Assembly: GCA_040905805.1 (NCBI GenBank) | Contig: JBBDQS010000012.1 | Location: 1-40,811, forward strand | DNA: 40,811 nt | Reading direction: 5' to 3' | Source: Egibacteraceae bacterium | Lineage (GTDB): Bacteria > Actinomycetota > Nitriliruptoria > Euzebyales > Egibacteraceae | Part shown: positions 1 through 40,811 of the stretch, piece by piece | Layout of the letters: each line of letters starts with the position of its first letter | Numbering within the stretch: the first letter of the stretch is position 1 | Translations under genes and position numbers: made by a program | The notes under the pieces: model-generated | The model's database searches: none | What the model was told of the DNA's origin: nothing | Seen by the model: only the letters and a program-made list of their open reading frames with translations

Positions 1-11
1 GTGCCGGGTGA

Positions 12-32
12 GGCGGTCGCGAAGCGACCGCC
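12..32. terminator. Perfect 9-bp hairpin downstream of otsB
   Basis: Two 9-base arms, complementary without mismatch, flank a GAA loop. It lies about 70 bases past the minus-strand otsB stop codon. No T-run follows on either strand, so its role as a terminator is an inference from position and symmetry. Bases 33-99 hold nothing else I can recognise. Confidence 0.4.
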
Positions 33-99
33 ATGGGATGCTGAGTCGCGCGGTCCCCGGGCCCCGGGCGGCAAGGATCGCCAGTGTCCCGATCACCCG

Positions 100-930
100 C
101 TAGCAGGGGTCAGGACCTGACACCGACCCCCCGTCGGGCACGAGCCCGTCGAGCAGGTCGCGCACCTGGTCGGGGGTGTCGAGACGGTAGTGGGCGGCGG
201 TCGTGCGTGCGTCGTCTTCGCCGCACACCACCACGCCGATGCCGTCGGCGGCGATGGCGTCGAAGGCGTCCTCGTCGGTGACGTCGTCGCCCACGTACAG
301 CGGGACGACATCGGGGCGGTCCAGGCCGAGGGCGTCCAGCAGCCAGCGCAGCGCCTTGCCCTTGTCCCACGCCACGGCCGGTCGCACCTCGAAGATCTTC
401 TTGCCGCCGGTCTTGCGCAGCTGGCCCTCGGCGGCCGTGACGGCCTGGTCGACCGCCTCCTCGATGGCCTGGACCCGCGCCGGGTCGGCCTGGCGGAAGT
501 GGACGGCGACGGCGAAGCGCTTGCGCTCCACCGACACCCCGGGGATCGCCCCGAGCACGTCCTCGAGCGCGGTCTGCGCCCGGTCGAGCGCGGGCAGGGC
601 CTCGGGGGCGCGCTCGTGGCGCGCACCATCGGGCTCGACGATGTCGAAGCCGTGGCTGCCGGCGTAGGCGATGCCGTCGATGCCGACCATCGCCCGCACG
701 TCGGCGAGGTCGCGCCCGCTGACGATCGCCACGGGCACCACCGCGGCCAGGGCGCGGATCGCCTCCCGTGTCGACGCGGGCAGGGTGGCATCGGCCGCAT
801 GCTCGACGATGGGGGTCAGGGTCCCGTCGTAGTCCAGGAACACCGCCGGCGTCACGCCGGCGAGACGCTCGGCGATCTCGGCGGCCCGGTCCACCGCCGA
901 GGGCAGGTCGCGGATCGCTGCGCGGCTCAT
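100..930 (-). CDS. otsB: Trehalose-6-phosphate phosphatase (OtsB-like)
   Basis: A 276-residue HAD-superfamily phosphatase that would dephosphorylate trehalose 6-phosphate to trehalose in the cytoplasm. HAD motif I is seen as DYDGTLTP at residues 33-40, with nucleophile D33 and acid/base D35. Motif II is SGRD, and motif IV is [10 protein letters not shown] near the C-terminus, which is typical of OtsB. Length suits the single-domain family. The ATG at 928-930 overlaps the last bases of the upstream nucleotidyltransferase by 4 bases, so the two genes are probably translationally coupled. No trehalose-6-phosphate synthase (otsA) is in the window, so the substrate would come from elsewhere in the genome. 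A related sugar-phosphate phosphatase role cannot be excluded, but the motif set fits OtsB well. Confidence 0.9.
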
Positions 931-1937
931 GCCGCCCCCGCGGGGATGCGCGTGCCGGCGGCGACGACCTGCCCGTCGGCCAGCACCACGTCGGGACCGA
1001 CCACCGCGGTGGCGCCGATCCGGGCGCCGGGCCCGACGATGGCGCCGCGCACCTGGACCTCCGCGCCCACCGCGACCCCGGCGTGCAGCACGGCATCGGC
1101 CAGTCGGGCTCCCGGGCCCACGGTGCAGTCGGGGCCGACCACCACCCCCGGGCCGACGTCGGCGGTCGGGTCGACCTGCGCGCTGCTGTGCACCCCGGTG
1201 GCGCCCTGCAGGCGCAACCCCGCACCGAGCGGCCAGGCGCACCGACCCTCGAGCACCGCGCGGTGCCCGGCGAGGTAGCGCTCGGGGGTCCCGAGGTCCT
1301 GCCAGTGCGCGTCGGAGACGACGCCGAGCAAGCGCGCGCCGGCGTCGAGCAGCCCGGGGAACACCGCCCGCTCGAACGACAGGGGCCCGTCGCCGGGGAA
1401 CCCGGCGAACACGTCGGGGGCGAGCACGTAGGTGCCGGCGTTGACCGTGTCCGCGTCGACGGTGCCCGGTGCGGGCTTCTCGACGAAGTCGCGCACGACG
1501 CCGTCGTCGTCGCAGACGACGACCCCGAAGCTCGTCGTGTCCCCGACGCGGGTCAGGGCCAGCGTGGCGGCCGCGTCGGCCTGCTCGTGCGCCGCGAGCA
1601 GCTCGGCGAAGTCCAGGTCGGTGAGGATGTCGCCGTTGCACACGAGCACCGGCCCGTCGGCACCAGCGCCCAGCAGCCGCCGGGCCGCGCCGGCGGTGTC
1701 CAAGGGGGTCTCCTCGGTGACCACCGTGACGTCGACGCCGTCGGCCTCAAGGCCCCGCCACGGGGTGGCGTCCGCGCCGACCAGGAAGGTCGCCCGGTCG
1801 CAGCCGACCTCGGCGAGGCGGCGCAGGAGGCCCACGGCGAAGGGCTCACCCATGAAGGGCAGGAGGGGCTTGGGCCGGGTGTCGGTGAGCGGGCGCAGGC
1901 GCGTGCCCTTCCCGCCGGCGAGGATGACGGCATGCAT
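927..1937 (-). CDS. Sugar-phosphate nucleotidyltransferase, mannose-1-phosphate guanylyltransferase-like
   Basis: A 336-residue cytoplasmic enzyme that would join a sugar 1-phosphate to an NTP. The N-terminus carries the pyrophosphorylase signature LAGGKGTRLRPLT (residues 6-18) and the PKPLLPF lysine motif. The core runs to about residue 235. The C-terminal 95 residues are hexapeptide-like (repeated G-P-x-x-V-G-x-x-A patterns), giving a left-handed beta-helix. This architecture matches actinobacterial ManC/ManB GDP-mannose pyrophosphorylases, which sit close to wbbL and rmlD in mycobacteria; here those genes lie 6 kb away. Substrate (mannose versus glucose 1-phosphate) cannot be decided from sequence by eye. 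A -10-like TACGCT lies 8 bases ahead of the ATG, suggesting a short or absent leader. Confidence 0.8.
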   Translation of the reverse strand: MHAVILAGGKGTRLRPLTDTRPKPLLPFMGEPFAVGLLRRLAEVGCDRATFLVGADATPWRGLEADGVDVTVVTEETPLDTAGAARRLLGAGADGPVLVCNGDILTDLDFAELLAAHEQADAAATLALTRVGDTTSFGVVVCDDDGVVRDFVEKPAPGTVDADTVNAGTYVLAPDVFAGFPGDGPLSFERAVFPGLLDAGARLLGVVSDAHWQDLGTPERYLAGHRAVLEGRCAWPLGAGLRLQGATGVHSSAQVDPTADVGPGVVVGPDCTVGPGARLADAVLHAGVAVGAEVQVRGAIVGPGARIGATAVVGPDVVLADGQVVAAGTRIPAGAA

Positions 1938-1945
1938 GGGTTCCC

Positions 1946-1951
1946 AGCGTA
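1946..1951 (-). promoter_or_regulatory. Candidate -10 element (TACGCT) for the nucleotidyltransferase-otsB pair
   Basis: Reads TACGCT on the minus strand, matching the TAnnnT pattern of actinobacterial housekeeping promoters, with 8 bases to the ATG at 1937. No convincing -35 is visible. It lies back to back with the divergent element at 1972-1977 in a 49-bp intergenic space. Confidence 0.35.
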
Positions 1952-1971
1952 GAGCCTGCGAGCCGACCGCC

Positions 1972-1977
1972 TATCAT
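1972..1977 (+). promoter_or_regulatory. Candidate -10 element (TATCAT) for the DUF5995-cNMP gene
   Basis: TATCAT fits TAnnnT and lies 9 bases ahead of the ATG at 1987. There is no purine-rich ribosome-binding site between them, which would suit a leaderless or near-leaderless transcript. Confidence 0.4.
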
Positions 1978-1986
1978 CGCCGTGCC

Positions 1987-3912
1987 ATGGGTGCAGACAG
2001 CGAGCCCTCGCCGGAGTCGGTCACGGCCGCTGCTCCGGGCGTCGCCGACGTGCGCATCGGCTTCGGCCAGCAGGACCCGCCAGCGGGCGGCTACACGCTG
2101 ACCGGCTTCGACGACCGTCTCGCGACCATGGCCGAGCAGCAGGAGACCCTCGTCGGTGCCGGCGACTACCGTGCGGTGTTCCACCTCACCTACCTGACGT
2201 TCTCCCGGCGGGTGCGGGCGGCGCTCGCCGCCGGGCGTTTCGCCGACGCGGACTGGGCCGCGGACATGTCCTGCCGGTTCGTCGACGCCTACCTGGAACA
2301 GGTCCGCCGGTGGGGTCGGGGCGACCCGACCCAGTGCCGCGCCTGGCGGGTCGCGTTCGGCTCCGCCCAGTCGGGTCGGGCGAACGTCGTGCAGGCGATG
2401 CTCCTCGGGATGAACGCCCACATCCACTACGACCTGGCCTTCGTGACGCTGGGGGCGTGTCGTGCCGCCGGCGACCTCAGCGATCCGAGCCCGCCACGGC
2501 CCTCGATCTCGAGGGCCCGCGTGCCCGACGCCCGCTACCGTGACTTCCTGCTCATCAACCAGGTCGGGTGGGAGAGCATCCCCCACATCCAGGAGACGGT
2601 GCTGCGCACCTTCGCCCGGACGCTGGCGTGGGGCACCAAGCCGGTCGCGCGCCTCACCAGGACCCTGGGCCAGCGCCTGCTGATGGAGGCCCGGGACACC
2701 TCCTGGGCCCACACCAGCCTGCTGGTGCACGCCCCGACCGAGACTGATCGCGCGGCCGTCGCCGCGATGATCGATGCCCACGCGGCCAGCCACACCCACC
2801 TGGTCGCCGCCCTGACGGCCAACCCACGGCGCGCCGTCGGCGGGTCGCGGGGCTGGCGCGACCGCCAGACCGACCTTCCGGAGTCAGCCCGCGACCAGCT
2901 GCTCGCGATGGCCACGACCAACCCGGTCGTCGCCGACCTCGCGCTCCGCCAGCTCGCCTTCGCCGGCGCGGACCCGGCCGTGGTCCTGGACGCCCTGGTC
3001 GATGCGGACCAGGAGGAGCTCGCGGGCAACTTCGCGGCCATGGTCGCCCGGCACGCACCGGCGCGCCGGCGCAAGGACCTCGAGCGGTACTGGCGCCGTG
3101 GGGGTCGCCAGGCCCACGCCGCCCTGACCGTCGCCCTTGCCGGCGGGTACGTCGCCGCCGGGGACCTGCCCCGCCGCGCGGTCGCCAGGGTGCACGACGC
3201 CTGGCAGGCCGCCCTCGATGACGCCCGGCGATGCGTGGCTGTCCCCGAGATCGCCGCCACCCCTGACCTGGCCGAGGCGTTGCGGGACTACGAGCAGCGC
3301 CAGAGCGACCTGCTGGCCCGAACGGGTCGCCCTCCTCGACCGCTGCACGCCGACACCGCACCGCTGCCGCTCGTCCACGCACAGACGCTGCTCGCCGTCC
3401 ATCCGGACCCGTGGGTGCGCGTATGCGCGGCGGGTCACGGGCTGACCGCGGACCACGAAGGAGGCCACGCCATGGCCCAGCTCATCGAGCAGGTGCTGTT
3501 CCTGAAGTCCACGGCCGTGTTCCTGGAGGTGGACCCCGCCTCGCTGCTGCCCGTGGCCGAGGAGCTGCAGGAGTGCACCTTCGGCGCCGGCACCGCCATC
3601 ATCCGCAGCGGCGACTGGGCCGACGGCATCCACCTGATCACGGAGGGCCGCGTCCGGGTCACCCAGGACCGCGACGGCAGGCGGGTGGACGTGGCCGACC
3701 TCGGCCGTGGCGACGCCCTCGGCGAGCTCTCGGCGCTGAACGACGCCCCGGCGACGGCCGACTGCACGGCCGTCACCCCGGTCCGCACCGTGTTCCTGGC
3801 GACCGGCGTCCTCGCGCAGCTGCTGCACCAGCACCCACGCGTCGCCATCGGCCTGGTGCGCGTGCTGAGCCAGCGGCTCACCACGACCACCCTGATGCTG
3901 GCGGACGGCTGA
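1987..3912 (+). CDS. DUF5995 domain - HEAT-like region - cyclic-nucleotide-binding-like domain fusion
   Basis: A 641-residue protein of unknown function. Residues about 35-280 resemble DUF5995 (pattern L-x-G-F-D-D-R at 38-44, then G-M-N-A-H-I-H-Y-D-L at 141-150, the most conserved stretch of that family). Residues about 295-485 are helical with HEAT-like pieces, including AVHPDPWVRVCAAG (470-483). Residues about 500-636 form a cNMP-binding beta-barrel with the V-F-L-E-V opening, an I-R-S-G-D turn (539-543) and GELSAL (579-584). In canonical CAP-type pockets an Arg follows the Pro a few residues later; here that position is Ala589, so cAMP binding is doubtful. There is no DNA-binding HTH and no membrane segment. 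The domain triad is read from sequence; a sensor or scaffold role is inference. Confidence 0.75.
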   Translation: MGADSEPSPESVTAAAPGVADVRIGFGQQDPPAGGYTLTGFDDRLATMAEQQETLVGAGDYRAVFHLTYLTFSRRVRAALAAGRFADADWAADMSCRFVDAYLEQVRRWGRGDPTQCRAWRVAFGSAQSGRANVVQAMLLGMNAHIHYDLAFVTLGACRAAGDLSDPSPPRPSISRARVPDARYRDFLLINQVGWESIPHIQETVLRTFARTLAWGTKPVARLTRTLGQRLLMEARDTSWAHTSLLVHAPTETDRAAVAAMIDAHAASHTHLVAALTANPRRAVGGSRGWRDRQTDLPESARDQLLAMATTNPVVADLALRQLAFAGADPAVVLDALVDADQEELAGNFAAMVARHAPARRRKDLERYWRRGGRQAHAALTVALAGGYVAAGDLPRRAVARVHDAWQAALDDARRCVAVPEIAATPDLAEALRDYEQRQSDLLARTGRPPRPLHADTAPLPLVHAQTLLAVHPDPWVRVCAAGHGLTADHEGGHAMAQLIEQVLFLKSTAVFLEVDPASLLPVAEELQECTFGAGTAIIRSGDWADGIHLITEGRVRVTQDRDGRRVDVADLGRGDALGELSALNDAPATADCTAVTPVRTVFLATGVLAQLLHQHPRVAIGLVRVLSQRLTTTTLMLADG

Positions 3913-3940
3913 GGCGTCCCGAACCGCAGGGCAGGGCGCG

Positions 3941-5284
3941 TCACTGCGGGGCGCGGCCGGCGCGCCAGCGGGCGAGATCGGGCTCGTGGCCGTGCGGGCC
4001 GGGCTCGTACAGGCGGCCCAGGCCGTCGGGGCCGTAGGGCTGGTCCACCCAGCCGCGCGGGTCGTCGTGGGGGTAGCGGTAGCCCGCCCCGTGGCCGAGC
4101 TTCGCGGCGCCCTTGTAGTGGGCGTCGCGCAGGTGCGCGGGCACCGGGGCGTTGCCGAGGCGGGCCACGGCCTCGTCGGCGGCCGCCAGCGCCAGGGTGA
4201 CCCGGTTGGACTTGGGTGCCAGGGCGAGGTACACGGCCGCCTCCGCCAGCGCGAAGCGGGCCTCGGGCAGGCCGACGAACTCCAGCGCCTGGAAGGCCGC
4301 AACCGCGACGGTGAGCGCCTGGGGGTCGGCCAGCCCGACGTCCTCGCCCGCGAGGACGACCATGCGGCGCGCGAGGAACCGGGGGTTCTCCCCGGCGGTC
4401 AGCATCCGCACCAGCCAGTAGACCGCCGCGTCGGGATCCGACCCGCGCAGCGCCTTGATGAAGGCGCTGACCTGGTCGTAGTGGTTGTCGGCGGTCTTGT
4501 CGTAGCGCAGGTGGGGGTTGGCCAGCGCGGACCGCACCGCCTCGACGGTCACCGGGTCGGCCAGCGCCGCGGCGGTCTCCAGCCCGGTCAGGGCCACGCG
4601 GGCGTCGCCGTCGGCGGCCTCGACCAGCGCACCGAGCGCGTCCTCCTCCACGGTCACCCCGGGCAGACCGCGCTCGTCGCTGACCGCGCGGGCCAGCAGC
4701 GCCCGCACGTCGTCGGCATCGAGGGGCTCCAGGCGGTACAGCAGGCTGCGCGACAGCAGCGGCGGGTTGACCTCGAAGTAGGGGTTCTCGGTCGTCGCGC
4801 CGATCAGGACGACCGAGCCGTCCTCGACGCCGGGCAGCAGCGCGTCCTGCTGTGACGTGTTGAAGCGGTGCACCTCGTCGATGAACAGCACGGTGCGGCG
4901 CGGGCCGGTGGCGGGATTGGTGCGGCGGCCGGCGTGGGTGCGGCGGGCGCGGGCCTCCTCGACGATGCGGCGCACGTCCTTGACCCCTGCGGTGACCGCC
5001 GACAGCTCGGCGAACGCCGCCTGCGTCGACGCCGCGATGACGTGGGCGAGGCTGGTCTTGCCCGTGCCCGGCGGGCCCCAGAGCACCACGCTCGTGACCC
5101 GGTCGGCGGTGATCGCCGCGCGTAGCGGCCCCTTCGACCCCACCAGGTGACGCTGCCCCACGACCTCGTCGAGGGTCCGGGGACGCAGGCGCGCGGGCAG
5201 CGGGGCGCCGGACATGGCCGCGCCGGCCGGCGCCTCGGCGGTCCCCGCGCCGGCGGGGTCGTCGTCGAACAGTCGCTCGCTCAT
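3941..5284 (-). CDS. rarA: Replication-associated recombination ATPase RarA (MgsA)
   Basis: A 447-residue AAA+ ATPase of the RarA/MgsA/WRNIP1 family, which acts at stalled replication forks. After a 30-residue low-complexity N-tail, LRPRTLDEVVGQRHL (33-47) is the family opening. Walker A GPPGTGKTS is at 70-78 and Walker B VLFIDEVHRFN at 132-142. A sensor 1 TTENP follows, then the RarA tetramerisation region and the C-terminal MgsA_AAA_C part with YPHDDP and WVDQPY. Length is normal. The gene faces the DUF5995 fusion tail to tail with a 28-bp gap and is divergent from the kinase gene, so it is probably transcribed alone. An alternative start at internal Met24 is possible. Confidence 0.95.
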   Translation of the reverse strand: MSERLFDDDPAGAGTAEAPAGAAMSGAPLPARLRPRTLDEVVGQRHLVGSKGPLRAAITADRVTSVVLWGPPGTGKTSLAHVIAASTQAAFAELSAVTAGVKDVRRIVEEARARRTHAGRRTNPATGPRRTVLFIDEVHRFNTSQQDALLPGVEDGSVVLIGATTENPYFEVNPPLLSRSLLYRLEPLDADDVRALLARAVSDERGLPGVTVEEDALGALVEAADGDARVALTGLETAAALADPVTVEAVRSALANPHLRYDKTADNHYDQVSAFIKALRGSDPDAAVYWLVRMLTAGENPRFLARRMVVLAGEDVGLADPQALTVAVAAFQALEFVGLPEARFALAEAAVYLALAPKSNRVTLALAAADEAVARLGNAPVPAHLRDAHYKGAAKLGHGAGYRYPHDDPRGWVDQPYGPDGLGRLYEPGPHGHEPDLARWRAGRAPQ

Positions 5285-5326
5285 CCCGGGAGTGTCGCAC
5301 CGTCCCCCGCCGGGTCGCCGGACCGA

Positions 5327-5332
5327 TATGCT
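5327..5332 (+). promoter_or_regulatory. Candidate -10 element (TATGCT) for the kinase gene
   Basis: TATGCT fits TAnnnT and is 8 bases before the GTG at 5341. A GAGGG at 5333-5337 could instead serve as ribosome-binding site for ATG 5344, so leaderless and leadered readings compete. Confidence 0.35.
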
Positions 5333-5340
5333 GAGGGCCC

Positions 5341-7410
5341 GTGATGAACGAGCTGCCGGTCGGAGCCCACCTCGCCGGCTACCGGATCGAGGGGGTAGCC
5401 GGTCGCGGCGGCATGGGCGTGGTGTACCTCGCCGAGCACATCCACCTCGGCCGCCGGGTCGCGCTGAAGACGCTGTCGGGCCCCCGCGGTGCCGACGAGG
5501 AGTTCCGGGAGCGGTTCATCCGGGAGTCGCGCATGGCCGCGCGGATCGACCATCCCCACATCGTGCCCATCTTCGACGCCGGGGAGGCCGACGGGTTGCT
5601 GTACCTGGCGATGCGCCTGGTGACCGGCGGGGACCTCCAAGGCATGATCGACGACCACGCTCCCCTGGCGGTCGACATGACGCTGGGCATGATGCGCCAG
5701 GTCGCCTCGGCGCTTGATGCCGCGCACGCGCAGGGCCTGGTGCACCGCGACGTGAAGCCGGGCAACGTCCTGTTGGAGCGCGCACCCGCCGAGCACGCCC
5801 CGCACTGCTTCCTGGCCGACTTCGGCCTCACCAAGCACTCCAGCTCGGACACGGCGCTCACGAGCGCCGGCCAGCTGCTCGGCACCCTGTCCTACGTCGC
5901 CCCCGAGCAGATCGAGGGGGCTGCGCTCGACGGCCGGGCCGACCAGTACTCGCTGGCCTGCATGCTCCACGAGTGCCTGACCGGGGCGCCGCCGTTTCGC
6001 ACCGACAGCGACTCGGCGCTGCCCCTGATCGCCGCGCACCTGCACGACTCGCCGCCGCCGCTGAGCGCGGCACGACCCGACCTGCCCGGCGCCCTCGACG
6101 AGGCCCTGCAGCGGGCGCTGGCGAAGTCCCCGGCGCAGCGCTACCCCGACTGCACCGCGCTCGTGGACGCGCTCGAGGACGCGGCCGGCGCGCCCCACAC
6201 CACCCCGGCGGTAGCGGTACCGAGGGAGCTCGAGGACACCATCGACTTCACCCGTGTCGACGAGGGCGAGCCCCCGACCGCGCGGGATCCCGCGCCGCCC
6301 CCGGCGGCTGCCACCCCGGACCCGTCCGAGGAGCAGACCTACACCGTCGACCGTCCCCAGCCGGCGGCGTCTCCGCGGCGCCCCGCCCCGCCGCCACCCG
6401 GAGGTCGGCCCACACCACCCCCCGCGCGGCGGGGACGGCTCGTGGCTGCGGTCGTCGGCGTGCTCGCCGTGCTCGCGATCGGCGGGATCACCGCCGCGCA
6501 GGTGCTCACCGGGGCGGAGACGTCGGCCGAGGACCCCCCGCCCGATCCCGACCCCGACCCCGAGCCTGACCCCGACCCCAACCCTGCCGAGACCGAGCCC
6601 GCCACGCCCACCGACGTCGCAGAGCTCATCGCCTTCGACAGCCAGCGTGACGGCAACCGCGAGATCTACGTCGTCCGTGCCGACGGCAGTGGGCTCCGCA
6701 ACCTCACCCAGCACCCCGCCGATGACCGGCAGGCCGCGTGGTCGCCGGACCGTGACGAGATAGTCTTCGCCAGCAACCGTGGCGGTACCTTCGCGCTGTA
6801 CGCGGTCCGGGTCGATGACGGCTCCGTCGAACAGCTGACCGATGGGGGGCCGGCAGGCGACTTCGATCCGACGTGGTCGCCCGACGGCCAGGCGGTGGCG
6901 TTCAGCCGCCAGGGGGCCGGCGGGCGTGATCTCTACGTCGTCGACGCGACCGGTGCGGAGCCACGCCCGCTGACCGGCGGGGAAGGCAGCGACGCGCGTC
7001 CGGCCTGGGCCCCCGACGGCACGCAGCTCGCGTTCCAGAGCGACCGTGACGGGCCGCTGGACATCTGGGTGATGAACGCCGACGGCACGGGGCTGCGCAA
7101 CCTCACCGACCATTCCGGCACGGACTTCCACCCGTCCTGGTCGGCGGACGGCGAACGCCTCGTCTTCGGCAGTGATCGCTCCGGGGCCGACAACATCATG
7201 GTCGTCCGCGCCGACGGCAGCGGCCTGGACAGGCTCACTAGCTCCGAGGCCTACGACGACCTCGATCCGGAGTTCTCACCCGACGGACGGTTCGTCGTGT
7301 TCCAGTCAAACCGGGACGGCAACCACGAGATCTACGTCGTGGGCGCCGACGGTGGATCCGCGGTGCGGGTCACCGACCACTCCGCCGACGACCGCGATCC
7401 GGGCTGGTGA
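5341..7410 (+). CDS. Membrane Ser/Thr protein kinase with extracytoplasmic TolB-like beta-propeller
   Basis: A 689-residue Hanks-type kinase. The glycine loop is GRGGMGVVY (21-29), the ATP lysine is in VALK (K43), the catalytic loop is HRDVKPGN and the metal-binding DFG is in LADFGLTK, so it should be active. The kinase domain ends near residue 285. A Pro/Asp-rich juxtamembrane linker follows, then one membrane helix (about 362-385), an Asp-Pro repeat spacer (about 400-418) and about six PD40/TolB-type blades with recurring D-G-x-x-E/D-I-Y-V-V and W-S-P-D-G patterns to the end. PASTA repeats, common in actinobacterial PknB, are absent. Probably the propeller senses an envelope ligand; that is inference. 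The start is GTG 5341 or ATG 5344, one residue apart. The convergent glycosyltransferase stop is 3 bases away. Confidence 0.9.
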   Translation: MMNELPVGAHLAGYRIEGVAGRGGMGVVYLAEHIHLGRRVALKTLSGPRGADEEFRERFIRESRMAARIDHPHIVPIFDAGEADGLLYLAMRLVTGGDLQGMIDDHAPLAVDMTLGMMRQVASALDAAHAQGLVHRDVKPGNVLLERAPAEHAPHCFLADFGLTKHSSSDTALTSAGQLLGTLSYVAPEQIEGAALDGRADQYSLACMLHECLTGAPPFRTDSDSALPLIAAHLHDSPPPLSAARPDLPGALDEALQRALAKSPAQRYPDCTALVDALEDAAGAPHTTPAVAVPRELEDTIDFTRVDEGEPPTARDPAPPPAAATPDPSEEQTYTVDRPQPAASPRRPAPPPPGGRPTPPPARRGRLVAAVVGVLAVLAIGGITAAQVLTGAETSAEDPPPDPDPDPEPDPDPNPAETEPATPTDVAELIAFDSQRDGNREIYVVRADGSGLRNLTQHPADDRQAAWSPDRDEIVFASNRGGTFALYAVRVDDGSVEQLTDGGPAGDFDPTWSPDGQAVAFSRQGAGGRDLYVVDATGAEPRPLTGGEGSDARPAWAPDGTQLAFQSDRDGPLDIWVMNADGTGLRNLTDHSGTDFHPSWSADGERLVFGSDRSGADNIMVVRADGSGLDRLTSSEAYDDLDPEFSPDGRFVVFQSNRDGNHEIYVVGADGGSAVRVTDHSADDRDPGW
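6541..6588 (+). repeat. In-gene 6-bp Asp-Pro codon repeat
   Basis: About eight imperfect copies of a GAC/GAG-CCC-type 6-mer encode the D-P/E-P spacer between the kinase's membrane helix and its propeller. Copy number could vary by slippage without changing the frame. Confidence 0.6.
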
Positions 7411-7413
7411 CGC

Positions 7414-8319
7414 TCACCCGTGCGCGTGCGGCCGCCCGCGTAGCAACGACCACAGCATCGTGACCAGCACCCAGCCCGCCAGCCCGATCCGCAGCGGGAA
7501 GCGCAGCAGCCGGCGGGGCCAGGTGGCGTAGCGGCGCGAGAAGAACCGGTCGAGGGAGCGGGCGTGCTCGACCACCATGCGGAACCGCCGCCGGGAGACG
7601 GCGCCGCCGACGGCGTGGGTGACCTCGGCGACCGGGGAGAAGACGACGCGCCAACCCCGCCGGCGCAGACGGTCGCACAGGTCCACGTCCTCCACGAACA
7701 TGAAGTAGGCGGGGTCGAAGCCACCGACGTCGTCGAACGCGTCCCGGCGCAGCGCCAGGCAGCAGCCGCTGACCCAGTCGACGTCGCGCTCGCTCAGATG
7801 ATCCCAGTCGGTGAGCCGGTACGCCCGCGTCCACCGGTTGTCCGGCCTCCACAGGCCCAGCAGGGCATGGCCGATCGCCTGCCCCAGGGAGGGGAAGGCG
7901 CGGGCGGAGTGCTGCACGCGACCGTCGGGGAAGCGCACCATCGGCCCGAGTGCACCCACGTCCGAATGGGCCGCCAGGTGTGCGCCCATAGCCCGGACCG
8001 ACCCCGGGGGGAAGAGGGTGTCGGCGTTGGCCACCACGACGACCGGTGCGGCGGTCAGCGCCACCCCGGCGTTGGCCGCCTGGCCGAACCCGACGTTGGG
8101 CAGCGCCAGGCGGCGCACGGTCGGGAACGCGGCGGCCACGGCCTGCATGCTGCCGTCGCTTGACCCGCTGTCGACCGCGACCAGCAGGTCGGCGCCCGCG
8201 GCCTCGAGGCTGCCCAGGCAGGCGAGCAGGTCCTCGCGCGTGTTGTGGTTGACCACGACCACGGCGACCTGCTCGGCTGCGCTGTCGCCGACCTCGGACC
8301 AGACGGGGTCAGCCGTCAC
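7414..8319 (-). CDS. wbbL: Family 2 glycosyltransferase, WbbL-like rhamnosyltransferase
   Basis: A 301-residue GT-A enzyme. The N-terminal VVVVNHNTREDL (19-30), the NADTLF acidic motif near residue 100 and the downstream VSGCCLALRRDAFDDVGG plus FMFVEDVDLCDRL segments are characteristic of the rhamnosyltransferase WbbL group. A hydrophobic C-terminal segment (GLAGWVLVTMLWSLL) suggests membrane association. WbbL puts L-rhamnose from dTDP-rhamnose onto the GlcNAc-PP-lipid that becomes the arabinogalactan linker, or an equivalent wall glycan. The GTG start (8317-8319) overlaps the end of rfbD by 11 bases, supporting an operon with the dTDP-rhamnose genes. The exact acceptor cannot be read from sequence. 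Confidence 0.85.
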   Translation of the reverse strand: MTADPVWSEVGDSAAEQVAVVVVNHNTREDLLACLGSLEAAGADLLVAVDSGSSDGSMQAVAAAFPTVRRLALPNVGFGQAANAGVALTAAPVVVVANADTLFPPGSVRAMGAHLAAHSDVGALGPMVRFPDGRVQHSARAFPSLGQAIGHALLGLWRPDNRWTRAYRLTDWDHLSERDVDWVSGCCLALRRDAFDDVGGFDPAYFMFVEDVDLCDRLRRRGWRVVFSPVAEVTHAVGGAVSRRRFRMVVEHARSLDRFFSRRYATWPRRLLRFPLRIGLAGWVLVTMLWSLLRGRPHAHG

Positions 8320-9157
8320 CCCGGCCCATCTCCGCGAGCAACCGCTGCAACGAGGCCCGCCATGGCGGCAGGGGTGCCAGACCCGTCAGCCGCGCCAGGC
8401 GGTTGTCCAGGACGCCGAACGCCGGCCGCGGCGCCGGAGCCCCGAAGGCAGCGGTGTCGGTCGGGGTGAGGTCCACGTCCAGGCCGGCCTCCTCGAAGAC
8501 CGCGCCCGCGAACTCGAACCAGGTGCAGTGCCCGGCGTTGGTGAGGTGGTAGGTGCCGTGACGGCCCGAGACGGCCAGGCGGCGGATCGCCGGTGCGAGG
8601 TCGAAGGTGAAGGTCGGCGAGCCGGTCTGGTCGTCCACCACCGCGACGGCCCCCCGCTCCTCGCCGAGTCGCAGCATGGTCCTGGCGAAGTTGCCCCCGT
8701 GGGCCCCGTGCACCCACGACGTCCGCACGATGTAGTGGGCCGGCAGCGCCCGGCGCACGAGCTGCTCCCCCGCCTCCTTGGTGCGCCCGTACACGGACTG
8801 CGGATTGGTCCGGTCGAACTCGGTGTACGGGCGATCCGCCAGCCCGTCGAAGACGTAGTCGGTGGACACGTACACCATCGCGGCTCCCGCCAGCGCGCAC
8901 GCCCGGGCGACCCACCACGACCCGATCGCGTTCACCGACCACGCGGTGTCCGGTTCGGACTCGCACGCATCGACCTTGGTGAACGCGGCGGCATGGACGA
9001 CCAGATCCGGACCGTGGTCGCGCACGGCCGCGACGACGGACGGCTCGTCGGTGACGTCCAGGGCGGCGTGGTCCACGCCGACGACCTCGTCGTCGGCGAA
9101 CGCGGCGAGCAGGTCGTGGCCGAGCTGGCCGCCTGCCCCGGTGACCAGGACCCGCAC
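8309..9157 (-). CDS. rfbD: dTDP-4-dehydrorhamnose reductase
   Basis: A 282-residue short-chain dehydrogenase/reductase that makes dTDP-L-rhamnose in the last step of the pathway. The nucleotide-binding TGAGGQLGHDL is at residues 6-16. The YVSTDYVFDG segment and YGRTKEAGEQLV (catalytic Tyr-x-x-x-Lys) are the RmlD hallmarks. Length is standard. The gene begins with GTG directly after the rfbB stop codon without a gap and overlaps the glycosyltransferase by 11 bases, so it sits in the middle of a tight operon. Another name in use is rmlD. The epimerase rfbC needed before this step is not in the window. Confidence 0.93.
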   Translation of the reverse strand: MRVLVTGAGGQLGHDLLAAFADDEVVGVDHAALDVTDEPSVVAAVRDHGPDLVVHAAAFTKVDACESEPDTAWSVNAIGSWWVARACALAGAAMVYVSTDYVFDGLADRPYTEFDRTNPQSVYGRTKEAGEQLVRRALPAHYIVRTSWVHGAHGGNFARTMLRLGEERGAVAVVDDQTGSPTFTFDLAPAIRRLAVSGRHGTYHLTNAGHCTWFEFAGAVFEEAGLDVDLTPTDTAAFGAPAPRPAFGVLDNRLARLTGLAPLPPWRASLQRLLAEMGRGDG

Positions 9158-10162
9158 CTAGGTCCTCAGCCCCTGACGGGCACCGGCCCCGCCCTGCTTG
9201 AGCGGCCGCCACCAGTCCTCCCGCTCGCGGTACCAGGCGATCGTCGCGTCCAGGGCGTCGGCGAACGAGTGCTCGGGCTTCCAGCCCAGCGCCCGGATCC
9301 GGCTGGTGTCCACGGAGTAGCGCAGGTCGTGGCCCGGGCGGTCGGCGACGTAGTCGACCCGGGCGTCGGCGGCGTCGCCGGTCAGGCCGAAGCGCTCGAG
9401 CAGCGTGTAGGTCAGCTCCTTGTTGCTGAGCTCGTTGCCGGCTCCGACGTTGTACACCGCGCCCTGCTCGCCCTCGGTCAGCACCAGCCACTGGGCGGCG
9501 CAGTTGTCCAGGACGTACGTCCAGTCCCGGACGTTGGCACCGGCGCCGTACAGCGGCACGTTGTGCCCGTCGATGAGGTTGGTGACGAACAGCGGGATGA
9601 CCTTCTCGGGATAGTGGTAGGGACCGAAGTTGTTGGCGGTGCGCGTCACGGTGATGGGGTAGCCGTAGGTGACCCCGTAGGCCCGCGCGAGCAGGTCCGC
9701 TGCGGCCTTCGACGCCGAGTACGGCGAGTTGGGCTCCAGCGCATCGCCCTCCACGAACGACTCCGGCTCGGCGACCGAGCCGTAGGTCTCGTCGGTGGAG
9801 ATGTGCAGGAAGCGCCCGACCTCGAGGCGCATCGCTGCGGTGAAGAGGGTGTTCGCGCCGGCGACGTTGGCCTGGATGAAGTCGTCCGAGTCGGTGATCG
9901 AACGGTCGACGTGGCTCTCGGCAGCGAAGTTGACGATCGCGTCGTGGCCGGGCAGCGCCTCGGCGAGCAGGGCGGCGTCGTTGATGTCGCCATGCACGAA
10001 CGTGTACCGGGGGTCGTCGGCGACGTCGACGAGGCTCGCGAGGTTCCCGGCGTACGTCAGGCGGTCGTAGTTGGTGACCCGGACGTCGGGCTGGGTCGCC
10101 AGGACATGGCGGATGAAGTTGGAGCCGATGAAGCCGGCCCCGCCGGTGACGAAGATGCGCAT
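9158..10162 (-). CDS. rfbB: dTDP-glucose 4,6-dehydratase
   Basis: A 334-residue extended SDR enzyme converting dTDP-glucose to dTDP-4-keto-6-deoxyglucose. GGAGFIGSNFIRH (7-19) binds NAD. ISTDETYGSV carries the Thr-Asp-Glu triad that performs dehydration, and YSASKAAADLL the Tyr/Lys pair. NNFGPYHYPEKVIPLF is the family substrate loop. The C-terminus is ordinary. It is separated from rfbA upstream by 75 bases and abuts rfbD downstream. The ATG at 10160-10162 gives the canonical MRIFVTGGAGF start. Confidence 0.95.
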   Translation of the reverse strand: MRIFVTGGAGFIGSNFIRHVLATQPDVRVTNYDRLTYAGNLASLVDVADDPRYTFVHGDINDAALLAEALPGHDAIVNFAAESHVDRSITDSDDFIQANVAGANTLFTAAMRLEVGRFLHISTDETYGSVAEPESFVEGDALEPNSPYSASKAAADLLARAYGVTYGYPITVTRTANNFGPYHYPEKVIPLFVTNLIDGHNVPLYGAGANVRDWTYVLDNCAAQWLVLTEGEQGAVYNVGAGNELSNKELTYTLLERFGLTGDAADARVDYVADRPGHDLRYSVDTSRIRALGWKPEHSFADALDATIAWYREREDWWRPLKQGGAGARQGLRT

Positions 10163-10237
10163 GGTGCTCCTCAGCGTGATGGCAGGCCCGACCAGCCTTC
10201 CACAATCGGGGCCGGCGGGCGAAGCGGGGCGGCGCGG

Positions 10238-11110
10238 CTAACCGTCCTCGGCCGCCAGGCTGCGCACGTAGGCCCCGTAGGAGGACTTGCCCAGGCCCGC
10301 GCCCAGGTTGGCGAGCTGGTCGCGGCCGATGAAGCCCATGCGGTAGGCGACCTCTTCCAGGCAGGCGATGCGCACACCCTGCCGCTGCTCCAGCACCTGC
10401 ACGAAGGTGGCGGCGTCGAGCAGGCTGTCGTGGGTGCCGGTGTCGAGCCACGCCATCCCGCGTCCGAGGTTCACGACCTTGGCCTTGCCGGCCCGCAGGT
10501 AGATGTTGTTGACGTCGGTGATCTCCAGCTCGCCGCGAGCCGACGGGGCGAGGTCCTTCGCGATCCCGACCACGTCGTTGTCGTAGAAGTACAGCCCGGT
10601 GATGGCCAGGTTGGACTTGGGCTGCTCGGGCTTCTCCTCGATGGACAGCGCGCTGCCGTCCGCTGCGGACTCGACCACGCCGTAGCGCTGCGGGTCGGTG
10701 ACGGGGTAGCCGAAGAGGGTCGCCCCGGCCACGGTCCGGGCCTCGCGCTGGAGCATGCCGGCGAACCCGTGGCCGTGGAAGAGGTTGTCGCCGAGCACCA
10801 GGCAGGCGTCGTCGGTCCCCACGAAGTCCGCCCCGATCACGAACGCCTCCGCGAGACCCCGCGGCTCCGGCTGCTCGGCGTAGGAGAAGGCGACGCCGAG
10901 GCCCGTGCCATCACCGAGCAGCCGCCGGAACATCGGCAGGTCGGCCGGCGTGGAGATGACCAGGATGTCGCGGATCCCGGCGAGCATCAGCACCGAGATC
11001 GGGTAGTAGACCATCGGCTTGTCGTAGACGGGCAGCAGCTGTTTCGACACCGCCAGCGTCACCGGGTGCAGACGCGTGCCGCTGCCTCCCGCGAGGACGA
11101 TCCCCTTCAT
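10238..11110 (-). CDS. rfbA: Glucose-1-phosphate thymidylyltransferase
   Basis: A 290-residue enzyme making dTDP-glucose from glucose 1-phosphate and dTTP, the first step to dTDP-rhamnose. [13 protein letters not shown] (6-18) and [12 protein letters not shown] are the nucleotidyl-transfer signatures. [10 protein letters not shown] holds the metal aspartate, and [11 protein letters not shown] and ELEITDVNN match RmlA closely. The ATG at 11108-11110 gives the typical MKGIVLAGG start and has a GGAG a short distance upstream. It lies 25 bases downstream of the LCP gene on the same strand, so transcription from the LCP promoter is likely. Confidence 0.95.
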
Positions 11111-11135
11111 GGACGACTCCGACTCGAGGTGGGGG

Positions 11136-12611
11136 TCAACACCGGTGCTCCAGCGCCGTCGCGCCCGCGAAGGTCGGTTCCGGCTCCGGCTCGTCGGCGG
11201 CCACCGAGGTCGACTCCGGCTGACCGTCGTCATCGGCCGGGTCGGTCGGGTCGTAGTCGCTGCCGAGCACGACGGTGAACGGCTCGCCGGGCTCCCCGAC
11301 CTCCACGACCGCTTCCGTGAAGGCGCCGGCGACGAGCTCGGCCTCCTCCAGCAGCTCCCGTGGGTGGAGGACGCGCACGCTCTCGTACCCGAACCGGTCC
11401 GCGTTGCCGGTCTCCTCGACCGTGAACCCGCGGCCTTCGAGCTCCTCGGCTGCGGCGGCTGCCATCCCGGCCACACCGGTGCCGTTCAGGACCGTCAGGG
11501 GGGGCACGTCGCTCGCATCGACCTCCTGCGGCTGCTCGCGCCCCAGGTCGTCGGGCGCGGCGCTGCCCTCCCGGAAGGCCACGAACAGCTCCTCGGCCTC
11601 GTCCTCGTCGACGACCGCCATCGCCGCGCCGTTGATGCTCCGCGGCGTGGCCGGGACGACGCGGGTGTCCAGCCCGTCGGTGGTCAGGTTGCGCAGGCTG
11701 AAGGCGATCCGGCGCATGTCTGCCAACGACAGCTCCTGGTCGGTCTCGACGGCGCTGCCGGCCGCGCTGACGAGCGAGAAGAGGCGCGGCACGTTCAGCA
11801 GGGTGCCCGCGCTGGCGACCTCGCCCAGGAGCTCGCGCAGGAAGCGTTGCTGGCGGGCCATCCGTCCGAAGTCGTTGTCGATCTTGCGGGCGCGCACGAA
11901 CCCGAGCGCGTCCGTCCCGTCAAGCGTCTGGCACCCCGGCTCGAGGTCCAACCCGGCGTAGCGGTCCCGCAGCCCCGGCTCCTCGATGTACATCGTCACC
12001 CCGCCGAGGACGTCGACCACATCGATGAACCCGGCGAAGTTGACCTCCACGTAGTGCTGGATCGGGATGTCGGTGAGCTCCGTCACGGTGTCCACCAGGC
12101 AGGACGCTCCGCCCGTGCCGTCGGCCTCGCCGATGCCGTAGGCGGCGTTGATCCTGCCCTCGCTGCCGTCACAGCGCGTGACGAGCAGATCTCGGGGGAA
12201 GCTCAACAGCGAGGCGTGTGCGCGGCCGGGGTCGAGCTGGAGCAGCATGACCGTGTCGGTGCGGCCCCCGTCGACCCGGTCGGTGCCCAGCGCGACCAGC
12301 TGCTCGTCGGTCAGCCCCCTGCGGCTGTCGTCGCCGACCAGCAGGACGTTCAGGATCCCGGTGGTCTCCTCGATGTCACCGATCGCCTCGGCCGGACCGG
12401 CCAGGTTGGCGACGTCGACCCGGCCGATGGACCGTTCGCCGTACCAGAGCAGCGCACCGGCGGTGGTCAAGGCCGTCAGGCCCATCACGAGGACGAACGC
12501 GCCGACGAGCATCCCGATGCGCCGGAGCGACCAACGGCGTCCACGGCGACCGCCCCCACGTTCGAGGGGGCCGAACTCGCCGGGAGGCAGACTGTGGCCG
12601 ATCTCGGGCAC
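11136..12611 (-). CDS. LytR-CpsA-Psr (LCP) cell-wall glycopolymer ligase with LytR_C domain
   Basis: A 491-residue membrane enzyme. One membrane helix (about 33-57) follows a basic N-terminus. The LCP domain (about 85-330) contains [36 protein letters not shown] and the [21 protein letters not shown] arginine-rich block that holds the pyrophosphate of the lipid-linked glycan. After a short linker, residues about 375-460 ([27 protein letters not shown] start) form a LytR_C domain, and the tail is acidic. LCP proteins transfer lipid-linked wall polymers onto peptidoglycan; being upstream of rfbA-rfbB-rfbD-wbbL fits ligation of a rhamnose-containing polymer. Starts with GTG; an AAGGA lies upstream at longer-than-usual spacing. 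Confidence 0.9.
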
Positions 12612-12809
12612 GGGAAAAGGTCGTCCTTCTGGAGCCGTCTGTCGGGTGGGCTGGTCTCCGCTGTGCGCAGATGTACCGGGACAGTGCGCGGATCAGCAGC
12701 GCGCGACCCACAGGGCCAGGCCACAGGGGGAACCGTACACGCTGCCCCGTCGCCACTCCACCATCCCCGGTCGGTCGGGGGTGGCCATTCGGCCGCTACC
12801 ATCCTCGCC
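12612..12809. promoter_or_regulatory. Divergent intergenic region between the LCP operon and the TIGR03089-like gene
   Basis: A 198-bp space that must hold both promoters. On the plus strand TACCAT (12797-12802) fits a -10 box and sits 7 bases ahead of the ATG at 12810, the classical leaderless spacing. For the minus strand I see no clear -10/-35 pair. No RNA gene or strong hairpin was recognised. Confidence 0.4.
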
Positions 12810-14105
12810 ATGCCTTCCGGTTACACCCCGCCCGAGGACGCGCCGCCGTCCGCCCGCAACCTGGGCGCGTTGGCGTCCCAGCAGGTGCGCACCCGTGGAC
12901 ACGCCCCCTTCATCACCTTCTACGACGATGCGAGGGGGGAACGCACCGAGCTCTCCTACGCCACCTTCGACAACTGGGTGTCCAAGACCGCCAACCTCCT
13001 CGTCGAGGAGCTGGAGGTCGGCCGGGGCGACCGCGTCGCCACCCTGCTCGGTAACCACTGGACCGCCGTCGTGGTCGCCTTCGCGTGCTGGAAGGTGGGA
13101 TGCAGCGTGGTTCCGGTGGACGCCGACCCCGGCATGCTCGCCGCGTCCGGCGCCGCCACGGTGGTCGCACGCGAGGATCTCGTCGGTGGGCTCACCCAGG
13201 ACGCCGGCGGCGCCGACCGGCCCCAGGTGGTCGTGGTCGGTCAGGGCATGGGTGGGCGCCTGTCGGGGACAGCCGCGTCGCCCGAGGACGCCGTGGCCTA
13301 CGGGGAGGAGGTGCTGGCCTTCGCCGACGACTACGACGACCCCGACGTGGGGCCGCCAGACGAGGCGCTCCTGGTGCTGCCGGCCGGTGGGTCGGGCCCG
13401 CCGGCGGCCGTCCGTCTGACGCAGGGCAACCTTCTGGCCGCCGCCGAGGCCCTCGCAGCCTGGGGGCTCGGGTCCGACGATCGGCTGCTGTGCACCCGGG
13501 CGGTCCACCTGCCCGACGGGCTCGTCCTCGCCCACCTCGGCGCCTTCGCGGCGGGCGCATCGGTGGTGCTGACGCGGACGTTCGACCCGTCGCGCCTCTG
13601 GCGCCGGGCCGCGGACGAACGCGCCACCCTCCTGCACCTCGCCCCGGCCCACCTGGACCAGCTCGAGGCCGGCAGCCCGCCCGAGGGGCTGCGCTGCGCC
13701 CTGGTGCCGGCGGGCGCCGACCCCGGGGTGACCGCCGGTGTCCGCGAGCGCCTGCCCGTCGTCGTGGGGCACGGCCTGGCCGAAGCCACGAGCATCTCGA
13801 CCCTGTCCCCGCCGGCTCCCGACGCGGACACGCGGGCGTGGCTGGAGGAGGCCGCCGGGCGCCCGGTCGGCGCCGTCACCGCCCGCGCGGCTGTCGCGGC
13901 GCTGGATGCCGCTGGCGCGCCACTGGACCACGGTGCCGAGGGTCGTCTCGGGATCGGCGGGCCGGTCGTCATGGCCGGGTACGACGGGCGCCCCGACCTC
14001 GACGAGCGCGCCCTCGGGTCAGGCTGGTTCGCCTCCGCCGAGCGTGGTTACACCGACGTCGGGCCCGACGGCGCAACGCACGTGTTCGTCACCGGACCCG
14101 CATAG
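12810..14105 (+). CDS. TIGR03089-type N-terminal region with AMP-binding-enzyme-like C-terminal half
   Basis: A 431-residue protein. Residues about 20-240 match the actinobacterial TIGR03089 family in sequence style (PFITFYDDARGERTELS, NWVSKTANLLVEEL, RVATLLGNHW). That family is normally about 240 residues, from memory. Here the chain continues through an acyl-adenylate-forming fold: an eroded P-loop VLPAGGSGPPAAVRLTQGNL in place of the usual Ser/Thr-rich loop, VVVGHGLAEATSIS for the Y-G-x-T-E motif, and GWFASAERGYTDVGPDG for the G-W-x-x-T-G-D motif, with Ala-Glu instead of Gly-Asp. It ends before the C-terminal lysine subdomain. Adenylation activity therefore looks lost or altered. Divergent from the LCP gene, as in mycobacteria. 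Confidence 0.75.
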   Translation: MPSGYTPPEDAPPSARNLGALASQQVRTRGHAPFITFYDDARGERTELSYATFDNWVSKTANLLVEELEVGRGDRVATLLGNHWTAVVVAFACWKVGCSVVPVDADPGMLAASGAATVVAREDLVGGLTQDAGGADRPQVVVVGQGMGGRLSGTAASPEDAVAYGEEVLAFADDYDDPDVGPPDEALLVLPAGGSGPPAAVRLTQGNLLAAAEALAAWGLGSDDRLLCTRAVHLPDGLVLAHLGAFAAGASVVLTRTFDPSRLWRRAADERATLLHLAPAHLDQLEAGSPPEGLRCALVPAGADPGVTAGVRERLPVVVGHGLAEATSISTLSPPAPDADTRAWLEEAAGRPVGAVTARAAVAALDAAGAPLDHGAEGRLGIGGPVVMAGYDGRPDLDERALGSGWFASAERGYTDVGPDGATHVFVTGPA

Positions 14106-14153
14106 CCCGCATGCGGGCAGGGCGCCGAGGCGGGCCGGCGTGGTGGGGCCAGT

Positions 14154-14525
14154 TCAGAGGAGCGCCGCGGCAGCCGCCAGCCCCACGCCGGCGGCCGCGA
14201 GGCTCGCGAGGAGGTTGGCCGCGATGTTGACCAGCGCCGCCGGGACGTGCCCGTCGGCGACGAGGCGGACCGTGTCGACGGCGAACGTCGAGAAGGTCGT
14301 GAAGCTGCCGGCGAAGCCGACCCCGGCCACCAGCCCCACGGTGGCGGGTGCGTCACCGAACAGGACCGTGCCCGCGACCACGCCGCCCACGAGCGAGCCG
14401 CCGACGTTCACGGCCAGGGTGCCCCACGGCCTGGCGCCGCCGGTGCGGTGGGCGATGGCCCAGTCCACGAGGTAGCGGGCCGACGCGCCGAGCGCCCCCG
14501 CGACCGCGACCGCCACGACCGTCAC
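14154..14525 (-). CDS. crcB: Fluoride channel subunit CrcB/Fluc (second gene of the pair)
   Basis: A 123-residue four-helix membrane protein of the Fluc family, which exports fluoride as a dual-topology dimer. Seen are GALGASARYLVD, GTLAVNVGGSLVGG (the conserved Asn) and GFAGSFTTFSTFAVD (the Phe-box/TTFST polarity track). The GTG start at 14525 overlaps the stop of the upstream crcB copy by 4 bases (GTGA). Two adjacent crcB genes usually encode the two halves of an antiparallel heterodimer. No fluoride riboswitch was recognised upstream of the pair. Confidence 0.9.
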   Translation of the reverse strand: MTVVAVAVAGALGASARYLVDWAIAHRTGGARPWGTLAVNVGGSLVGGVVAGTVLFGDAPATVGLVAGVGFAGSFTTFSTFAVDTVRLVADGHVPAALVNIAANLLASLAAAGVGLAAAAALL

Positions 14526-14956
14526 GGCTGCTCGACCCCTCTGCGGCCACGGGCGCCCAGGGGCCGCCACCGACCCGCGGACGCCCCGAGGAAGGCGGCC
14601 GCCAGACCGACGACCACGGTGGCGGTGGCGTAGAGGCCGGCCACGGCCCACGACCGGGCGGCCAGCAGCAGGCTCAGCTCGACCGCGAAGGTGGAGAAGG
14701 TCGTGTAGGCACCGAGCAGCCCGGTGCCCAGCAGCGCACGCCCGTAGCGGCTGGCGGGCCGGTGGTGCTGGAGCACCGTCAGGAGCGCCCCGAGCAGGAA
14801 GGCCCCGGTCACGTTCTCGACGAGGGTGGCCCACGGGAAGCCGCCGGCGGCCGTCGGGAAGGCCGCGACGCCAGCCGCACGGATGGACGCTCCGGCCGCG
14901 CCACCGATGGCCACGGCGGCGACCATGCGTGCCGGCGGCAGGGGGGTTGCTCGCAT
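14522..14956 (-). CDS. crcB: Fluoride channel subunit CrcB/Fluc (first gene of the pair)
   Basis: A 144-residue CrcB paralogue with GGAAGASIRAAG, ATLVENVTGAFLLG (Asn preserved) and GLLGAYTTFSTFAVEL. It is slightly longer than its partner because of an Arg/Gly-rich C-tail with net positive charge, in line with opposite membrane topology of the two subunits. The start is ATG 14956 or ATG 14926; the later one removes ten residues of non-conserved sequence, and no strong ribosome-binding site decides between them. Transcribed away from the mgtE-like gene from a 71-bp divergent intergenic space. Confidence 0.85.
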   Translation of the reverse strand: MRATPLPPARMVAAVAIGGAAGASIRAAGVAAFPTAAGGFPWATLVENVTGAFLLGALLTVLQHHRPASRYGRALLGTGLLGAYTTFSTFAVELSLLLAARSWAVAGLYATATVVVGLAAAFLGASAGRWRPLGARGRRGVEQP

Positions 14957-14989
14957 CGCAGAGGAGGGTAGGTGATGGGGCGGGGGGCG

Positions 14990-14995
14990 TAGACT
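14990..14995 (+). promoter_or_regulatory. Candidate -10 element (TAGACT) for the ion cluster
   Basis: TAGACT 32 bases ahead of the ATG at 15028; a GGAAGGA at 15012-15018 would be the ribosome-binding site. No good -35 is visible. The same hexamer appears ahead of the acyl-CoA dehydrogenase gene. Confidence 0.4.
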
Positions 14996-15027
14996 GCCGC
15001 GGCCACCCGGCGGAAGGACCACGCTCG

Positions 15028-16257
15028 ATGCGGATCAACCGCGCGCTGCCGCGGGAAGTCGTCGGCTACTGGAGCCAGGAACGGCGCACCTTGCGGCAAG
15101 GCTTCGTCGCGCTGGCGATCTCGTCGGGGGTCGGCATGGCGGCTGGCGCCGTGCTGGGCTCCATGGACGAGCTGCTGGCGGCACTGCCGGGTCTGCTGCT
15201 GCTGGTTCCGGCGGCCATCGGCATGCGCGGGGCGATCTTCGGGGCGCTGGCGGCCCGTCTCGGCACGGGCATCCTCACCGGACAGTTCACCACGGCCTGG
15301 GACCGCCGGTCGTTCACCGCGCAGAACGTGGAGGCCGCGGCGCTCCTGACGCTGTTCAGCTCCGCGCTGGCTGCCGTCGCGGCGCGCGCCCTGGCATCCG
15401 CCTTCGGGTTGCCCAGCATCGCGGTGTGGAAGCTGATGGTGATCTCGATGGTCGGCGGCCTCCTCGCCAGCGTGTTCATCCTGCTGATGGTGATCGCGCT
15501 GGCACGCACCGCGCAACGGCGGGACTGGGACATGGACGCGATCGGCGCGCCGCTGGTCACCACCGTCGGCGACATCGTCACCCTGCCGGCGCTCGTCCTG
15601 GCGACGTTCCTGGTCGCCGACGCCCGGGTCAGCGCGGTGCTGGGCGGCCTCCTGCTCGCCGGGGCGGTCGCCGCGGTGTGGTTCGGCCTGCGCAGCCCCG
15701 GCCAGATCACGCGCCGGATCATGCTGGAGAGCCTGCCGGTGCTCACCTACGCCGCGATCGTGGACATCCTCGCCGGTGGCGTCCTGGAGGCGCGCCTCGA
15801 CGCGTTCGTCGACAGCCCGGCGCTGCTCGTGCTCATCCCGCCGTTCATCGCCAACTGCGGGTCGCTGGGCGGCATCCTGTCCGCGCGCCTCGGCAGCGAG
15901 CTGCATCTCGGTCTCATCACGCCGCGGAGCTGGCCCGAGAAGGTCGCCGCCTTCGAGGGCTCGATCACCGTCCTGTTCAGCATCACGGCGTTCAGCGGCG
16001 TCGGGTTGGTCGCGCACACGGTCGCGGTCCTGTTCGGCTTCGACTCCCCTGGTCTTGCCACCATGATCGGGATCGCGCTCCTCGGCGGGCTGCTGGCCTT
16101 CTTCTTCATGTTCGTGGTGGCCTACTACGCGGCGACCGCGACGTTCCGCTTCGGGTGGGACCCCGACAACCACGGCATCCCCATCGTGACCGCGACCATG
16201 GACTTCCTCGGGGTCCTGTGCTTGGTTGCGGCGATCTCCTTGTTCGGAGTGATCTGA
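15028..16257 (+). CDS. MgtE/SLC41-type divalent cation transporter, two membrane domains in tandem
   Basis: A 409-residue, almost wholly hydrophobic membrane protein. Two homologous halves are visible: LPGLLLLVPAAIGMRGAIFG (53-72) pairs with SPALLVLIPPFIANCGSLGG (263-282), both followed by A-A/S-A-R-L-G; and DMDAIGAPLVTTVGDIVTLP (168-187) pairs with DPDNHGIPIVTATMDFLGV near the C-terminus. These are the conserved SLC41/MgtE pore signatures for Mg2+ (or Co2+) transport. The cytoplasmic N and CBS domains of bacterial MgtE are absent, so gating must come from another protein; the PhoU-RCK_C protein encoded 1 base downstream is the obvious candidate. Cation specificity is inferred from the family. 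Confidence 0.85.
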   Translation: MRINRALPREVVGYWSQERRTLRQGFVALAISSGVGMAAGAVLGSMDELLAALPGLLLLVPAAIGMRGAIFGALAARLGTGILTGQFTTAWDRRSFTAQNVEAAALLTLFSSALAAVAARALASAFGLPSIAVWKLMVISMVGGLLASVFILLMVIALARTAQRRDWDMDAIGAPLVTTVGDIVTLPALVLATFLVADARVSAVLGGLLLAGAVAAVWFGLRSPGQITRRIMLESLPVLTYAAIVDILAGGVLEARLDAFVDSPALLVLIPPFIANCGSLGGILSARLGSELHLGLITPRSWPEKVAAFEGSITVLFSITAFSGVGLVAHTVAVLFGFDSPGLATMIGIALLGGLLAFFFMFVVAYYAATATFRFGWDPDNHGIPIVTATMDFLGVLCLVAAISLFGVI

Positions 16258-16258
16258 C

Positions 16259-17470
16259 ATGCGACGCAACGTGAAGGAACTGATCGTCGAGGCGAAGGAC
16301 GCCTCCGAGCTCATGGTCGATCTGGCCTACGCGGCCGTGTTCTTCGGCGACGACGACCTGGGTCGTGAGGTGCTCCGTCTGGAGGACCGCATGGACGCCG
16401 CGGTGCACGAGCTGCGGGTGATGTGCATGCTCGCCGCCCGCTCACCCGACGACGCGGAGTCGCTGGCCGGGGTGCTCGGCATGGTCAACTCCATGGAGGA
16501 GATCGCCGACGCCGCCGAGGACATCGCGCGCGTGGTCCTGAAGGATCTCGACGTGCCCGGCGAGCTGCGCGACGACCTGCGCCACGCCGAGGAGGTCACA
16601 GCCCGCGTCAAGCTGCGCCCGGACAACCAGCTGGCCAGCCGCGCCCTGCGCGACCTCATGCTGCCGAGCGCGACCGGCATGTGGGTGATCGCGATCCGCC
16701 GCGACGTGGACTACCTGTACGGGCCCTCGGGCGACACCGTGATCGCCGACGGCGACGTCCTGTTCCTGCAGGGCCCGGCCGAAGGGGTGGACCGGGTCCG
16801 CGAGCTCGCCGGTGGGGAGCCGTTCGGTCTGCAGCGGCCGGCGCAGCCCACACGGCTGACCGACCTCGACCGCGCGGTCGACCTCCTGGTCGAGCTGAAG
16901 AACGCCACCGAGGTCGCCGTCGGCCTGGCCTACTCGGCCATCCTGTTCCGCGACCGGGGCCTGGTCGGTGAGGTCTCCACGCTGGAGGACCAGTGCGACG
17001 ACCTCTACTACGAGCTGCAGCGGTGGGTCCTGCGCGCCGCGAGCGGCCTGGACGACTCCGAGCACGGCGAGCTGCGCGGCCTGCTGCAGATCGGCAACTC
17101 CTCCGAGCGCATCGCCGACGCGGCCCAGAACATGACGCGTCTGGTGGAGTCCGACGAGGAGCCCCACCCGGTGGTGGCCGTGGCGCTGCGCGAGGCAGAC
17201 GAGATCGTCGCCGACGCCATGGTCGGCCCCGGCTCGCCCGTCGAGCAGCAAACCCTGCGCGAGCTGTCGCTGGAGACCGAGACCGGCATGTACGTCCTGG
17301 CGATCCAGCGAGGCGGCCGATGGCTGTACCGACCTCGGGGCCGGCGCCAGCTCCAGGCCGGCGATCGCATCCTGGCCACCGGCCCCGAGGAGGGGGTGGC
17401 CCGCCTCCGCGCGCTCCTGGGCGATGTGCGCGACTACGATGCCGAGCAGGAGGACCCCTCCGTTGGGTGA
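16259..17470 (+). CDS. Duplicated PhoU-RCK_C (TrkA_C) regulatory protein
   Basis: A 403-residue soluble protein made of two copies of one module. Residues 1-110 and 203-310 are PhoU-like helical bundles with matching lines (VEAKDASELMVDLAYAA versus VELKNATEVAVGLAYSA; LEDRMDAAVHELRV versus LEDQCDDLYYELQR). Residues about 130-183 and 333-388 are RCK_C/TrkA_C domains (TGMWVIAIRR versus TGMYVLAIQR, then G-D-x-L/I-L/A with G-P-x-E-G-V). RCK_C domains bind small ligands or ions and control channels. The ATG is 1 base after the transporter stop, implying coupled translation and probably a gating complex with it; I recall similar pairings in haloarchaea. Ligand is unknown. Confidence 0.85.
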   Translation: MRRNVKELIVEAKDASELMVDLAYAAVFFGDDDLGREVLRLEDRMDAAVHELRVMCMLAARSPDDAESLAGVLGMVNSMEEIADAAEDIARVVLKDLDVPGELRDDLRHAEEVTARVKLRPDNQLASRALRDLMLPSATGMWVIAIRRDVDYLYGPSGDTVIADGDVLFLQGPAEGVDRVRELAGGEPFGLQRPAQPTRLTDLDRAVDLLVELKNATEVAVGLAYSAILFRDRGLVGEVSTLEDQCDDLYYELQRWVLRAASGLDDSEHGELRGLLQIGNSSERIADAAQNMTRLVESDEEPHPVVAVALREADEIVADAMVGPGSPVEQQTLRELSLETETGMYVLAIQRGGRWLYRPRGRRQLQAGDRILATGPEEGVARLRALLGDVRDYDAEQEDPSVG

Positions 17471-17540
17471 GCCGGCATGTCCCGCACGGATGAGCCGGCG
17501 CCCGAACGGGAAAGCTCCGGGTGCGCAGGAAGGAGCAGAC

Positions 17541-18002
17541 GTGAGCTTGGACCTTGACCCCACGCCCCTGGCGGGCACCACGCTGGCCGCCGGCCAGATG
17601 CTGCCCGACGTGGTGTTCACCGACGCCCGCACCGGGCGCCGATGGCGCCCGTCCCAACTGCGCCAGCGGGCCGCCCAGGTGCTGTGCTTCCTGCACGACG
17701 ACTGCCGGCCCTGCGATGGTGTCCTGGCACGCCTCGACGAGCGCGAGGCGGACCTGCGCTGGTCGGACGCCGAGGTCCGGGCGGTGCGCGCAAGCCCCAC
17801 CGACGGGCCCTTCCCGGTGCTGCTGGACCCGGAGGGGCGGGTCTGTCGTCGGCTCCTCGGCCCCGACGGGCGTCGCCCCACCCTGATCGTGACCGACCGC
17901 TACACCGCGGTGGCGGACGCCTATCCCGCGCCCGAGCACGCCTTTCCCGAGGTCGACACCGTGTTGCGGTCCCTGCGCCTGCTGGCCTGCGACTGCGAGT
18001 AG
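17541..18002 (+). CDS. Thioredoxin-fold redoxin with CxxC motif
   Basis: A 153-residue protein resembling AhpC/TSA-type or thioredoxin-like redoxins. The G-x-x-L-P-D-V-V-F opening (18-26) and LCFLHDDCRPCDG (48-60) put a CRPC pair at C55 and C58, the position of a peroxidatic or disulfide cysteine. A second cysteine pair, C-D-C, lies at the very C-terminus. No signal peptide is visible, so it should be cytoplasmic. GTG 17541 is preceded by AGGAAGGAG at good spacing, which fixes the start. It sits 70 bases after the PhoU-RCK_C gene and before the RimK-RCK_C gene, all on the same strand, so a shared role in that cluster is possible. Its partner is unknown. Confidence 0.7.
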   Translation: MSLDLDPTPLAGTTLAAGQMLPDVVFTDARTGRRWRPSQLRQRAAQVLCFLHDDCRPCDGVLARLDEREADLRWSDAEVRAVRASPTDGPFPVLLDPEGRVCRRLLGPDGRRPTLIVTDRYTAVADAYPAPEHAFPEVDTVLRSLRLLACDCE

Positions 18003-18048
18003 GCGCGGTCGGGGGCGGGGACCGGTCGAGACCCCCGGCACGTCGCGG

Positions 18049-18054
18049 TATACA
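18049..18054 (+). promoter_or_regulatory. Weak -10-like element (TATACA) ahead of the RimK-type gene
   Basis: TATACA in an otherwise GC-rich 86-bp gap, 34 bases before the ATG at 18089. It lacks the final T of the consensus, and no clear -35 is seen. It could be an internal promoter of the cluster. Confidence 0.25.
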
Positions 18055-18088
18055 AGGGAGGCAGACCTCGACGCGAAAACGGTGACGC

Positions 18089-19303
18089 ATGAAGCTGGCG
18101 ATCCTGTCCCGAGCTCCCGAGAGCTACAGCACGCGGCGGCTGAAGGCCGCCGCACACGAACGTGGGCACAAGGTGCGGGTGCTGAACACCCTGCGGTTCG
18201 CGATCGACCTCACCGGCGACGAGCCCGATCTCCAGTACCGCGGGAAGTCGTTGTCGCACTACGACGCGGTCCTGCCCCGCATCGGCGCGTCCATCACGTT
18301 CTTCGGCATGGCCGTGGTCCGCCAGTTCGAGCAGATGGATGTCTACACCCCCACCACCGCGGCGGGGATCGCCAACTCGCGCGACAAGCTGCGCGCCATC
18401 CAGATCCTGTCGCGCCACGACGTCAGCATGCCGGCGACCGCCTTCGTGCGCGACCGCGCCGACGTGCTGCCCGCGGTGGAACGCGTCGGTGGCGCACCGG
18501 TGGTCATCAAGCTGCTGGAGGGCACCCAGGGCATCGGGGTGATCCTCGCGCCGGACAAGAAGGTCGCCGAAGCGGTCATCGAGACGCTCCAGAGCACCAA
18601 GCAGAACGTGCTCATCCAGCGCTTCATCGCCGAGAGCAGGGGCAAGGACCTGCGCGCCTTCGTGGTCGGTGACCGCGTCGTGGCGGCGATGCGACGCAGC
18701 GCGCAGGGCGACGAGTTCCGCTCCAACGTGCACCGGGGCGGCTCGACGGAGATCGTCGAGCTGGACGAGGCCTACCGCACGGTGGCGGTCAAGGCGGCAC
18801 AGATCATGGGCCTCAAGGTCGCCGGTGTCGACATGCTCGAAGGCGCGGACGGCCCGCTGGTGATGGAGGTCAACTCCTCACCGGGCCTGGAGGGCATCGA
18901 GACCGCCACCGAGCTCGACATCGCCGGTGCTATCATCGACTACATCGCCAACCAGGTGGCGTTCCCCGAGTTGGACGTGCGCCAGCGGCTCACCGTCAGC
19001 GCCGGCTACGGCGTGGCCGAGCTGCTCGTCCGGGAGGGCGCCGACATCCTGGGCAAGACCATCGCCGAGTCGGGCCTGCGGGAACGGGACGTCACGGTCC
19101 TGAACCTCACCCGCGACACCCGCGTGATCCCCAACCCCAAGGGGAGCCGCGAGCTGGAGGTCGGCGATCGTCTGCTGTGCTTCGGCAAGCTGGAGGCCAT
19201 GCGTGACCTCGTCCCCGCCCGTCGGCGCAAGCGTGCCCGACCCAAGGTCCAACCGCTGCCCGACGACCCCATGCTCGGCGAGGACGACGAAGCCGGCGCG
19301 TGA
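18089..19303 (+). CDS. RimK-type ATP-grasp ligase fused to an RCK_C (TrkA_C) domain
   Basis: A 404-residue protein. Residues 1-95 are the RimK N-domain (MKLAILSRAPESYSTRRLK). The ATP-grasp domain (about 96-290) has VVIKLLEGTQGIGV (138-151; K141), RAFVVGDRVVAAMRR (189-203), AGVDML and PLVMEVNSSPG (256-266; E260 and N262 for Mg2+). RimK relatives add glutamate or other amino acids to proteins or cofactors. Residues about 300-373 are an RCK_C domain (LTVSAGYGVAELLV, LGKTIAESGLRERDVTVLNL, LEVGDRLLCFG), followed by a basic then acidic tail. RCK_C normally gates K+ transport, so this ligase may be ligand- or ion-controlled. The substrate is unknown; true S6 modification is not assured. Confidence 0.85.
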   Translation: MKLAILSRAPESYSTRRLKAAAHERGHKVRVLNTLRFAIDLTGDEPDLQYRGKSLSHYDAVLPRIGASITFFGMAVVRQFEQMDVYTPTTAAGIANSRDKLRAIQILSRHDVSMPATAFVRDRADVLPAVERVGGAPVVIKLLEGTQGIGVILAPDKKVAEAVIETLQSTKQNVLIQRFIAESRGKDLRAFVVGDRVVAAMRRSAQGDEFRSNVHRGGSTEIVELDEAYRTVAVKAAQIMGLKVAGVDMLEGADGPLVMEVNSSPGLEGIETATELDIAGAIIDYIANQVAFPELDVRQRLTVSAGYGVAELLVREGADILGKTIAESGLRERDVTVLNLTRDTRVIPNPKGSRELEVGDRLLCFGKLEAMRDLVPARRRKRARPKVQPLPDDPMLGEDDEAGA

Positions 19304-20093
19304 CGGCCTCGTCGCTGCCGGTGCCCGACCCCGGAGCCGGCGCGGGCGGTGGGCGGCGCTGACCGCCGTGGTGGTCCTGACCGCCTGCGGGGCGGGCGAA
19401 AGGCCGGCGGCCGGCGACCCCACGCGCCTCACGGTCTTCGCCGCGGCGTCGCTGACCGACGCGTTCGCCGAGCTCGCCGACGCCTTCGCGGCTGACCACC
19501 CCGGCGTCCGGGTCGACGTCAACGCCGCCGGCAGCCAGACCCTGGCCCACCAGATCAACCAGGGCGCGCCCGCTGACGTCTTCGCCTCGTCCGCGGCCGA
19601 GCAGATGGCCGTCGTCGAGGAGGCGGGCAACCTCGCCGCGCAACCCCGGGTGTTCGCCGCCAACCGCCTGGCCATCGCGGTCGAGGAGGGCAACCCGCGG
19701 GGGGTTCGGGGTCTGGCCGACCTCGCCGACCCCGACCTCGTGGTCGCGCTGCCCGGCGAACAGGTGCCGGCCGGGGCCCACGCCCGCCGCGTGCTCGACG
19801 CCGCCGGGGTCACGGTGGAACCCGCGACGCTGGAAGCCGACGTGCGCACTGCTCTGGGGCGGGTCGTGCTCGGCGAGGCCGACGCCAGCGTGGTGTACGC
19901 CAGCGACGTCGTCGCGGCGGACGGCCGGGTCGACGGGGTGGCCATCCCCGAAGGCGCCAACGTCACCGTCGCCTACCCCATCGCGGCGCTGGCCGGTCCG
20001 GCCGATCCCGCCGACGCGCGTGCCTTCGTCGCGTTCGTCCTCGGCGAGGAGGGGCAGGCCATCCTCGCCCGGCACGGGCTGCGGGCACCGTGA
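19203..20093 (+). CDS. modA: Molybdate ABC transporter, lipoprotein binding component
   Basis: A periplasmic-type binding protein for molybdate or tungstate. After a basic stretch, AALTAVVVLTAC is a lipoprotein signal with lipobox LTAC. The mature part begins LTVFAAASLTDAFAELADAF, the ModA hallmark, with NAAGSQTLAHQINQGAPADVFASSA for oxyanion contacts, and VYASDV later. The 3' end overlaps modB by 4 bases. The start is uncertain: only ATG 19203 and GTG 19233 are in frame ahead of the signal peptide, and both lie inside the 3' end of the RimK-type gene, giving an unusually long N-region. The overlap of about 70-100 bases suggests translational coupling with the RimK-type gene. Confidence 0.85.
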   Translation: MTSSPPVGASVPDPRSNRCPTTPCSARTTKPARDGLVAAGARPRSRRGRWAALTAVVVLTACGAGERPAAGDPTRLTVFAAASLTDAFAELADAFAADHPGVRVDVNAAGSQTLAHQINQGAPADVFASSAAEQMAVVEEAGNLAAQPRVFAANRLAIAVEEGNPRGVRGLADLADPDLVVALPGEQVPAGAHARRVLDAAGVTVEPATLEADVRTALGRVVLGEADASVVYASDVVAADGRVDGVAIPEGANVTVAYPIAALAGPADPADARAFVAFVLGEEGQAILARHGLRAP

Positions 20094-20905
20094 GACGCGA
20101 TCGGCCGCCGGACGCCGACCACCGGCAGGGTGGCCTGCCCGCCCCGGTGCTGGCGCTCGGCATGGTCGGCCTGGCCCTCCTGCTGCTGCCCCTGGCGGGG
20201 CTGGTCGCCGGCACCCCGTGGCGCCAGGCGGGTGCGCTGCTTGGCGATCCCGCCGTCGGCGCCGCACTGCGCGTCTCGCTCATGTCCTCCCTCGCCGCGC
20301 TGGCGCTGGCCACCGTGCTGGGGTTGCCGCTGGCGCTGCTGTTCGCCCGCTACGACTTCCCGGGCAAGCGCATCCTGCGCGCCCTGGCGGTGCTGCCGAT
20401 GGTGCTGCCCCCCGTCGTCGGCGGGGTGGGCCTCCTGCTCGCGTTCGGTCGCCGCGGGCTGGTCGGACGCCCGCTGGAGGCCCTGACCGGTGTCACCATC
20501 CCCTTCACCGGCGCCGCGGTGGTGCTCGCGGCGACGTTCGTGGCCATGCCGTTCCTGGTCGTCAGCGTGGAGTCCGGGCTGCGGATGCTGGACCGCCGCT
20601 ACGAGGATGCCGCCGCCACGCTGGGCGCCAGCCGGTGGACGACGTTCCGGCGCGTGACCGTGCCCCTGCTGCTGCCGTCGCTTTCGGCGGGCATGGCCCT
20701 GTGCTGGGCCCGCGCCCTCGGGGAGTTCGGGGCGACGATCACCTTCGCCGGCAACCTGCCGGGTCGGACCCAGACCATGCCCCTGGCGGTCTACCTGGAG
20801 CTGGGCCGCAACCCCGAGGCGGCGTACCTGCTGAGCCTGGTCCTCCTGGCTGTGTCGGTGCTGGTGCTCGTAGCGCTGCGCGACCGGTTCCTGGGTGGCT
20901 CATGA
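20090..20905 (+). CDS. modB: Molybdate ABC transporter permease
   Basis: A 271-residue inner-membrane permease with about six helices. The coupling motif is E-D-A-A-A-T-L-G-A-S-R-W-T-T-F-R (the EAA loop), followed by VTVPLLLPSLSAGMALCWARALGEFGATITFAGN, whose end is highly conserved in ModB. GTG 20090 overlaps the modA stop, and the modB stop overlaps the modC ATG, each by 4 bases, so the three form a translationally coupled operon. No ModE-type operator was recognised. Confidence 0.92.
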   Translation: MRRDRPPDADHRQGGLPAPVLALGMVGLALLLLPLAGLVAGTPWRQAGALLGDPAVGAALRVSLMSSLAALALATVLGLPLALLFARYDFPGKRILRALAVLPMVLPPVVGGVGLLLAFGRRGLVGRPLEALTGVTIPFTGAAVVLAATFVAMPFLVVSVESGLRMLDRRYEDAAATLGASRWTTFRRVTVPLLLPSLSAGMALCWARALGEFGATITFAGNLPGRTQTMPLAVYLELGRNPEAAYLLSLVLLAVSVLVLVALRDRFLGGS

Positions 20906-21954
20906 GCCTTTACGCCCGCGTCGCGCTGGCCCATGGCGACCTGCGCCTGGACGTCACCATCGCCGTGGCCGCCGGTGAGGTCGTCGCCGTCCTGGGCCCC
21001 AACGGGGCCGGCAAGACCAGCCTCCTGCGGGCCCTGGCCGGACTCCTGCCGCTTGCCGACGGACGGGTGGTCCTCGACGGGCGGACGCTCGAGGACCCCG
21101 CCGCGAACGTCCGCGAACCCGCCGCGCGCCGCGCCGTCGGCATGGTCTTCCAGGACCAGGTGTTGTTCCCCCACCTGTCCGTGATCGACAACGTGGCCTT
21201 CGGGCTGCGCTGCCGCGGGGCGGGCAGGATCCAGTCGCGCTCCGCCGCCGCGGCCTGGCTGCAGCGTGTGGGATTGTCCGCCCAGGCCGGTCACCGACCG
21301 CGGGCCCTGTCCGGAGGGCAGGCGCAGCGGGTGGCGCTGGCCCGCGCGCTAGCCAGCGCCCCGGACCTGTTGCTGCTCGACGAGCCGATGGCCGCCCTGG
21401 ACGTCGAGGCCCGCCAGACGGTGCGCCGCGAGCTACAGGCCCACCTGGACGCGTTCGCCGGTCCGTGCCTGCTGGTCACCCACGAGCCGCTGGAGGCACT
21501 GGCGCTGGCCGACCGGTTGGTGATCCTGGAGGGCGGCACGGTCGTGCAGGACGGCCCCGCCGCCGACGTCGCCCGGCGACCGCGTTCGGACTGGGTGGCA
21601 CGCCTGGTCGGCCTCAACCTCTACCGCGGTGTCGCGGCCGGCCACGACATCACCCTGACCGAGGGTGCGCGCCTGCACAGCGCGGACGCCGGCGACGGCG
21701 ACGTCTTCGCGGTCGTGCACCCCCGCGCGGTGGCGCTGCACGTGGCACCACCGAGCGGCAGCCCCCGCAACACCTGGCAGGGCACCGTCGCCGCGATCGA
21801 CCTGCACCGCGACCACGTCCGGGTGCACATCACGGGACCGCTGCCGATCGTGGCGCAGATCACCCCCGGCAGCCTCGCCGAGCTCTCCCTGCGTGAGGGG
21901 GTCGCGGCCTGGGTGTCGGTCAAGGCTTCCGAGGTGGAGCTGTTCCCTCGCTGA
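20902..21954 (+). CDS. modC: Molybdate ABC transporter ATP-binding protein with MOBE domain
   Basis: A 350-residue ATPase driving molybdate import. Walker A GPNGAGKTS lies at about residues 33-41, the Q-loop in FQDQVLFPHLS, the ABC signature in LSGGQAQRVALARAL, Walker B in LLLLDEPMAALD and the H-loop in LVTHEPLEAL. Residues about 285-348 form one MOBE/TOBE-like oxyanion-binding domain (NTWQGTVAAIDLHRDHVRV). It ends the modABC operon and is convergent with the PPOX-fold gene. Confidence 0.92.
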   Translation: MSLYARVALAHGDLRLDVTIAVAAGEVVAVLGPNGAGKTSLLRALAGLLPLADGRVVLDGRTLEDPAANVREPAARRAVGMVFQDQVLFPHLSVIDNVAFGLRCRGAGRIQSRSAAAAWLQRVGLSAQAGHRPRALSGGQAQRVALARALASAPDLLLLDEPMAALDVEARQTVRRELQAHLDAFAGPCLLVTHEPLEALALADRLVILEGGTVVQDGPAADVARRPRSDWVARLVGLNLYRGVAAGHDITLTEGARLHSADAGDGDVFAVVHPRAVALHVAPPSGSPRNTWQGTVAAIDLHRDHVRVHITGPLPIVAQITPGSLAELSLREGVAAWVSVKASEVELFPR

Positions 21955-21971
21955 CCCCCGCCCCGCGGGGG
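21955..21971. terminator. GC-only hairpin between convergent modC and PPOX-fold gene
   Basis: A C5-G / G5 symmetrical element starting directly after the modC stop, in a 28-bp convergent gap. It could end transcription from both sides. No T-tract follows. Confidence 0.35.
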
Positions 21972-21982
21972 CGCCGAGACGG

Positions 21983-22546
21983 TCAGCCCTCGGCGCGGTC
22001 GGGGGCGGGGTAGGCGGGCAGCCCGTCGATGCTGGACGCATTGCGCTCGGCCCGGTAGGCCACCAGACCGTCGGGTCCCTTCTTCTCGCTCCACCGGTCG
22101 AGCACGTCGCGGGGGCCCTGAACCTCCAAGAGGGGCACGCCGTACCCGCAGGACGACGAGATGCGCGTCACCGCCACGCGGATGTAGGCGCGGGCGCCGA
22201 CGTGCGGCGGGAAGCGCTGGTCGAGCGTCGCGTACGCCGGCTCGTCGGGCAGCACCACCTGGCCGCGGCCGTGGAGCCGCACGATGCGCGGGGGACCCGA
22301 GAACGCGCAGGCCATCAGCACGATGCGCCCGTTGTCGCGCAGGTGCGCAATGGTCTCCGAGCCGCTGCCGGTGAGATCCTGGTAGGCGACCTCGTGCGCA
22401 CCGAGCACCCGTAGGGTGTCCATGCCCTTCGGCGACACGTTCACGTGCCCGTCGAGCGCTCCCGGCGCAGTCGCGACGAAGAACACCGGCTGCGCCTCGA
22501 GCCACGCGCCCAGCTTCGGGTCGATGCGATCGATCTGCTCGGCCAT
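21983..22546 (-). CDS. Pyridoxamine 5'-phosphate oxidase-fold flavoprotein
   Basis: A 187-residue split-barrel protein of the PPOX family. HVNVSPKGMDTLRVL (residues about 39-53) and SETIAHLRDNGRIVLMACAF, PRIVRLHGRGQVV are the usual FMN/F420-binding strands. Enzymes of this kind reduce or oxidise small molecules with FMN or F420; which one is not clear here. ATG 22546 is preceded by GGGGG at short distance. The gene is divergent from the DUF2993 gene and convergent with modC. Not close enough to true PdxH by motif to propose vitamin B6 synthesis. Confidence 0.75.
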   Translation of the reverse strand: MAEQIDRIDPKLGAWLEAQPVFFVATAPGALDGHVNVSPKGMDTLRVLGAHEVAYQDLTGSGSETIAHLRDNGRIVLMACAFSGPPRIVRLHGRGQVVLPDEPAYATLDQRFPPHVGARAYIRVAVTRISSSCGYGVPLLEVQGPRDVLDRWSEKKGPDGLVAYRAERNASSIDGLPAYPAPDRAEG

Positions 22547-22638
22547 CCCCCGCACGCTACCGCGTCGCCGGCGACATGCCCATGGCGCGCAGGGAGCGCC
22601 TGTCCATCCGACAACGTCCCGCCCCCGTTGCATCAGAA

Positions 22639-22644
22639 TAGGCT
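22639..22644 (+). promoter_or_regulatory. Candidate -10 element (TAGGCT) for the DUF2993 gene
   Basis: TAGGCT 23 bases ahead of ATG 22668; a CCGGAGG at 22655-22661 is a convincing ribosome-binding site between them. The -35 is not recognisable. Confidence 0.35.
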
Positions 22645-22667
22645 TGCCGACCTACCGGAGGTCATCC

Positions 22668-23270
22668 ATGAAGAAGGTCCTGTTCGGTCTCGTGGTGCTG
22701 CTCGCCGTGGCGGCGCTGGCCGTGGAGCTGGTCGCTCCGCAGCTGGCGAGCGCCCGCATCGAGGAGCGGGTCCAGGAGCAGACCGCGGGCGCGCTGGGCG
22801 TGTCCGCGCGGGTCGGTCCGTTCCCGGTGGTCACCCGGCTGCTCGCCACCAACGAGGTGCCGCGCCTGAGCGTCACCATCGACGAGGTCGTCGGGCAACA
22901 GCTGCCGGTGGCGGCGGTGCGCTTCGAGCTCGAGGGCGTGTCGCTGGACCGCGACGCCCTGTTGGGCGGGCAGGTGCGGGTGCGCGCCATCGACCGCGGG
23001 CGGGTCACCGCCGTGCTGGACCCCAACGTGCTGACCGACGCCCTCGGCGTGCCCGTGCGGATCGAGGACGGCCAACTCGTGGTGGAGATCGCCGGCACCC
23101 GGCGCACGCTGCCCTTGGACGTGCAGGGCGGCGCCGTGCGCCTGCCCGCCGGCTTGCCCGACATCGCACTGCCCGACATCCTGCCGTGCGCCCCCGACGA
23201 GACGGCCACAGGCGGTGACCGCATCGAGCTGTCCTGCACCATCGACGTGCCGCCGCCCTTCCTGCAGTAG
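22668..23270 (+). CDS. DUF2993 (LmeA-like) exported or membrane-anchored protein
   Basis: A 200-residue protein with an N-terminal signal or anchor helix (residues 3-24, VLFGLVVLLAVAALAVELVAP). The rest follows the DUF2993 pattern: A-S-A-R-I-E-E-R-V near residue 28, a G-P-F-P-V-V-T-R-L-L segment at about 51-60, V-S-L-D near 88 and a C-terminal cysteine pair (C in LPCAP and C in LSCTI) that could form a disulfide outside the cell. DUF2993 includes LmeA, a periplasmic mannan-chain factor in mycobacteria; whether this protein shares that role is unknown. Strong ribosome-binding site 7 bases ahead of the ATG. Confidence 0.75.
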   Translation: MKKVLFGLVVLLAVAALAVELVAPQLASARIEERVQEQTAGALGVSARVGPFPVVTRLLATNEVPRLSVTIDEVVGQQLPVAAVRFELEGVSLDRDALLGGQVRVRAIDRGRVTAVLDPNVLTDALGVPVRIEDGQLVVEIAGTRRTLPLDVQGGAVRLPAGLPDIALPDILPCAPDETATGGDRIELSCTIDVPPPFLQ

Positions 23271-23283
23271 CGCGCCGGAGCGG

Positions 23284-23946
23284 CTAGATCCAACCCCGCT
23301 CGGCGGCGATGCGGGCCGCATCGAACCGGTTCCTGGCGCCGACCTTGGCCATGGCCGTGGACAGGTAGTTGCGAACCGTGCCCGCCGCGAGGGAGACCTG
23401 CTCGGCGATGGCCGCCACCGGCCCCCCCTGCATGGTGAGCCGGAGCACCTGCGCCTCCCTGGGGGTCAAAGGGGACTGCGGCACGGTCAGGGCGCGGGCG
23501 GCGACCTCCGGGTCGATGTAGCGGTTGCCCATCTGCACGTCACGCAGGATGCTGACGAGGCGCTCGGCCGGCGTGGTCTTGGGGACGAACCCCTGCACCC
23601 CCGCCTGCAGGGCGCGGCGCAGCACCGCGGGGCGTGCCTGACGGGTCACGATGACGATCGGCACGTCCATGCGCGCGCGGATGTCCGCAGCGGCCTCGAT
23701 GCCGTCCCTGCCCGGCATGAGCACATCGAGCACCACGATGTCGGGCCGGTGCTCCAGGGCCTGTGCCACGGCGCAATCGCCGTTGCCGACCGCGGCCACG
23801 ACCTCGACGTCCGCCTCCTGCTCGAGCAGGGCGACGAACGCCCCCCGAAACAGGTCCTCCTCGTCCGCCAGCACGATTCTCACGGCGGGGGAAGGTGGCG
23901 TCGCCCGCGTGCGCTCCAACAGAACATGGTCATCGTTGTCTCCCAT
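23284..23946 (-). CDS. NarL/LuxR-family response regulator (orphan)
   Basis: A 220-residue two-domain regulator. The receiver domain (about 22-140) has the acidic pair in VLADEEDLF, the phospho-acceptor D74 in IVVLDVLMPGRDG, the Thr in IVTRQA and Lys in FVPKTT. The C-terminal LuxR-type HTH (about 153-213) has LTPREAQVLRLTMQGGPVAAIA and AAGTVRNYLSTAMAKVGARNR. It should bind DNA after phosphorylation. No histidine kinase is adjacent on either side. ATG 23946 adds about 20 residues before the receiver; GTG 23883 is an alternative nearer the domain edge. It faces the lipoprotein gene across 129 bp containing a -10-like box and a palindrome, consistent with control of itself and that neighbour. 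Confidence 0.9.
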   Translation of the reverse strand: MGDNDDHVLLERTRATPPSPAVRIVLADEEDLFRGAFVALLEQEADVEVVAAVGNGDCAVAQALEHRPDIVVLDVLMPGRDGIEAAADIRARMDVPIVIVTRQARPAVLRRALQAGVQGFVPKTTPAERLVSILRDVQMGNRYIDPEVAARALTVPQSPLTPREAQVLRLTMQGGPVAAIAEQVSLAAGTVRNYLSTAMAKVGARNRFDAARIAAERGWI

Positions 23947-23953
23947 GAGAACT

Positions 23954-23963
23954 ACACCGGTGT
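23954..23963. promoter_or_regulatory. Perfect 10-bp palindrome just inside the response-regulator promoter
   Basis: The symmetric ACACCGGTGT lies between the TATACT box (23966-23971) and the start codon, where a bound regulator would block transcription. A half-site symmetry of this size suits a NarL-type dimer. This is inference from position. Confidence 0.35.
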
Positions 23964-23965
23964 GC

Positions 23966-23971
23966 AGTATA
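23966..23971 (-). promoter_or_regulatory. Candidate -10 element (TATACT) for the response regulator
   Basis: TATACT on the minus strand, one base from the TATAAT consensus and rare in such GC-rich sequence, 19 bases ahead of the ATG at 23946. A TTCGCG is at roughly -35 spacing but is weak. Confidence 0.5.
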
Positions 23972-24075
23972 CGGGGGGGCCTGCGCGCGCGAACCCGTAC
24001 GCTGTGGTGGTGACCTCGATCGAGGGTCGGCGCCGTCCGTGGCGCCGCCGAGCCGTCCTGGGAGGGCCGCTGCGC

Positions 24076-24582
24076 ATGAGGGTCCGACGCGTGTCGGTGG
24101 TGGTGCTCGTGCTCGTCGCTGTGGCGTGCTCCTCGGACGATACCGGATGGACGAGCCGCGCCGTCGGTGACGTGGTGTTCGACCACCCGCGCGCCTGGGT
24201 CGTCTACGAAGACGAGGACACCCGCATCGAGGACGCCCTGGTCGAGGTCGTCGACCAGGACAACAACGGCGTCGCCGTCTACCGCTACCGCAACACCGCA
24301 GACGGGTTGACGACGCTCACGGACGCCTTCGAGCAGGAGCTGGAGGCCGTCGACGGGCAGATGGTCACCGCGGGCCCCGCGGACGTCCACGGCGCCCCGG
24401 AGGCCGTGCTGCTGCAAGCCGAGCTCGAGTACGACGAGGGTGACCGGTCGCGCCCCTACCGGCTGTCGCGGCTGCTCATCGAGCGGGACGACGTCATCGT
24501 CGAGATCCGCAGCCGCGAGCCGGTGGCCGGCGGGGACCCAACGCTCCAACGGGTGCTCGACTCCGTTCGGGTCGCCGACTGA
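24076..24582 (+). CDS. Small lipoprotein, PsbP/LpqN-like
   Basis: A 168-residue secreted lipoprotein. Basic MRVRR is followed by a hydrophobic segment and the lipobox V-A-V-A-C at about residue 18. The mature part has alternating strands and a middle segment VAVYRYRNTADGLTTLTDAFEQEL that is reminiscent of PsbP/DUF1795 or LpqN/LpqT lipoproteins, but I cannot assign it firmly. GGAGGG at 24060-24065 supports the ATG. Its last 127 bases lie antisense to the end of the HelD-like gene. Function unknown. Confidence 0.7.
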   Translation: MRVRRVSVVVLVLVAVACSSDDTGWTSRAVGDVVFDHPRAWVVYEDEDTRIEDALVEVVDQDNNGVAVYRYRNTADGLTTLTDAFEQELEAVDGQMVTAGPADVHGAPEAVLLQAELEYDEGDRSRPYRLSRLLIERDDVIVEIRSREPVAGGDPTLQRVLDSVRVAD

Positions 24583-26318
24583 CCGCAGCCCGCCGGGAGC
24601 CCCCTCGTATGCAGGACGGTCAGGCGCTGGGTCGGCCGGGTGCAGGCGACGTAGAGGCCGCGCAGGCCCCGCTCCTCGACGATCGCCGCCGGCTCGACCA
24701 CGACGACACTGTCGAACTCCAGGCCGCGGACGTCCTCGACGGTGTGGACGACGGCGTGCCCGCCGGCCCACTGGCGCACCGCCGCCGCCATGGCGCTCGG
24801 GGCCACGACCGCCACCGTGCCGCCAGCCTCCACGAGACCGGCCACCGTCGCCGCCAGCGTCCCCGGCAGCACCGACCGCTCGACCCGCTCGACCTCCGGG
24901 TGCGCCCCGGTCCGGCGCACCGACCGGGGGGGTCCCAACGCCGGGGTGGTGACGGCCAGCATGGTCCCCGCCCACTCCATGATCTCGGCCGGCGTGCGGT
25001 AGTTGACCGTCAGCGCGCGGATGGTCGAGCGGCCGCGGGCACCCACGAGCAACCGGGCGACGTCCTCCCAGCTGCCTGGCGTCCACACCCCGCCGGCCTG
25101 CCCGAGGTCGCCCACGATCGTCATGGACCGCGACGGGCACCGGCGGGTGAGCATCCGCCACTGCATGGGGGTCAGCTCCTGCGCCTCGTCGACCAGCACG
25201 TGGGCGAAGGTGCTGGCCTCCTCGTCGGTGGTCAGGCAGGCAGCGAGCTCGTCGAGCAGCGCGAGGTCGTCCGCGCTCCACGCCGCGTCGGTCGGACGGA
25301 CCAGCAGCGCCTGCTCCGCGTCGGTCAGGATGCCGGCGGCGGCGTGCCGCAGGCGGCGTGGCGAGGCGAACAGCTGCCGCACCACGGCCCGGGCCAGGAG
25401 CGGCGGCGCCTCCCCGCCCCGTGCCCGCCCCCGAACATGTCGGGCCACGCGCGCGAGCACCGCCGCCATGCGCCCGTCCGCCTTGACCACCGCCGCCTCG
25501 TGGGCGTCGGCGGCACCGACCGGCGGAAGGCCCGGCAGGTCCGCCAGGCGGCCGAGGCGCACGCTGTCCTCGCCGAGGGAGGGCAGCACCTCCCCGATGG
25601 CCCGCAGGAAGCCCGGGGTCGGGCCGACCAGCAGGACCCGGCCGTGGTCAAGGCGCCCGCGGTGCGTGTAGAGCAGGTAGGCGGCGCGGTGCAGGGCGAC
25701 GGCGGTCTTGCCGGTGCCCGGCCCGCCCTGCACCACCAGGACGCCCTCCAGCGGCGCCCGCACGACCTCGTCCTGCTCGCGCTGGATCGTCGCGACGATG
25801 TCGCGCATCGTGCCCGTGCGCCGGCGGTCGAGCGCGGTGAGCAGCGCCGCCTCGCCAACAAGCGCCAGCTCGCCGCCGGCCGACTCGGCCAGCAGCTCGT
25901 CGTCGAGGTCCACCACCTGCCGGCCGCGGCAGCGGATGTGCCGGCGGCGCGTGACCCCGAGCGGCTCGGCGCCGGTCGCGCGGTAGAACGACGCCGCAGC
26001 CGGGGCGCGCCAGTCGAGCACCAGCGGTTCGAACGCGGCGTCGGCGACCGCGACCCGCCCGATGTGCACGTGCCCCCCGTCGTGCAGGTCCAGGCGGCCG
26101 AACACCAGCGGTTCCTGACCGACCTCCAGCGCGGCGAGCCGCCGGGCGCTGGTCTCGACGAACACGTCACGGTCGAAACGGGCCTGGTGCGTGCCGCCCG
26201 CGCCGAGACGCACGACCCCCGCCGCGAGCGTGCGGGCCCGATCGCGGAGCGCGGCCAGCCGCGCGTACGCACGGTCGACATGGCCCTGCTCCGCGGTGAT
26301 CTCCGGGTGACTGGTCAC
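24456..26318 (-). CDS. helD: HelD-like superfamily 1 helicase (short form)
   Basis: A 620-residue UvrD/Rep-type ATPase when started at GTG 26318. The N-terminus is a HelD coiled-coil (EITAEQGHVDRAYARLAALRDRA pattern), then VLDWRAPAAASFYRAT and MRDIVATIQREQDEVVR, both HelD signatures. Walker A is GGPGTGKTA (198-206), Walker B LVDEAQELTPMQW, with VNYRTPAEIM and LYVACTRPTQRL near the end. HelD strips RNA polymerase from DNA and can confer rifampicin tolerance; it is normally about 720-780 residues, so this one is short. The recognisable family end falls near base 24590, yet the frame stays open to 24456, inside the convergent lipoprotein gene, adding about 45 unrelated residues. Upstream in-frame starts occur every 15 bp to ATG 26393. 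Confidence 0.85.
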   Translation of the reverse strand: MTSHPEITAEQGHVDRAYARLAALRDRARTLAAGVVRLGAGGTHQARFDRDVFVETSARRLAALEVGQEPLVFGRLDLHDGGHVHIGRVAVADAAFEPLVLDWRAPAAASFYRATGAEPLGVTRRRHIRCRGRQVVDLDDELLAESAGGELALVGEAALLTALDRRRTGTMRDIVATIQREQDEVVRAPLEGVLVVQGGPGTGKTAVALHRAAYLLYTHRGRLDHGRVLLVGPTPGFLRAIGEVLPSLGEDSVRLGRLADLPGLPPVGAADAHEAAVVKADGRMAAVLARVARHVRGRARGGEAPPLLARAVVRQLFASPRRLRHAAAGILTDAEQALLVRPTDAAWSADDLALLDELAACLTTDEEASTFAHVLVDEAQELTPMQWRMLTRRCPSRSMTIVGDLGQAGGVWTPGSWEDVARLLVGARGRSTIRALTVNYRTPAEIMEWAGTMLAVTTPALGPPRSVRRTGAHPEVERVERSVLPGTLAATVAGLVEAGGTVAVVAPSAMAAAVRQWAGGHAVVHTVEDVRGLEFDSVVVVEPAAIVEERGLRGLYVACTRPTQRLTVLHTRGLPAGCGQSATRTESSTRWSVGSPPATGSRLRISTMTSSRSMSSRDSR

Positions 26319-26393
26319 CTGCTCCCCCCTCACCTGCTCCCCCCTCACCGGCTCCCCCCTCACCGGCTCCCCCCGCACCTGCTCCCCCCTCAT
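26319..26393 (-). repeat. Five 15-bp tandem repeats, each with a ribosome-binding site and an in-frame GTG/ATG
   Basis: On the minus strand the unit is a start codon (ATG in the first, GTG in the others), then AGG or CGG, GGG, GAG and CAG or CCG. In each unit GGGGGGAG or similar stands 3 bases before the next GTG, in frame with helD. In-frame starts therefore lie at 26393, 26378, 26363, 26348, 26333 and 26318. Read as protein it is a repeated V-R-G-E-Q/P. Copies differ at one or two positions. Confidence 0.9.
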
Positions 26394-26421
26394 CCCTCGT
26401 CGGCCAACCGTCGCACCCTGC

Positions 26422-26461
26422 CCCACACCCGGCCCTTGCGGCAAGGGGTCCCCCGTGTGGG
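26422..26461. terminator. Nested hairpin between the acyl-CoA dehydrogenase gene and helD
   Basis: Outer arms of 7 bases (CCCACAC at 26422-26428, GTGTGGG at 26455-26461) enclose a perfect inner hairpin at 26433-26447 (6-bp stem CCCTTG, loop CGG). It lies just past the stop of the minus-strand dehydrogenase and ahead of helD, so it probably ends the former transcript. No long T-run is present. Confidence 0.5.
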
Positions 26462-26475
26462 AGAATGGACGTGGC

Positions 26476-27633
26476 CTACAGGGGCAGCCCGAGCGAGCGG
26501 GCGACCAGCAAGCGCTGGACCTCGCTGGTGCCCTCGCCGATCTCGAGGATCTTCGCGTCCTGGTAGAAGCGGCCCACGGGGTAGTCGGTGGTGAACCCGT
26601 ACCCGCCGAAGACCTGGCAGGCCCCGCGGGCGGCGTCGACCGCCGCCTCGGTCGCGAACAGCTTGGCGACCGACGCCGCCCGCGCGAACGCCTGGCCGGA
26701 GGCCGCCAGCCAGCAGGCGTAGCGGTACTGGTTGCGGGCGAGCTGGGCGGCGACCTCCATGTCGGCGATCGCGAACGCGACGCCCTGGTTGGCGCCGATC
26801 GGGCGCCCGAAGGCCTCGCGCTGGGTGGCGTAGGCGACGCACTCGTCGATGCAGCCCTGGATCAGCCCGACCGCCAGGGCGGCGATGGCGATGCGGCCCT
26901 CGTCCAGGATAGCGAGGAAGTTGGCCAGACCCCGGCCCTCGTCGCCGAGCTGGTGATCCGCGGGCACCCGGCACCCCTCGAAGGCCAGGTCGCGGGTGTC
27001 GCTGGCGTGCCAGCCGACCTTGCGGTAGCCCGCGCCGACCGTGTAGCCCGGCGTGCCGGTCGGCACCACGAAGTTGGTGACCTGCCGGCGGCCGTCGACC
27101 TCGCCGGTCCCGGCGGTGACCGTCACGAGCGCCGAGATGTCGGTGCCGGCGTTGGTGATGAACTGCTTGGCGCCGTCGATCACCCACCCGTCCCCGTCGC
27201 GCACCGCGGTGGTCCGCAGGGCCGCGGCATCCGTGCCCCCGCCCGCCTCGGTGAGCCCGAACGCGGCGAGATGCTCCCCGCGCGCCAGCGGCGGTAGCCA
27301 GCGCTCCCGCTGCGCCGCGGAGCCGAACCGGAAGATCGGCATCGCCCCGAGCCCGACCGCGGCCTCCAGGGTCACCCCGAGGGACTGGTCGACCCGGCCG
27401 ATCTCCTCGATGGCCAGGCACAGCGACAGCAGGTCCCCGCCCATCCCGCCGTACTCCTCGGGGAAGGGCAGCCCGAACAGGCCCATGGCGCCCATCTCCG
27501 CGACGAGGTCGAGCGGGAACGCACGGTCGGCGTTCATCGCCTCGGCGCGCGGGGCCACCCGCTCGACCGCGAACGCGCGCACCACCTGGCGCAGCTCCTC
27601 CTGCTCGGGCGTGAGCGCGAACGACAGCGCCAT
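26476..27633 (-). CDS. Acyl-CoA dehydrogenase, short/branched-chain type
   Basis: A 385-residue FAD enzyme introducing a 2,3-double bond in acyl-CoA. It opens with LTPEQEELRQVVRAFAVERV and has the FAD segments AFGLTEAGGGTDAAALRT and the K-Q-F-I-T-N-A strand. The catalytic base appears to be E367 in EIGEGTSEVQRLLVAR. In isovaleryl-CoA dehydrogenase this position is not Glu and the base sits in helix G; here helix G reads LDEGRIAIAALAVG, closer to short/branched-chain (2-methylbutyryl) and butyryl enzymes. So although it is next to methylcrotonyl-CoA genes, isovaleryl specificity is uncertain. ATG 27633 has AAGGGA upstream. It is separated from the rest of the cluster by 457 bp and has its own candidate promoter. 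Confidence 0.88.
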   Translation of the reverse strand: MALSFALTPEQEELRQVVRAFAVERVAPRAEAMNADRAFPLDLVAEMGAMGLFGLPFPEEYGGMGGDLLSLCLAIEEIGRVDQSLGVTLEAAVGLGAMPIFRFGSAAQRERWLPPLARGEHLAAFGLTEAGGGTDAAALRTTAVRDGDGWVIDGAKQFITNAGTDISALVTVTAGTGEVDGRRQVTNFVVPTGTPGYTVGAGYRKVGWHASDTRDLAFEGCRVPADHQLGDEGRGLANFLAILDEGRIAIAALAVGLIQGCIDECVAYATQREAFGRPIGANQGVAFAIADMEVAAQLARNQYRYACWLAASGQAFARAASVAKLFATEAAVDAARGACQVFGGYGFTTDYPVGRFYQDAKILEIGEGTSEVQRLLVARSLGLPL

Positions 27634-27667
27634 CGATGATCCCTTCGAGGGGCGGCAGGCCCTCGGC

Positions 27668-27673
27668 AGTCTA
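27668..27673 (-). promoter_or_regulatory. Candidate -10 element (TAGACT) for the acyl-CoA dehydrogenase
   Basis: TAGACT on the minus strand 34 bases ahead of ATG 27633, leaving room for the AAGGGA ribosome-binding site. No clear -35. Confidence 0.4.
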
Positions 27674-27785
27674 CGAGCCGGCGCTCGCTGATCCCGGCTG
27701 CCCTCCCGCCCCGGTACGCCAAGGCGGTCCGCGCGACGACGACGGGCGTGCTGTCCCCCCGGACCTGCGGGCCATGGGGCGTATT

Positions 27786-27803
27786 GGGTAGCCGGGGCTA
27801 CCC
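27786..27803. promoter_or_regulatory. 18-bp perfect palindrome upstream of the acyl-CoA dehydrogenase
   Basis: GGGTAGCC, two G, GGCTACCC: every position pairs. It is about 115 bases upstream of the -10 candidate, so it could be an upstream operator, or an RNA hairpin ending transcription from the liu genes upstream. Not decidable from sequence. Confidence 0.4.
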
Positions 27804-27829
27804 GCACGCCTGCTCACAACCCGGACCTC

Positions 27830-27847
27830 GCAGATCTTCGGGTCTGC
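27830..27847. terminator. Hairpin with TTCG tetraloop
   Basis: Stem GCAGATC / GGTCTGC (seven pairs, one of them G-T) closed by TTCG, a very stable RNA loop when transcribed from the plus strand. It follows the liu genes on the minus strand, where the loop would read CGAA. No T-run. Confidence 0.35.
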
Positions 27848-27852
27848 CTCTG

Positions 27853-27920
27853 GTTACCGGCCGGTAGATGGGGTCTCAGCGACATATCTGTCCCTCCCAC
27901 CCCATCTACCGCCGGGTAAC
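27853..27920. repeat. 22-bp imperfect inverted repeat with 24-base spacer
   Basis: Arms 27853-27874 and 27899-27920 pair at 20 of 22 positions; the two mismatches are adjacent-plus-one G/C swaps. The left arm itself contains a perfect 12-bp palindrome (TACCGGCCGGTA, 27855-27866). The right arm begins exactly where recognisable toxin-like coding sequence stops. Either a two-site operator, a strong RNA hairpin or a tiny mobile-element remnant. Confidence 0.6.
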
Positions 27921-28034
27921 GTCGGTTGCGCGCAGGCCCACCTCGGTGACGTGCACGGCATCATGCCCGTGCCGATCGCGCAGCCGGGCCGCCGCCTCAG
28001 AGGTGAGCGGCGGCGTCGTCCAACGCGAGGCCAT
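27906..28034 (-). pseudogene. Fragment of a DUF5615/PIN-like toxin
   Basis: The reading frame encodes a short piece, L-R-D-R-H-G-H-D-A-V-H-V-T-E-V-G-L-R-A-T-D, that matches the middle of DUF5615 PIN-like toxins (pattern G-H-D-x-V-H-V-x-E-x-G-L). The expected N-terminal acidic motif (L-L-D-E-N/D-L) is not in this frame; a shifted frame reads A-L-D-D at about 28015-28023, hinting at a frameshift. The C-terminal half, with the remaining PIN acidic residues, is gone, cut off at the inverted repeat. No antitoxin gene (for example DUF433) is seen. Judged non-functional. Confidence 0.45.
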
Positions 28035-28090
28035 GTCGCGAGTACGCAGGTCGCTCTCGGGCGCCAGGGTGGCGATGCGCGGATCTTCGC

Positions 28091-28267
28091 TCAGCGGCGA
28101 CGGGCGACGTTGGCGAGCAGCACCGCGATCGCCACGAGCAGGCCCGCGACGAGGACCAGGCGGGCCACCCCCGCCAGCGCGGTCAGCGCCAGGTAGGCGA
28201 CGAAGACGAGTACCGCGACGAACAGCAGCCCGCCGCCGCGGCCCGCCCCGCCGGGGCCGGCCCTCAC
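28091..28267 (-). CDS. 58-residue membrane protein coupled to HMG-CoA lyase
   Basis: A very small protein with a Gly/Arg-rich N-terminus and two closely spaced hydrophobic stretches (LLFVAVLVFVAYLALTALAG and ARLVLVAGLLVAIAVLLANV), ending in three arginines. Its GTG start overlaps the HMG-CoA lyase stop as GTGA, which argues for real, coupled translation. The strongly biased amino-acid pattern also fits a genuine two-helix hairpin. I recognise no family. Confidence 0.6.
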   Translation of the reverse strand: MRAGPGGAGRGGGLLFVAVLVFVAYLALTALAGVARLVLVAGLLVAIAVLLANVARRR

Positions 28268-29196
28268 GTCTGCCTCCACGCACGCACGACCCGGGAGGGG
28301 CTCGCCTTGCCGAGCTGGCCCTCCATCCACCTGCTGGTCGCCACCAGGCGGGCCAGGTCGACGCCGCTCGCCACGCCGAGCCCATCGAGCATCCAGACGA
28401 GGTCTTCGGTGGCGAGGTTGCCCGTGGCCGACTGCGCGTAGGGGCACCCGCCCAAGCCGCCGGCGGCGGCATCCACCACGGTCACGCCCGCCTGCAGCGC
28501 GGCCAGCGTGTTGGCCAGCGCCTGGCCGTAGGTGTCGTGGAAGTGCACCGCCAGGCGGTCGGGGCCGACGCCGTGCCGGCCGAACGCGGCGAGCAGCGCC
28601 GCGACGTGCCCGGGCGTGCCGACCCCGATCGTATCGCCGAGGCTCAGGGCGTCGCACCCGAGGTCCAGCAGGCGCCGTCCGACCGCCACGACGGCCTCGA
28701 CGGGCACCGGCCCCTCCCACGGGTCACCGAAGCACATGGACAGGTAGGCGCGCACACCCAGGTCCTCGGCGCGGGCTCTGGCCACCACGGGGGCGAACAT
28801 CGCGATCGACTCCTCGACGCTGCGGTTGAGGTTGCGCTGCGCGAAGGTCTCCGTCGCGCTGCCGAAGATGGCGACGTCGTGCGCACCCGCCGCCAGGGCG
28901 CGATCCAGACCGCGGTCGTTGGGGACGAGCACGGGGAAGCGGGCGCCGGCACCCTCGGGCAGGCCGGCGACCACCGCGTCGGCGTCGGCCAGCTGGGGCA
29001 CCCACCGGGGCGGTACGAAGCTGGTCGCCTCGATGACGGACAGGCCCGCGTCGGCGAGGCGGCCGATCAGCTCGAGCTTGACCGCGGTCGGGACGGTCCG
29101 CGGCTCGTTCTGCAGCCCGTCGCGCGGGCCGACCTCCCAGATGGTCACCCGCTCGGGCAACCCCGCCAGCACGACCGGGTCCGCCGCGCGGGTCAT
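28264..29196 (-). CDS. liuE: Hydroxymethylglutaryl-CoA lyase
   Basis: A 310-residue DRE-TIM metallolyase cleaving HMG-CoA to acetoacetate and acetyl-CoA, the last step of leucine breakdown. IWEVGPRDGLQNE (residues 19-31) has the catalytic Arg-Asp and Glu. HFHDTYGQALANTL supplies the metal histidines, and GGLGGCPYA the catalytic cysteine loop. Length is standard. The ATG overlaps the stop of the biotin-carboxylase subunit gene by 4 bases and its own stop overlaps the small membrane protein start. The position in the mcc cluster supports the assignment. Confidence 0.93.
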   Translation of the reverse strand: MTRAADPVVLAGLPERVTIWEVGPRDGLQNEPRTVPTAVKLELIGRLADAGLSVIEATSFVPPRWVPQLADADAVVAGLPEGAGARFPVLVPNDRGLDRALAAGAHDVAIFGSATETFAQRNLNRSVEESIAMFAPVVARARAEDLGVRAYLSMCFGDPWEGPVPVEAVVAVGRRLLDLGCDALSLGDTIGVGTPGHVAALLAAFGRHGVGPDRLAVHFHDTYGQALANTLAALQAGVTVVDAAAGGLGGCPYAQSATGNLATEDLVWMLDGLGVASGVDLARLVATSRWMEGQLGKASPSRVVRAWRQT

Positions 29197-31193
29197 GGGG
29201 TCTCGCCCTCCCGCGGGTCCACGACGGCGAGGAGCTGATCCATGCCGACGGTGTCGCCGACGCGCACCGCGAGGGAGACGACCGTGCCGTCGCTCGCCGC
29301 GGTGATGGGATGCTCCATCTTCATCGCCTCGACCACGGCCAGCGTCTGGCCGAGCCGCACCACCTCACCCTCCGCCACGTGCACCGCCGCCACTGTCCCC
29401 GGCATCGGCGACAGCAGCGCACCGCCGGTCGGCACGGCCGCGTGGCGCGCGGCCACGATCCCCTGCTCGTCGGCCAGCGCCCACGTCCCGACGTCGGGCG
29501 CCGCGAGCCACACCGTGCCGTCCGCTGTCGCGGTCGCGAACGTGGCCTGTTCGCCATCGACCGCCACGACGAGCCGCGCGCCGTCCCGGTGCGCGGTGGC
29601 GGGCAGCGCCGGACCGTCGTCGAGGCGCACCTCGGCGGCGGCCGGTGTCCCCCGCACGGCCACAGTCACGAGCCGACCGCCGGCGCGCACCCGCCACCGC
29701 GCCCAGGCGTGCGCACCGACGCGCCAGCCGTCGACGGCGTCGAAGGGGTCTGCCCCCGCACGGGCGGGGGCGAGGTCGAGGAGGCGGACCAGTCCCGCGG
29801 CCGCGAGCAGCAGGTCGGGGACGGCAGGAGGGCCCGTCTGCTCGACGTGGCGCCGGACCAGACCGGTGTCGAGCGTGCCGGCCACGACCTGCGGGTCGGC
29901 GAGCAGGCGGGCGAGGAACGCCGTGTTGGCCGTCACGCCGAGCACGACCGTGCGCTCCAGGGCGCGCCGCACCCGTCGCAACGCCGCCGGGCGGTCGGCG
30001 CCCCAGGCGATGACCTTGCCCAGCAGCGGATCGTACGTGCTGCCCACCGCGGTGCCGGCGACGGCCCCGGGGTCCACGCGCACGCCCGGACCCGACGGCC
30101 ACGAGCACTCGAGCAGGGTGCCACCGGTGGGCAGAAACCCCCGGACCGGGTCCTCGGCGTACACGCGCGCCTCGATGGCGTGGCCCTGCGGACGCAGGTC
30201 GTCCTGGGTGCACGGCAGCGGCTGCCCCGCGGCGACCCGCAGCTGCCACTCCACCAGGTCCACGTCGTAGACCGCCTCGGTGACAGGGTGCTCGACTTGC
30301 AGGCGGGTGTTCATCTCCAGGAAGGCCGGGGTGGCGTCGGGGTCCGCGCCGTCCACGAGGAACTCGACGGTGCCGGCCCCGACGTAACCGCAGGCCACGG
30401 CCACCGCGACGGCGCTGCGGGCCATCCCGTCGCCGGCAGCGCGGCTGATCGCGGGGGCCGGGCACTCCTCGACGAGCTTCTGATGGCGCCGCTGCAGGCT
30501 GCACTCGCGCGCACCCAGGTGGACCACGCCGCCGTGCGCGTCGGCGAACAGCTGCACCTCGACGTGGCGTGCGACCGAGACGTAGCGCTCGAGCAGGAGC
30601 GCATCGTCCCCGAACGCGGCGCGGGCCTCCCGCCGCGCCGCTGCGAGCGCCTGCGCCAGCTGGTCCGGTTCCGTGACGACACGCATGCCCTTGCCACCGC
30701 CGCCGGCTGCGGCCTTCACGATCAGGGGGTAGCCCACGTCGCCGGCCGCCGCGGCCAGCGCCGCGTCGTCCATGTCCGGGGCGTGCACCCCGGGGACCAC
30801 CGGAACGCCCGCGGCCTCGACGATGGCCTTCGCGCTGCGCTTGTCCCCCATGGCCTCGATGACCTCGGGGGGCGGACCGACGAAGGCGACCCCCGCGTCG
30901 GCGCACGCCCGAGCGAACCCGGCGTGCTCGGCCAGGAAGCCGTAGCCGGGATGGACCGCCTGCGCGCCGGTGCGCCGGACCGCATCGAGGATCCGCTCGA
31001 TCGCCAGGTAGGAGGCGGCGGCGGCGGGCGCAGGCCCCAGCCACAGGGCGATATCGGCGGCCTGCACGTGGGGGGCGTCGACGTCAGCGTCGCTGTACAC
31101 CGCGACCGCTCGTATCCCGAGCGCGCGCAGCGTCCGGATGACGCGCACGGCAATCTCCCCGCGGTTGGCGACCAGGACCGTGTCGAACATCAT
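29193..31193 (-). CDS. liuD: Biotin-dependent acyl-CoA carboxylase alpha subunit (methylcrotonyl-CoA type)
   Basis: A 666-residue protein with biotin carboxylase and biotin carrier domains. FDTVLVANRGEIAVRVIRTLR opens the chain; KAAAGGGGKGMRVV is the ATP-grasp glycine loop; EMNTRLQVEHPVTE is the carboxylation core. Residues about 480-590 are a poorly conserved linker domain that docks the beta subunit. The C-terminal carrier domain has EAMKMEH with biotinyl lysine K625. It carboxylates biotin with bicarbonate and ATP; its partner is encoded upstream at 32181-33809. The substrate is probably 3-methylcrotonyl-CoA by context. Start is one of two consecutive ATGs (31193 or 31190). BirA, encoded at 37682, would attach the biotin. 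Confidence 0.92.
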   Translation of the reverse strand: MMFDTVLVANRGEIAVRVIRTLRALGIRAVAVYSDADVDAPHVQAADIALWLGPAPAAAASYLAIERILDAVRRTGAQAVHPGYGFLAEHAGFARACADAGVAFVGPPPEVIEAMGDKRSAKAIVEAAGVPVVPGVHAPDMDDAALAAAAGDVGYPLIVKAAAGGGGKGMRVVTEPDQLAQALAAARREARAAFGDDALLLERYVSVARHVEVQLFADAHGGVVHLGARECSLQRRHQKLVEECPAPAISRAAGDGMARSAVAVAVACGYVGAGTVEFLVDGADPDATPAFLEMNTRLQVEHPVTEAVYDVDLVEWQLRVAAGQPLPCTQDDLRPQGHAIEARVYAEDPVRGFLPTGGTLLECSWPSGPGVRVDPGAVAGTAVGSTYDPLLGKVIAWGADRPAALRRVRRALERTVVLGVTANTAFLARLLADPQVVAGTLDTGLVRRHVEQTGPPAVPDLLLAAAGLVRLLDLAPARAGADPFDAVDGWRVGAHAWARWRVRAGGRLVTVAVRGTPAAAEVRLDDGPALPATAHRDGARLVVAVDGEQATFATATADGTVWLAAPDVGTWALADEQGIVAARHAAVPTGGALLSPMPGTVAAVHVAEGEVVRLGQTLAVVEAMKMEHPITAASDGTVVSLAVRVGDTVGMDQLLAVVDPREGETP

Positions 31194-31269
31194 CGCGCGG
31201 CCATCACGCGGGACCGTGCAGGAACAGGGCCACCACACGGCCCCGATCCACAACGCAGTCCAGCGCTAT

Positions 31270-32058
31270 TCACGAGTCTCGCGCCACCCACGGGGGCGTG
31301 GCCCCCTCCAGGAACGCCGCCATGCCCGCCTGGCCCTCCGCGCCGGCCCGCAGCCCGGCGATCAGCTCCGCCATCTCGGCGGCGACATCGTCGAGCGGTC
31401 CCATCGCCTGGTCGGGCAGCCGCTTGGCGACGGCGACCGCCTGAGGTCCGGCACGCCGGCAACGGTCCACCACGGCCGCGACGGCGGCGTCAAGCGCGGC
31501 ACCGTCGGCCGCGACGTCGTGCACCAGCCCCACCTCACGGGCACGGGGCGCACCGAAGCGGGCGCCGGTCACGAAGGCTGACCGGGCGAAGGACCGCCCG
31601 ACCTTGCGCACCACGTAGGGAGCGATCACGGCCGGAGCCAGCCCGAGGGCGACCTCGGTGAACGCGAAGGTGGCCCCGGCGACCGCGACGGCGACGTCGC
31701 AGACGGCGACCAGGCCGGCGCCGCCACCGATGGCGGGACCCTGCACCCGCCCGACCAGCGGCTTCGGCAGGTCGTCGAGTGCCTGCAACATCCGCGCGAG
31801 GCGCATGGCGTCCGCGACGTTGTCCTCGTAGGACGCCTCGCGAGCCCTTTGCATCCACTGGAGGTCCGCGCCCGCGCTGAAGGCGTCACCGGCACCCGTG
31901 AGCACGACGACCCGCACGTCGTCGTCGCGGGCGAGCTCCACAGCAGTGTCGTGCAGCAGGCCGACGAGGCGGTCGTCGAAGGCGTTGCGGACCGCCGGGC
32001 GGTTCATCGTGACGGTGGCGACCCCGCGCTCGTCGCGGGCGACCTCGAGCTCGGTCAC
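31270..32058 (-). CDS. liuC: Enoyl-CoA hydratase/isomerase, probable methylglutaconyl-CoA hydratase
   Basis: A 262-residue crotonase-fold enzyme. VTMNRPAVRNAF, FSAGADLQWM and GPAIGGGAGLVAVCD provide the oxyanion hole and CoA pocket. Position between the two carboxylase subunit genes makes hydration of 3-methylglutaconyl-CoA to HMG-CoA the likely reaction, the step between the carboxylase and the lyase. The start is GTG 32058, giving a typical V-x-x-L-E-V-A-R-D-E-R opening. It is 122 bases downstream of the carboxyltransferase gene and 76 upstream of the biotin-carboxylase gene. Confidence 0.88.
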   Translation of the reverse strand: MTELEVARDERGVATVTMNRPAVRNAFDDRLVGLLHDTAVELARDDDVRVVVLTGAGDAFSAGADLQWMQRAREASYEDNVADAMRLARMLQALDDLPKPLVGRVQGPAIGGGAGLVAVCDVAVAVAGATFAFTEVALGLAPAVIAPYVVRKVGRSFARSAFVTGARFGAPRAREVGLVHDVAADGAALDAAVAAVVDRCRRAGPQAVAVAKRLPDQAMGPLDDVAAEMAELIAGLRAGAEGQAGMAAFLEGATPPWVARDS

Positions 32059-32123
32059 CGACTGCCTCGCATCCCTGGACGCATCCCGCGACCCTACCGC
32101 CGCACGGTGCGCGTCACGGGTAG

Positions 32124-32137
32124 TCGTCCCGGGACGA
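32124..32137. promoter_or_regulatory. 14-bp perfect palindrome in the carboxyltransferase-hydratase gap
   Basis: TCGTCCC followed by its complement GGGACGA, centred in the only sizeable intercistronic gap (122 bp) of this part of the liu cluster. It could be an operator for an internal promoter or an RNA hairpin adjusting expression between the genes. Confidence 0.35.
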
Positions 32138-32180
32138 TGAGCGTGCCACCGGAGAAGTCGCCGGGCCACGCCCCACCGGG

Positions 32181-33809
32181 TCACATCCGGAAGACGCCGT
32201 AGCGAGCGCGCGCGATGGGGGCGTTGGCGCACGCCGACAGGGCCAGACCGACAATGGTGCGCGTGTCGGCTGGGTCGATGACGCCGTCGTCCCAGAGGCG
32301 AGCCGTGGCGTAGTAGGGGTGGCCCTGGCGCTCGTACTGGGCGCGGATCGGCTCCTTGAACGCCTCCTCGTCCTGCGTGGACCAGGCCTGCCCGGCCGCC
32401 TCGGCCTGCTCCCGGCGGATGGTCGCCAGGACGGTGGCGGCCTGTTCGCCGCCCATCACCGAGATGCGCGCATTGGGCCACGTCCACAGGAACCGCGGGT
32501 CGTACGCCCGTCCGCACATGGCGTAGTTGCCCGCCCCGAAGGACCCGCCGACCACGACGGTCAGCTTGGGCACCGCGGCGCACGAGACGGCCGTGACCAT
32601 CTTCGCGCCGTCCTTGGCGATCCCGCCCGCCTCGTACTCGCGGCCGACCATGAAGCCGGAGATGTTCTGCAGGAAGAGCAGGGGTATGCCGCGCTGGTCG
32701 CACAGCTCGACGAAGTGGGCGCCCTTCAGCGCGGACTCACTGAAGAGGATGCCGTTGTTCGCCACGATCCCGACGGGGTGGCCGTGGACACGGGCGAAAC
32801 CGGTCACCAGCGTCGAGCCGTACAGGGCCTTGAACTCGTGGAACCGGCTGTGATCCACCAGGCGGGCGATGACTTCGCGGACGTCGTAGCGGGTGCGGGG
32901 ATCCACGGGCACCACCCCGTGCAGCTGCGCGGGATCGACGGCGGGCTCGGCTCCCGCAACCCGCTGCCACGGGCACGCCGACCGCGGGCCGAGCGACGCC
33001 ACGATCGACCGGACCAGCGCCAGTGCGTGCGCGTCGTCGGCCGCCAGGTGGTCGACGACCCCCGACGTGCGGGCGTGCAGGTCACCGCCGCCGAGCTCCT
33101 CGGCGGTGACGACCTCGCCGGTGGCGGCCCGCACCAGCGGCGGCCCGCCGAGAAAGATGGTGCCCTGCTCGGCGACGATGATCGTCTCGTCGCTCATCGC
33201 CGGGACGTAGGCGCCACCGGCCGTGCACGAGCCGAGCACCGCGGCGACCTGCGCGATGCCCGCCGCGGACAGCTGCGCCTGGTTGTAGAAGATCCGGCCG
33301 AAGTCGTCGCGGTCGGGGAACACCTCGTCCTGGTGGGGCAGGAAGGCGCCGCCGGAATCGACCAGATACAAACACGGCAGGCGGTTGGCGAGCGCCACCT
33401 CCTGGGCCCGCAGGTGCTTCTTCACCGTCATCGGGTAGTAGGTGCCGCCCTTGACCGTCGCGTCGTTGGCGACGATGACGGCTTCCCGGCCGGCCACGCG
33501 CCCGACGCCGGTGATGATGCCGGCACCGGGGGCATCGCCGTCGTAGAGACCGTGGGCGGCCAGGGGTGACAGCTCCAGGAACGGGCTGCCCTGGTCGACC
33601 AGCATGTCCACCCGGTCGCGCGGCAGCAGCTTGCCGCGGGCGGTGTGCCGTTGCCGCGCGGTCTCGCTGCCGCCCCGCGCAGCCTCGCCCAGCCGGGCCC
33701 GCAGGTCGGCGACCAGGGCCCGGTGCGCGGCCTCGTTGTCCCGGAAGGCCGCGGACTCGGGGTCGGCGGTGCTGGTGAGCACCTCGCCGAGGGGAGCACC
33801 GTCGTGCAT
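32181..33809 (-). CDS. liuB: Acyl-CoA carboxylase carboxyltransferase (beta) subunit, methylcrotonyl-CoA type
   Basis: A 542-residue carboxyltransferase with the two crotonase-like halves of the family. N-half: [59 protein letters not shown]-half: [46 protein letters not shown]. The F-L-P-H-Q-D-E and N-I-S-G-F-M-V-G segments are typical of methylcrotonyl-CoA carboxylase rather than propionyl-CoA carboxylase (contrast 38543-40099). It takes the carboxyl group from biotin on the alpha subunit. ATG 33809 has no strong ribosome-binding site. First gene of the liu set. Confidence 0.92.
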
Positions 33810-33897
33810 GGAGGTCAGGCCGCTCGCCGGGATGGGGGACGCATCGCCTGTCAGCCTAGTGGCTGCGGCGGCCCGGCGGTCGGCGGCACCGCCGAGG

Positions 33898-34269
33898 CTA
33901 CTCCGGCAGGGGCGGGAAGCGGTAGGACAGCGCCACGGCCGTGCCGAGGACCCAGAGGGCGCCGCCACCGAAGGACAAGGTGGTCCACATGCTCGCCGCC
34001 GAGTAGAAGGACTCGACGGTCCAGACCGCCGTGGCGACACCCAGCGCGATGAGCGCCAGCCACACCACCGTGGTCAGGACGAACCGGCGCACGCGCGTGG
34101 CACGCCGCCGCCGGGCAGCGCGGGGGTCGGACGGTGCCGGGTCCACCGCCACGCCGGCCAGCGGGTCCGGCCTGCTCTCCTCCACCTGCGCTCTGGCCTC
34201 CACGGCGAAGGCCGCGATGATGTCATCGGGGATGTACAGCACGTCGGTGTACAGCGGATCGCTCCACAT
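33898..34269 (-). CDS. Small membrane protein with two helices, unknown function
   Basis: A 123-residue protein. The first 60 residues are soluble, with an acidic start and an Arg-rich cluster (residues about 51-62), followed by two hydrophobic helices (about 63-84 and 92-113) and a short tail, so the N-terminal part should be cytoplasmic. AAGGAG at ideal spacing sets ATG 34269. It is divergent from the lipoprotein-LCP pair across 162 bp and 88 bases upstream of the liuB start on the same strand. I recognise no family. Confidence 0.65.
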
Positions 34270-34280
34270 GGGAACTCCTT

Positions 34281-34357
34281 CGCGGTCAAGCCCGGGGCCA
34301 CGACACCCGGGTGCGGTCCCTTATGGCTTCGGCAGACTCGGAAGATCCTTGACCGCG
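34281..34357. repeat. Perfect 10-bp inverted repeat in a divergent promoter region
   Basis: Arms CGCGGTCAAG (34281-34290) and its exact complement (34348-34357), 57 bases apart, in the 162-bp gap between the small membrane protein and the lipoprotein. The right arm contains TTGACC, a good -35-like hexamer on the plus strand, but a matching -10 is not clear. Confidence 0.4.
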
Positions 34358-34431
34358 CCACCGTGGCCGATCGTCGGGGCCTGCCGGCCGTCGGGCCCCG
34401 GGCGCCCGGCGCGGCGTGGCATGATGCGGGG

Positions 34432-35103
34432 GTGGGAAAAGCCGCTGCCCGGCGGGGGGTGACCGCCGCGCTGTGCGCGGTGGCTCTGGTCGCCTGCACC
34501 GGCGCGGACCAGGTCGAGTCCCCCGAGGCTGACCGGGACCCGTCGCAGACTCGAGCGCAGACGGCCGCGTCCGCCCCCGGCGAGCCCACCATCACCCCCG
34601 CGGTGCCCTTCGACCTGACCGTGGACACCATCACCCTGGTCGGCATGAGCAACGCCGAGATCCGGGGCGCGGCGGCCCCCCCGGCCGACGACGGCGCCGC
34701 GGTGCGCGCCGTGGCGGGGGCCCGCGACGTCCTCGCGGCCTTCCTCGACGCGCAGTTCGTCGCCGCGGACACGCGCTTCACCGCCGGCCCGATCGACCGC
34801 CTGCTGTCCGCGCGAGCCCTGGGCACGATCAGCGAGCAGGCCCGGGCGGGTCTCGGGCAGGTGGCGCTGCCCGTGGCGCGCACCGTCACGGGGCCCGCAT
34901 CCGCCCAGGCGCACGTCCTGGTGCACGGCGGCGAGGTGGACGCGGTGACGCTCACCTACGAGGCGCTGCTGACCGTCGTCCGCCCCGACGACAGCGCGGC
35001 ACCCGCCACGCTGTCGGGCGCGATGACCTTCATCCCGACCCCCGAGGGCTGGCGGGCCGACGCCGTGGAGGCCACCAGCGACCTGCCCGAGGTGACCTCG
35101 TGA
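34432..35103 (+). CDS. Lipoprotein of unknown function, operon with an LCP protein
   Basis: A 223-residue secreted lipoprotein. The basic start VGKAAARRG is followed by a hydrophobic stretch and lipobox L-V-A-C near residue 22, then a Ser/Thr/Pro linker. The mature domain (about 60-223) looks like one alpha/beta domain with no motif I know. GTG 34432 is the only suitable start in frame before the signal peptide; no normal ribosome-binding site precedes it. The 3' end overlaps the LCP gene by 4 bases, so the two products probably act together at the wall. Confidence 0.7.
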   Translation: MGKAAARRGVTAALCAVALVACTGADQVESPEADRDPSQTRAQTAASAPGEPTITPAVPFDLTVDTITLVGMSNAEIRGAAAPPADDGAAVRAVAGARDVLAAFLDAQFVAADTRFTAGPIDRLLSARALGTISEQARAGLGQVALPVARTVTGPASAQAHVLVHGGEVDAVTLTYEALLTVVRPDDSAAPATLSGAMTFIPTPEGWRADAVEATSDLPEVTS

Positions 35104-35954
35104 GGCGGCTCTGCGCCCTCCTGGCGATCGCCGGCTGCCTGCTCGGCCTGGTCGGTGCGGCAGGCGCCGCCACCGTCGCGCACCGCGCCTCGGTGCACCC
35201 CGCCCACGCCCAGGACGGCCTGCTGACCATCCTGGCGATCGGTTCCGACCTCGGGCCCCCGCACCGGCCCGGCGACCCGCTGCGGGGACGTGCCGACGGG
35301 GTGCACCTGATCGCGGTGGACGCCAGCGCGCGCCGCGCGACCGTGGTGAACATCCCCCGGGACACCTTCGTCGCCGGCGCCAAGCTCTCCGACCAGCTGT
35401 TCAACCTCGGTCCCGAGGGCTTCACCGCGACCGTCGCCGCCTTCACGGGCGTGCGCATCGACTACTGGGCCCTCATGACCTTCCGCTCGATCGAGAACGT
35501 GGTGGACGGCCTCGGCGGGGTCCTGGTCGACGTCGACCAGCCGATGTTCGACCCGTTCTCCGGCTCGAACTTCTCGCCGGGCCCGCAGCGGCTCGCGGGC
35601 CATCAGGCGCTGTCGTTCGTCCGCAACCGCCGCTCCGTGGCCGGCGGGGACTTCGGGCGCACGCGCAACCACGGCAACCTCATGCGCTTCACGCACGCGC
35701 AGATCCGTGCCGAGGCCACCGACCTGCCGCAGCTCGGACGCATGGTCGCGCTCTTCGCCCGCAACACCGTCACGTCCATCCCGCGCTCCGAGCTGCTGCC
35801 GCTGGCCCGCCTGGCCCTGCAGATCGAGCCCGCGCAGGTGCTGCAGACGCCGTTGGGGGGCTCGATCGGCGTCGGGCCGGGCGGCTCGTCGATCGTCCAC
35901 CTGCGACCGGGTGACGCCTTCGACCGGATCCGTGCGGGGCAGGTCGGCCCGTAG
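35100..35954 (+). CDS. Short LytR-CpsA-Psr (LCP) family protein
   Basis: A 284-residue exported protein with an N-terminal signal anchor (residues 4-25). LCP signatures are LTILAIGSDL, GRADGVHLIAVD, VVNIPRDTFV, YWALMTFRSIENVVDGLGGV and LSFVRNRRSVAGGDFGRTRNHGNLM; the Asp and Arg residues that bind the polyprenyl pyrophosphate are in place. It lacks the LytR_C domain present in the copy at 11136. As in other LCP proteins it should attach a lipid-linked polymer to peptidoglycan. GTG 35100 overlaps the preceding lipoprotein stop (GTGA). Which polymer it handles is unknown. Confidence 0.85.
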   Translation: MRRLCALLAIAGCLLGLVGAAGAATVAHRASVHPAHAQDGLLTILAIGSDLGPPHRPGDPLRGRADGVHLIAVDASARRATVVNIPRDTFVAGAKLSDQLFNLGPEGFTATVAAFTGVRIDYWALMTFRSIENVVDGLGGVLVDVDQPMFDPFSGSNFSPGPQRLAGHQALSFVRNRRSVAGGDFGRTRNHGNLMRFTHAQIRAEATDLPQLGRMVALFARNTVTSIPRSELLPLARLALQIEPAQVLQTPLGGSIGVGPGGSSIVHLRPGDAFDRIRAGQVGP

Positions 35955-35970
35955 CCACCCTCGCCCACGT

Positions 35971-35976
35971 TAGAAT
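35971..35976 (+). promoter_or_regulatory. Candidate -10 element (TAGAAT) for the GerMN-Gmad2 lipoprotein
   Basis: TAGAAT is one base from consensus and ends 6 bases before ATG 35983, so transcription should begin at or next to the start codon. This is the clearest leaderless-type arrangement in the window. Confidence 0.5.
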
Positions 35977-35982
35977 TCGGGG

Positions 35983-36927
35983 ATGGACCGCTACCTGCGA
36001 CACCGCCTGATCATGGCCGCTGCCGTCGTCGTGCTGCTGCTCGCGGCCTGTGGCGAGGACGCCGACGACGAGCCGACCGGCATGTCGTCGCCGTCGCCCG
36101 AGGCGACCGAGAGCGCTGAGCCCGACTCCAGCCCCTCCCCCACCCCGGACCGCACCGAGCAACCCGATCCCGCGGACGACCCCACGAACGACGCGGTCAC
36201 CGGAGGGGGCCAGGCGTCGGTGTGGTTCGCGCGCCAGAGCGAGGCCGGGATCTGGCTGGAGCCCGAGACACTGCCGCTTGACCCGGGCACCGAGCGGGTC
36301 CTGCGGGCCGTGGTCGAGGCGGTCGTGGACGGTCAGAGCGCCCACCCGGCGCTGACCAGCCTGGTACCGGCCGGGACCGAGGTCCTCGACGTGCGGATCG
36401 AGGACCGGGTCGCGGTCATCGACCTGTCCGGCGACATCGCCGACGCCGGCGGCAGCTCGGCGCAGGAGTCGGCGCTGGCCCAGCAGCTCGCGCAGACGGC
36501 CACCCAGTTCGAGACCGTCGACGCTCTGCGCCTGCTGGTCGACGGCCAGCCCATCGACGAGCTGTGGGGGCACCTGGACTGGTCGCAGCCGCTCACCGCC
36601 GACCCGGCCGCGGTCGCGCCCATCATCATCGAGCAGCCCACCTGGGGGGCCGTGCGCCCGCCGGGCCCCGTCACGGCGTCGGGCTCCTCGGTGACCTTCG
36701 AGTCCACGGTGGAGCTGCGCCTGGTGGCGCCCGACGGCACGGTGGCCGAGGACACGTTCACCACCGCGGCGCAACCCGACGTGGGCCGACGGGGGCCGTG
36801 GAGCCACACCTTCGACACCGAGGCGACCACGCCGGGCACGTGGACGATCGAGGCCATCGAGCCCGACGCCTCGGATGGAGAAGGTCGCCCCCCCTACACC
36901 ACCAGCGTCGAGTTCACCGTCGGCTGA
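35983..36927 (+). CDS. GerMN-Gmad2 domain lipoprotein
   Basis: A 314-residue lipoprotein. The signal helix (10-22) ends in lipobox L-A-A-C, then a Glu/Ser/Pro linker to about residue 75. Residues about 78-190 are a GerMN domain (VWFARQ start; ERVLRAVVEAVVDG; DRVAVIDLSGDIADAG; LRLLVDGQPI). Residues about 210-313 are a Gmad2 immunoglobulin-like domain (IIIEQPTWGAVRPPGPVTASGSS start). In spore formers GerM acts at the spore wall; in actinobacteria these proteins are envelope lipoproteins such as LpqB relatives with uncertain roles. Convergent with the SLH-DUF192 gene at a 13-bp gap. Confidence 0.85.
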   Translation: MDRYLRHRLIMAAAVVVLLLAACGEDADDEPTGMSSPSPEATESAEPDSSPSPTPDRTEQPDPADDPTNDAVTGGGQASVWFARQSEAGIWLEPETLPLDPGTERVLRAVVEAVVDGQSAHPALTSLVPAGTEVLDVRIEDRVAVIDLSGDIADAGGSSAQESALAQQLAQTATQFETVDALRLLVDGQPIDELWGHLDWSQPLTADPAAVAPIIIEQPTWGAVRPPGPVTASGSSVTFESTVELRLVAPDGTVAEDTFTTAAQPDVGRRGPWSHTFDTEATTPGTWTIEAIEPDASDGEGRPPYTTSVEFTVG

Positions 36928-36940
36928 GCGGCTCGCTGGC

Positions 36941-37648
36941 CTACGTGCCCGGTCCCAGGGTCGCGGGGATGGCGACCCGCCAGCCCGGCTCCCCGAGCCC
37001 GAGGTCGGCGAAGCGGCCCTGGTTGACCTCCAGTGCGGCCCGGTAGGCCACCCCCGGGTCGTGCACCGGGCACGGGTCGGCCTCGCAGGGGTCCATGTCG
37101 AGGATGGCCAGCACCGTGCCGTCCTCGGCGAGGAACGCGATGGACAGCGGGATGAGCGTGTCGCGCATCCAGAACCCGCCGGTCCGGTCGTCCGGGAACA
37201 TGAACAGCATGCCGGCCTCCTGCGGCAGCTCCTCGACACCCATCAGCCCCTGCTGGCGCAGGTCGGGGGTGTCGGCGACGTAGACGGGCTTCGGCACGTG
37301 GACGCCGTCCGGGTCGAGGATGACGCTGGACCGGCTGAAGGGCGGCAGTGGCTCGAGCGCGTCCCGCTCCGGCTCGACGTCTGCCAGCGCCGCGGCGATC
37401 TTGCGGTCGACGTGGCGGTCGTAGCGGTGCAGCATCGAGGCGACCTGGTCGCGCAGGATGGTGGCGCGCGGCTGGAAGGTCCCGTCGCCGAAGCCTTCGA
37501 TGATGCCGTGCTCGTCGGCCCAGTGGATGCCCGGGGCGTGGACGCTGGTGTGGGGGACGTCGCGGAAGACGTGGGTCGCACCCGCCATCCCCGCCACACC
37601 GACGAGCACGGCCGCCGCCAGGGCCAGCAACAGCACGGAGTTGCGCAC
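36941..37648 (-). CDS. Secreted SLH-domain and DUF192 fusion protein
   Basis: A 235-residue protein with a signal peptide (3-24, ending A-G-A-T/H). Residues about 26-75 are one S-layer-homology repeat (FRDVPHTSVHAPGIHWADEHG, then FGDGTFQPRATILRDQVA). Residues about 120-230 are DUF192: V-A-D-T-P-D-L-R-Q-Q-G-L-M-G-V, MLFMFP, G-F-W-M-R-D-T-L-I-P-L-S-I-A-F, then a cysteine pair (PCEADPC) and R-A-A-L-E-V-N-Q-G-R-F. SLH repeats bind secondary wall polymers; DUF192 function is unknown. The combination suggests a wall-anchored DUF192 protein. Only one SLH copy is present where three are usual. Confidence 0.8.
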   Translation of the reverse strand: MRNSVLLLALAAAVLVGVAGMAGATHVFRDVPHTSVHAPGIHWADEHGIIEGFGDGTFQPRATILRDQVASMLHRYDRHVDRKIAAALADVEPERDALEPLPPFSRSSVILDPDGVHVPKPVYVADTPDLRQQGLMGVEELPQEAGMLFMFPDDRTGGFWMRDTLIPLSIAFLAEDGTVLAILDMDPCEADPCPVHDPGVAYRAALEVNQGRFADLGLGEPGWRVAIPATLGPGT

Positions 37649-37681
37649 GACACGGGCCTTTCCTGGGAGCGCCGCCCCCGG

Positions 37682-38485
37682 TCACGGGCGTGCGCAGGGT
37701 CCCCAGGTTAACGGCGCCCGGACGTGCTCCACGTCCCCGGCCCAGAGCCGGTGCAGCGTGCCCAGACGGTCACGCAGCTCGAGCAGTCCGTCCTCGCCCA
37801 CCCCCTCGGCCACGCCGAGGAGCACCTGGTCCCCGCGGGTGAGCCGCACCGGTTGCCCGATGGTCGCGCACCGGGCGCGGTAGGCGTCCAGGAAGCCGGT
37901 GGGCTGCTCCTGCCAGTCGAGGTAGCGCCGGCCGAACAGCCCCGCGAACGCGGCGAGCACGCGCCAGCGGCCGACGGGCGCACCGCCGGCCTCGGCCAGC
38001 GACGTCGCATCCGGCGCGTCCGCCGGTCGTGGGTGGTCCCGCCAGTCGACGTTGACGCCGACGCCGAGCACGACGGCGCCGTCGGCTGCGGTCTCGGCCA
38101 TGATGCCCGCCCCCTTGCGGCCGCCGAGGAGCAGGTCGTTGGGCCACTTGAGCGCGACGTGCGGGCAGTAGCGATCGGCCACCTCGGCAAGCGCCACGCC
38201 GGCCAGCAGGGGCAGCAACGCGAGCACGCCGGCCGGCGCCGCGGGGCGCAGGACGCAGCTGACCAGCAGCGATGTGCCGGCCGGCGCCTGCCACGACCGC
38301 CCGCGCCGCCCCCTCCCGGCGGTCTGCGCATCCGCGATCACCAGGTGCATCTCCGGCGCCCCGTTCCGCGCGGCCGCCAGCGCCTGCTCCTGGGTGGAGG
38401 CCAGCTCGGCATGCCACTCCACGCCGGCCACCAGCGACGGCCCGTCGACGAGGGACGCGACGAGAGCTGGGGGCGGGCCGGACAT
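37682..38485 (-). CDS. birA: Biotin--[acetyl-CoA-carboxylase] ligase
   Basis: A 267-residue class I biotin protein ligase without the N-terminal repressor [14 protein letters not shown] starts the catalytic domain, [20 protein letters not shown] forms the biotinyl-AMP loop, [19 protein letters not shown] carries the catalytic Lys, and [12 protein letters not shown] the dimer strand. The C-terminal BPL_C part is at about 215-262. It would biotinylate K625 of the carboxylase alpha subunit encoded at 29193-31193 and any other carrier domain. It is divergent from the propionyl-CoA carboxylase gene across 57 bp, the same arrangement I recall for mycobacterial birA-accD5. Confidence 0.93.
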
Positions 38486-38505
38486 GGCCCTACTGTCGCA
38501 CCTCC

Positions 38506-38511
38506 TACAAT
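38506..38511 (+). promoter_or_regulatory. Candidate -10 element (TACAAT) for pccB
   Basis: TACAAT, one base from consensus, 31 bases ahead of GTG 38543, with AGGAGAG (38528-38534) as ribosome-binding site. The -35 would fall in the birA start region and is weak. Confidence 0.5.
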
Positions 38512-38542
38512 CCGGCGGCGTCCACCCAGGAGAGAGCAGACC

Positions 38543-40099
38543 GTGAGCCAGACCACCGAGGAGAAGCTCCAGGAGCTGCGCCGGCGGGTGCGCGAAGCCG
38601 AGCACGCCGGCTCCGAGCAGGCTGTGGAGAAGCAGCACGCGAAGGGCAAGCTGACCGCCCGGGAGCGCATCGACCTCCTGCTCGACGCCGGCTCGTTCAC
38701 CGAGACCGACCGCCTCGCGGTCCACCGGGCCACCGGTTTCGGCATGCAGGACCGCGCGGCCCCCGGCGACGGCGTGGTCACCGGCTACGGCATGGTCGCC
38801 GGTCGCGAGGTCTGCGTCTTCAGCCAGGACTTCACCGTCTTCGGCGGGTCGCTCGGCGAGGTGTTCGCCGAGAAGATCGTCAAGATGATGGACCTGGCCG
38901 TGCGCATGGGCGTGCCGGTCATCGGCATCAACGACTCCGGCGGCGCGCGCATCCAGGAGGGCGTGGTGTCCCTCGGAGGCTACGGCGACATCTTCTACCG
39001 CAACGTGCAGGCGAGCGGGGTCATCCCCCAGATCTCAGCCATCATGGGCCCCTGCGCGGGCGGCGCCGTCTACTCCCCGGCCATGACCGACTTCGTGTTC
39101 ATGGTGAAGGAGACCTCCCACATGTTCATCACCGGTCCGGAGGTGATCAAGACGGTCACCGGGGAGGACGTCACCTTCGAGGACCTCGGCGGGGCGATGA
39201 GCCACAACACCCGGTCGGGCGTCGCGCACTTCGCCGCCGAGGACGAGCAGGCGTGCATCGACGACATCGTCCACCTGCTGTCTTTCCTGCCGGCGAACAA
39301 CCTCGAGGAACCGCCGCGTGTCGTGCCCTCCGACCGGCCCGACCGCGCCGACCGCGAGCTCGACACGCTGGTCCCCGACTCCTCGAACACCGCCTACGAC
39401 ATGCGTGCGATCATCGGCCGCGTCGTCGACGACGGCGTGTTCTTCGAGGTGCAGGCCCACTGGGCCGCCAACATCGTGATCGGATTCGCCCGGCTCGACG
39501 GCTACCCGGTCGGCGTGGTCGCCAACCAGCCCATCCACCTGGCGGGCACGTTGGACGCCGCGTCCTCCATGAAGGCCGCCCGGTTCGTGCGCACCTGCGA
39601 CGCTTTCAACATCCCGGTCGTGACCTTCGTGGACGTGCCCGGGTTCCTGCCGGGCACGGCCCAGGAGTGGGGGGGCATCATCCGCCACGGGGCCAAGCTG
39701 CTGTACGCCTACTGCGAGGCGACCGTGCCCAAGCTCACCGTCATCATCCGCAAGGCCTACGGCGGGGCGTACGACGTCATGGGCTCGAAGCACGTCGGGG
39801 CCGACGTCAACCTCGCGTGGCCCACGGCGGAGATCGCGGTGATGGGACCCCAGGGCGCGGTCAACATCCTCTACCGCAAGGAGCTCGACGAGGCCGCGGA
39901 CCCCGCCGCCCGGCGGGCCGAGCTCGTCGAGCACTACGACCGCGAGCTCGCCAACCCGTGGAAGGCCGCGGAGCGGGGCTACCTCGACGACGTGATCGAG
40001 CCCAGCCGGACCCGGCCGATGCTCATCGACGCGCTGCGGTTCACCCGCACCAAGCGCCAGGTCCACCCGCCGCGCAAGCACGGGAACCTGCCGCTGTGA
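38543..40099 (+). CDS. pccB: Acyl-CoA (propionyl-CoA) carboxylase beta subunit, PccB/AccD5 type
   Basis: A 518-residue carboxyltransferase making (S)-methylmalonyl-CoA from propionyl-CoA, and possibly malonyl-CoA from acetyl-CoA. [19 protein letters not shown] opens the domain; [45 protein letters not shown] bind CoA in the N-half; [37 protein letters not shown] and [13 protein letters not shown] in the C-half. These patterns are those of PccB rather than methylcrotonyl-CoA carboxylase. GTG 38543 with AGGAGAG upstream. Followed by two overlapping genes ending with an epsilon subunit, as in actinobacterial AccD5 complexes. No biotin-carboxylase partner of its own is in the window. Confidence 0.94.
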
Positions 40100-40584
40100 C
40101 CGAGTTCCCCACCGCGCCGCTCGACCGCCCGACCCGGACGGTGACCGTCGCGGTGCTCGGGCTCGTCCTCGGGGTCATGGCGCTCACCGGGGTCACCGCC
40201 GAGGACCCGGCCAGCCGTGCCCTGTCCGTCGGCCTCGGCGCCCTGATCCTGCTGCTCGCCTGGGGCTACGCACCCGGCGTGCTCGTGGTCGACGGCCGGG
40301 TGCTGCACGTCCGCCGGCGGCTGTTCGGCCGCAGGGAGTTCACCGTGGCCGGGCGGGTCCACCGCCCCACGTGGCAGGTCGGGCTGCGCTCGGTGCGCAA
40401 GCTCGGATCGGGTGGGCTGTTCGGGTGGTACGGGTCCTTCTGGCGGCCCGGGGTCGGCTCGTTCCACGCCTACGTCACCGACCGGTCCCGCTCGGTGCTG
40501 TGCGAGACCGACGACGGCCCCGTGGTCGTCAGCCCCGCCGACCCCGACGCGTTCGCAACAGCCCTGCGCGAGGCGTCGTCGTGA
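40096..40584 (+). CDS. Membrane protein with PH-like domain
   Basis: A 162-residue protein with two hydrophobic helices (about 18-36 and 42-61) and a bacterial PH-like domain behind them ([21 protein letters not shown] onward to the end, with [16 protein letters not shown]). It overlaps pccB upstream and the epsilon subunit gene downstream, each by 4 bases. I recall a PH-like membrane protein beside mycobacterial birA-accD5, so the linkage may be conserved although the position differs. No enzymatic motif is visible; a role tied to carboxylase at the membrane is a guess. Confidence 0.7.
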
Positions 40585-40790
40585 CCGGTGCGCCCCGGCA
40601 TCTGCGGGTGGTCGCGGGGACCCCGACCGCCGAGGAGATCGCGGCCGTGGTCGTCGCGCTCGGCGGCGCCGCGACAGACCGGCGTCGGCCCCCACGACCA
40701 CCGGCGGCCGCCTGGGCCCGTGCGGCGCGCCGCGAGGCGCTCGGCGCGCGTGCGCCCCGCAGTCCCCAGGACCTGCTCGGCCCGCTCTGA
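40581..40790 (+). CDS. accE: Acyl-CoA carboxylase epsilon subunit
   Basis: A 69-residue protein. The opening LRVVAGTPTAEEIAAVVVAL matches the AccE family (pattern L-R-V-V-x-G-x-P-T-x-E-E-x-A-A), which stabilises the AccA-AccD5 complex and raises its activity. After an Arg/Pro-rich hinge the C-terminus has the W-x-R-A-A-R/R-E-A-L pattern of the short second helix. GTG 40581 overlaps the preceding stop (GTGA), so it belongs to the pccB transcript. Its presence points to Actinobacteria. Confidence 0.82.
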   Translation: MTGAPRHLRVVAGTPTAEEIAAVVVALGGAATDRRRPPRPPAAAWARAARREALGARAPRSPQDLLGPL

Positions 40791-40811
40791 GCGAGCTTCG
40801 CCCCCCCCCCC
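40791..40811. other. Contig end with 11-base C homopolymer
   Basis: The last 11 bases (40801-40811) are all C, directly after ten ordinary bases that follow the accE stop. This looks like an assembly break or sequencing artefact rather than biology. Confidence 0.6.

Follow-up and report, generated by a model that had tools for sequence, protein, structure and literature searches.

A 15-bp minisatellite of in-frame start modules ahead of helD in an Egibacteraceae genome, probably a neutral expansion

The helD-like gene in the window examined here, a stretch of 40,811 nucleotides from an Egibacteraceae bacterium, is preceded by a short minisatellite in which each unit carries a start codon and a Shine-Dalgarno (SD) sequence in the reading frame of the gene. 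Comparison with homologues points to the last start codon as the original one, and the array is best read, with reasonable probability, as a neutral expansion that has left redundant in-frame start sites upstream of it.

The array, its start codons and the ancestral start

The array is located on the minus strand at positions 26319 to 26393 and consists of five 15-bp units, which read from 26393 to 26319 as ATGAGGGGGGAGCAG, GTGCGGGGGGAGCCG, GTGAGGGGGGAGCCG, GTGAGGGGGGAGCAG and GTGAGGGGGGAGCAG; GTG ACC AGT (GTGACCAGTCACCCG) follows the fifth. Each unit is made up of a start codon, the SD sequence GGGGGGAG and C(A/C)G. The units differ in the start codon (A or G), in an A or C ahead of the G-run and in CAG or CCG, and while two of the five are identical, three can be told apart by substitutions. 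GGGGGGAG is unchanged ahead of all five GTGs, and on its flanks only the preceding base (A/C) and one following base (A/C) vary. Tandem Repeats Finder describes the array as 5.2 copies with a 93% match and a score of 135, compared with 60 for the second-ranked array in the window and with a top score of 115 (median 58) in 200 dinucleotide shuffles. The near-identical units, arranged head to tail, thus form a minisatellite that is not due to chance at the sequence level. The initial annotation had described tandem 15-bp modules, each with a ribosome-binding site (RBS) and an in-frame start, ahead of helD, and this description is correct, with five units and six starts.

The six starts are the ATG at 26391 to 26393 and the GTGs at 26376 to 26378, 26361 to 26363, 26346 to 26348, 26331 to 26333 and 26316 to 26318. 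Their first bases (26393, 26378, 26363, 26348, 26333 and 26318) are exactly 15 bp apart and share frame 0, which has no stop from the ATG onwards and continues into a HelD-family protein. Either AGGGGGGAG or CGGGGGGAG stands before each GTG and ends 3 nt upstream of it, and in the AGGGGG register the spacer to the GTG is 6 nt. The calculated anti-SD pairing is −12.3 kcal/mol for four of the five GTGs, including the last, and −10.4 kcal/mol for the one at 26361 to 26363, with normal spacing throughout, which bears out the earlier claim that the modules are complete initiation units. At the upstream ATG, the sole SD-like sequence, GAGGG, touches the start codon directly, an unfavourable spacing, and this ATG is probably a weak initiation site. 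For start-site annotation this matters, as the upstream ATG is likely to be misannotated as the start of helD.

The initial annotation did not name the ancestral start. HelD homologues were collected by protein search and 107 with an aligned N-terminus were compared. In 42 of the 107 an in-frame stop leaves no ATG, GTG or TTG at a distance of 5 codons or more ahead of the site that corresponds to the last GTG; in 36 of these 42 the start lies no more than 3 codons from that site, and in 16 exactly there. Examples are GTG CCA ACG CAT CCT (L027), GTG GGC GCA CAC CCC (L037) and GTG GGC AAG (L093). The conserved protein, with the motif E..EQ..VDRAY, starts immediately downstream of the last GTG. 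These alignments indicate that the last GTG (26318) is the ancestral start of helD. An SD/start array at the start was found in none of the approximately 107 homologues, and a tail resembling RGE[Q/P]V in none of those compared. Since the last GTG appears to be ancestral and the homologues have no array, the upstream units are best regarded as copies of helD's own RBS and start codon. A helD homologue from the same order (L088, genome G028) has a leader with a 42-bp, 2.2-copy repeat, in which in-frame GTGs are 14 codons apart and the SDs are not clear.

Origin of the array and competing readings

The sequence of events that we favour is as follows. A 15-bp segment with the RBS and start codon of helD would have been duplicated in tandem to become a minisatellite, with the upstream copies added by slippage or unequal exchange and the GTG at 26318 being the original. 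As the unit consists of whole codons and contains no stop, each copy would be a usable in-frame start, and the equal quality of their SDs makes it likely that several of the GTGs are used. HelD would then exist in several forms, distinguished by the length of an (RGE[Q/P]V)n tail that grows by 5 residues at a time, the ancestral start presumably being among those used. Read-through of all units would add a 25-residue tail, predicted to be disordered. The tail precedes the coiled-coil arm and should be tolerated, so that the expansion may be neutral or nearly so. The presence of SD and start in every unit requires no separate explanation, since it follows automatically from the segment that was duplicated.

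Neutral expansion is the best reading because minisatellites are unusually abundant in the genome, 15 bp being the period seen most frequently. In a 519-kb sample of the genome, counted at a minimum of 2.8 copies, a score of at least 80 and a period of up to 60, there are 33 arrays (about 64 per Mb), 10 of which have a period of 15. Arrays with at least 3 copies and a score of at least 100 reach 57 per Mb in this genome, compared with 19 per Mb in 753 kb of loci taken from other genomes, most of them actinobacterial. A random 15-mer of the genome, when repeated, provides an SD and an ATG or GTG in 4–6% of cases per strand. If the approximately 230 arrays of a genome were placed randomly, some 17 start codons would be overlapped, a rough estimate that ignores selection. 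Given this abundance, a minisatellite on some start codon is expected in this genome. The abundance is seen in stretches L136 to L151 and L170 to L189 of the genome, and a 61-bp repeat, related between sites (GTGTGGCCCGGC...), occurs in L136, L139, L143, L147 and L150.

The initial annotation had proposed a search for similar start-module repeats elsewhere in the genome. The 23-bp two-unit pattern has no second occurrence in the 3.6-Mb draft genome of 166 contigs and is unique to the helD locus. A corrected module pattern, searched in 396 Actinomycetota genomes with the reversed pattern as control, occurs at 44 places, about the same as the control, and none of the 16 loci inspected from these 44 is a start array, most being inside or antisense to long open frames. 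The best-looking candidate, with GTGAGCCGGGAGGCC repeats on the minus strand of L132 (G087, around position 3000), was rejected despite its resemblance to an SD-start array: it starts where an upstream HTH-type gene ends with its GTGA stop and is clear of the next start, the downstream gene beginning about 400 nt later.

It was also claimed that slippage would change the number of starts and never the frame, and this holds, as the 15-bp step is in frame and alters the N-terminal length by 5 residues at a time. The suggestion built on it, that the array could tune HelD, fares less well. As a selected device, the number of SD-start modules would set the amount of HelD, by offering ribosomes more places to land, or its N-terminal forms, and slippage would provide heritable, frame-safe variation. 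The completeness and strength of each unit and the preservation of the frame are in its favour, and tandem repeats just upstream of genes are phase-variable in copy number in Mycobacterium tuberculosis (PMC12817950). In addition, none of the three or four unit changes touches GGGGGGAG or the TG of the start codon, which has a chance of about 1–4% by our own count; this counts against neutrality and may be a weak hint of constraint. However, the array is shared by none of the homologues, arrays of period 15 are common at other sites of the genome, where one on a start codon is expected by chance, and helD is not conserved in the family, which makes a long-standing device unlikely. Selected tuning is accordingly considered improbable, though it is the least improbable of the alternatives. 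In another reading, the five G6 tracts, either as mRNA or as a DNA strand, would fold into a G-quadruplex that hides the RBSs and represses helD; at least four units are required, so copy number would switch the folding. The array alone is predicted to fold at −55.9 kcal/mol with quadruplexes allowed and at −12.6 kcal/mol with them disallowed, but these values are pure prediction from a simple energy model with 9-nt loops, five G-runs arise automatically when a G-rich SD is repeated, and again no homologue has the array. Such a switch seems quite unlikely. A contingency device that always preserves the frame, with slippage altering how many complete in-frame initiation modules there are and hence protein amount and N-terminal forms, possibly gated by a quadruplex of this kind, is doubtful to a degree between these two.

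The array might also be a repeat at the protein level, with translation normally starting from its upstream end and a functional RGE[Q/P]V tail. An open frame from the ATG onwards and a period divisible by three are in its favour, but a 3n period is expected a priori in one case out of three and is frequent in the arrays of the genome, the ATG has no well-placed SD, and the tail is predicted to be disordered and has no similar counterpart in any homologue; this makes a functional tail very unlikely. Least likely of all is a wrong copy number in the assembly. The genome is a draft and two units are identical, whereas the whole array of 75–78 bp is below the typical length of a short read and three units are told apart by their substitutions. 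Neutral expansion of helD's own start module thus remains the preferred reading.

Relation to known repeats at gene starts

The initial annotation knew of no earlier description of such an arrangement, and no description of tandem in-frame SD-start modules was found in the open-access literature. Expression changes caused by repeats at gene starts are already known (PMC12817950, PMC4679880, PMC12548453). VNTR3690 of M. tuberculosis is a promoter tandem repeat 12 bp upstream of lpdA (PMC12817950). The promoter repeats and VNTRs of M. tuberculosis resemble the helD array in that a minisatellite stands directly before a gene in a high-GC actinobacterium and copy number could alter expression while leaving the protein core untouched. 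They act on promoters, however, and their variation has been measured, whereas at helD the repeated unit lies within the reading frame, consists of a translation-initiation module and is known from one genome. MIRUs are located at the start codons of downstream genes, as the helD repeats are, and feed ribosomes to them (PMC12548453). In contrast to the helD array, with its 15-bp units, one continuous frame and no signs of mobility, MIRUs are mobile and carry a small ORF, which is coupled to the gene by a −4 stop/start overlap; the helD unit contains no stop codon and its two-unit pattern is confined to a single locus, neither of which fits a MIRU. Short repeats close to start codons, for which effects on expression are either suspected or demonstrated, are also found in surface-protein genes of Moraxella catarrhalis, where a G tract (uspA1) and AGAT repeats stand between promoter and start, and as TAACTGA repeats in Beggiatoaceae (PMC4679880). 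Their units, unlike those of helD, have no start codon and little SD character, and repeat number changes spacing or binding rather than the number of starts.

The helD array is mainly a clear case of a minisatellite born on a start codon. Were HelD levels in fact governed by its copy number, the array would be a simple equivalent of promoter repeats at the level of translation, one whose variants never leave the frame, and it would offer an easy natural test of ribosome sharing among several identical RBSs in a row.

The HelD protein, its leader and its locus

From the ancestral start, the helD-like gene (24456 to 26318, minus strand) has 620 codons and a stop. Its product has the N-terminal coiled coil, the DWR(A/S)P motif (as DWRAP) and the split 1A/2A ATPase of class II HelD, with Walker A GGPGTGKT and DEAQE, and matches the M. 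smegmatis HelD structures 6yxu/6yys with E=3e-100. In the predicted structure (mean pLDDT 77.8) the N-terminal helices are predicted, residues 1–27 of the tail have pLDDT below 50, in keeping with disorder, and the first helix and the coiled coil start at residue 30. Although the ATPase and N-terminal motifs are retained, the counterparts of two M. smegmatis elements are absent, as judged by alignment with published domain borders (PMC7749160). Most of the clamp-opening tip is gone, with a gap of about 105 residues at 25407 to 25454 relative to the clamp-opening domain (M. smegmatis 291–395), and so is the primary-channel loop (M. smegmatis 448–503), at 25212 to 25235; in the alignment, the M. 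smegmatis residues that have no counterpart at the loop are about 454–508. This loop has been proposed to evict rifampicin (PMC8655204). The NCBIfam HelR scores of 344 and 435 bits are far below the cut-offs of 750 and 1100, so that the protein is not assigned to HelR. The initial annotation tied the helicase to antibiotic tolerance; for the HelD of the window this link appears weak, because its clamp-opening tip is largely missing, its primary-channel loop is absent and there is no proper rifamycin-associated element (RAE).

The leader contains a perfect 15-bp palindrome, CCCTTGC-C-GCAAGGG (CCCTTGCCGCAAGGG, minus strand, 26433 to 26447), in the gap that separates the array from the upstream gene, 40 nt before the array. 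With the consensus that we take to be that of the RAE, checked against loci, the element was recovered in the form GGGGCTTGCNGCAAGCCCC upstream of genes of the flavin-monooxygenase (Rox-like) and phosphotransferase-like kinds; all three genes above the HelR cut-off have the variant GGGGCTTGCNGCAAGGCCC ahead of them. The palindrome and the RAE have the 11-bp core CTTGCNGCAAG in common and nothing further. This core is rare, with no occurrence in 2,791 windows of 170 nt of the same genome. The outer arms of the 19-bp RAE and the CATAAT and TATA boxes of its promoter are absent from the helD leader, which rules the palindrome out as an RAE; it would be a degenerate relic of one at most and may be a coincidence. 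Among loci L154 to L157 and L196 to L198, the HelR version of the RAE ends in GCAAGGCCC and not GCAAGCCCC, and TATA and CATAAT-like boxes are conserved on either side of the element in most.

A box resembling TATGATCGATGGTTC or TAGAATCGATCGGTTC occurs 25–50 nt before the start in many helD genes of Acidimicrobiia (L021, L027, L028, L036, L037, L043, L048, L051, L057) and is absent ahead of the helD of the window. An Rfam search gave no match, and scans for a sigma-70 promoter and a terminator found none. The folding z-score of the leader, −0.27, implies that its structure is not unusual when quadruplexes are left aside, and whole-leader and local folds give conflicting orders of start accessibility.

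An acyl-CoA dehydrogenase gene (26476 to 27807, minus strand) lies upstream of helD and 82 bp before the array. No helD was found in the sister species, that is, the other species of the genus; two other members of the family gave weak partial helicase matches only and the remaining members none. The genes on either side are collinear in the sister species, where three unrelated genes take the place of helD and the adjoining response regulator. The absence of helD there, at a variable spot between conserved neighbours (an LmeA-like gene on one side and an acyl-CoA dehydrogenase/HMGL-like pair on the other), suggests that helD was recently gained or lost. When window positions 23284 to 26475 are set against the sister-species locus L190, helD and a LuxR-type response regulator stand opposite the three unrelated genes, which by eye are FAD/amine oxidase-like, glycosidase-like and glycosyltransferase-like.
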